IMG/VR virus record: IMGVR_UViG_3300010389_000057
Span: 1-35,065 of that record
DNA from: a virus
Length of the DNA stretch: 35,065 nt
Direction: 5' to 3' (one strand)
Shown here: piece after piece, positions 1 through 35,065 of the stretch
Layout of the letters: every line of letters begins with the position of its first letter
Numbering within the stretch: the stretch's first letter is position 1
Notes under the pieces: generated by a model
Told to the model about the DNA's origin: nothing
Seen by the model: the letters and a program-made list of their open reading frames with translations, nothing else
Database searches by the model: none
Translations under genes and position numbers: made by a program

Positions 1-114
1 CATTTATACGGTCATGCAAAAATAAAGCCTATAAACAAAATTGTAGACAAAAACAAGTTAAAAAGAACTATATTTGAGTAATGTAGTTATTAAGAATAAA
101 TCTAAATACTAGAT
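1..114 (+). promoter_or_regulatory. Leader and candidate promoter of the late (packaging) genes
   Basis: No gene lies before the first coding region. TATATTTG at 69-76 matches the Bacteroidota -7 box TAnnTTTG, and the run TATATTTGAGTAA is shared with the two small-gene promoters near 32781 and 33071. A TTG at 41-43 is 25 nt upstream, longer than the usual 17-23, so the -33 box is weak or absent. Transcription would begin near 82 and give a leader of about 30 nt. If the genome circularises, part of this interval may belong to the packaging (cos/pac) region, which I cannot identify from sequence alone. Confidence 0.5.
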
Positions 115-645
115 ATGCCAGGAAGAGGAAGACCAAGAAAAACGAGAGAGCAAAAATTAACAGACGGAACATTTCAACCGTGTAGAGATCGTCCAACGGT
201 TCAAGGCGAAGTAATTGAGTCTTTACCTGACCCGCCCGTACCAATGACTAATATAGCGTATCAGTATTATAAAGGAATAGGAAACCAACTTATAAGTTTA
301 GGGATCTTAAACACTACCGACTTAACCGACTTAGAAACGTATGCTAATCAGTACGGCGAATATTGGCGGCTAGATGACAAGTATAAAGTATTGGAAAAGG
401 AACTAAAAGAACTTGACGAAAGGGTAAAAGACGCTTTGAGAGAATTAGACAAGTCAAGTTATAGGATGTTAAATGAGGACTACCGCCGTAAGTTTGCCGA
501 CTACAAAGAAGCAAATAAACAAAAAAGAGAATGTTTGAACACGGCTTTAAAGATGTCATCTAGGTTTGGGCTCAATCCGATAGACCGCCAAAAATTAAGC
601 ATTGCACCTCCGACTGATGAATTAGATCCATTCGCAGAAATATAA
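115..645 (+). CDS. terS: Terminase small subunit, P27 family
   Basis: Recognises phage DNA and hands it to the large terminase for packaging. The 176-residue protein begins with a basic GRGRPRKT segment. A charged, probably helical or coiled-coil stretch lies at about 85-150, and the C-terminus reads RFGLNPIDRQKL followed by an acidic tail. That R-x-G-L-x-P-x-x-R-x-K-L signature is typical of P27-type small terminases (Terminase_4). It is the first gene of the late cluster, with terL 180 nt downstream and one small gene between. The ATG at 115 is the only sensible start and has no Shine-Dalgarno site, as expected for Bacteroidota. An HNH nuclease gene at the other end of the contig would be its upstream neighbour in a circular map. 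Confidence 0.9.
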   Translation: MPGRGRPRKTREQKLTDGTFQPCRDRPTVQGEVIESLPDPPVPMTNIAYQYYKGIGNQLISLGILNTTDLTDLETYANQYGEYWRLDDKYKVLEKELKELDERVKDALRELDKSSYRMLNEDYRRKFADYKEANKQKRECLNTALKMSSRFGLNPIDRQKLSIAPPTDELDPFAEI

Positions 646-650
646 ATATT

Positions 651-830
651 ATGAAAAAATACGCTTTGTTTGCTTTTTACGAAAATCAGTCTTTAGGTGG
701 TTACAATGATTACATTGTATCGTCGCTATCTTTTGATTTACTTTTTTCTTATTTCCGCTCGTCTAGTTATCAATATGGTCATATCTTGGACATAGAAACA
801 TTAGAGGTATTTTATTTAGAAAGGGAATGA
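651..830 (+). CDS. Small hypothetical protein between terminase genes (59 aa)
   Basis: An uninterrupted 59-codon frame from ATG 651 to TGA 830. It sits 5 nt after terS and overlaps the terL start by ATGA (827-830), the arrangement expected for translational coupling. The protein starts MKKYALFAFY and is rich in Phe, Tyr and Ser, with an acidic end (LEVFYLERE). There is no membrane segment of normal length and no motif I recognise. The tight spacing on both sides is the main evidence that it is real. No function can be assigned. Confidence 0.6.
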   Translation: MKKYALFAFYENQSLGGYNDYIVSSLSFDLLFSYFRSSSYQYGHILDIETLEVFYLERE

Positions 831-2509
831 AGAAACGGCTAAATTCATATATTAAAAAAGTTATAGCTAATAAGCAAGGTAGACACGGAAAGTGTGAGAT
901 ACAAAAAGTCCAAAGGCACTTAAACGACTTGAAGCGTAAAGACGTACGTTTTAACGAAAAGAAAGCAGCTAGGGCGATTAAGATAATCGAAAACTTAAAA
1001 CTTCACGAGGATAAGTATTACAATAAACCTTTTGAGCTACAGCCTCATCAGGTTTTTTTCTTTGCTTGTATTATTGGATGGGAGATGTACGACCCAGAGC
1101 GTAAAGAGTGGAGACGTAGGTTTAGACGTGTCTATAAGTCAATAGCAAGGAAGAACGGCAAAACAACGGAAAATGCTGCTTTAGAAATATTCATGTTTAG
1201 ATTTGACGGCGTAAACGGTGCGCAATGCTTTAGCGCTGCGAATACTAGGAAACAAGCTTTGATATGTCACGATGCAGCTAAGGAAATGTTAAGGCTAACC
1301 GCTGAAAGTTCAACGACGCTAAAAAGTCAAATAAGGTTTATGGCTCAAAATGTGATTTATCAAAATAAGCGCTGTAAGATGGAAGCGATGGCAGCCGATC
1401 CAAAAAAACTTGATGGGTTTAATCCTAGCTTTGCAAGTATTGACGAGTTTCACGAAATGAAAACAACGGAGATCATAAAGATTTTTGAGCGTGGGATGGT
1501 CATGCGTGAAGAACCTTTATTATCTATAACTACGACGGCTGGATTCGACAAACACAAGCCATGTTATAGGTATCAAAAAGTATGTGAGCAAATATTAGAG
1601 GGCGTTGTAAATGACGATGTATTGTTTATCGACATATTTAAAATGGATGAAGAGGATGATCCAGACGTAGAAGATAATTGGTTTAAGGCAAATCCGATGC
1701 TAGGCGTGACTATTCCACTAACTAACTTTAGAAATGACTACCAAAGCGCAAAAAATGAGGGCTTAACGTCGTTATTACAATTCTACGTCAAGAATTTGAA
1801 TATGTGGATGAGTCAAACTAAAGGTTGGATTCCAGACAGTACAATATTAGAAAATCAATTAGGCGAAGCCGTTACAAGCGAAGAACCTTGTTATATTGGT
1901 GTAGATTTAGCAGCAGTTAAAGATTTAGCTGGATGGACGGCATATTATCCTCCTAGCGAAGTAAGCGATAAACATAGATTTAGAACGACTTACTATATTC
2001 CAATGGACACTATTGACGAGAGGACCAAATCGGACGGTGTTCCATATCGGGAATGGGCAGATAAGGGATTGATTAACATAATTGATTCAAATGTCATAGA
2101 ATTAGAGGACATTAAGCGTGATATTGTCGAATTTCATAAGAACAACAACGTCATAAGGATAGGTGTAGACCCTTGGAACGGTAGAGAATTTGTATCTGAT
2201 TTAGCTGATTACGGCATAGACATAGGTTTTTACTATCAATCCATGAAAAACATGGCAGAACCGACTAAGAAAATAGAAAGGTTAATGCTTAAAAAAGAGT
2301 GCGATATAGGCAAAGACCCTATTAAACGCTGGAATTACAAAAATGTAGAACTTGATATAGGTAGCACCGGGGAATATAAACCAAGTAAAGGGAACTCAAC
2401 CGAAAAGATTGACGGCGTAATAATGGACATAATAGCTATTGGTATGAGTTTAGACCATGAAAAAGAGAAGAAAAGCGTGTACGAAAGCCGTGGAATCCGT
2501 TCTGTATAA
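827..2509 (+). CDS. terL: Terminase large subunit (packaging ATPase and nuclease)
   Basis: ATP-driven motor that pumps DNA into the prohead and cuts the concatemer. The 560-residue protein has the HK97/P27-type layout (Terminase_1). A Walker A-like loop ARKNGKTT lies at 107-114. The Walker B/catalytic segment ASIDEFHE lies at 203-210, and a coupling-type SITTTAG at about 233-239. The C-terminal RNase H-like nuclease has candidate metal-binding acids at Asp360 (GVDLAAVKD), Asp448 (IGVDPWNG) and Asp529/Asp533 (KIDGVIMD). All three nuclease motifs are present, so the enzyme appears intact. Its ATG overlaps the stop of the preceding small gene by 4 nt. About 110 nt of non-coding DNA with its own promoter follows, before portal. 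Confidence 0.96.
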   Translation: MKKRLNSYIKKVIANKQGRHGKCEIQKVQRHLNDLKRKDVRFNEKKAARAIKIIENLKLHEDKYYNKPFELQPHQVFFFACIIGWEMYDPERKEWRRRFRRVYKSIARKNGKTTENAALEIFMFRFDGVNGAQCFSAANTRKQALICHDAAKEMLRLTAESSTTLKSQIRFMAQNVIYQNKRCKMEAMAADPKKLDGFNPSFASIDEFHEMKTTEIIKIFERGMVMREEPLLSITTTAGFDKHKPCYRYQKVCEQILEGVVNDDVLFIDIFKMDEEDDPDVEDNWFKANPMLGVTIPLTNFRNDYQSAKNEGLTSLLQFYVKNLNMWMSQTKGWIPDSTILENQLGEAVTSEEPCYIGVDLAAVKDLAGWTAYYPPSEVSDKHRFRTTYYIPMDTIDERTKSDGVPYREWADKGLINIIDSNVIELEDIKRDIVEFHKNNNVIRIGVDPWNGREFVSDLADYGIDIGFYYQSMKNMAEPTKKIERLMLKKECDIGKDPIKRWNYKNVELDIGSTGEYKPSKGNSTEKIDGVIMDIIAIGMSLDHEKEKKSVYESRGIRSV

Positions 2510-2562
2510 AAAAAATATCAGTAATAACCAAATTTTAAGCTAATTTAATCCTTATAAAGAAT

Positions 2563-2607
2563 TTGTCTAAATAATTTCGTATCTTTGTAGTTAAGCGCAC
2601 TACAAGG
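2563..2607 (+). promoter_or_regulatory. Portal promoter with an overlapping inverted repeat
   Basis: TATCTTTG at 2580-2587 matches the Bacteroidota -7 box. The nearest TTG (2563-2565) is only 14 nt upstream, shorter than consensus. A 9-bp inverted repeat starts inside the -7 box: CTTTGTAGT (2583-2591), a 7-nt spacer, then ACTACAAGG (2599-2607), with one G-T pair. Lying across the predicted start site, it looks more like an operator than a leader hairpin, though a transcribed hairpin is also possible. The portal ATG is at 2619. This would allow the head genes to be expressed separately from the terminase genes. Confidence 0.5.
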
Positions 2608-2618
2608 ACAATTTTATT

Positions 2619-3902
2619 ATGGCAATGATCTTCTCAAAGTTTGGAAAACATAAAGTTGACACAAACGGCGCAATTCACCTCAATAGCCAGCGTTCACAGT
2701 CGATTGAGAATCCAAATACTTCATTTAATTCATATTTTCAGAGTTCTAGTAGTTTCGGTAGGGCGGCAAATACGGGAGATAATGTAACTTTTGATAGGGC
2801 TATGCAATTAAGCGTAGTCTTTTCTATTATACGAGTTATTTCTGAAGATTTAGCTGGTTTATCTTATTTTAATATTGAAGATAATAACGGCGAAAACTTA
2901 ATAGATAGAGATTCGTATCTAAACCGCCTTATAAGAATGCCGAGTAATGGCATATCTGGTTTCCATTTTCGAGAATCAATGGCTATGAATGTAGTCGGTC
3001 AAGGTAACGCATACGCACGAATACACTTTGATAATAGCGGACGAGTGGCAGAGCTTGAAAAGTTTGATAATTCAGATGTAAGTGTTGAAGTGACACGCAT
3101 AAATGGACGAAATCAAGTATTTTATCACATTAACGGCGAACGTATACCATTAATGGGGTATGAAGTACTTCACTATAAAGGCTTATCCACTGATGGTGTA
3201 ATCGGATTATCACCAATATCAATACTTCGGAATACAATAGGCGAAAATATAAGCGCACAAGAGTTTTCGCAAGAGTTTTATGATGGTGGCGCAAGGCTTT
3301 CGGGTGTATTGGAAGCCGACGGTACACTTTCGGATGAAGCATATCATAGGCTTATTCAAACGTGGCGTGAAAAACATGAGGGACGTAATGCGCAAAAAAC
3401 AGCTTTATTAGAGGGTGGTGTTACTTATAAGCCTATTTCATTAAGTCCAGTTGATGCTGACATATTAAAAACTAGAACTTTTGGAATTGAAGAAATAGCT
3501 CGACCGTTTAGAGTTCCTCTTCATATGATTCAGCAACTAGCAAGATCCACAAATAACAATATCGAGCATCAAGGTCTTGAATATGTAAAATACTGTTTAC
3601 GTCCATGGGCAAAGCGTTTTGAGGTCGAGGATAACATGAAACTAATTTTACCAAGAGATCAAAGCCGTAAATACTTTGAGTTTAACATGGAAAGCTTGTT
3701 AAGAGGTGACACGAACGCAAGGAGTGAATATCTTAGTAAGATGTTTAATATCGGAGTTTATTCTCAAAACGATATAAGATCAATTCTAAAAGAATCGAAA
3801 ATAGATACACCAACGGCGAACGCATATTATACACCCGTTAATTTGATGAATAGAGAAAAGGAAACTTTAAAAAGTGAAGACAAAAACACAGACGCAGCAT
3901 AA
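2619..3902 (+). CDS. Portal protein, HK97 family
   Basis: Forms the dodecameric ring at the capsid vertex through which DNA passes and to which terminase and the neck dock. The 427-residue length is normal for HK97-type portals. Family-typical segments include AMQLSVVFSIIRVISEDLA at about 62-80, the wing/stem region with VLHYKG and GLSPI, and a C-terminal clip/crown part with RTFGIEEIARPFRVPLHMI followed by NNIEHQGLEYVKYCL. The start ATG 2619 follows a promoter-like region. An alternative ATG two codons later (MIFSKFGKH) is possible. The prohead protease follows after 11 nt, the normal head-gene order. Confidence 0.95.
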   Translation: MAMIFSKFGKHKVDTNGAIHLNSQRSQSIENPNTSFNSYFQSSSSFGRAANTGDNVTFDRAMQLSVVFSIIRVISEDLAGLSYFNIEDNNGENLIDRDSYLNRLIRMPSNGISGFHFRESMAMNVVGQGNAYARIHFDNSGRVAELEKFDNSDVSVEVTRINGRNQVFYHINGERIPLMGYEVLHYKGLSTDGVIGLSPISILRNTIGENISAQEFSQEFYDGGARLSGVLEADGTLSDEAYHRLIQTWREKHEGRNAQKTALLEGGVTYKPISLSPVDADILKTRTFGIEEIARPFRVPLHMIQQLARSTNNNIEHQGLEYVKYCLRPWAKRFEVEDNMKLILPRDQSRKYFEFNMESLLRGDTNARSEYLSKMFNIGVYSQNDIRSILKESKIDTPTANAYYTPVNLMNREKETLKSEDKNTDAA

Positions 3903-3913
3903 AATATAAAGCC

Positions 3914-4510
3914 ATGAACATAGAAAAAAGAACAATAACAAGCACAAATATAGAAGTAAGAGAAGCGGAGGAAGGCGGTTACGTCATTGAGGGTATTGCG
4001 GCAATGGTCGACAAAGACAATGACATGGGTTGGTATATTGAACGAATTGAACGGGGTGCGTTTGACGGGAGGCTTAACGACGATGTTCGATTCCTTATCA
4101 ATCATGATCCAAATCTAATACTAGCACGAACGAAAAGCGGCACAGGCGAATTGTTTACTGATAATGACGGCAATTTGTGTTATCGGTACACCACACCAAA
4201 CCGAACCTATGCTAAAGATTTAGCGGATGCGATTAGAAGTGGAGATATTGACCAATCGAGTTACGCTTTTACTATTGACGAGCAAGATTGGCAAGAAAGG
4301 GCAGACGGTAAAGAAGTAAGGACTATTAAAAAGTATGCTAGACTTTATGATGTTAGTCCTGTTACTTATCCAGCTGATCCAGATACAAGCGTTGCAAAGC
4401 GAAGTTATGAAATGACAAAGCAAGAGGAAAAACCAACAGAAGAAAAAGAGGTAGATAATACCGATCAAAAATATAGAGACAGAAGACTGTCTTTAATTTC
4501 TAATTATTAA
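3914..4510 (+). CDS. Prohead maturation protease, HK97 family (U35)
   Basis: Serine protease of the herpesvirus-assemblin fold that removes the scaffolding (delta) part of the capsid protein during head maturation. In 198 residues it has the expected N-terminal beta strands (VIEGIAAMVD), then the GAFDGRL segment. The catalytic His is probably His64 in LINHDP, and the catalytic Ser is probably Ser116 in DQSSYAF. A family-typical YDVSPVTYPADP follows at about 145-156. The C-terminal tail is acidic and lysine-rich. It sits 1 nt before the capsid gene. HK97 itself has a separate delta domain in the capsid protein, and the same seems true here. Confidence 0.94.
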   Translation: MNIEKRTITSTNIEVREAEEGGYVIEGIAAMVDKDNDMGWYIERIERGAFDGRLNDDVRFLINHDPNLILARTKSGTGELFTDNDGNLCYRYTTPNRTYAKDLADAIRSGDIDQSSYAFTIDEQDWQERADGKEVRTIKKYARLYDVSPVTYPADPDTSVAKRSYEMTKQEEKPTEEKEVDNTDQKYRDRRLSLISNY

Positions 4511-4511
4511 A

Positions 4512-5744
4512 ATGTACAAACGCATGAAAAGTAAACTAGATTTGTATGCGGAGAAAAAAGACGTCTTCGCTCAAATGTCCGACTTAAATAAGAGGGCAAA
4601 AAATGAAAACAGAGATTTGAACGCTGATGAAAAAGTTCAATTTGACAAGCTTGACGCTAGAATGGACGAAGTAATTGCGTCTATTGAGCGACAAACTAAA
4701 TTTGAAGCAAGAGCAAAAGCTGAAGCGGCTGCAAACTTTGACAATAAGCAAGTAGAAGCAAAAGCACCTACAAAAGAAGCTAGAACGGCGGCGTTCACTA
4801 AAATGCTAAGATTTGGCGAAAAGGCTTTAAATCAAGAAGAAAGAAACTTGCTAGAAAAGCGTGGAACTGATACGCAAGTAACTACTACGGATTCGTTAGG
4901 GGGGTATACTGTTCCTGAGGGATTTGGTGACGAAATTATTAAGTCTATGGCTCATTATAGTGGTGTTTTAGAAGCTGCTAGAATCATTAGAACTAACTCT
5001 GGTAATCCTTTACCATATCCAACAAGTGACCAAACTGCTGTTAAAGGTAAGAGAATTGGCGAGGGTACTGCACAAGCGGTTCTTGATGTAACATTTGGAA
5101 CTAAAGTACTAAATTCTTACATCTACACATCTGATATTATCAAATGGTCTTACGCATTAGTTCAAGATTCAGCGTTTGACGTTGGAGCGGAAACTAACAT
5201 GATTGCGGCGGAGCGTTTAGGTAGAATCTTAAACGAAGAGCTTACAACGGGTACGGGATCATCTCAACCGAATGGAGTTGTAACGGCGGCGGGTGCTGGT
5301 CATACGGCAGCGGCAACAAATGCAATTACTTCAGCTGAACTTTTGGAATTGATTTATTCAGTAGACAGAAATTATCGTGTAAATGGTTCTTTAATGTTAG
5401 CAGATGCGACAGTAAAGGCTATTCGTCAGTTAGAAATTGGATCTGCTGATAGTAGACCGCTTTGGCAGCCATCTTTGAGAGACGGAGAACCTGACACTAT
5501 CCACGGTTATAGATATTTCGTAAACAACGATATGGATAACGTTGCAAGTGGTGTGAGTTCTGATGTTGTTCTTTTTGGTGACTTCTCAAAATACATTGTA
5601 AGAATGTCTCAAGATTTCACTTTAAAGCCTCTATTTGAGCGTTATGCTGATGAAATGGTACAAGCTTACTTCATGTATTGCCGAGTAGACGGCGAATTAA
5701 TGGACGCAGCAGCAGTTAAGAAATTGACACTAGCAGCATCATAG
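4512..5744 (+). CDS. Major capsid protein, HK97 fold
   Basis: Builds the icosahedral shell. The 410-residue protein has an N-terminal helical/coiled-coil segment (about 1-95, rich in Lys, Glu, Ala) that corresponds to the delta scaffolding domain. The folded domain begins near TDSLGGYTVPEGFGDEI. Ordered segments such as NPLPYPTSD (E-loop region), NEELTTGTGSSQPNGV and the C-terminal VVLFGDFSKYIVRMSQDFTL are characteristic of the Phage_capsid family. Proteolytic maturation probably occurs near residues 90-115, but the exact site cannot be read from sequence. A clear intrinsic terminator follows 17 nt after the stop, so the capsid gene ends a transcript unit at least partly. Confidence 0.95.
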   Translation: MYKRMKSKLDLYAEKKDVFAQMSDLNKRAKNENRDLNADEKVQFDKLDARMDEVIASIERQTKFEARAKAEAAANFDNKQVEAKAPTKEARTAAFTKMLRFGEKALNQEERNLLEKRGTDTQVTTTDSLGGYTVPEGFGDEIIKSMAHYSGVLEAARIIRTNSGNPLPYPTSDQTAVKGKRIGEGTAQAVLDVTFGTKVLNSYIYTSDIIKWSYALVQDSAFDVGAETNMIAAERLGRILNEELTTGTGSSQPNGVVTAAGAGHTAAATNAITSAELLELIYSVDRNYRVNGSLMLADATVKAIRQLEIGSADSRPLWQPSLRDGEPDTIHGYRYFVNNDMDNVASGVSSDVVLFGDFSKYIVRMSQDFTLKPLFERYADEMVQAYFMYCRVDGELMDAAAVKKLTLAAS

Positions 5745-5761
5745 GTTTAAGTTTATAAATT

Positions 5762-5794
5762 AACACGTCGGCGGTAATGGTCGGCGTGTTTTTT
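5762..5794 (+). terminator. Intrinsic terminator after the capsid gene
   Basis: AACACGTCGGC (5762-5772) pairs with GTCGGCGTGTT (5780-5790) through a 7-nt loop, an 11-bp stem with two G-U pairs, and runs straight into TTTTTT (5789-5794). It ends the capsid transcript. Readthrough or partial termination would set a higher level of capsid than of neck and tail proteins. Confidence 0.8.
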
Positions 5795-5805
5795 AAAAGT
5801 TCAAA

Positions 5806-5979
5806 ATGAAAATAAGATTTACAAAAAGTTTAATTTCTAATCCTACTTATAAGAAAGGGCAAGAAGTAGAACTAAATGATAAAGAGGCAAAGCAATTCAT
5901 TAAAGTTGGATATGCTATTGAAATAAAGAAACCAAAGACTAACCGAAAAAAGAGTTTGAAGAATGTCGAAAGTCGTTAG
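5806..5979 (+). CDS. Small head-region protein (57 aa)
   Basis: 57-codon frame from ATG 5806 to TAG 5979, starting just after the capsid terminator and overlapping the next gene by 17 nt. The sequence has a short beta-rich core: KKGQEVELNDKEAKQFI followed by VGYAIEI and a lysine-rich tail. This pattern (KG..V.L....A..FI..G.A) is common in tiny proteins located between capsid and connector genes in siphophages (DUF7210-like). Their role is unknown, perhaps capsid decoration or head completion. It resembles the 56-residue product at 7782-7952, suggesting the two are paralogues. Family assignment is from memory and is tentative. Confidence 0.65.
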   Translation: MKIRFTKSLISNPTYKKGQEVELNDKEAKQFIKVGYAIEIKKPKTNRKKSLKNVESR

Positions 5980-6523
5980 TATAAGCGGTGCAGCTCCTTT
6001 AAATTTAGCGACGGCAAAAGAGCATTTACGAGTATCTGGAACTGATGAAGATACATTGATTCAGATATACATAGATGCGGCTTTGGCAATGACTGAACAG
6101 TTTCTTTGGAGAAAGTTGCAATTGCAAGTAATAGAAGAAGTTTATCCTTATTTTATGAATCGGTTTGATACTAGCTATCCTATCAATTCAATCACAAGTA
6201 TTAAATACTTTGACGAAAGCGAAACGGAGCAAACTTTGACCGTTGCGGACTATTACGAGGTGTACGACAATGCGAAATCTAAGAACTCAATATACAAGGT
6301 AGGAACGCTAGAAACGCCGTCTATATGGCTAGATAAAGCTTTTCCCGTTGAAATAACATACCAAACGGGATTCGCAGACGATACAGTTCCAAAACCTATT
6401 ATAAACGCTATGCTTTTATTAGTTGGCGAAATGTACGAAAATAGAGAAGATCACGAATATAAAAGCGAATTAACAAAAGCAAGTAGATTAGCCTTATCAC
6501 CTTATCGGTTGAAAAAGTACTAA
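5963..6523 (+). CDS. Head-tail connector protein, gp6-like
   Basis: Adaptor ring thought to bind beneath the portal. The 186-residue protein opens with LNLATAKEHLRVSGTDEDTL followed by IQIYIDAALAMTEQFLWRKL. This matches the classic start of HK97 gp6/SPP1 gp15-type connectors (a helix-rich DNA packaging adaptor, Phage_connect_1). The middle contains strands (INSITSIKYFD, PVEITYQTGF), and the C-terminal helix (PKPIINAMLLLVGEMYENRE) is also characteristic. It starts inside the preceding small gene and is followed 3 nt later by the head-closure protein, the usual order for neck genes. Confidence 0.88.
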   Translation: MSKVVSISGAAPLNLATAKEHLRVSGTDEDTLIQIYIDAALAMTEQFLWRKLQLQVIEEVYPYFMNRFDTSYPINSITSIKYFDESETEQTLTVADYYEVYDNAKSKNSIYKVGTLETPSIWLDKAFPVEITYQTGFADDTVPKPIINAMLLLVGEMYENREDHEYKSELTKASRLALSPYRLKKY

Positions 6524-6526
6524 GAA

Positions 6527-6868
6527 GTGAAAAAGAGAAAGCGACTGACGCAAGTATTTAATATTGGTGAGTTTGACCGTAAGATACAAATTCAATCCAT
6601 CGCACAATCACAAGATGTTTACGGTGCTATGGTCGAAACGGTAACAAGCATAGAAGTATGGGCAAAGGTTAATTGGCTAAGGGATAAAGAAGATGAAAGC
6701 GGTGGAGATTTGCGAGGTAATTACAGAATTGAAGTAGTGATAAGATACCAAAGCGGGATAACAACATTAAACAAAATAGTTCACGACGGTAGAACTTTTG
6801 ATATAGAAAATTATAGGGAAATAGGACGTAGACGGTTCATAGTTTTAAATTGTTTGAGTTATGCTTGA
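6527..6868 (+). CDS. Head closure / head-tail joining protein
   Basis: Beta-barrel stopper of the Phage_H_T_join (SPP1 gp16-like) family that closes the neck after packaging. The 113 residues show the family features: IGEFDRKIQIQS at the start, VYGAMVETVTSIEVWAKV, then strands ending YRIEVVIRYQSGI, VHDGRTFDIENYREIGRRRF and a short C-terminus. The start is GTG at 6527; no nearby ATG is in frame, so this non-standard start is likely real. It overlaps the next gene by 8 nt. Confidence 0.87.
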   Translation: MKKRKRLTQVFNIGEFDRKIQIQSIAQSQDVYGAMVETVTSIEVWAKVNWLRDKEDESGGDLRGNYRIEVVIRYQSGITTLNKIVHDGRTFDIENYREIGRRRFIVLNCLSYA

Positions 6869-7400
6869 TAAACGTACGAAGTCGGATATACAAATGTTTA
6901 TAAAGGCTATTCAAAAGAGCGTTACGGAAGATGACTATGTAGATGTATTAGAAAAAGGAGCGCAATTTACAATAGACTCTATAAAAGTAAAAGTGCCTGT
7001 TTCTAAAAAGCCCGTTAAAAGGTATTTAGATAAAAAGAGTAATAGACTAAGCAATAAAGCTAAGAAGCAAGAAAAGCCCGTAGCGGTCTATTATCCAGGA
7101 AACTTACGACGTTCTATCAAGGTGCTAAAGAAATTAAACAAAAGTAAGCGGTTCAATTGGAGGATGCGTAGAGTTTGGTTCGGTGTTCACTTGCATAAGG
7201 GACAAAGTGATGGTCATTTTAGAGGAAACAGAACAGATGCTTATTATGCACATATGATTGAGTATGGAACGCAACACATAACACCCGTTGGATACTTTAG
7301 AAAAGGTCTAAATAGTGGAGCGCCTAAAAGCTTATCTGCTATGAAAAGGTTAGTAAGTGCGAAACTAAATAGGAATTATAGAAAAAACGGATTAAAGTAA
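6861..7400 (+). CDS. HK97 gp10-like neck / tail completion protein
   Basis: The 179-residue basic protein contains the pattern seen in HK97 gp10-family proteins: an N-terminal helix (FTIDSIKVKVPVSKK), a basic loop, GNLRRSIKVLKKL, and the highly typical HMIEYGTQHITPVGYFRKGL, followed by a C-terminal helix. These proteins join head and tail or complete the tail end. It is unusually rich in Lys and Arg, which may mean contact with DNA at the neck. Neighbours are head closure (upstream, 8-nt overlap) and the tail terminator (downstream, 1-nt overlap). Confidence 0.85.
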   Translation: MLDKRTKSDIQMFIKAIQKSVTEDDYVDVLEKGAQFTIDSIKVKVPVSKKPVKRYLDKKSNRLSNKAKKQEKPVAVYYPGNLRRSIKVLKKLNKSKRFNWRMRRVWFGVHLHKGQSDGHFRGNRTDAYYAHMIEYGTQHITPVGYFRKGLNSGAPKSLSAMKRLVSAKLNRNYRKNGLK

Positions 7401-7771
7401 TGGAGCAAGAACTATACACATTGTTAGCATCGACGTTAAGCCCTTATAAGGTTTATCCGTCAATCGTTCCATTAAATGCGGCTTATCCTTGTGCTAGGTT
7501 TGTTCTTATTTATGATGACTTTGAGCAAACGAAAGACACGGCTTTAAGTGGATTGGCTAGGTATCAGTTAGACTTTTATAGTCGTGATACAATAGGAGGG
7601 AATAGTGCTTTCAATGTCGCAAGGATAAACGGCGAAGCGATAAAGACGGCTTTAAATGGTCATAGTGGAACAGTGATAAGAGAAATTAGAGTTATGAACG
7701 TAGAGGACGATTATCAAGAGGAAACAGAAGCACACATTAAGAGAATAGAATTTAACGTATATCACACATAA
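7400..7771 (+). CDS. Tail terminator / completion protein (DUF3168)
   Basis: 123 residues with the layout of DUF3168/gp17-like proteins. An N-terminal helix (ELYTLLASTLSPYKVYP) is followed by AAYPCARFVLIYDDF, a central LARYQLDFYSRD strand pair, a helix (NVARINGEAIKTALNG) and a C-terminal strand EAHIKRIEFNVYHT. These proteins cap the tail tube and join it to the neck. The gene begins on the last base of the preceding stop codon (ATG/TAA overlap). Confidence 0.85.
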   Translation: MEQELYTLLASTLSPYKVYPSIVPLNAAYPCARFVLIYDDFEQTKDTALSGLARYQLDFYSRDTIGGNSAFNVARINGEAIKTALNGHSGTVIREIRVMNVEDDYQEETEAHIKRIEFNVYHT

Positions 7772-7781
7772 AACTAATACA

Positions 7782-7952
7782 ATGGAAGTCGAATTTTTAA
7801 AGAATTGGAATCATATAAAAAAAGGAAAAGTAACACTAATTACAAACGATTTAGCGAAAGAACTTATTAAGAAAAAAGTAGTAAAGGCAACGGGCGAAAA
7901 TAAGTTTATAGAAGCTGAGAATAAAGCTATCGAAAAGCACTTAAACGAGTAA
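7782..7952 (+). CDS. Small hypothetical protein (56 aa), possible paralogue of the 5806 product
   Basis: 56-codon frame from ATG 7782 to TAA 7952, filling the gap between tail terminator and major tail protein. Core: IKKGKVTLITNDLAKELIKK, then VVKATGENKF. It aligns with the 57-residue product downstream of the capsid gene (shared KKG..V.L....AKE.IK pattern and similar length). Function unknown. Its position suggests a small structural or assembly role in the neck or tail tube. Confidence 0.6.
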   Translation: MEVEFLKNWNHIKKGKVTLITNDLAKELIKKKVVKATGENKFIEAENKAIEKHLNE

Positions 7953-7985
7953 TAAATTTAAATTAAACTATAAAAATCTTATACA

Positions 7986-8384
7986 ATGCCAACACCACAA
8001 AATACTACATCGCTTCGATTTTATCAAGCGGGTACGGTTATTGCATCGGCAATAGATGCAGAGATCACTTTTAACAAAGAAGCGGTCGACATTACGACTA
8101 AAGACTCTGGAACGAATGCGGAGTTTATGAGCGGATTAAAATCTGGAACGGGTTCGACCGGTGGACTTTATGCAGAAGGTGAATTAGACGCACTTTACGC
8201 AGCTTACGACGGTACTGCGGTGGTAGTAATGAAGCTTTCAACTGAAGTAACGGGAGAGGAATATTTTAGCGGTGACGCTATCATTACTTCTTTGCAAATC
8301 AATTCTAGTGGAAATCAACAAGCGGCTACGTTTACTTGCCAATTTCAATTCACAGGAGCATTTACTAAAGATGATAACGTATAA
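7986..8384 (+). CDS. Major tail tube protein
   Basis: 132-residue protein directly before the tail chaperones and tape measure, the standard place of the tube subunit. Features fit TP901-1/HK97-type tube proteins (Phage_tail_2): SAIDAEITFNKEAVDITTKDSG near the start, GLKSGTGSTGGLYAEGELD in the middle, an EEYFSGDAIITSLQINSS segment, and an FTCQFQFTGAFTK C-terminal strand. It would polymerise around the tape measure to make the tail tube. Confidence 0.88.
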   Translation: MPTPQNTTSLRFYQAGTVIASAIDAEITFNKEAVDITTKDSGTNAEFMSGLKSGTGSTGGLYAEGELDALYAAYDGTAVVVMKLSTEVTGEEYFSGDAIITSLQINSSGNQQAATFTCQFQFTGAFTKDDNV

Positions 8385-8386
8385 TT

Positions 8387-8728
8387 ATGACAATAGAACT
8401 AAATAATAAGAACTACCCGTTTAGATGTAATATGTATGTGATTAGTAAGTTACTTCAAAAAAAGAAACTTACTAATCCAGATGAGATGCTTTCTAATCTA
8501 GGACATTTGGAGCTTGTGGAAATCTTTTATGAGTCGGTTAAAGCTGGTTGTAAAAAAGAGAATCAAGCGTTTAGAATGCAATTAGATGATTTTGGCATGG
8601 AAATAAGCGACGATTTAGGTGCTTTTGAACAATGCTTAGAAGAGTTTCAAGATAGCTTAAATAGATACACTAAGGCAATGGGTGTTGACGATGTTGATGA
8701 AAAAAACGTGGACGGGGAGAGTCTTTGA
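8387..8728 (+). CDS. Tail assembly chaperone, upstream product (gpG-like)
   Basis: 113-residue helical acidic protein located 2 nt after the tube gene. Opening segment TIELNNKNYPFRCNMYVISKL, then helices, and an acidic end (VDDVDEKNVDGESL). By position and by the frameshift signal at 8701-8736 it is the equivalent of lambda gpG, which coats the tape measure protein during tail assembly. Most ribosomes would stop at TGA 8726-8728. A minority would shift by -1 at codons 105-107 and continue into the next frame to give the longer gpGT-like fusion. Confidence 0.82.
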   Translation: MTIELNNKNYPFRCNMYVISKLLQKKKLTNPDEMLSNLGHLELVEIFYESVKAGCKKENQAFRMQLDDFGMEISDDLGAFEQCLEEFQDSLNRYTKAMGVDDVDEKNVDGESL

Positions 8729-8736
8729 CTTTCCCC
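8701..8736 (+). promoter_or_regulatory. Programmed -1 frameshift signal in the tail chaperone genes
   Basis: Seen directly: slippery heptamer A AAA AAC at 8701-8707 in the right phase (codons GAA AAA AAC). A 6-nt spacer (8708-8713) follows, then a hairpin with stem GGGGAGAGTC (8714-8723) and GACTTTCCCC (8727-8736) around a 3-nt loop. The 10-bp stem contains one G-U pair. Shifting -1 enters the frame that is open from 8701 to 9156. The upstream stop codon lies in the hairpin loop and 3' arm. This is the classic layout of a ribosomal frameshift site, at the genome position where tailed phages conserve one. Confidence 0.88.
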
Positions 8737-9156
8737 AAAATGTTAGCCTATTGCATTAGGTCGGGAATGTCGCTAAGTGACTTCTATGATGCTGAACTAT
8801 GGGAAGTTGGGGCGGTGTTAAAAACTTACTTTTTGGAAAAGGAAAAGGAATTTAGACACGGCTACGAAATTGCTAGGTTTCAAATGTCGGGAATGATTGA
8901 CACGAAGTCGATTAAGTTTCCTTGGGAATTACAAAGTAGAACCGTTGAAGATCTAAGCGAAGAAAAGAAAGCGGAAATTAAGGAGACTCAAAGAATCCTA
9001 GACACTCGGGCAAAGAATGAATATGAGGCGAAAGAGCAGCTAATCGAATTAGGTTATAGTAAACTAAAAGCGACTGATCTAATCCAAAAAGCGGCAAGTA
9101 AAACCAAACGTATAATAGAGGTTGAAGACCTCGTAAATATAGCGATAAATGGCTAA
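8725..9156 (+). CDS. Tail assembly chaperone, downstream frame (gpT-like part of G-T fusion)
   Basis: 143 codons if started at TTG 8725, but the frame is open from 8701 and is best read as the C-terminal part of a -1 frameshift fusion with the 8387 gene. The fused product would be about 258 residues (8387-9156). Segments: FPKMLAYCIRSGMSLSDFYD, helices, and a lysine-glutamate-rich C-terminus. The T part in lambda recruits tail tube subunits to the tape measure. Independent initiation at TTG is possible but unlikely. It overlaps the tape measure start by 8 nt. Confidence 0.82.
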   Translation: MTFPKMLAYCIRSGMSLSDFYDAELWEVGAVLKTYFLEKEKEFRHGYEIARFQMSGMIDTKSIKFPWELQSRTVEDLSEEKKAEIKETQRILDTRAKNEYEAKEQLIELGYSKLKATDLIQKAASKTKRIIEVEDLVNIAING

Positions 9157-11371
9157 GACGAACGAAATAAGGAGTTATTTAGGTTTAGACCTTACTAAGT
9201 TTCAAAAAGGTCTTAAAAAAGCTGAAAACAAGCTCTATCGCACAATGCGAAAGCTTGATAATATAGGGCAGTCAATGACTAGAACTATAACTGCTCCTGT
9301 TATTGCGTTTGGTGCTGCGTCAATTAAATCAGCAGCTGATATAGACAAACTTCGCAAAGGTTTAGAGGGTATAATGGGAGATAGTGCTGCAGCTGCTAAA
9401 GAGTTCAATAAGCTGCGTAAAATGGCACGAAATCCAGGTCTTGACTTGAAGAGTGCCGTTCAAGGTTCTATAAAATTACAATCAATTGGATTTAGTGCGG
9501 ACGATGCTAGAAAGTCAATGTCTAGTTTGGCTAATGCTATTGCGTTAGTTGGTGGAACGGGTGAAGATTTAGCAGGTGTAAACCTTGCGATTACTCAAAT
9601 AATCGGTAAGGGAAAAGTACAAGCGGAAGAGATAAACCAAATAGCGGAACGTTTGCCGCAAGTTCGACAAGCGATGATAAAGGCGTTTGGGTCTGCTGAT
9701 ACTGAAGTATTGCAAAAGATGCAACTTGATGCAAGGGAGTTTGTAGACGGCATCGTAAATGAGTTAGGCGAATTACCAAAAGCAAAAGCAAGTATATCGG
9801 ACAGTCTTAATAATTTGCGTGATGACTTCCAAGTTTTAGCGGCTTCGATTGGGGTTAAATTGTTCCCTATCTTTAATAAATTAATGGGTGTTGTTTTAAA
9901 GATTGTCAATGCCTTTACTAGCTTGTCAAGTGCACAACAAGATTCTTATATTAAGTGGGGTTTGATTGCTGCGGCGGCTGGGCCTGCGGCTATTGCATTA
10001 AGTCATGTCGTTGGTGTGGTTCATAAACTCACAAAAGCATTAATGACGGGGTCTTTATTAAATCCTTATGTTGCGGCTATTGCGGCAATGGCGGCGGCGG
10101 TTTACTTAGTTGTCACTAATTGGGATTTGGTAAAAGTAAAAATAGTTGAAGCGCAAAACAAGTTTGCAGAATTTTATAATTCTAGTGAGTTGTTTAGAAA
10201 CTTTACAGATTCTTTAGTAAGTGCGTTTACTATTATTTACGAGAATATCAAGATGAGCCTTAGAGGTTTAAAAGATATGTTAATGATGGCTAAAGCAGCC
10301 GCATCACTTGACTTTTCAGAGGTCGCTAACATATGGACAGAGGGAACTAAGCTAAATGAAGAGGGGTATAAGAACATAGAAGAAGCGCAAAAGAAGTTAA
10401 TAGGTGCGATGACTGGTACTAACCCATTCGAGAAAATTGAGCCTATTGATGCGAGTGATGTAGATGCGGCGGTTGCACCGTTACTTGAAAAAATAAAGTA
10501 TTTACAAGGATTAATAGCAAACTTATTAAATGGAGGTATTGGCGGCGGTTCTGGTGGTGGCGGTCGTGAGCAAGTGGCAACGGGTGGCATGAGACCGCTC
10601 GAAATGGGAAAAGTAGCAACGGGTAGATTGGATTCATTTAAAATAGTAGTCCCAGAAGTAGACCTATCTAAATATAAAGAGGGGTTAAATAGATTAGTTG
10701 ATGTTACTCATGTTACATTTGGAAAGGTAGCTAAAACGATGAAAGAAACTTTTGATGATGTATTAAGTCAAGTAAGTCAAGTTTTTGGGGCAATGTCGGG
10801 AGTTATAGACCAATTTTATGAAAACAAATATGCTAGAATAGAAAAGGATTACGAAACCTCGAAGAAGTTTATTGAGAATGGAATAATGAGCGAGGAGAAC
10901 CGTGCAACTTTGATGACTGAATTAGAAGAAGATCGAGCTAAGAAAGTTGCGGTGATAAAGCGAAAAGAAGCAAAAGCAAATAAGGCAAGGGCTATATTCG
11001 ATTCAATTCTAAATACTGCTAATGCGGTTTCGTCAGCTTTAGCGATGGGGCCAGCTGGAATACCATTAGCGGCAGTTATGGGTGCATTAGGAGCGGCACA
11101 AACAGCAATGATAGCAGCACAACCAATTCCAGCTTTGGCCAAGGGAGGTCTAGCGACTGGCCCAACTTATGCAATGGTAGGGGACAATAAAAATGCAAAA
11201 GTCGATCCAGAGGTAATAGCTCCACTAAGTAAACTAAAGGGAATGCTTAACACGGGACAAAATATAACTGTTGGCGGTGCAATAGATATACACGGCGACG
11301 CTTTACGAATGGTTCTTGAAAGAGCTGATTACGATCATACAAGAAGAACTGGATATGGCAGAGCGGTTTAG
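9149..11371 (+). CDS. Tail tape measure protein
   Basis: Sets tail length and is ejected into the host with the DNA. The 740 residues are mostly helical. The N-terminal tape-measure domain shows IGQSMTRTITAPVIAFGA and GKGKVQAEEINQIAERLPQ (TMP_3-type signature, about 150-170). Hydrophobic segments lie at about 270-330 and in the C-terminal third (ILNTANAVSSALAMGPAGI), with a Gly-rich linker near 460-475. By the usual rule of about 1.5 angstrom per residue the tail would be roughly 110 nm (inference). The last 17 nt overlap the next gene. Confidence 0.93.
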   Translation: MAKTNEIRSYLGLDLTKFQKGLKKAENKLYRTMRKLDNIGQSMTRTITAPVIAFGAASIKSAADIDKLRKGLEGIMGDSAAAAKEFNKLRKMARNPGLDLKSAVQGSIKLQSIGFSADDARKSMSSLANAIALVGGTGEDLAGVNLAITQIIGKGKVQAEEINQIAERLPQVRQAMIKAFGSADTEVLQKMQLDAREFVDGIVNELGELPKAKASISDSLNNLRDDFQVLAASIGVKLFPIFNKLMGVVLKIVNAFTSLSSAQQDSYIKWGLIAAAAGPAAIALSHVVGVVHKLTKALMTGSLLNPYVAAIAAMAAAVYLVVTNWDLVKVKIVEAQNKFAEFYNSSELFRNFTDSLVSAFTIIYENIKMSLRGLKDMLMMAKAAASLDFSEVANIWTEGTKLNEEGYKNIEEAQKKLIGAMTGTNPFEKIEPIDASDVDAAVAPLLEKIKYLQGLIANLLNGGIGGGSGGGGREQVATGGMRPLEMGKVATGRLDSFKIVVPEVDLSKYKEGLNRLVDVTHVTFGKVAKTMKETFDDVLSQVSQVFGAMSGVIDQFYENKYARIEKDYETSKKFIENGIMSEENRATLMTELEEDRAKKVAVIKRKEAKANKARAIFDSILNTANAVSSALAMGPAGIPLAAVMGALGAAQTAMIAAQPIPALAKGGLATGPTYAMVGDNKNAKVDPEVIAPLSKLKGMLNTGQNITVGGAIDIHGDALRMVLERADYDHTRRTGYGRAV

Positions 11372-13628
11372 ATCAACATGGACTAGTTTTTATGGCAGCG
11401 ATTATACTTTAAAAATATATGATGAAAATCATGTAGGAGCTTTTTCGTCTATTACTAAAATAAATGTTAGTTTAAAGACGAATGCAAATTCTAGAGTTTT
11501 ACTTACTCCTATACAAACGGCTCAACTTGACGCAAGTTTTTTTCTTGATAGGAACAACGCAGGAGATGCGGATTTCCTTCTTTTTTTGTCGGACATGGCA
11601 GAAGAGGAAGAGAATCGTTTCTTTTGCACTTTAAAGGTGACAGGTCATAGCGGTTTTGTTTTTGTTGGATCATTGTTGATTGACGATGTAAAGATTCCAA
11701 ATAGTCCTATTATTGATGTGAAATTGACTTTTGTTGATGGATTGTCGTTATTAAAAGATATTGAATACAAGACTGCTGCTGATGAATATTTTGATATATC
11801 CACGACTGAAACTTTAATCGGGCATATACAAAACTGTTTAGAATTTATTCCTTGTTTCAGCTATTATAATCCTTCATCTTCTTTTTTGAAAACAAATATA
11901 GATTGGAATCATGATGCTGGAGGCGAAGCATTATCGTCAACTAGATGTAGTCATAGTCTATTCACGAAAGTAGATGAGCAAGGTCAATCAAGCGCAAAGA
12001 GTTGTTTTGATGTTTTAGAAGCGATTATGAAACTTTTTTATGCTAATTTGAAATATGAGCCGAATCCTTATAATAACTACACTATAACACATTTGAGGGA
12101 TGCAGGTGAGGAAAATATGACTTACAATACGTCGTACACTCCTAGTTGGGCTGGTTCATCTCCTACATCGCAAAATAGAAAAAATGGTGCTGTACAATTT
12201 CTAGCTGGAGGGGTTTATGGTTTTTTACCAGGCATAAACAAAGCATCAGTTTCATATTCTTATGAAACAGAAAAAAAAAGATTACCTACACACACAGGTT
12301 TAACAGAGCCAACTACATATAGTGAAATAGGCACTTTTAAAGTCAGATCAAGCGAAACTATTCTTTCGTTGAGTGGAATAATTAAGTCTAATTTTCATAG
12401 CGACGCTTGGCAAGCTCAATGGGTTAGTGCTATGTATAAAATGTACATAAAATTCGAAGGTTCAACTAGTGGCACTTTTTACGCTGACAATCCTTGGACT
12501 TCAGCGGTTGAAATTGATGGGTGGGTTGAAAGCATGGGATTCTTCGGTTATAATCAAATGAATTTTACTTCTTCAGAATCTTATTGTAAATTAAACTCAT
12601 CTGAATATAATTATCAAACTGGCAATATTATTTTAACTGACCCATATAATATAGTTAGCGCGCCGCTGAATGATGTATTTTCGATTGGCGAAGATGTCAC
12701 CATTTCGGTGAAATTCGAGTTTTTCAGCAAAAGAATGTTTAGTTATTTAGGTGTGTATTTCGGCAAAAGCAATCACGCCTTTGATGGGTATAATAGGACA
12801 ATTCTTTGGTCAGTTTTAGAAGGAACAGAATTAAGTGAGCAACAAATAATCGGTCGTAGATTTGAAAGTAATTTTCCAACTTCAAATAGTAACTTTTTAG
12901 AATATGAGATTTTTGCTGGCTATGGTAGCAATAATTCCGTGACAGTACTCGAGTCATTTGATGGTTCAAATTGGGTGCGTTCTGAAAATAAATGGAGGTC
13001 GGTGGAATACATTCCACAGTACTATTTAGCAGAGTTAATTATACGAGATATGTTCGCTTCTCAAGGAAAAACTTTAAGCACATATTCAGGAGTAGTCGAA
13101 GGTGAAGAGGCTTGGGGATGCCGCATTGTAGAATATACTGGAGGGTCTAGTGAATTAATGTTGCCAATTCAAACAACTCATGACATTGTTCGTGATAGAT
13201 TGAAAGGTGATTTTTACGAAGCTAGTACTTTTCCAGGCACTCCAACGATAGAGGAAAAGTTTGATTATGACAATAGTTCTAGCGGTTCAAGTTCTGGAGG
13301 TTCGGGAGGTTCGTCTACGTCTAATGGTACTAGCGGCAGTTCAAGCGGTACGGGTGAAGCTAGTTATCATGTGTTTGAGGTTACTGGCATTACTGGAACG
13401 TCTATAACTTTGTCAGATACAACGATAGCGGATCAAGCAGATTATACGGATGCTCAGATGGATATGTTATTTATTAGCGCGAAACGTGGAACTACTGTAT
13501 TAAATTACAAGAGGTCTAGTCTAGGGAATATTGATTTTTACGCTGTGCAGAGCGGAAACGATGTGATAGTAACTTTAGGGCGTGCGGCGGTTAGTGGTGA
13601 TGTGTTTAGATTCAAATTAAGACAATAG
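11355..13628 (+). CDS. Large tail-tip / baseplate hub protein
   Basis: 757 residues from ATG 11355, chosen because the frame's earlier TTG (11316) lies deep inside the tape-measure gene; this start gives only a 17-nt overlap. The N-terminus (FYGSDYTLKIYDEN, then many beta strands) and its place right after the tape measure suggest a combined distal-tail and hub protein, since no separate Dit or Tal gene is present. Near residues 640-670 there is a Ser/Gly-rich linker (GSSSGGSGGSSTSNGTSGSS). It is followed by a small C-terminal beta domain of about 90 residues (YHVFEVTGITGTSITLSD onward), perhaps a carbohydrate-binding or fibre-docking module. No motif allows a firm assignment. Confidence 0.65.
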   Translation: MAERFRSTWTSFYGSDYTLKIYDENHVGAFSSITKINVSLKTNANSRVLLTPIQTAQLDASFFLDRNNAGDADFLLFLSDMAEEEENRFFCTLKVTGHSGFVFVGSLLIDDVKIPNSPIIDVKLTFVDGLSLLKDIEYKTAADEYFDISTTETLIGHIQNCLEFIPCFSYYNPSSSFLKTNIDWNHDAGGEALSSTRCSHSLFTKVDEQGQSSAKSCFDVLEAIMKLFYANLKYEPNPYNNYTITHLRDAGEENMTYNTSYTPSWAGSSPTSQNRKNGAVQFLAGGVYGFLPGINKASVSYSYETEKKRLPTHTGLTEPTTYSEIGTFKVRSSETILSLSGIIKSNFHSDAWQAQWVSAMYKMYIKFEGSTSGTFYADNPWTSAVEIDGWVESMGFFGYNQMNFTSSESYCKLNSSEYNYQTGNIILTDPYNIVSAPLNDVFSIGEDVTISVKFEFFSKRMFSYLGVYFGKSNHAFDGYNRTILWSVLEGTELSEQQIIGRRFESNFPTSNSNFLEYEIFAGYGSNNSVTVLESFDGSNWVRSENKWRSVEYIPQYYLAELIIRDMFASQGKTLSTYSGVVEGEEAWGCRIVEYTGGSSELMLPIQTTHDIVRDRLKGDFYEASTFPGTPTIEEKFDYDNSSSGSSSGGSGGSSTSNGTSGSSSGTGEASYHVFEVTGITGTSITLSDTTIADQADYTDAQMDMLFISAKRGTTVLNYKRSSLGNIDFYAVQSGNDVIVTLGRAAVSGDVFRFKLRQ

Positions 13629-13630
13629 CA

Positions 13631-13852
13631 ATGATACAATTAGTAGCAGATTTAGAAGTTTCAAAGTTTCCACTATTAACGCTTATGGCAATTGTACATG
13701 GTTGTTTTATGGTTATTAATCTTATCTTCGTAATAGAGTTAAATAAAGTTAGTAAAGGTTCTATATGGTCACTTTTCTTTGTTTTGGGCGGTGGGTTTTC
13801 TTGGGTTGCGATTGGTGCATGGTTATTGTTTTCAAAAGATAAAATTAAGTAA
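13631..13852 (+). CDS. Small two-helix membrane protein (73 aa)
   Basis: Two strong hydrophobic segments: about residues 15-36 (LTLMAIVHGCFMVINLIFVI) and 46-67 (IWSLFFVLGGGFSWVAIGAW), with a lysine-rich C-terminus. It is placed 2 nt after the tail-tip gene and ends directly before the fibre gene ATG. It is clearly similar to the 65-residue product at 33440-33637: both have a KVxK turn followed by a hydrophobic stretch with LGGxxSW and LLxS. Possible roles are a holin-like or superinfection-related membrane protein. No function is shown by sequence. Confidence 0.65.
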   Translation: MIQLVADLEVSKFPLLTLMAIVHGCFMVINLIFVIELNKVSKGSIWSLFFVLGGGFSWVAIGAWLLFSKDKIK

Positions 13853-16800
13853 ATGAGAATTATATTATTTGTTATTGCAAGTTTGTTGAGTTGTGCGGTG
13901 ATTGCTCAAGTTCAACCTTATGAGATTGAGTATGCGCCTGCTGAGAAATACATTTTGCTATCTAAACTTTCACCAAGTGGGGAATATGATCATGCTTTAT
14001 TATCTACTATTGGATTGAGTGAATTTGACGATGATATAAGTTTATGGGAAAGTACGGGGACTTATAGTGTAAGCGTTATCGGTGCGCCGCTTGAAAATAT
14101 ACTACTAGGCACGGACGCTGGGAACAGCATAACAACGGGAAACTATAATTTCATAACGGGTACGAATTTACCGAATACATCTAGCACTAGTTATAATACT
14201 GGTATTGGATATAGAAATTTATATACGGCATTTTCAGCAGATTACGCAACGGGAATTGGGTCTCAAAATATGTATAATGCAACTTCAGCAGATTATGCTA
14301 CGGGAATTGGATATGCAAATATGTATTCAGCAACGAATGCAAGTTACGCAACGGGAATTGGTTCTCAAAATATGTTTAATGCAACTTCAGCAGCTTATGC
14401 TACGGCAATAGGACGTGAGAATATGTATTCAGCAACGAATCCGTTTAATGCTACAGGAATAGGGTACCAAAATATGTATAATGCAACGAATGCATATTAT
14501 GCTACGGGAATAGGGTCTCAAAATATGTTTAGTGCAACTAATGTAGATTATGCAACTGGAATAGGATATCAAAATATGTATTCAGCAACTTCAGCGGGTT
14601 ATGCAACGGGAATTGGTTCTCAAAATATGTATTCAGCAACTTCTGCAATTTATGCAACGGGAATAGGGTATGCAAATATGTATAATGCAACTAATCCAAT
14701 TTACGCTACGGGAATAGGAGTTGCAAATATGTATTCAGCAATTAATGCAGAATATGCTACGGGAATAGGTCGTGATAATATGTATAATGCAATTTCAGCA
14801 AATTATGCAACGGGAATTGGGCGTCAAAATATGCTTAATGCAACTTCAGCAAATTACGCTACTGGAATAGGGTATCAAAATATGCTTAATGCAACTTCAG
14901 CAGATTACGCAATTGCAATTGGTCGTGAAAATGGTTACAATGCTGCATCACAAAATAACTCAATATATCTAGGTTATCGACAAGCATATACAACGGGAGC
15001 AAATTACAGATTACATATTGGTATGTATGAAGATAATCCATTGATATATGGAGAATTTGACAATGAAGAGGTTGAAATCGGTGGCAAGTTAGGATATACA
15101 ACGGAAGGCGGTTCGGCTATCAGTTTGGTAGGGAAAGATGCGGATGATAAATTAACGACGACGGACGTTGGCGATTTGGTAAAGGCTAATGGTTTGTGGA
15201 CTGAATCGGGGGCTGACATTTATCGTAGTACGGGCAACGTAGGAATAGGTACTTCTTCACCAACAGAAAAATTAGACATTTCGGGTAACGCTTTAGTAAC
15301 GGGAACAATTCAATACGACACTCAAGGCGGTACGGCAACGGACTTAGTAGGTCGAGACGCAACGGGAAAACTTACAACAACGGGTGTTGGAGATTTAGTG
15401 AAAGCGAATGGTTTATGGGAAAGTACTGGAACTTATAGTGTAAGCATTGTTAGTGCGCCGCTTGAAAATATATTACTAGGAACAGACGCTGGAAATAGCA
15501 TAACAACGGGAAACTATAATTTCATAACGGGTACGAATTTACCGAATACATCTAGCACTAGTTATAATACTGGTATTGGATATAGAAATTTATATACGGC
15601 ATTTTCAGCAGATTACGCAACGGGAATTGGGTCTCAAAATATGTATAATGCAACTTCAGCAGATTATGCTACGGGAATTGGATATGCAAATATGTATTCA
15701 GCAACGAATGCAAGTTACGCAACGGGAATTGGTTCTCAAAATATGTTTAATGCAACTTCAGCAGCTTATGCTACGGCAATAGGACGTGAGAATATGTATT
15801 CAGCAACGAATCCGTTTAATGCTACAGGAATAGGGTACCAAAATATGTATAATGCAACGAATGCATATTATGCTACGGGAATAGGGTCTCAAAATATGTT
15901 TAGTGCAACTAATGTAGATTATGCAACTGGAATAGGATATCAAAATATGTATTCAGCAACTTCTGCTTATAATGCTACTGGAATTGGATATGCAAATATG
16001 TATTCAGCAACTAATGCGGTTTATGCTACGGGAATTGGAAATTCAAATATGTATAATGCAACTTCTACCGATTACGCTACGGGAATAGGGTATCGTAATA
16101 TGTATAATGCATCTTCAGCAGAATATGCTACGGGAATAGGAGATCGTAATATGCATAATGCAACGAATGCGGTTTACGCTACGGGAATAGGGTATCTTAA
16201 TATGTACAATGCAACTTCAGCAGAATATTCAACGGGAATAGGTCGTGAAAATATGTTCAATGCAACTAATGCGGTTTATGCAACGGGAATTGGTCGTGAA
16301 AATATGTATAATGCAACTTCAGCGGTTTATGCAACGGGAATAGGGTATCGGAATATGTTTAGTGCAACTTCAGCAGATTATTCAATTGCAATTGGTCGCG
16401 AAAATGGTTACAATGCTGCATCACAAAATAACTCAATATATCTAGGTTATCGACAAGCATATACAACGGGAGCAAATTACAGATTACATATTGGTATGTA
16501 TCAAGATAATCCATTGATATACGGCGAATTTGACAATGAAGAGGTTGAAATTGGTGGTAAGCTAGGATATACAACGGAAGGCGGTTCGGCTGTTAGTTTG
16601 ATAGGAAAAGATGCGAATGATAAATTAACGACTACGGACGTTGGAGATTTAGTGAAAGCGAATGGTTTGTGGACTGAGTCGGGAAGTGACATTTATCGTA
16701 GCTCGGGTAATGTAGGTATAGGTACTACGAGTCCGACATATAGATTAGACGTTGAAAAAAATTCGAATGAAACAAATGGTGTTCAAATTAATAACCCAAA

Positions 16801-18166
16801 CACAGGAACAGAAGCCAGATCAACAGTAGAACTTGTATCAAACGATGCGCAGATAAATATACATGCCACATCAGATGCTTATAATGGGGTTTTGAGTTGG
16901 GCTGATTCGGGCGTATTGTCAACATCTTCAAATACATCTGGGGGATTAAAATTTAATGCACAGGCTGGAGGATTTACATTTCAGACTAGTACAAATACCA
17001 GAATGGTATTAAATAATTCGGGCGACGTAGGAATAGGTACTTCTTCACCAACAGAAAAATTACACATTTCGGGTAACGCTTTAGTAACGGGAACAATTCA
17101 ATACGACACTCAAGGCGGTACGGCAACGGACTTAGTAGGTCGAGATGCAACGGGCAAACTTACTACAACGGGTGTATCTGATTTGTTAGATTCTGATTAT
17201 TTACAAATTTCAGACACCGCCGCAATGCTTATTAATTACGCGTTGAATAGTGATGTTTTTAGTGGAGCGTACGCAGACTTAACGGGAACGCCTACCTATG
17301 CTGATATTAACTATTGGACATTAAGCGGTTCGGACGTTTATAGAAGTACAGGCAACGTAGGAATAGGTACTTCTTCACCAAGTGAAAAACTAGATGTAGA
17401 TGGAACGGCACAAGCGACAAAGCTAGTATCTGAAAATAGTGGTGCAGTCCTTTCATCAGTAGAAATAAACAACGGGGCTAATTCATGGAATATCATGAAC
17501 ACGGGCGTAAGCGGTGATTTAGTAATAGAACCTCAAACAATAGACGCAGATGTTATATTTAGAGATCAAACAAATGATGAATGGCTAATATTCGACAATA
17601 CAAATAAAAAGGTATCACTAGATGAAGATGATTTAGTTCCAACAAGCGAAACAGATATGCGTATAGCAGGGATGCAAGATAACGGAACAAATAGAGAAGT
17701 AGTAAGCATTGGTATTGGTGGTGGCTTGTTTTACGACTCAACAACCGACGAATTGTCAAGTACTTTAGTCGCTCCAATTCCTGCAGTATTTACGGATGCT
17801 AGTTTAGTGATTGGCCCACCGACCTATCAAGATTATGCGCAATTTACCGAAACAATTGATTTAAGCAATGTTTATTCTGTTAGTGGTGATGTAATTACAT
17901 TTGATGAAGAGGGTTTGTACTATTACGCTTTATCGTTTGATATGTCAAGTGCAGGTGGTAATACATTTACAAGGGTAACAATCGAAGTAAACGGGGTAGA
18001 CGATTTAGAACGTACATACGACGAATTATCGCAAACTATTGTAATGACTGGATATTTAAACCTAGAAGCGGCGGACGAAATAAAAGTAGATATACAACCT
18101 TTTTCAAACGGAGGGATAGCATCAAATATAGAACTTACATTGCATAGGGTAGGTATAGCCCCATAA
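13853..18166 (+). CDS. Giant repeat-rich surface fibre with signal peptide and C1q-like tip
   Basis: 1437 residues. Residues 1-20 (MRIILFVIASLLSCAVIAQ) look like a signal peptide, odd for a virion part. LLSC could be a weak lipobox, or cleavage may follow AVIA. The body contains two arrays of 17-residue repeats, consensus YATGIGxxNMYNATSAx: 15 copies then 17 copies. The GIG motif with a regular period resembles left-handed beta-roll heads of YadA-type adhesins. Spacer modules of the type NVGIGTSSPTEKLDI, common in Bacteroidota phage fibres, occur four times. The last about 130 residues (VFTDASLVIG ... EEGLYYYALSFDMS) resemble the C1q/TNF jelly roll often used as a trimeric receptor-binding tip. 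Role: most likely host adsorption, but secretion to the host surface is an alternative. Confidence 0.8.
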   Translation: MRIILFVIASLLSCAVIAQVQPYEIEYAPAEKYILLSKLSPSGEYDHALLSTIGLSEFDDDISLWESTGTYSVSVIGAPLENILLGTDAGNSITTGNYNFITGTNLPNTSSTSYNTGIGYRNLYTAFSADYATGIGSQNMYNATSADYATGIGYANMYSATNASYATGIGSQNMFNATSAAYATAIGRENMYSATNPFNATGIGYQNMYNATNAYYATGIGSQNMFSATNVDYATGIGYQNMYSATSAGYATGIGSQNMYSATSAIYATGIGYANMYNATNPIYATGIGVANMYSAINAEYATGIGRDNMYNAISANYATGIGRQNMLNATSANYATGIGYQNMLNATSADYAIAIGRENGYNAASQNNSIYLGYRQAYTTGANYRLHIGMYEDNPLIYGEFDNEEVEIGGKLGYTTEGGSAISLVGKDADDKLTTTDVGDLVKANGLWTESGADIYRSTGNVGIGTSSPTEKLDISGNALVTGTIQYDTQGGTATDLVGRDATGKLTTTGVGDLVKANGLWESTGTYSVSIVSAPLENILLGTDAGNSITTGNYNFITGTNLPNTSSTSYNTGIGYRNLYTAFSADYATGIGSQNMYNATSADYATGIGYANMYSATNASYATGIGSQNMFNATSAAYATAIGRENMYSATNPFNATGIGYQNMYNATNAYYATGIGSQNMFSATNVDYATGIGYQNMYSATSAYNATGIGYANMYSATNAVYATGIGNSNMYNATSTDYATGIGYRNMYNASSAEYATGIGDRNMHNATNAVYATGIGYLNMYNATSAEYSTGIGRENMFNATNAVYATGIGRENMYNATSAVYATGIGYRNMFSATSADYSIAIGRENGYNAASQNNSIYLGYRQAYTTGANYRLHIGMYQDNPLIYGEFDNEEVEIGGKLGYTTEGGSAVSLIGKDANDKLTTTDVGDLVKANGLWTESGSDIYRSSGNVGIGTTSPTYRLDVEKNSNETNGVQINNPNTGTEARSTVELVSNDAQINIHATSDAYNGVLSWADSGVLSTSSNTSGGLKFNAQAGGFTFQTSTNTRMVLNNSGDVGIGTSSPTEKLHISGNALVTGTIQYDTQGGTATDLVGRDATGKLTTTGVSDLLDSDYLQISDTAAMLINYALNSDVFSGAYADLTGTPTYADINYWTLSGSDVYRSTGNVGIGTSSPSEKLDVDGTAQATKLVSENSGAVLSSVEINNGANSWNIMNTGVSGDLVIEPQTIDADVIFRDQTNDEWLIFDNTNKKVSLDEDDLVPTSETDMRIAGMQDNGTNREVVSIGIGGGLFYDSTTDELSSTLVAPIPAVFTDASLVIGPPTYQDYAQFTETIDLSNVYSVSGDVITFDEEGLYYYALSFDMSSAGGNTFTRVTIEVNGVDDLERTYDELSQTIVMTGYLNLEAADEIKVDIQPFSNGGIASNIELTLHRVGIAP
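14126..14592 (+). repeat. 467-bp perfect direct repeat inside the fibre gene, copy 1
   Basis: Base-for-base identical, by eye, to 15497-15963 at an offset of 1371 bp, including silent positions. It covers the LPNTSSTSYNTGIG lead-in and the first eight 17-residue units. The flanks differ by scattered substitutions on both sides (for example C14125 versus T15496). This points to recent duplication or gene conversion, or to an assembly collapse of two similar copies. Confidence 0.85.
14192..14956 (+). repeat. Array 1 of 51-bp (17-residue) repeats, 15 units
   Basis: Begins with YNTGIGYRNLYTAFSAD and ends with YAIAIGRENGYNAASQN. Each unit is exactly 51 bp, keeping the frame. Most units read YATGIG-x-x-NM-[YFL]-[NS]-A-T-[SN]-A-x. 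Variable positions are mainly residues 7-8 and 16-17. The strict period, with invariant Gly and Ala, fits a beta-solenoid. Confidence 0.9.
15237..15379 (+). repeat. Near-identical 143-bp module also at 17025-17167
   Basis: Encodes the VGIGTSSPTEKL module and the following TGTIQYDTQGGTATDLVGRDATGK segment. The copy at 17025-17167 differs at only a few bases, for example Asp versus His after EKL. A shorter related copy starts near 17355 and a diverged one near 16710. These modules punctuate the repeat arrays and probably form short shaft or hinge segments. Confidence 0.75.
15497..15963 (+). repeat. 467-bp perfect direct repeat inside the fibre gene, copy 2
   Basis: Identical to 14126-14592. 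Downstream the two copies diverge, then become similar again at NGYNAASQN-NSIYLGYRQAYTT at an offset of 1473 bp, exactly 102 bp (two 51-bp units) more than at the start. The second array has therefore gained two units, or the first lost two. Confidence 0.85.
15563..16429 (+). repeat. Array 2 of 51-bp (17-residue) repeats, 17 units
   Basis: Starts with the same eight units as array 1, then holds nine units with different variable residues (for example YATGIGDRNMHNATNAV and YSTGIGRENMFNATNAV), ending YSIAIGRENGYNAASQN. The unit number differs from array 1 by two, which suggests unequal exchange between units. Confidence 0.9.
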
Positions 18167-18197
18167 TAGTTATAGGGTCTGAAAAACAACTTTAGAG

Positions 18198-18509
18198 ATG
18201 AAAACAATATTATCACACATCAATGAAATATTAATAGCATTAGGCACACTTGGCACTTTAGGCGGTGGTTGGTTTGCGTGGAAGAGAAAAACGAAAAAAG
18301 ATAAAGTAGAAGTTAGATTTCAAATTGACAAAGAATATGAAAAGAGAGTAGTTGAACTTTCTGAAATAAATAGCAAATTGCATGAAACAGTTTTTGATAA
18401 AACAAGCGAGGCGGCAAAGTATAAATTAATATTAATTCAGTTACCAGTAGATTGTCCTGAATGCGCTGAATGTATCAAGAAAATTACGACCAAGTTATGG
18501 AAAATGTAG
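18198..18509 (+). CDS. Membrane-anchored coiled-coil protein (possible spanin or lysis accessory)
   Basis: 103 residues. One N-terminal membrane segment at about 8-27 (INEILIALGTLGTLGGGWFAW) is followed by a basic stop-transfer KRKTKKDK, a charged probably coiled-coil region at about 40-80, and a C-terminal Cys cluster (CPECAEC, about 89-95). This shape fits an inner-membrane spanin or holin accessory, and the holin and endolysin candidates are nearby, but no family motif proves it. It overlaps the cupin gene downstream. Confidence 0.55.
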   Translation: MKTILSHINEILIALGTLGTLGGGWFAWKRKTKKDKVEVRFQIDKEYEKRVVELSEINSKLHETVFDKTSEAAKYKLILIQLPVDCPECAECIKKITTKLWKM

Positions 18510-18919
18510 CTCAAGAAAATTTAAGAAAATTAGACGCACTAATAAAGAGAGGGAAGCAAATTATAAAATTAGATTTTGTAAACTTTCAACCAATTTGTCA
18601 ATTTTCAAATATTAAACCTGGTCAAGTTTTTGATGTTAATGGTAACGAAGTGACAATGCTAGAAAATGATGAGTCTAAAATTATATGGAGTTGCAATAGT
18701 TTGCCAAATGTAGGTTATCCAATGCACTTCCACGAATGTGACGAAGTTGTTGAAATGATTGCTGGAAATGGAACTTTGTACATAGATAAAGGAACAAATG
18801 ATCCCGAAGAAATAGTACTAAAAGAGGGTGAAAAAATCAAGATAGGCAAATTTATATCACATAGTTTTTTCAATAAAGAAAACATAGACATTCATTATAA
18901 AGTAACACATATTAAATAA
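18497..18919 (+). CDS. Cupin-domain protein
   Basis: 140 residues from ATG 18497 (13-nt overlap with the preceding gene). An in-frame ATG at 18470 would add 9 residues and is possible. The beta-barrel cupin motif 1 is visible: PMHFHECDEVVEMIAGNGTLYI, with metal-ligand candidates His77, His79 and Glu83. Motif 2 GKFISHSF supplies His122. A metal-binding cupin is expected, with substrate unknown. Its location among tail-fibre and lysis genes is unusual. It could modify a surface sugar or act as a structural barrel on the virion. Confidence 0.75.
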   Translation: MENVAQENLRKLDALIKRGKQIIKLDFVNFQPICQFSNIKPGQVFDVNGNEVTMLENDESKIIWSCNSLPNVGYPMHFHECDEVVEMIAGNGTLYIDKGTNDPEEIVLKEGEKIKIGKFISHSFFNKENIDIHYKVTHIK

Positions 18920-18938
18920 CACATAAAATAAAAAAATC

Positions 18939-19184
18939 ATGATTCAATTAATCAATCAAATACTAGCTTTTGTTTTTGACAAGCTAAAAGCAAAATCACC
19001 AATTGCGGCAACTGTTATTCTTTCAATTCTAGCAGGTCTATACGCCGTTGCAAATTCATTACCTGCTGAAATACTACCAGAGTGGGGAGAAACTGTTGTA
19101 GAATGGATATTGATAATCTATGCGGCACTATCAGGCAGTAGAACAACTAGATTTGTAAAGAAAAAAGAAGAAGCAACTAAGTAA
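18939..19184 (+). CDS. Putative holin
   Basis: 81 residues with an amphipathic N-terminus and two membrane segments: about 21-42 (PIAATVILSILAGLYAVANSL) and 54-68 (VVEWILIIYAALSGS). A charged basic-acidic tail (RFVKKKEEATK) follows. Size, topology and position upstream of the M15 endolysin fit a class II-like holin that permeabilises the inner membrane. Related small phage holins share the AGLYAVANSLP-type pattern. No experiment or unique motif confirms it. Confidence 0.6.
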   Translation: MIQLINQILAFVFDKLKAKSPIAATVILSILAGLYAVANSLPAEILPEWGETVVEWILIIYAALSGSRTTRFVKKKEEATK

Positions 19185-19211
19185 AATCGTATTTTTGATT
19201 ATATTTTTTGC

Positions 19212-19260
19212 TACCTTAAGACAATACACAAACGAGCCGGACGAAATAAATCGTTCGCTC
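19212..19260 (+). promoter_or_regulatory. Leader element A: TACCTTAA box plus hairpin
   Basis: TACCTTAA at 19212-19219, then a hairpin: GAGCCGGACGA (19234-19244) pairs with TCGTTCGCTC (19251-19260), 10 bp with one bulged C and one G-U pair, and a 6-nt loop. A matching element (19680-19728) precedes another gene, with the box-to-GGACG distance equal (27 nt). The second stem pair is A-U here and G-C there. No clear U-run follows, so it is not a standard terminator. It is probably a regulated leader of the gene at 19290. Confidence 0.55.
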
Positions 19261-19289
19261 AATTTTAATTATTAATAAAAAACAAAAAA

Positions 19290-19610
19290 ATGAAAAATTT
19301 ATTATTTACATTTTTAACGATGTTTATTTTTATCAGTGCTAATGCTCAAATTGAGGTGTTAGATAGTTTTAGGATTTCGGAAGTTATCGGAGTTAATAAA
19401 AATGTTGAAATTGTTAGAATTACTAGCTACAAATGTGAGGCAGAACTAGATAGCGCTTTGCTTGTGTTAGAAAGTCAATTGACAAAAGACATTGACTTTA
19501 TTAATGATCAACTAGCAAACGATAAAGAAAATCTAGAAAAAATGCTTATACTTTGTGACGAAAAGAAAAAAGCACTTTGCAAAATAAAAGAATCTAAAAA
19601 TCCAAAATAA
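19290..19610 (+). CDS. Secreted coiled-coil protein with signal peptide (106 aa)
   Basis: A clear Sec signal peptide: MKNLLFTFLTMFIFISANA, probably cut before QIEV (A-N-A/Q, a form common in Bacteroidota). The mature part of about 87 residues has strands, then a long charged helix (DSALLVLESQLTKDIDFIND onward) and three Cys. It would act in the periplasm or outside the cell. Given the holin and endolysin nearby it could be a lysis factor, but it lacks a lipobox, so it is not a typical outer-membrane spanin. It is preceded by leader element A. Confidence 0.6.
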   Translation: MKNLLFTFLTMFIFISANAQIEVLDSFRISEVIGVNKNVEIVRITSYKCEAELDSALLVLESQLTKDIDFINDQLANDKENLEKMLILCDEKKKALCKIKESKNPK

Positions 19611-19679
19611 ATTATTAACTACGGAGTTGAAAAAGTAGTATAAAGATTTATGCCGTGTCCGTGTACTATGACAATTCGC

Positions 19680-19728
19680 TACCTTAGGACAGACACAACA
19701 ACGGGCGGACGAGGTGAAGCGTTCGCCC
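19680..19728 (+). promoter_or_regulatory. Leader element B: TACCTTAG box plus hairpin
   Basis: TACCTTAG at 19680-19687. The hairpin GGGCGGACG (19703-19711) pairs with CGTTCGCCC (19720-19728), 9 bp with one G-U, around an 8-nt loop. It matches leader element A in sequence and spacing. Lying 24 nt before ATG 19752, it argues that the true start of that gene is downstream of this structure and not at ATG 19650. Confidence 0.55.
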
Positions 19729-19751
19729 ACTTTTCACTAAAAACTAAGATT

Positions 19752-20063
19752 ATGAAAGTACTTAAAATTGTGCGTAACTTGCCAGATGGGACTAGCCTTG
19801 CAATTGTAGCACCTACTAGAGAATTTGCAAATCCTATTTTTAGGACAAATAAGCAAACTACGGGGCATTATTTCGCAGATTGTGAAAGTCCTGAAGCTAT
19901 CATATCAAAAGATATAGATATTACATTGATGGCTTATGACATTGACGAATCAAATAACGTAGGTTTATTCCAGGCGGTAGATGAAAATGATATAGTAGTA
20001 AACACTTACATATCGCTTGATGATGTTGAGTGGATTAGTGGAAATTTAGGAATAGAAGCATGA
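19752..20063 (+). CDS. Hypothetical protein (103 aa)
   Basis: Start taken at ATG 19752 (MKVLKIVRNLPDGTSLAIV). An in-frame ATG at 19650 would add 34 residues translated from the hairpin leader, with a composition unlike the rest. The product seems a small mixed alpha-beta, acidic protein (DESNNVGLFQAVDENDIVV). No family recognised. It ends with a 4-nt ATGA overlap onto the phosphoesterase gene, so the two are probably translated together. Confidence 0.6.
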   Translation: MKVLKIVRNLPDGTSLAIVAPTREFANPIFRTNKQTTGHYFADCESPEAIISKDIDITLMAYDIDESNNVGLFQAVDENDIVVNTYISLDDVEWISGNLGIEA

Positions 20064-21286
20064 TAGGAACTGCAAGATTTTATCTAAACGATAACGTACA
20101 ACTAGAGAATGAAACGAACGCAGAATATTTGCGTAGGGTTCAGAAGATAGCTAAAGATGACGGCACGGATCTTACTTACGGGTCTTTTGAAAGGCAATAT
20201 TACAAGCTTAAAAAGCAATGGAAGACAATAAGTGAGAATAAGGATAAAAAAGGCAATATCACAAGTCGAAAGACTAAGATAGTAACAACTAAGAACAACA
20301 ATCACAACGGTTTAAAATTGGTTGCAAAGACAACTAACCCAAACGGTGAAGATTGGGAGAAGTACGTTGTAAATAGCTACCAACCGCCAAAGATTAGTAA
20401 AAAGCTAATCAAAAAGACAATCAAAGGTATTAAGCTATTTAAGCCGAATAAACCGAAAGTAAGGAATACAGAATCATTACTAAGGGTAATTTATACTGAC
20501 ACTCATATAGGCATGGAAACTGATGCTAGTGGATTTGGTCTTTACGGCGGTGTTTGGAATGCTGACGAACTAATGAAGCGTAAAGCGGCTATAATTGAAA
20601 AGACCATACTGAACTACAATGGTGAAAGCGAAGTTCATATCATTGACTTAGGTGATTTTATGGATGGATGGGACGGTCAAACAACTAGAAAAGGTCATGA
20701 CTTGCCTCAAAATATGGATAATGTCAAAGCGTTTCAAGTTGGTGTAAAATTCAAAGTAGAGTTAGCTAGTGAAATCCAAAGCTTAACGGGTGCAAAGGTT
20801 AAATGTTTCAGCGTTGGCAATGATAACCATTGTAATGAGTTCGGAGTAATCGTAAATGATACGGCAAAGCAAGTTTTAGAACTTTCAAACGAAAGTGTGT
20901 CATGTGTAATTAACCGCAAGTTTATAGATCATTACGAGTGGAATAATCATTGCTTCTTGTTATGTCACGGTAAGGATAGTAAGCATTTAAAGTTTGGTTT
21001 TAAACACATACTAGACGAACGGGCAAAGAGTAAGATTGAGGACTATATCAGGATAAACGAATTAACGTACAAGGATAACACATTTGAAAAAGGTGATACA
21101 CATTTGCAGCTATTTGACTATGATAGCTCGGAGGTGTTTAATTACTTCAACTATCGAGCTTTGTCACCAGCTTCGGAATGGGTGCAAACGAACTTTAAAC
21201 GAGGTGTAAGCGGCTTTACTATTATGAAATGTTGGAAAGATCAAAAGGAACTAATGACTATCCCGTACGAATTTGGATGGAATTAA
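20060..21286 (+). CDS. Calcineurin-like metallophosphoesterase
   Basis: 408 residues. The N-terminal about 135 residues are basic and may bind DNA or protein. The phosphoesterase fold follows with all metal motifs in order: D147-T-H149 (YTDTHIG), LGD at 197-199 followed by GWDGQTTRKGH, GNDNH at 253-257 (in place of GNHE), His303 (LLCHGKD) and GDTH ending at His348. It should be a two-metal phosphodiesterase or nuclease. Such genes are frequent in phages of Bacteroidota, with unproven roles. Its place between lysis genes instead of in the replication block is odd. ATGA coupling upstream; the endolysin starts 9 nt after. Confidence 0.85.
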   Translation: MIGTARFYLNDNVQLENETNAEYLRRVQKIAKDDGTDLTYGSFERQYYKLKKQWKTISENKDKKGNITSRKTKIVTTKNNNHNGLKLVAKTTNPNGEDWEKYVVNSYQPPKISKKLIKKTIKGIKLFKPNKPKVRNTESLLRVIYTDTHIGMETDASGFGLYGGVWNADELMKRKAAIIEKTILNYNGESEVHIIDLGDFMDGWDGQTTRKGHDLPQNMDNVKAFQVGVKFKVELASEIQSLTGAKVKCFSVGNDNHCNEFGVIVNDTAKQVLELSNESVSCVINRKFIDHYEWNNHCFLLCHGKDSKHLKFGFKHILDERAKSKIEDYIRINELTYKDNTFEKGDTHLQLFDYDSSEVFNYFNYRALSPASEWVQTNFKRGVSGFTIMKCWKDQKELMTIPYEFGWN

Positions 21287-21295
21287 ATTATAGCG

Positions 21296-21769
21296 ATGAG
21301 TAACATATTAACACAATCGGAAATATACGAATTTTACGGCGAGCCTAACAATTGGGACGACTATGTAAAGTTCTATCCTCCTTTTCAAATGTATCTTGCT
21401 TGGAATGTAGAACAAAAGATAAATTTCTTTTATTGCCATAAGGGAATTCATGAAATGCTAGATCAAGCTTTTGATAGCTTGTTATATTGCTATTCCGACG
21501 AGGGTATTCATAATCTAGGAATTGACTTGTACGGCGGTTGTTTTAATTATCGCTTAATGCGTGGCAGTTCTACAAAGTTAAGCCGTCATAGTTGGGCAAT
21601 TGCTTTAGACTTGCATCCTGGAAAGAACAAATTACGTTGGAAGTCGGACAAAGCGGTGTTTGCTCAAGATGACTACAAAGATATGATGCATTGCTTTTAC
21701 GAAGCTGGATTTATAAACTACGGAATAGAAAAAGGATACGATTGGATGCACTTTGAACCAAAGAAGTAG
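21296..21769 (+). CDS. Endolysin, M15-type peptidase (D,D-/L,D-carboxypeptidase fold)
   Basis: 157 residues. It carries the zinc motif SRHSWAIALDLHP: His98 and Asp105 fit S-x-H-x-x-[GA]-x-A-x-D, with Ala in place of the usual Gly. The third ligand is His152 in YDWMHFEP. These are the hallmarks of VanY/M15_4 peptidases that cleave peptidoglycan cross-links. No signal peptide is present, so export would depend on the holin. It is the last rightward gene of the block and is followed by a strong terminator. Confidence 0.86.
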   Translation: MSNILTQSEIYEFYGEPNNWDDYVKFYPPFQMYLAWNVEQKINFFYCHKGIHEMLDQAFDSLLYCYSDEGIHNLGIDLYGGCFNYRLMRGSSTKLSRHSWAIALDLHPGKNKLRWKSDKAVFAQDDYKDMMHCFYEAGFINYGIEKGYDWMHFEPKK

Positions 21770-21789
21770 TTTCTTATTTTAGTTTTGTT

Positions 21790-21818
21790 CCCTCGATGCT
21801 TCGGTGTCGGGGGTTTTT
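21790..21818 (+). terminator. Intrinsic terminator with UUCG tetraloop after the endolysin
   Basis: CCCTCGATGC (21790-21799), loop TTCG, GTGTCGGGGG (21804-21813), then TTTTT (21814-21818). The 10-bp stem has three G-U pairs, and the C(UUCG)G loop is exceptionally stable. It ends the late transcript and separates it from the convergent leftward operon. Confidence 0.85.
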
Positions 21819-21864
21819 AATTTAGTGTATAAAGGCATTTAAACGCCTTATAAACGATAGTTGT

Positions 21865-21972
21865 CTACCTTATCAGCTTATCCGTCCAATTCTTAAACCT
21901 TGCATCATTAGCGTAAAGCCAATCCATACAAGCGCAAACTATCATTGCTATAAATGCGTAAATTAGTATCAT
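21865..21972 (-). CDS. Tiny membrane or secreted peptide (35 aa)
   Basis: Complete 35-codon frame on the minus strand: ATG at 21972, stop at 21865. The start overlaps the stop of the preceding gene by ATGA (21969-21972), which suggests coupled translation. The sequence begins MILIYAFIAMIVCACMDW, a single hydrophobic segment, then a charged tail with ARFKNWTDKLIR. It is the last gene of the leftward operon. Function unknown; reality is supported only by coupling and hydrophobicity. Confidence 0.45.
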   Translation of the reverse strand: MILIYAFIAMIVCACMDWLYANDARFKNWTDKLIR

Positions 21973-22181
21973 TGTTCTAGTTTTTTAATTTCTGTAATAG
22001 GGTTAAAAATACTTTGTTTAAAAGGGTAAACTCTCCAATAAGGGAATCCGTCTTTTTTACCATCGAAGTCTTGTATCAGCTTTACGAGTAGCTTAGATTC
22101 TTTTTTTGTGATTTCATAATCTATTACTTTGTAAACTTTTTCACCTTGTTTAAATGCTTCAAATGGTATCGGTTTTCTCAA
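21969..22181 (-). CDS. Hypothetical protein (70 aa)
   Basis: Begins at TTG 22181; there is no internal Met, and a stop lies two codons upstream, so TTG is the only credible start. A basic, beta-rich small protein (GEKVYKVIDYEITKKESKLL, then GFPYWRVYPF). A terminator-like hairpin lies just upstream (22192-22230), so expression may depend on readthrough. No family recognised. Confidence 0.5.
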   Translation of the reverse strand: MRKPIPFEAFKQGEKVYKVIDYEITKKESKLLVKLIQDFDGKKDGFPYWRVYPFKQSIFNPITEIKKLEQ

Positions 22182-22191
22182 ATCTTATTTT

Positions 22192-22230
22192 AAAAATCGG
22201 GAAGCTCTACACCTTAGTCGATAGCTTCCC
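22192..22230 (-). terminator. Intrinsic terminator or attenuator of the leftward operon
   Basis: On the minus strand GGGAAGCT (22230-22223) pairs perfectly with AGCTTCCC (22206-22199) around a 16-nt loop, followed by a U-run (five A on the plus strand, 22192-22196). It lies between the winged-helix gene and the last two genes. It would stop most leftward transcription or act as an attenuator. Confidence 0.7.
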
Positions 22231-22249
22231 AACGTTCATGGATTATTAG

Positions 22250-22531
22250 TTAGTATATTTTATTCAAAAATCGCTTTATCTCGATGTCATTCAAATAAAA
22301 CTTGTAAGCGGAGTGATGCGGTATTTTCTCAACGAATTTACACTCATGTAGTAAGTTAAGGGTGTTTTGTACGCTTGATGCGCTCAATCTTGATTTTATA
22401 GCTATTTTAGACGCACTTTCAGCGTGTTTCATATTTTCCATGGTAGATATTACCTTTTGGCGGTTTCCGTTGCTTAAAGCGGATATTCTTAATTTAATCT
22501 GTCTTAACTTTTCGTTATTTATTTCTATCAT
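22250..22531 (-). CDS. Winged-helix transcription regulator (ArsR-like)
   Basis: 93 residues. The helix-turn-helix pattern is typical of ArsR-type proteins: RISALSNGNRQKVISTME, then ASKIAIKSRLSASSVQNTLN as the recognition region, LLHECKFVEKI, and the wing (AYKFYLNDIEIKRFL). No Cys metal site of classical ArsR is evident. It is the best candidate for a phage-encoded regulator of early transcription. Its start overlaps the preceding gene by ATGA (22528-22531). Confidence 0.72.
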   Translation of the reverse strand: MIEINNEKLRQIKLRISALSNGNRQKVISTMENMKHAESASKIAIKSRLSASSVQNTLNLLHECKFVEKIPHHSAYKFYLNDIEIKRFLNKIY

Positions 22532-22872
22532 AACAATCTATGATTCTTTAAATTTAGTTTATAATCTTTAATCCTATTTAATGTAAACTTTGCTCTATTG
22601 GCATTAGCAACAGAATCATTAATGCTTTTACCTTTCATCCCGTCAAAAATAGACCAGTAGTCACCGCTTCTAATTAACTTCCAATCTAAAATACTTAATC
22701 CTTGCTTTTCAATAAAAACTTTTTTTTCTAAGTATGTAGAGTTTGTTAGCTTCCATTTATCAAAAGAATCATATTTTAGTTTTTTGTATTTCATTTTACC
22801 GACATAAGACCAATACTCACCATTGCACTGTCTGTCAAATGCTAATAGCCTTTTATTGAATTCGTTAGACAT
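22528..22872 (-). CDS. Hypothetical protein (114 aa)
   Basis: Basic soluble protein rich in Lys, Tyr and Trp (GEYWSYVGKMKYKKLKYDSF; RSGDYWSIFDGMKGKSINDS). No known motif recognised. It is coupled by 4-nt overlap to the winged-helix gene downstream, and lies 1 nt after the stop of the gene upstream. Its position in the recombination operon suggests an early role; function unknown. Confidence 0.55.
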   Translation of the reverse strand: MSNEFNKRLLAFDRQCNGEYWSYVGKMKYKKLKYDSFDKWKLTNSTYLEKKVFIEKQGLSILDWKLIRSGDYWSIFDGMKGKSINDSVANANRAKFTLNRIKDYKLNLKNHRLL

Positions 22873-22873
22873 A

Positions 22874-23191
22874 TTAATTTAAGTTAGCATTATCGACAGC
22901 ATTGAACGCAATATCTTTAATATATTTGACATTATATTTGTCTTTTTTATAAAAAGAACAGTACCTAAAATGTTGTATGCGATCCAAGTCTATTAATTCG
23001 TGAACAGTCATATTTTTTAACAATATAGAGTCAGTGTAAAATTCAAAAAAGTGAATTTTATCAAAAGTTTTTAATTGAAAAACAAATGTCTCATCAGCCC
23101 ATGAATGAAACCTAGCATAAGTGCTAATAATCCCTTCCATTTCTACAGTCAATTTAACATCTAAGTATTCATTACTTTCTTGAAATTTCAT
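22874..23191 (-). CDS. Hypothetical protein (105 aa)
   Basis: Acidic to neutral protein rich in aromatic residues (ETFVFQLKTFDKIHFFEFYT). The predicted structure is mostly beta strands, then a helical basic end. No membrane segment, no recognised family. It lies in the leftward operon 20 nt after the NinB-like gene and shares its direction and base composition. Confidence 0.55.
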   Translation of the reverse strand: MKFQESNEYLDVKLTVEMEGIISTYARFHSWADETFVFQLKTFDKIHFFEFYTDSILLKNMTVHELIDLDRIQHFRYCSFYKKDKYNVKYIKDIAFNAVDNANLN

Positions 23192-23211
23192 ATGTTTATT
23201 TTTTTTATAAT

Positions 23212-23634
23212 TTATAAGTATTCGTAATTTCCTAATCTTTGTATTTCATTCTCACACCATCGCAAAAAGTCGGCGTTTGTCGCATCTGGTAAAGGATGAC
23301 CCTCAACCAATGACCTATATTTTAGCTTTTCAATCGCTTTAGTCATTTCTAAAGTGTCCAAATCTGCGCTGCTCTTTACAAAGATATAATTATTCTTTTC
23401 ATAAACAAATATTTCGGGACAAATATCACGCTTCCAAACTTCTTTTGCTTCTTCTTTTGAATATCCAAAGCATAAACCAAAGTAAGATAGTAATAAATGT
23501 AAGTATTTGTTTTGGCTGAACGTCCTGGACGCTTTCTTTTCCTTTAGCTCAATCTTTGCACCCTTTTCCACTAGCTTATCATAGTATGCTTTAGATTGTA
23601 TCTTTTCGACTTCGTTGCTTGTGTTGTAGATCAT
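23212..23634 (-). CDS. NinB/Orf-like recombination-associated protein (tentative)
   Basis: 140 residues. KKASRTFSQNKYLHLLLSYFG, a middle region around KEVWKRDICP and the C-terminal DTLEMTKAIEKLKYRSLVEGHPLPDA fit the layout of NinB-type proteins (R-T..QN at the start, a helix with ...EM...IE and a final LP.P/D segment). In lambda, Orf/NinB mediates recombination by helping load annealing proteins. It sits next to the exonuclease (4-nt overlap) and close to Erf, which strengthens the idea. Resemblance is judged by eye and moderate. Confidence 0.5.
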   Translation of the reverse strand: MIYNTSNEVEKIQSKAYYDKLVEKGAKIELKEKKASRTFSQNKYLHLLLSYFGLCFGYSKEEAKEVWKRDICPEIFVYEKNNYIFVKSSADLDTLEMTKAIEKLKYRSLVEGHPLPDATNADFLRWCENEIQRLGNYEYL

Positions 23635-24248
23635 TCTATCAATTTCCTTTTTTTCAATACTAATTCATGAAATTCATCCAGTCGTTCAGATAATTGCTTT
23701 AACATTTTTTCATCACGTTCAACACGGCAAATGTAAAGCGGTCTAGGTTTAAACTCTGGACAATAGCTTATGAAGTCACACCATAAACGACCAGATAAAA
23801 GCAAATGACCTTGTATCTGCCACTTGTACGCCGTATCTATACCGCCTTTTTCGATGCGCTCCCAATGAGTGAAGGGAATGACGCTTTTTACTTCTATGCA
23901 TCCGTCAGAGCCTACTAAACCATCAGGACTATCGCCGTAAATGTCGTTACAATAAAAACCTCCATTTGTAACTTCGTTGAATGTTTGAAGCTCGTATAAT
24001 TCAATTGCTATAGGTTCAAGTTCGTGACCTCGCTGCATATAAGCGTTCGTAAAATTATCCGTTTCGTCAAGTTCTTGAGTCACTTGCTCAAGTGCTTTTT
24101 TTCTTGCATACTTGACGGCTGGACTTCCAAACGCTTTGCCCATGTTTGCGCAAATTTTACCAAAGTTTGAAGCGGTATATTTACCTAAACGTAGCTGATG
24201 CCATTCGTCACTATTTTGCTCGATGTTATACCAAGTTACTTGCTGCAT
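23631..24248 (-). CDS. YqaJ / lambda-exonuclease family recombination nuclease
   Basis: 205 residues, 5'-3' double-strand exonuclease of the PD-(D/E)xK type. Motifs in order: EWHQLRLGKYTASNFGK (15-31, nucleotide-binding Arg20), RGHELEPIAIELYE (73-86, Glu78), GDSPDGLV (105-112, Asp109) with IEVKS (118-122, catalytic Glu119 and Lys121), and YKWQIQGHLLLSG (141-153, Gln144/Gln146). All key residues are present, so it should be active. It would work with the Erf protein encoded just upstream, a two-component recombination pair. The start overlaps the erf end by 23 nt. Confidence 0.92.
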   Translation of the reverse strand: MQQVTWYNIEQNSDEWHQLRLGKYTASNFGKICANMGKAFGSPAVKYARKKALEQVTQELDETDNFTNAYMQRGHELEPIAIELYELQTFNEVTNGGFYCNDIYGDSPDGLVGSDGCIEVKSVIPFTHWERIEKGGIDTAYKWQIQGHLLLSGRLWCDFISYCPEFKPRPLYICRVERDEKMLKQLSERLDEFHELVLKKRKLIE

Positions 24249-24756
24249 CTGTCAACGCTTCTTTTGTTTCATCTGATAAACTATACTTTGCTTCTATTGC
24301 ATTTATAGTAGTGTTCCCTTTCGCTAATGCTTCAACCGCTTTGCTCCATCCTTTATTCGTATTATCAAAGGTAGGCTTTTTCGGTGGTGCGGCATCTATT
24401 TCTTTGCTATCGTCAATTAAAAGCAATCCGGATAACGCGTATTTTCGTGCGTAAGAAGATGAAGAGCCGAACGATTGAGCAATATCCATTCCTTTACGAT
24501 TTGGATCTATTCCAGCTTGTGCGGTCACTGATTCGTTACTTTTGCCGTCTGAAAATGTTACTTTTGATTCGACGTAGATTAGTGAACCGGCTTCTTTTAT
24601 TTCGTCGCTTATCATGATTTTACACGCGTGTTTTTTTAGTAACGGCTTGACCGCTTCTAGTATATCCTCGCAGCTTCTATACTTGTACTTTCCAAAGCTA
24701 TTGTATTGGTTTTTTGGGGCTTTTAGCTCGTTTTGGATTTCTGTTAATTTGCTCAT
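24226..24756 (-). CDS. erf: Erf-family single-strand annealing protein
   Basis: 176 residues. The core at 8-118 has the Erf signature: LKAPKNQYNSFGKYKYRSCE, DILEAVKPLLKKHACKI, YVESKVTFSDGKSNESV, and the highly typical KGMDIAQSFGSSSSYARKYA followed by LSGLLLIDD. A flexible acidic C-terminal part (from about 120, with AAPPKKPTF) may bind partners. It should anneal complementary single strands produced by the adjacent exonuclease. It overlaps both neighbours (4 nt upstream, 23 nt downstream), a compact recombination cassette. Confidence 0.92.
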   Translation of the reverse strand: MSKLTEIQNELKAPKNQYNSFGKYKYRSCEDILEAVKPLLKKHACKIMISDEIKEAGSLIYVESKVTFSDGKSNESVTAQAGIDPNRKGMDIAQSFGSSSSYARKYALSGLLLIDDSKEIDAAPPKKPTFDNTNKGWSKAVEALAKGNTTINAIEAKYSLSDETKEALTDAASNLV

Positions 24757-25097
24757 ATTGTTTCTTTTATTAATAAATCAATTGCTTTTAATCGCTTAAT
24801 CTTTGCCTTTATTCGCTTTCTATACTCAATTAGATCGTCTTTGTCTTTCGACGAATAAACACCTTTAGAACTTGTTAGAATCATTCTACCATCGTCTAAC
24901 TTAGTCGTAATGGATAAGTAATGAATAAGCCTTTGAATAGCATAGTTACTTTGATTTAGATAGTGATCTACTCTAAGTAAATAGTTTATTCTATCTGATG
25001 TGTAAGGATTGTCTTTATCCGTTGTGCTAATCATTTTAAGTAGCAAGGGAATAACTATCTCCCTTTCATACTTTGTAGGCTGGTATAGTGTTTTCAT
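24753..25097 (-). CDS. Hypothetical helical protein, possible winged helix (114 aa)
   Basis: Starts MKTLYQPTKYEREIVIPLLL. The middle holds SDRINYLLRVDHYLNQSNYAIQRLIHYL and then MILTSSKGVYSSKDKDDLIE. The last pattern (S-x-G-Y/x-Y with a following helix) resembles small phage winged-helix proteins with a C-terminal basic helix bundle. The tail is Lys/Arg-rich. It is coupled to erf by ATGA. I do not recognise a family; a nucleic-acid-binding role is plausible only. Confidence 0.5.
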   Translation of the reverse strand: MKTLYQPTKYEREIVIPLLLKMISTTDKDNPYTSDRINYLLRVDHYLNQSNYAIQRLIHYLSITTKLDDGRMILTSSKGVYSSKDKDDLIEYRKRIKAKIKRLKAIDLLIKETI

Positions 25098-25105
25098 ATT
25101 ATTTT

Positions 25106-25348
25106 TTAATTATCAAATTCCCATTTATCAACATCAATCATACTTTTAGCCCAGTTATCATCAGGCACAAAGTCTTCTTCCATGTGGTCGTAATAATGCC
25201 GCTGCGACCATTTCAGATTATATTGATCAAATCCTATCAAATCAACAAAAGCCGCTGCGGAATTATCAACATAATTAACATACTTAATATTTATATCTTG
25301 ATGTTCGGCTTGGTAGCGTTCTATAAGTATGTTGGTGTATTCTTGCAT
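25106..25348 (-). CDS. Hypothetical acidic protein (80 aa)
   Basis: Acidic, Asp- and Tyr-rich protein (NYVDNSAAAFVDLIGFDQYN; EEDFVPDDNWAKSMIDVDKW). The low pI suggests an inhibitor or DNA mimic, but that is speculation. A promoter-like pair lies just before the ATG (25353-25384), so this may begin a second leftward transcript for the recombination genes. Confidence 0.5.
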   Translation of the reverse strand: MQEYTNILIERYQAEHQDINIKYVNYVDNSAAAFVDLIGFDQYNLKWSQRHYYDHMEEDFVPDDNWAKSMIDVDKWEFDN

Positions 25349-25352
25349 TGCA

Positions 25353-25384
25353 CTAAATTAGGACTTGTTTAGATAATACGCAAA
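25353..25384 (-). promoter_or_regulatory. Leftward promoter before the recombination genes
   Basis: On the minus strand TTTG (25384-25381), a 20-nt spacer and TAATTTAG (25360-25353), one mismatch from TAnnTTTG. The start codon at 25348 is only 4 nt further, so the transcript would be leaderless or nearly so. Supports separate expression of genes 25348 to 21865. Confidence 0.5.
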
Positions 25385-25394
25385 TATTTAAAGG

Positions 25395-27572
25395 TTAAAA
25401 TAAAGTAGTTTGCAATTTTTGATCCATAGCATGTTTGTGGTTCTTTACGTTCATATTAAAATAGCTTTCTTTTAATTCAATACTCACTGACTTTCTATTC
25501 ATTTTTAACGCTTGATATCCTTCGCTTCCAATACCGCCAAATGGACTAAATACAGTTTCCCCTTCATTACTGTATAGATGTATGATTCTTTCTATTGTAT
25601 CAAGTTGGAGAGGGCATATATGTTTTTCGTCATTATTATCTCTTGCAGATCTATATTGCAGCGTTCTTCCATAATCTATATCCATCCATACGGGTGATGC
25701 GTACTTTTGCCAAAGGTCAACGGGTAAATAATCTGGTTTTGTCGAGTCAACATCTTGATGCGTTATTGGTATCAAATTTTTTCCTTCGTTTCTAAAAAAT
25801 AATATGTAATCAGGTATTCCGACTCTGGACATTGAGCTATCTTTTTTTATTGTTTTATGCAAAAGTCCTAGTGATTTTGTACGCTGCATCTCTGTAACTG
25901 GATTCTTCCATATCGTAGTCCTTGCGTGGTATATGAATCCTTGATCTGTGAACATTTTCTCTATCATTCCGCTAAAGTCTCTAAGCCCTATGAAGCCCTC
26001 TTTACCCTTTTGTATAGGTAAATCCATACAATGTACGGCACATATCCTTCCTGGTTTCAAAACTCTTTTTATTTGTGGAATTAAATATGAAAAGTGATTT
26101 TTAAACATATCATAATTGCTCACATTGCCCATATCCTTTGGATTATCAGAATAAACATACAACTCAGCAAATGGAGGACTAAATACTGTTAAGTCAACAG
26201 AATTATCTTTTATTTCCTTTGATTTCTCAACACAATCACCATTCATTAATGTGTAATTTGGTTTTATTACTTTTTTAGAATCTACTTTAGACTTATACTT
26301 AGATAAAGACGTATAATCTGTTTGACTCGAATATTTACTCATTTCTGTTATCATTTCTTTGTGTTTTTTTTGCTTTTCTAGTATTGATTGTCTTACGTTT
26401 TTTTGAGATTCTGGAACTAAAATATGAACTTTTACTTTTTGAGTTTGTCCAAATCTATATGACCTCCTGACCGCTTGATAAAATTGCTCAAATTTAAAAT
26501 CATATGAAGTGAATATCATATTGTGGCAGTTTTGATAGTTCATTCCAAAAGATGCAATACTTGTTTTAGTTACCAATACTTTAAACTTATTGTTTCCAAA
26601 TCCATTCAATTTTTCGGCTTTATATTCTGCTTTATCAGAACCTTGAACATTCACACTATCATTCAATTGCTTTTTTAATTCATCTGCTTCGATATTCCTT
26701 AAAGTCCAAACTATCCAACGTTCATTAGATGAGTTTACTATTTCTGCGGTTTTTTTAATTCTTGCATCAAAAGATCGCTTTAAGTCTTTGTGTAATTCAG
26801 TAGCACTTACTGCAACATCTGCAAATAATGTATTTGTGTTATTTTCAACAGGAATAATATGTTCAATATATTCTATTTCTGGCAAATTATATCCTATTTG
26901 ATTTGGGTCAATTCTACATGGATCGTCTAAACTCATAGACCATTGACATACATATTTCCAAAAAGCATCTTTTGCGTGTTTTCTTAATCTCCATTTTTGA
27001 GTTTCACCTCCGTCATGGACAAAGAACATTGCTAACATTTCTAAATAAGACATGCCTCCTAAAAATTCAGAATGTTGTCCTAATTCCATATGATCATTTG
27101 GTGATGGAGTAGCAGTACAAGCTAATTTGTATTTAAATGTTTTGAATGTGTTTATAATCAACGATGATAGTTTTCCATCTCTACCTTTTAATATTGAACT
27201 TTCATCTAGAACTACTCCACTATAAATAGATGTATCAATGTTCTTTAGCTGATCAAAATTTGAAATGTCAATATTATTGTCATCAATATTAAATTTTTTA
27301 GCCTCTCTTTTAGTTTGTTCGACTACCGCTAAAGGTGCTAATATTAGTACTTTTTGACTAGTATGTTCTGAAACTCTATAAGCCCATTCTAATTGCATAA
27401 ATGTTTTGCCCAAACCACAATCCATAAATAACGCAAACCTACCCTTTGATAATGCTATCTTCACGGATGTTTTTTGCCAATCAAAAAGCATATTATTTAG
27501 TTCGCTAACTTGAAATCCACTAGATATATGTGTTTTCTTTTTTGACTCTATAAACTTTTCGTATTCTGTCAT
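25395..27572 (-). CDS. Helicase - DNA methyltransferase fusion
   Basis: 725 residues. The N-terminal half is an SF2/SNF2-like helicase: DCGLGKT (Walker A, 51-57), LDES (motif II, 122-125), TATP (motif III, 153-156), and QAVRRSYRFGQ (motif VI, 366-376). The C-terminal half (about 440-725) is a beta-type amino-methyltransferase: SPPF (motif IV, 465-468), DMGN, LRDFSG, IWKNP, EKHICPLQLDTIERI (motif X, about 649-662), then FSPFGGIGS (SAM-binding motif I, 675-683). SPPF in place of DPPY makes N4-cytosine or N6-adenine activity uncertain. It probably protects or marks phage DNA, with the helicase moving along or opening it. First gene of the leftward operon; the start ATG at 27572 follows a divergent promoter. 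Confidence 0.88.
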   Translation of the reverse strand: MTEYEKFIESKKKTHISSGFQVSELNNMLFDWQKTSVKIALSKGRFALFMDCGLGKTFMQLEWAYRVSEHTSQKVLILAPLAVVEQTKREAKKFNIDDNNIDISNFDQLKNIDTSIYSGVVLDESSILKGRDGKLSSLIINTFKTFKYKLACTATPSPNDHMELGQHSEFLGGMSYLEMLAMFFVHDGGETQKWRLRKHAKDAFWKYVCQWSMSLDDPCRIDPNQIGYNLPEIEYIEHIIPVENNTNTLFADVAVSATELHKDLKRSFDARIKKTAEIVNSSNERWIVWTLRNIEADELKKQLNDSVNVQGSDKAEYKAEKLNGFGNNKFKVLVTKTSIASFGMNYQNCHNMIFTSYDFKFEQFYQAVRRSYRFGQTQKVKVHILVPESQKNVRQSILEKQKKHKEMITEMSKYSSQTDYTSLSKYKSKVDSKKVIKPNYTLMNGDCVEKSKEIKDNSVDLTVFSPPFAELYVYSDNPKDMGNVSNYDMFKNHFSYLIPQIKRVLKPGRICAVHCMDLPIQKGKEGFIGLRDFSGMIEKMFTDQGFIYHARTTIWKNPVTEMQRTKSLGLLHKTIKKDSSMSRVGIPDYILFFRNEGKNLIPITHQDVDSTKPDYLPVDLWQKYASPVWMDIDYGRTLQYRSARDNNDEKHICPLQLDTIERIIHLYSNEGETVFSPFGGIGSEGYQALKMNRKSVSIELKESYFNMNVKNHKHAMDQKLQTTLF

Positions 27573-27584
27573 ATTTTTTTTTCG

Positions 27585-27615
27585 TAAAGTTACAACCGTT
27601 TACGAGTTATGCAAA
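27585..27615 (-). promoter_or_regulatory. Leftward early promoter
   Basis: On the minus strand TTTG (27615-27612), 19-nt spacer, TAACTTTA (27592-27585). Differs from the consensus TAnnTTTG at the last base only. The start codon of the helicase-methyltransferase is 13 nt downstream. Confidence 0.6.
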
Positions 27616-27642
27616 TTTTTAGACATCTTTTTTTTAAATAAT

Positions 27643-27672
27643 TTTGATACTATCATTATTATCATAACTTTG
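27643..27672 (+). promoter_or_regulatory. Rightward early promoter (replication genes)
   Basis: TTTG (27643-27646), 18-nt spacer, TAACTTTG (27665-27672): a full match to the Bacteroidota promoter consensus. Transcripts would carry a leader of about 80 nt with a hairpin before the initiator ATG at 27761. Confidence 0.7.
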
Positions 27673-27685
27673 TAAAACGAAAAAA

Positions 27686-27711
27686 CCGCTCCGATAACTA
27701 AACCGAAGCGG
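27686..27711. promoter_or_regulatory. Leader hairpin flanked by A-tracts
   Basis: CCGCTCCG (27686-27693) and CGAAGCGG (27704-27711) pair with one C-A mismatch around a 10-nt loop. On the minus strand the hairpin runs directly into TTTTTT, so read leftward it is an intrinsic terminator that could block antisense transcripts. Read rightward it is a 5'-leader stem that may protect or regulate the replication mRNA. Confidence 0.55.
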
Positions 27712-27760
27712 AAAAAAGATATGAATATAAAAGGAAATTTTAATAACAAAAATCAAATAT

Positions 27761-28420
27761 ATGCAAAATAACGGAGATTTCATAAAGTTGTATCGAAAGT
27801 TTATAAAGTGGGGGTGGTACACAGATTCCAACACTAAAGCTCTTTTTTTACATTTACTTATATTAGCACGTTGGACTCCTGGCGAGTTTTTAGGTATAAA
27901 ATTAGATAGAGGTCAATACGCTTGTAATGTACCTAAATTAATGGAAGAAACGGGAATGACCCGACAAGAGATCAGGACGAGTGTTAAAAAATTGAAAAAA
28001 ACACGAGAGCTAACCAGCTACCGAGAGGCTGGACATACAGTATATACAATAGTTTCATACGATTTGTACCAAAGTAGCAACCAACGAGCAACCAACGAGC
28101 AACCAATGAGCAACCAACGAGCAACCAACGAGCAACCTATAATAGAAGAAGAAAGAAAGAAAGAAAGAAAGAAAGAAGGAAGAGGCAACCAACCACCGAC
28201 ATTTACAGAGTTTAAAAATTATGCTATTAGTAAGAGTAATAAAGTAGACGTAAACAAACTAAAATTGAAATATGAATCATGGATAGAGAATGGATGGAAA
28301 AAAGAAATAAAAGGTAAATTAGTAGAAATAAAAGTTTGGAAATCTACTTTACTAAATACTCTTACTTATGGATATTTAGATAAAGATCCATCTGATGAAA
28401 AACCACTACAAAAAATATAA
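27761..28420 (+). CDS. Replication initiator (O-like) with embedded iterons
   Basis: 219 residues. The N-terminal winged helix-turn-helix (about 5-100: FIKLYRKFIKWGWYTDSNTK, then NVPKLMEETGMTRQEIRTSVKKLKK) matches phage replication initiators of the DnaD/lambda-O type. A low-complexity middle (SNQRATNEQPMSNQRATNEQ) is translated from six 11-bp iterons, then a Lys/Glu/Arg tract. The C-terminal domain (about 148-210, FTEFKNYAISKSNK onward) probably binds helicase or single strands. The DnaB gene follows 3 nt later, so initiator and helicase form a unit. Highest confidence is for a DNA-binding initiator; exact family not certain. Confidence 0.78.
   Translation: MQNNGDFIKLYRKFIKWGWYTDSNTKALFLHLLILARWTPGEFLGIKLDRGQYACNVPKLMEETGMTRQEIRTSVKKLKKTRELTSYREAGHTVYTIVSYDLYQSSNQRATNEQPMSNQRATNEQPIIEEERKKERKKEGRGNQPPTFTEFKNYAISKSNKVDVNKLKLKYESWIENGWKKEIKGKLVEIKVWKSTLLNTLTYGYLDKDPSDEKPLQKI
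28075..28185 (+). repeat. Replication origin candidate: six 11-bp iterons and a purine tract
   Basis: Six head-to-tail copies of GAGCAACCAAC (28075-28140). The first starts TAG, the third ends AAT and the last ends TAT. The 11-bp period puts all copies on one face of the helix. A 42-nt pure purine run (28144-28185) with GAAA repeats follows at once, a good candidate unwinding or strand-asymmetric element. A seventh partial copy (GGCAACCAACC) is at 28184-28194. Location inside the initiator gene is as in lambda O. Confidence 0.72.
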
Positions 28421-28423
28421 AAT

Positions 28424-29773
28424 ATGTTAAAGTTTCCAGATATAGAAAAAAAAGTAATTAGTTTAATGATTGAGAATAGAGAAGTACAAAAAATCTATTC
28501 AAGAAAATTGATCATAGAAGATTTTACAGTAGAATCATGTCGTAAGTCATTCGAGGCAATAAGAGAAAGTCAAGATGTAAACTTGCATTTAGATTTAGAA
28601 TTAGCTATAAGCAAACACGGATTAGTAGAGGTTTTGGAATTTGGAAGTGTGTTTAATCCTAAAGACATAAAAGCATGGTACGAAGCGATAAGGCAAGCAA
28701 CTGCTAAAAGACAACTTTTACAAGGTGCTAGGCAAGTCGAAATAATGCTAAGTAATGACGATGCTTTAGCAAAGGATATACACTTAGAACTTATCAAGCT
28801 AAACACAGAAGTACGCTTGAAATTATACGGCGGTAAAAACTTGACTAGATCAGACATCGTTCAAGAGTATATGAGGAAACTAGAACAAGCGCAAAAATCG
28901 GATGGTATAGTAGGATTGGAAATAACGGGTCAACATAAACTAGACAAAAAATTAAACGGATGCGAGCGCACTGACTTTATTGTTATGGCTGGTCGTCCTG
29001 GAATGGGAAAAACGGCGCACTCCATTGACATAGTTAGGGAGTGCATAAGATTAGAATTATCTTGTAGATATTACTCGCTAGAAATGGCAGCAAATCAGTT
29101 GCTAGGTCGCTTGATTTCAAATCTTACTTGCAACCGCTATTCAAATTTGAGCAGGGGTAAAATAGATAGTCAAAAGGAACACCAGGAAGCAATAGAGAAG
29201 TTTCTTAATAGCAAAATTGACATAATAGACAAAGGTGGGCAGACGTTTAATGACATTTACAATGACGCACTAGCAGCGCACGAAAGCGGGAACGTAGATG
29301 TAATCATAATTGATTTCTTGCAATTGGTCAAAGGCGAAGATAGTGACGAAACAAAGACGCTCAACATCGCTGCAAGAGGTTGCAAAGAATTAGCTAAAGA
29401 ATTGGATTGTGTTGTGTTTGGATTATCTCAACTTAATCGAGCCGTAGAAAGTAGAGGAGGTTCAAAGATTCCGAATCTAAGCGACATAAAGCAAAGTGGA
29501 GCAGTAGAGGAAGCAGCCGACAAGGTTCTAATGTATTATCGACCGAGCTATTACGGATTTGAACCTCATGAAGTATTTGACGCTGAACATTGGGACGGTA
29601 TAAACGAAGATAAGATCATAATAGCAAAGAATCGGAGCGGCATGACGGGCAATCATGATACAACTTTTGGATATGATGAAATGAGTTTTTTCGATAAAAG
29701 CGATGACATAAATGATTCAAATGTTTCTAATCAAGTGCCGTTTGCTGATGTGGATAATGAAAATCCTTTTTAA
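28424..29773 (+). CDS. dnaB: Replicative DNA helicase, DnaB-like
   Basis: 449 residues, hexameric 5'-3' helicase that drives the fork. The N-terminal helical domain covers about 1-130. The RecA-like domain has GRPGMGKT (Walker A, 190-197), a SLEM segment (218-221), IIIDFLQL (Walker B, 294-301), and SQLNR (335-339) followed by DIKQSGAVEEAADKVLMYYRP (about 354-374). The Arg-finger/H4 region follows, near AKNRSGMTG. All motifs are intact. It lies 3 nt after the initiator, suggesting cotranslation and direct partnership. Confidence 0.95.
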   Translation: MLKFPDIEKKVISLMIENREVQKIYSRKLIIEDFTVESCRKSFEAIRESQDVNLHLDLELAISKHGLVEVLEFGSVFNPKDIKAWYEAIRQATAKRQLLQGARQVEIMLSNDDALAKDIHLELIKLNTEVRLKLYGGKNLTRSDIVQEYMRKLEQAQKSDGIVGLEITGQHKLDKKLNGCERTDFIVMAGRPGMGKTAHSIDIVRECIRLELSCRYYSLEMAANQLLGRLISNLTCNRYSNLSRGKIDSQKEHQEAIEKFLNSKIDIIDKGGQTFNDIYNDALAAHESGNVDVIIIDFLQLVKGEDSDETKTLNIAARGCKELAKELDCVVFGLSQLNRAVESRGGSKIPNLSDIKQSGAVEEAADKVLMYYRPSYYGFEPHEVFDAEHWDGINEDKIIIAKNRSGMTGNHDTTFGYDEMSFFDKSDDINDSNVSNQVPFADVDNENPF

Positions 29774-29789
29774 GAAAGTTTGATAAAAA

Positions 29790-29821
29790 TTTGTTTAGTA
29801 CGAATGAATAGTATAATTTTG
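29790..29821 (+). promoter_or_regulatory. Promoter of the 29826 operon, probably leaderless
   Basis: TTTG (29790-29793), 20-nt spacer, TAATTTTG (29814-29821). The ATG of the next gene is 4 nt later, so the mRNA would be leaderless. An upstream stretch TTGATAAAAATTTGTTT is shared with the promoters near 32756 and 33046, forming a small promoter family. Confidence 0.65.
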
Positions 29822-29825
29822 AAAC

Positions 29826-30002
29826 ATGAAGGAAACGCCAAAGTTAATTTCAAAATTTATAGAATACTATCCAAGCTATGCTAGTTCCGATTTTATGGAA
29901 TTAGTAAAAGCTAAAGAGTATAAAATTTGCAATAATTACATTTTATCGGTTGTAAATTTAAAGCTAGATAATATGTTAACCGAACTAAAAGAATTGAAGT
30001 AG
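29826..30002 (+). CDS. Small hypothetical protein (58 aa)
   Basis: 58 codons, ATG 29826 to TAG 30002, ending right before the next ATG. A helical, lysine-rich protein (MKETPKLISKFIEYYPSYAS; NMLTELKELK). It is the first gene after a good promoter, which supports its being real. No family recognised; perhaps a small regulator of early genes. Confidence 0.6.
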   Translation: MKETPKLISKFIEYYPSYASSDFMELVKAKEYKICNNYILSVVNLKLDNMLTELKELK

Positions 30003-30674
30003 ATGAGATTTAGAGATATACAGAATAGCTATATAAGAAATTCAGCACTTAGCCAATATGCGGATCAGCTAGGGATAAACCAAGCGCATAAACATCGATT
30101 AAAAAATTGTTATTTAGCTTTCTTAGATTATGCGAAAACCGTTGAGGGGTTTGACTATTGGAATAAAATTAGACCTTTGCACCTTCTTAAAATAGAGGGC
30201 TATCGTGAAAATGTAAAGCAAATTTATTACAGGCACGAAAAGAAATATTACATTTCAGAAAGATTTAGAAAGTTGTTGACTAAGAAAAATAAAACCGCTT
30301 TAAATGTTGCTGAAAAGCTAGGTTATACAGAGTATATCATAAAAAAGGCTTTAGGCGGCAAGCGTGTAGGGTTACGATTTATTGACGATCTTTGCGTATA
30401 TTTCAAAATAGATAGATCGGAGTTAATAGGATCAAATGATATTGATAGATTTGAGAAGCCAAAACCTCCAAAACCTAGAAAAGACCAAACTACTAAGATA
30501 CCAAAAGGCACGAAAAGAGTGTGTTCTATTTGCAAAAAGGAAAAAGACTTGTCTAAAGAGTTTAATAATTTCAAGTATGGCAAACTAGGCAAGTCAAATA
30601 ATTGCAAGATTTGCAATAGAGCTAGACAAAAGGAGTACAAGAAAAAAGCAAGATTAAAAAAACTAAAGAAATGA
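30003..30674 (+). CDS. DNA-binding protein with HTH and zinc finger (223 aa)
   Basis: Basic protein. Residues about 85-140 look like an XRE-type helix-turn-helix (FRKLLTKKNKTALNVAEKLG; KKALGGKRVGLRFIDDLCVYF). A PKPPKPRKD linker follows, then a zinc finger with Cys174, Cys177, Cys201 and Cys204 (CSIC and CKIC), ending in Lys/Arg. The zinc module resembles those in phage HNH-related proteins, but no HNH His is present, so nuclease activity is not expected. It could be a repressor or a replication accessory protein; the HTH makes it a main candidate for transcription control. ATGA overlap downstream. Confidence 0.65.
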   Translation: MRFRDIQNSYIRNSALSQYADQLGINQAHKHRLKNCYLAFLDYAKTVEGFDYWNKIRPLHLLKIEGYRENVKQIYYRHEKKYYISERFRKLLTKKNKTALNVAEKLGYTEYIIKKALGGKRVGLRFIDDLCVYFKIDRSELIGSNDIDRFEKPKPPKPRKDQTTKIPKGTKRVCSICKKEKDLSKEFNNFKYGKLGKSNNCKICNRARQKEYKKKARLKKLKK

Positions 30675-30859
30675 AAAAGGAAATTTACGGACTACACATA
30701 TACATAGGCTTCTTCACTATATTGGGAATTATTTTGTATCTTTATACGACTACAAAAGTCGGAATGATAGCAGGATTATTTTTAATGGAGTGCGGAATAT
30801 TAGGACATTTTATCGTGATTGTGTCTTTGTATCTGGCGAATCAAAACGATAAGAAATGA
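30671..30859 (+). CDS. Small membrane protein (62 aa)
   Basis: Two membrane segments: about 8-26 (HIYIGFFTILGIILYLYTT) and 31-54 (GMIAGLFLMECGILGHFIVI), with short charged ends (MKKE, NQNDKK). It is coupled by 4-nt overlaps on both sides. Membrane genes in an early operon are often involved in superinfection exclusion or host takeover; no direct evidence here. Confidence 0.6.
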   Translation: MKKEIYGLHIYIGFFTILGIILYLYTTTKVGMIAGLFLMECGILGHFIVIVSLYLANQNDKK

Positions 30860-31035
30860 TACTAGCAAAAATCACAACTTTAGTACTATGCTTATTCTCT
30901 GCGATGTTTGTAGTAAGTCAAATACAAGCTTTCAGGACTAGAAAGTGCAAATGTGTTGGAAAGGGTAGGCAGTTAGGAGATCATGTCTATTGCTCAATGT
31001 GTGGAAAGTTTAGAGGGGTAATTGAGGAAAATTAA
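30856..31035 (+). CDS. Membrane-anchored small zinc-finger-like protein (59 aa)
   Basis: 59 codons, ATG 30856 to TAA 31035, coupled to the gene upstream by ATGA. The N-terminal membrane helix (LAKITTLVLCLFSAMFVVSQ) is followed by CKC and CSMC pairs (Cys31, Cys33, Cys46, Cys49), a possible zinc ribbon, then an acidic end. A membrane helix with a cytosolic or periplasmic zinc knuckle is unusual for such a small phage protein. No family recognised. Confidence 0.55.
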   Translation: MILAKITTLVLCLFSAMFVVSQIQAFRTRKCKCVGKGRQLGDHVYCSMCGKFRGVIEEN

Positions 31036-31057
31036 ATTAAAAACTAAAATAATAAAT

Positions 31058-31459
31058 ATGATAAACAAAGTAATTCTTATTGGGAATATTGGTAAAGACC
31101 CAGAAATTAAGCAACTTGAAAATGATCGGAGTGTGGCAAGTTTTAGTATGGCTACTAATGAAAATTACAAAGATAAAAGTGGTGAATGGCAAACTATTAC
31201 AGAATGGCACAATATTGTTGCATGGCGTGGACTAGCTGGATATGTAGAGCGAATGTGCAATAAAGGAATGCAAATTTACTGCGAAGGGAAGTTAAGTACT
31301 AGAAAATGGATAGACAAAGAAGGTAACGAAAGAAGATCTACTGAGGTTGTAGCTAATACAATTAGAATCTTAGGATCAAAAGAAGTTGATCAAAAGATAG
31401 ATAGACCTATTAAAGTAGCAGCACTAGACAAAAGCAACCAGGACGACCTACCATTTTAA
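31058..31459 (+). CDS. ssb: Single-stranded DNA-binding protein
   Basis: 133 residues from ATG 31058 (MINKVILIGNIGKDPEIK). The frame is open from TTG 31022, but the family start fits ATG. Typical OB-fold strands: VASFSMATNENY, WHNIVAWRGLAGYVERMCNKG, IYCEGKLSTRKW, STEVVANTIRIL. The acidic tip DDLPF matches the conserved SSB C-terminal tail that recruits partner proteins. It coats single strands at the fork and during recombination. A classic SSB of bacterial type. Confidence 0.95.
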   Translation: MINKVILIGNIGKDPEIKQLENDRSVASFSMATNENYKDKSGEWQTITEWHNIVAWRGLAGYVERMCNKGMQIYCEGKLSTRKWIDKEGNERRSTEVVANTIRILGSKEVDQKIDRPIKVAALDKSNQDDLPF

Positions 31460-31462
31460 ACG

Positions 31463-32140
31463 ATGCAGCACTCTAAAGAACATAGCGCAAGGAGAGGAAA
31501 AAGATACGTTTGTCAATATTGCGGCGAACGTTACCAAATGAATAAAAAAACCTACTCTTTGCGTTCTTTAGATAAAAAAGGTCTATACAAAAGATGCTGC
31601 ACCTCTGATGTCTGCGAAAATATAGCACGAGGAAAGATGGCGAAAAAACTTATAAAGCTTTACCGAAAGCAACAAAAGGATAAATTGAGGGAAGCAATAG
31701 GAATCAAGCCAAAGAAACAAAGCCAAGACGCATTGCAAAAGTCTATTAACAAAATTGCAAGGTTACTTGATAAAGGTAGACCATGCTTAGCACGTCCATT
31801 TGAAGCGCAAAATATAGCATTAGAGGGGGGTCATATATTTAGCGTTGGAAGTTATCCAGCTTTAAGGTACAACGTTTGGAATATACATGGGCAATGTCAC
31901 AAATCAAATGCTATTCTAGGCGGCGAACCTGATTTGATGTTAGAGGGAATAGAGCGAAGATATGGACATGAACAACTTGATAAGGTTTTAAGCTTAAAAT
32001 CGACGTATAAAGTTTTAAAGCTAACCAACCAAGAAAAAAAAGAAGCATTAAAGAAAGCTAACAAGATTATACGAGAATTAGAAAGCGGCAAAACGTACAC
32101 AAGAGACGAAGTAAACGAAATAATAGGAATTTATAAATAA
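31463..32140 (+). CDS. ninG: NinG/Rap-like recombination protein
   Basis: 225 residues. A basic N-terminus with Cys pairs (CQYC; CCTSDVC, possibly a zinc site) is followed by a NinG-type core: SINKIARLLDKGRPCLARP, then GGHIFSVGSYPALRYNVWN and IHGQCHKSNAILGG. In lambda, Rap (NinG) is a structure-specific endonuclease of recombination intermediates. The C-terminus is helical (LTNQEKKEALKKANKIIREL). It follows ssb by 3 nt. The Erf, exonuclease and NinB-like genes in the leftward operon complete a lambda-style recombination set. Confidence 0.85.
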   Translation: MQHSKEHSARRGKRYVCQYCGERYQMNKKTYSLRSLDKKGLYKRCCTSDVCENIARGKMAKKLIKLYRKQQKDKLREAIGIKPKKQSQDALQKSINKIARLLDKGRPCLARPFEAQNIALEGGHIFSVGSYPALRYNVWNIHGQCHKSNAILGGEPDLMLEGIERRYGHEQLDKVLSLKSTYKVLKLTNQEKKEALKKANKIIRELESGKTYTRDEVNEIIGIYK

Positions 32141-32144
32141 CAAA

Positions 32145-32408
32145 ATGAAACAACAGTTTATCCTACCAAAAGAGATAGAACTACCTCCAATAGACATACC
32201 AATATTATTCTTTATGTACAAAAGTAAAAAGTATGTCAAAGTAGGAGTAGCCGTTCAAACGACGTATAAGAATGGTAATTTTAGCTTCCAGCCAAAGTTA
32301 AAAGGACACTTTAGCCGAAACAACTTTGACGTAAAGTATAGCTACATACCATGCACCGAAAGCGGACGACTAAAACATATTGAGTTACAAGTAACACAAA
32401 CGCTATGA
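32145..32408 (+). CDS. Hypothetical protein (87 aa)
   Basis: Small beta-rich basic protein (PPIDIPILFFMYKSKKYVKV; GNFSFQPKLKGHFSRNNF). No motif recognised. It lies 4 nt after ninG and overlaps the next start by ATGA, so it belongs to the same operon. Function unknown. Confidence 0.55.
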   Translation: MKQQFILPKEIELPPIDIPILFFMYKSKKYVKVGVAVQTTYKNGNFSFQPKLKGHFSRNNFDVKYSYIPCTESGRLKHIELQVTQTL

Positions 32409-32728
32409 GGCTAATAAAAAAGATCTTAGCAGTATTTGGCTATTACAAAGCTGAAATAATAGGAGAGGCGGTCGCTGATGTGATTAGAAAAGAGATACAT
32501 GACAATTATCACCTAATCCCGAAAGAATCCGATGAAGTGCCTTTAAGTTTATCTAGGGTCGAATGGTATCGAGTTTTAACGATTTTGTATGACGAGGGAA
32601 TAGAAATGTGTGACTTATCCGTTTATAATCGCTTATACTTTGCTTTTCAAGATTCCGAAATAGAGAAAATAAACGACGCAGCAATAGCGCAAGACTTTAT
32701 AAATAAGGTCAATAGAGGAGAAATTTAA
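32405..32728 (+). CDS. Hypothetical protein (107 aa)
   Basis: Helical, acidic protein with a short hydrophobic N-terminus (MRLIKKILAVFGYYKAEIIG, too short and polar for a sure membrane segment). The middle reads SRVEWYRVLTILYDEGIEMC and the C-terminus FINKVNRGEI. It is coupled by 4-nt overlap to the upstream gene and is the last gene before the duplicated promoter units. No family recognised. Confidence 0.55.
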   Translation: MRLIKKILAVFGYYKAEIIGEAVADVIRKEIHDNYHLIPKESDEVPLSLSRVEWYRVLTILYDEGIEMCDLSVYNRLYFAFQDSEIEKINDAAIAQDFINKVNRGEI

Positions 32729-32755
32729 AATAATTTAAAAAAAGATTGATAAAAG

Positions 32756-32788
32756 TTTGGTAATAACTAAGTATATGTTGTATATTTG
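32756..32788 (+). promoter_or_regulatory. Promoter of tandem unit 1
   Basis: TTTG (32756-32759), 21-nt spacer, TATATTTG (32781-32788). The block from GATTG (32744) to GAAGC (about 32808) is repeated at 33034-33098 without gaps. It drives the small gene at 32832. Confidence 0.65.
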
Positions 32789-32831
32789 AGTAACGGAAGC
32801 AATGAAGCTGACGACAAAACAAAAAAAAAAG

Positions 32832-33005
32832 ATGACAAATTTACAAAACACAACAGGAACTAAAGAAGTTAGATTTCATAATCAAGATGGAATCATTATG
32901 TGTTTCTATGGTCAAAATTATAAAGGCGAGTTTCAAGTTTTAAGCACTAAAGATTATTCATCTGAAAAAAGAGCGATAAGTTGGGCAAAAAAACAATTAT
33001 CATAA
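32832..33005 (+). CDS. Small hypothetical protein (57 aa)
   Basis: Start taken at ATG 32832 (MTNLQNTTGTKEVRFHNQDG). An in-frame ATG at 32802 lies in leader sequence that is conserved in the second unit, where it reads into a stop, and would pass a run of ten A. The product is a basic, beta-rich protein (IIMCFYGQNYKGEFQVLSTK; helix RAISWAKKQL). It is similar in type to the 61-residue protein at 34219. Function unknown. Confidence 0.5.
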   Translation: MTNLQNTTGTKEVRFHNQDGIIMCFYGQNYKGEFQVLSTKDYSSEKRAISWAKKQLS

Positions 33006-33045
33006 ATGACAATTAAATAATTTTTAAAAAAAAGATTGCTAAAAA

Positions 33046-33078
33046 TTCGTTTATTACTTACATATATGCTTATATTTG
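33046..33078 (+). promoter_or_regulatory. Promoter of tandem unit 2
   Basis: TTCG (33046-33049, aligned with TTTG of unit 1), 21-nt spacer, TATATTTG (33071-33078). The leader GAGTAACGGAAGCAATGAAGC is identical to unit 1. A frame beginning at TTG 33076 would start inside the -7 box, so the real start must be downstream. Confidence 0.6.
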
Positions 33079-33117
33079 AGTAACGGAAGCAATGAAGCGG
33101 ACGGTAAAATAAAAAAA

Positions 33118-33285
33118 ATGGATACTTTAAAATTGAAAATGAGAAACAAAGTAATAGCTCAACTTAAAAGAAGAGGACACAACGAAGAGAGATTAATGAG
33201 CTGGGTTAATGAACATTTTGATTATGCTTATAAATATTATAATACTGCCTCTAAAATGGCTGAAGTAATACAAACAATTGATTAA
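33118..33285 (+). CDS. Small hypothetical protein (55 aa)
   Basis: Start at ATG 33118 (MDTLKLKMRNKVIAQLKRRG). The open frame extends back to TTG 33076, but that codon overlaps the promoter. Helical and basic, with WVNEHFDYAYKYYNTASKMA. It ends with TAA overlapping the next ATG by one base. No family recognised. Confidence 0.5.
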   Translation: MDTLKLKMRNKVIAQLKRRGHNEERLMSWVNEHFDYAYKYYNTASKMAEVIQTID

Positions 33286-33443
33286 TGACAATCAAACAAC
33301 TAAAAAAAGAACTCCGCTTAACCAATGCAGATATAGCGGAGCTCTTTGGATTAAAGCCAGAGACATACGCTAACAGTTCAGCTAAGAAGCGATATGAAAA
33401 AGCGTTAATTAAATTTTATACTTTTGTAAAAGAAAGGGAATGA
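33285..33443 (+). CDS. Small HTH-like protein (52 aa)
   Basis: 52 codons from ATG 33285 to TGA 33443. The core LRLTNADIAELFGLKPETYA fits a helix-turn-helix (a DIAELFGL turn), followed by a Lys-rich helix (SSAKKRYEKALIKFY). It overlaps the upstream stop by 1 nt and the next start by ATGA. A likely DNA-binding regulator. A vestige with the same first four codons (MTIK, then stop) lies at 33006-33020 behind unit 1. Confidence 0.55.
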   Translation: MTIKQLKKELRLTNADIAELFGLKPETYANSSAKKRYEKALIKFYTFVKERE

Positions 33444-33637
33444 TAAGAGTATCAACAATAATAGAAACACCAATAGAATTCTTTGTATGGCTTTACATCG
33501 CTTCAATGTTTATTAACTTAGTTATAGCCGTTGGACTTGCAAAAGTTACTAAGGATTGGACGTTGATATTCTATATACTTGGCGGCTTTGTCTCTTGGCT
33601 AGTTGTATCGGTTTGTTTGTTATTGTCCGATAACTAA
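33440..33637 (+). CDS. Small two-helix membrane protein (65 aa), paralogue of the 13631 product
   Basis: Membrane segments at about 13-34 (FFVWLYIASMFINLVIAVGL) and 42-62 (LIFYILGGFVSWLVVSVCLL). Shared with the 73-residue protein at 13631: a KVxK turn, L-G-G-x-x-S-W, and LL-x-S near the end. It begins inside the preceding stop (ATGA). Two copies of one small membrane gene, one early and one late, may reflect duplication with different timing. Function unknown. Confidence 0.62.
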   Translation: MIRVSTIIETPIEFFVWLYIASMFINLVIAVGLAKVTKDWTLIFYILGGFVSWLVVSVCLLLSDN

Positions 33638-33685
33638 CGCAAAATAAAGTAATTGATTAAGAATTGAATGATAAATAAGACAAAG

Positions 33686-34021
33686 ATGAGTTTAAATGTA
33701 TATTTATACGACCCAACTGCAACGTATGATGTTGAATGCCTATACGAAGCCAATATTACTCATAATTTAGGTGAAATGGCATCAAAGGCTGGAATATACA
33801 AGGCACTTTGGCGACCAGAAGAAATAGACGCCAAGTTCGCTAAAGATATTATTTTAATATTAGAGGTAGGTTTAAATAGTTTAAAAGCACACCCCTATTA
33901 CTTCAAGCAATTCAATAGTTCAAATGGTTGGGGTCTTTATGAAAACTTTGTTCCCTTTGTTGAGGAATATTTACAAGCACTTAAATATTATCCAGATTCG
34001 ATAATTAAAGTGTCAAGATAA
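33686..34021 (+). CDS. Conserved phage protein of unknown function (111 aa)
   Basis: Start taken at ATG 33686 (MSLNVYLYDPTATYDVECLY), as this is how similar proteins begin as I remember them. ATG 33668 would add six residues (MINKTK). Typical segments are EANITHNLGEMASKAGIYKA, LWRPEEID, and SNGWGLYENFVPFVEEYLQA. Proteins of this type occur widely in phages and prophages, with no known role. The fold looks helical and soluble, with many aromatic residues. Confidence 0.65.
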   Translation: MSLNVYLYDPTATYDVECLYEANITHNLGEMASKAGIYKALWRPEEIDAKFAKDIILILEVGLNSLKAHPYYFKQFNSSNGWGLYENFVPFVEEYLQALKYYPDSIIKVSR

Positions 34022-34218
34022 AATCTTCTAAAAGTAGCGGATAAACTTAAACACTTCAGTAAATGGTCGCCCTAAGTTCACTATTATAGTTTTAGCGGGG
34101 CATTTCTGTAATAACTTACTTGTAATTCCTGCCACCGAGTTTCCTCATTTGAGGTTTAGAGGTTGGTTTTTTAAACTAATTGTATAGCTGATTAGATCAA
34201 TATTACAAACAAAAGAAC
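34022..34218 (+). other. Non-coding gap with terminator; possible structured RNA
   Basis: 197 bp with no reading frame longer than about 11 codons on either strand. The second part forms the terminator at 34132-34172. The first part has a possible weak stem (GCCC near 34070 with GGGGC near 34096). It could be the 3' end of the preceding mRNA or a small RNA; I cannot decide. Confidence 0.4.
34132..34172 (+). terminator. Intrinsic terminator
   Basis: Outer stem CCACC (34132-34136) with GGTTGG (34161-34166, one bulged T), inner stem CCTC (34143-34146) with GAGG (34151-34154) and ATTT loop, followed by TTTTTT (34167-34172). Ends the transcript from unit 2. Confidence 0.68.
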
Positions 34219-34404
34219 ATGAATAAACAACTAAGCAAAATCCAATTTCAAGACGGGGCAACAATGGATATAAGCACGTTTCAAAGTACTATAATAGCTA
34301 AGACAATGAGCGGCGAAAGGTTTATGTTTATGTCAACTAAGAAGCTAACAAACCAGGACAACGATAAGATAAGCAGATTAATACAACAGTTAAATAATAA
34401 GTAA
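34219..34404 (+). CDS. Small hypothetical protein (61 aa)
   Basis: Starts MNKQLSKIQFQDGATMDIST, mostly polar with a C-terminal helix (NDKISRLIQQLNNK). It lies after the terminator, so it needs its own promoter; I find no convincing TAnnTTTG box. It overlaps the lipoprotein gene by 1 nt. No family recognised. Confidence 0.5.
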   Translation: MNKQLSKIQFQDGATMDISTFQSTIIAKTMSGERFMFMSTKKLTNQDNDKISRLIQQLNNK

Positions 34405-34607
34405 TGAAACGAATATTAATAGTATTAGCAGTAATAACATTATCAAGTTGTAGTCAGCTATACGACTACGAATGTACACAGTTAGTACAAGATCCTGACA
34501 CACTTTGGATATACGAAGAAACGCAAGTATTCCCAACGTATCAAGCGGCTGATGATTGGTGTAGGAATGGATTCCATAACTGTAATTGCGTAAGAATACC
34601 AGAGTAA
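34404..34607 (+). CDS. Small lipoprotein (67 aa)
   Basis: N-terminus MKRILIVLAVITLSSC carries a lipobox (LSSC, lipidated Cys16), so it is exported and anchored in a membrane. The mature part is about 52 residues, acidic, with five more Cys (for example CNC near the end) that may form disulphides. Small phage lipoproteins often block superinfection or serve as outer-membrane spanins. This one is far from the lysis genes, which favours the first idea. Confidence 0.6.
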   Translation: MKRILIVLAVITLSSCSQLYDYECTQLVQDPDTLWIYEETQVFPTYQAADDWCRNGFHNCNCVRIPE

Positions 34608-34611
34608 ACCA

Positions 34612-34926
34612 ATGGGGAGAATAAGGACTAAGAAGCAATACAAGCGACCGGAGCGCAATAAGCGCAATAGATGGCACACGGTTGATAAATCATTGATGAA
34701 GTTCTATAAATCTAAAGCATGGACAACCACAAGGGAAAGAAAGCTATACGAGAATCCTTTTTGTGAAGAGTGTGAGCGTTGGAATGTAGTTAGTCCAGGT
34801 TACTATGTGGACCACATTGAACCAGCTTTGGAGCGTCCTGATTTACGGCTATCGTTTAGTAACTTGCAAACGTTATGTAAGACCTGTAATGCGTCAAAAA
34901 CAAGCAAACAAGCAAAGAGGAAGTAA
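34612..34926 (+). CDS. HNH endonuclease (packaging-associated)
   Basis: 104 residues. Very basic N-terminus, CEEC (Cys51, Cys54), YYVDHIEPAL with Asp67-His68, SFSNLQTLCKTCNASKT with Asn84, Cys89 and Cys92. This is the HNH/McrA type with a structural zinc, as in HK97 gp74. Such proteins work with terminase at cos ends. In a circular genome the gene would lie directly upstream of terS at position 115, the conserved arrangement in HK97-like phages. Confidence 0.9.
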   Translation: MGRIRTKKQYKRPERNKRNRWHTVDKSLMKFYKSKAWTTTRERKLYENPFCEECERWNVVSPGYYVDHIEPALERPDLRLSFSNLQTLCKTCNASKTSKQAKRK

Positions 34927-35018
34927 ATATATTGTAATCAATTGAATACTAATTCATTACATCTATTCAGTTAAATAATTACATAAGGGGGTATGGGGTA
35001 AAGTCCTATGTATCACCA
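34927..35018. other. Right-end non-coding DNA with G-runs
   Basis: 92 bp without a gene. AT-rich except for GGGGG (34986-34990, after ATAA) and GGGG (34995-34998). By position between the HNH and terS genes in a circular map it may contain part of the packaging site. No direct repeat with the left end was found by eye. Confidence 0.35.
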
Positions 35019-35065
35019 CTGTCTCTTATACACATCTGACGCTGCCGACGACTCCTTACGTGTAG
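35019..35065. other. Illumina Nextera adapter and index (contamination)
   Basis: 35019-35037 is the 19-nt transposase mosaic end (reverse complement), 35038-35051 the read 1 adapter part GACGCTGCCGACGA, 35052-35059 CTCCTTAC (reverse complement of index S505, GTAAGGAG), and 35060-35065 GTGTAG begins the P5 tail. Not biological sequence; true phage DNA ends at or before 35018. Confidence 0.97.

Follow-up and report, generated by a model that had tools for sequence, protein, structure and literature searches.

The window analysed here is the whole of the IMG/VR virus record IMGVR_UViG_3300010389_000057, 35,065 bases long with 35.6% G+C. Just upstream of its tape measure gene lie two overlapping reading frames, ORF1 and ORF2, and they raise the question of how the second is translated: as a protein of its own, or as an extension of the first. 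The initial annotation, made from the sequence of the window, had proposed that ORF2 is most simply made by frameshifting at the end of ORF1. We compared this proposal with its alternatives using the junction itself and the same junction in related viral contigs.

Gene organization and the signal at the ORF1/ORF2 junction

A tailed-phage structural module filled the left half of the record in the following order: small and large terminase, portal, prohead protease, major head protein, head closure, neck, tail terminator, major tail protein, ORF1, ORF2 and tape measure protein. The ORF1/ORF2 pair was therefore located between the major tail protein and tape measure genes (Table 1), ORF2 overlapped ORF1 in the -1 frame, and an in-phase slippery sequence was found inside the overlap, shortly before ORF1 ends. 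Neither ORF1 nor ORF2 matched the curated chaperone families of Pfam, PHROG or NCBIfam. A structure model of ORF1 (pLDDT 74) had no fold match in the PDB and gave weak matches to viral proteins, several of them named tail assembly chaperone (best named match, E 0.03); the structure model of ORF2 was of low confidence. Two other observations concern the record at large. On the minus strand, positions 25395-27572 encoded a protein of 725 aa in which helicase domains (ResIII/DEAD, Helicase_C) are joined to an N6/N4 DNA methylase domain. The last bases of the record, 35019-35065, read CTGTCTCTTATACACATCTGACGCTGCCGACGACTCCTTACGTGTAG, which we take to be an untrimmed Nextera (Tn5) sequencing adapter with its index, i.e., an assembly artefact.

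Table 1 Features at and around the ORF1/ORF2 junction of the window
Feature	Coordinates	Strand	Remarks
Major tail (tube) protein	7986..8384	+	PF06199, phrog_1407
ORF1, predicted short tail assembly chaperone (gpG-like)	8387..8728	+	113 aa; ATG start; TGA stop 8726-8728
TGA closing the -1 frame just 5' of the slip site	8698..8700	+	same place in L002
ORF2, -1 frame C-terminal domain (predicted T-like)	8701..9156	+	151 codons counted from the slip site
Slippery heptamer A_AAA_AAC	8701..8707	+	in phase with ORF1
Spacer, 6 nt	8708..8713	+	between heptamer and hairpin
Hairpin, putative stimulator	8714..8736	+	10 bp, TTT loop, -15.5 kcal/mol
TTG, gene-caller start for ORF2	8725..8727	+	coincides with the Leu/Ile codon of the [LI]-[ST]-F motif
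Tape measure protein	9149..11371	+	PF20155, TIGR02675, many PHROGs

On re-reading, the heptamer, its phase, the spacer and the hairpin of the initial annotation proved correct to the base. The run of A covers 8700-8706, with C at 8707, and the ORF1 codons at the site are GAA (8699), AAA (8702), AAC (8705) and GTG. The hairpin arms, GGGGAGAGTC (8714-8723) and GACTTTCCCC (8727-8736), enclose the loop at 8724-8726 and include one G-U pair. The -1 frame, described as shut just before the slip site and open from it, was indeed so, running open to 9156; its earliest start-like codons are TTG 8725 and ATG 8740. Stimulators of frameshifting usually begin 5-8 nt downstream of the slip site (PMC4066793), and the RNA structure started 6 nt after the heptamer in the window and 5 nt after it in the closest relative (see below). 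Curated Rfam families of frameshift elements gave no match in the window.

The plus strand of the record held 280 heptamers of the form X_XXY_YYZ, 47 of them in phase within those plus-strand genes that were checked. The 45-nt fold downstream of 8701 (counted with the overlapping register at 8700) was the strongest of all 280, at -17.0, followed by one at -15.0; among the in-phase heptamers the runner-up, at -14.2, was inside the tape measure gene. Among 35,042 windows of 23 nt per strand, on both strands, -15.5 kcal/mol was reached by the hairpin itself and by no other, and the 60-nt fold had z = -3.6, with 2 of 200 shuffles equally good. A_AAA_AAC by itself was common, with 11 copies on the plus and 15 on the minus strand. 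A second in-phase copy was located at 7382-7388, six codons before the stop of gene 6861-7400, and the -1 frame after it ran open into gene 7400-7771 (TAATG overlap); this copy presented no hairpin (fold z = +0.35) and was absent from the closest relative. It is probably incidental and acts as an internal negative control. Because an in-phase copy can thus lie near a gene end without a hairpin, the heptamer alone would prove nothing; the hairpin is the distinguishing element.

The junction in related viral contigs

DNA and protein searches for relatives covered phages, genome contigs and viral contigs. No close relative of the junction was found among phages, by DNA or by protein, nor among genome contigs, and only one viral contig carried it closely: L002 (IMGVR_UViG_3300023242_000362), about 60% identical in both proteins (62% in ORF1). 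A search with the tape measure protein added three more distant loci, L013, L014 and L015, in which the genes followed the same order. Other candidates were discarded: the sequence of L006 was too short to include the junction, and L007 ended before it; L009 was an unrelated high-GC phage matched solely by its portal protein; L016 had no recognisable ORF1/ORF2 upstream; and in L012 the ORF1 relative turned abruptly, from about position 3050, into GC-rich unrelated coding sequence, which left the junction unusable. L012 is likely a chimeric contig.

Alignment of the junction in relatives, which the initial annotation had proposed as a check, bore the signal out in L002. This contig kept GATGAAAAAAACG and the upstream TGA, and presented an identical heptamer, in phase, at 3001-3007, followed 5 nt downstream by a 9-bp stem of -15.2 kcal/mol. 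A single stem pair was altered on both sides, G8721-C8729 of the window being C3021-G3029 in L002; this paired change may be taken as suggestive only, and stem covariation in this one pair of sequences was not significant against a shuffle control.

The -1 relation of ORF2 to ORF1 was kept in all four relatives, i.e., in five of five loci with the window included. L013 had A_AAA_AAG in phase directly 5' of the ORF1 stop, in a run of only six A preceded by CCC, with a weak stem (z = -1.65); its ORF2 matched that of the window with a pairwise E of 7e-14 (32% identity over 81 residues), and the match began at L-[ST]-F. L014 had a run of eight A containing A_AAA_AAA in phase, with no notable stem. 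The initial annotation had held that relatives lacking both heptamer and stem would speak against frameshifting. L015 went part of the way in that direction, with no classic in-phase heptamer in its ORF1/ORF2 overlap (2439-2550), but it retained the -1 overlap and the conserved PLTFND motif, and L002 kept both heptamer and stem. Across the related loci, the -1 fusion arrangement was kept while the slip site changed.

The conserved part of the ORF2 family opens with [LI]-[ST]-F-[NP] (SLTFPK, SLSFPQ, PLSFND, RITFNA and PLTFND in the five loci). In L002, L014 and L015 every ATG, GTG or TTG of the ORF2 frame came after this opening, and in L013 so did the first start that follows the slip site; L014 had no such codon within the first 60 codons of the frame. 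In the window a single start-like codon, TTG 8725, coincided with the motif, as its own Leu/Ile codon. Because that position reads CTA, TTA, ATA and CTA in L002, L013, L014 and L015, respectively, TTG 8725 is very probably not a start and would simply encode the Leu of the L-[ST]-F motif. A pairwise test of amino-acid selection over the 11 codons from the slip site to ATG 8740 gave P values from 0.01 to 0.5, depending on the null.

Probable frameshifting and its alternatives

We consider it highly probable, judging from sequence, that the two genes are a tail-assembly-chaperone pair joined by programmed -1 ribosomal frameshifting, which makes a gpG-T-like chaperone. The proposal of the initial annotation that ORF2 is most simply produced in this way is supported by the position of the genes, the -1 relation in four relatives, the heptamer and stem of L002, and the lack of a TTG start in the relatives. 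Most ribosomes would read ORF1 to its TGA and yield the 113-aa chaperone. A minority would pause at the hairpin while AAA occupies the P site and AAC the A site; both tRNAs would then slip back one base in tandem, from A_AAA_AAC to AAA_AAA, and miss the ORF1 TGA. The resulting fusion would have about 256 aa, i.e., residues 1-107 of ORF1 followed by 149 residues read from 8707 (RGRGESLTFPK...). In the lambda model, it is the short protein that covers the tape measure protein, and the fusion brings in tail-tube subunits through its C-terminal domain (PMC5009743); by analogy with lambda gpG and gpG-T, the two products predicted here may act in the same manner. A point against the proposal is that A_AAA_AAC works with low efficiency in E. 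coli (PMC5009743, PMC4066793), although IS elements use this site and the present host may differ from E. coli.

The best of the alternatives, in our opinion still improbable, gives ORF2 a start of its own: ribosomes terminating at the ORF1 TGA, where stop and TTG overlap as TTGA, would reinitiate at TTG 8725 or ATG 8740 and make a separate protein. The positions would suit it, since the ATG begins 11 nt past the stop and is also present in L002. Opening the start regions at 8725 and 8740 costs 22.4 and 20.1 kcal/mol, respectively, whereas 30 other starts of the phage averaged 6.2 kcal/mol and none exceeded 13.2 kcal/mol. This burial of both starts by the hairpin is supportive of frameshifting, but not decisive, because translational coupling could melt the hairpin: a ribosome finishing ORF1 would itself open it, and a high opening energy is compatible with such coupling. 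The comparison with relatives tells more heavily against reinitiation: none of them has a start codon at the position of the TTG, in L002, L014 and L015 no usable start precedes the conserved [LI]-[ST]-F, and in L014 no start is available over 60 codons. Reinitiation would also leave the conserved heptamer and stem unexplained.

Less probable again is slippage of RNA polymerase at the run of seven A (8700-8706), which would place an extra A in some mRNAs and give nearly the same fusion. Many IS elements use transcriptional slippage (PMC5009743), and runs of A are present in the window and L002 (seven) and in L014 (eight). Seven is short for such a run, however, and L013 has the same arrangement with only six A preceded by CCC. 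Moreover, the stem is 3' of the run at the spacing of ribosomal frameshifting, whereas a nascent stem that helped the polymerase would be expected to form 5' of it. The reading that heptamer and hairpin meet by chance at an ordinary gene overlap without recoding, for which the abundance of A_AAA_AAC in the record and the apparently meaningless in-phase copy at 7382 near a gene end could be invoked, is hardly credible, since the strongest hairpin of the record follows an in-phase heptamer at the proper spacing, the signal is kept in L002 at about 60% protein identity, and frameshifting is known from this very gene pair in tailed phages.

Probable host and comparison with known systems

Ribosomal frameshifting at this junction would extend a known mechanism, without changing it, to an unstudied phage lineage. 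The window presents a clean candidate frameshift cassette from an uncultivated lineage, with proteins outside the curated chaperone families. Standard annotation would split the gene pair and assign ORF2 a probably false TTG start. The starts of the phage were AT-rich and without a Shine-Dalgarno-like sequence; because of this, and of the similarity of its tape measure protein to that of Cellulophaga phage phi39:1, a Bacteroidota host is suggested. A bolder proposal, which we regard as rather unlikely, is that A_AAA_AAC with a strong simple hairpin is truly efficient in the probable Bacteroidota host, unlike in E. coli, and that related phages have switched slip sites (A_AAA_AAG, a run of eight A, none recognisable, +1/-2) while keeping the fusion. 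If this were true, the lineage could show how frameshift cassettes get replaced.

Phage phi39:1 (NC_021804) is related through its tape measure protein, with 27% identity over its first half. Upstream of the tape measure gene it also has two ORFs, gp19 and gp20, with a poly-A run at their junction, annotated as two separate hypothetical proteins; the second is in the +1 (or -2) frame, whereas ORF2 of the window is in the -1 frame. In the segment compared (L003, NC_021804 8500-12500), gp19/gp20, at 1831-2557, appeared to form a frameshift pair (+1 or -2) at ATAAAAAAAAGAAGG that is missing from the annotation.

That -1 frameshifting is conserved in the tail chaperone genes of long-tailed phages, as a general feature, has long been known (PMC5009743, citing Xu et al. 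2004). As in lambda G/G-T (G_GGA_AAG), the window has two overlapping ORFs between the tail tube and tape measure genes, the second in the -1 frame and the slip site close to where the first one ends. It differs from lambda in its heptamer, A_AAA_AAC, in the strong simple hairpin 6 nt downstream, and in the lack of detectable sequence similarity to curated chaperone families. The initial annotation had rightly contrasted the heptamer with the GGGAAAG of lambda, but the difference is not unusual: the same heptamer has been reported at the tail chaperone junction of phiCbK-like Caulobacter phages (gp93/gp94, AAAAAAC; PMC3556154) and HCTV-2 (A_AAA_AAC; PMC5009743) and, tentatively, in Dragolir (possibly AAAAAAC; PMC6003738). 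These phages share heptamer and junction with the window but infect other hosts, and their ORFs were too diverged for a sequence match here. Tandem slippage on A-rich heptamers likewise occurs, in different genes, in IS1 (A_AAA_AAC) and E. coli dnaX (A_AAA_AAG); dnaX has a downstream stem, as the window does, whereas for the proven A_AAA_AAC cluster of IS elements no stimulator is established (PMC4066793, PMC5009743).
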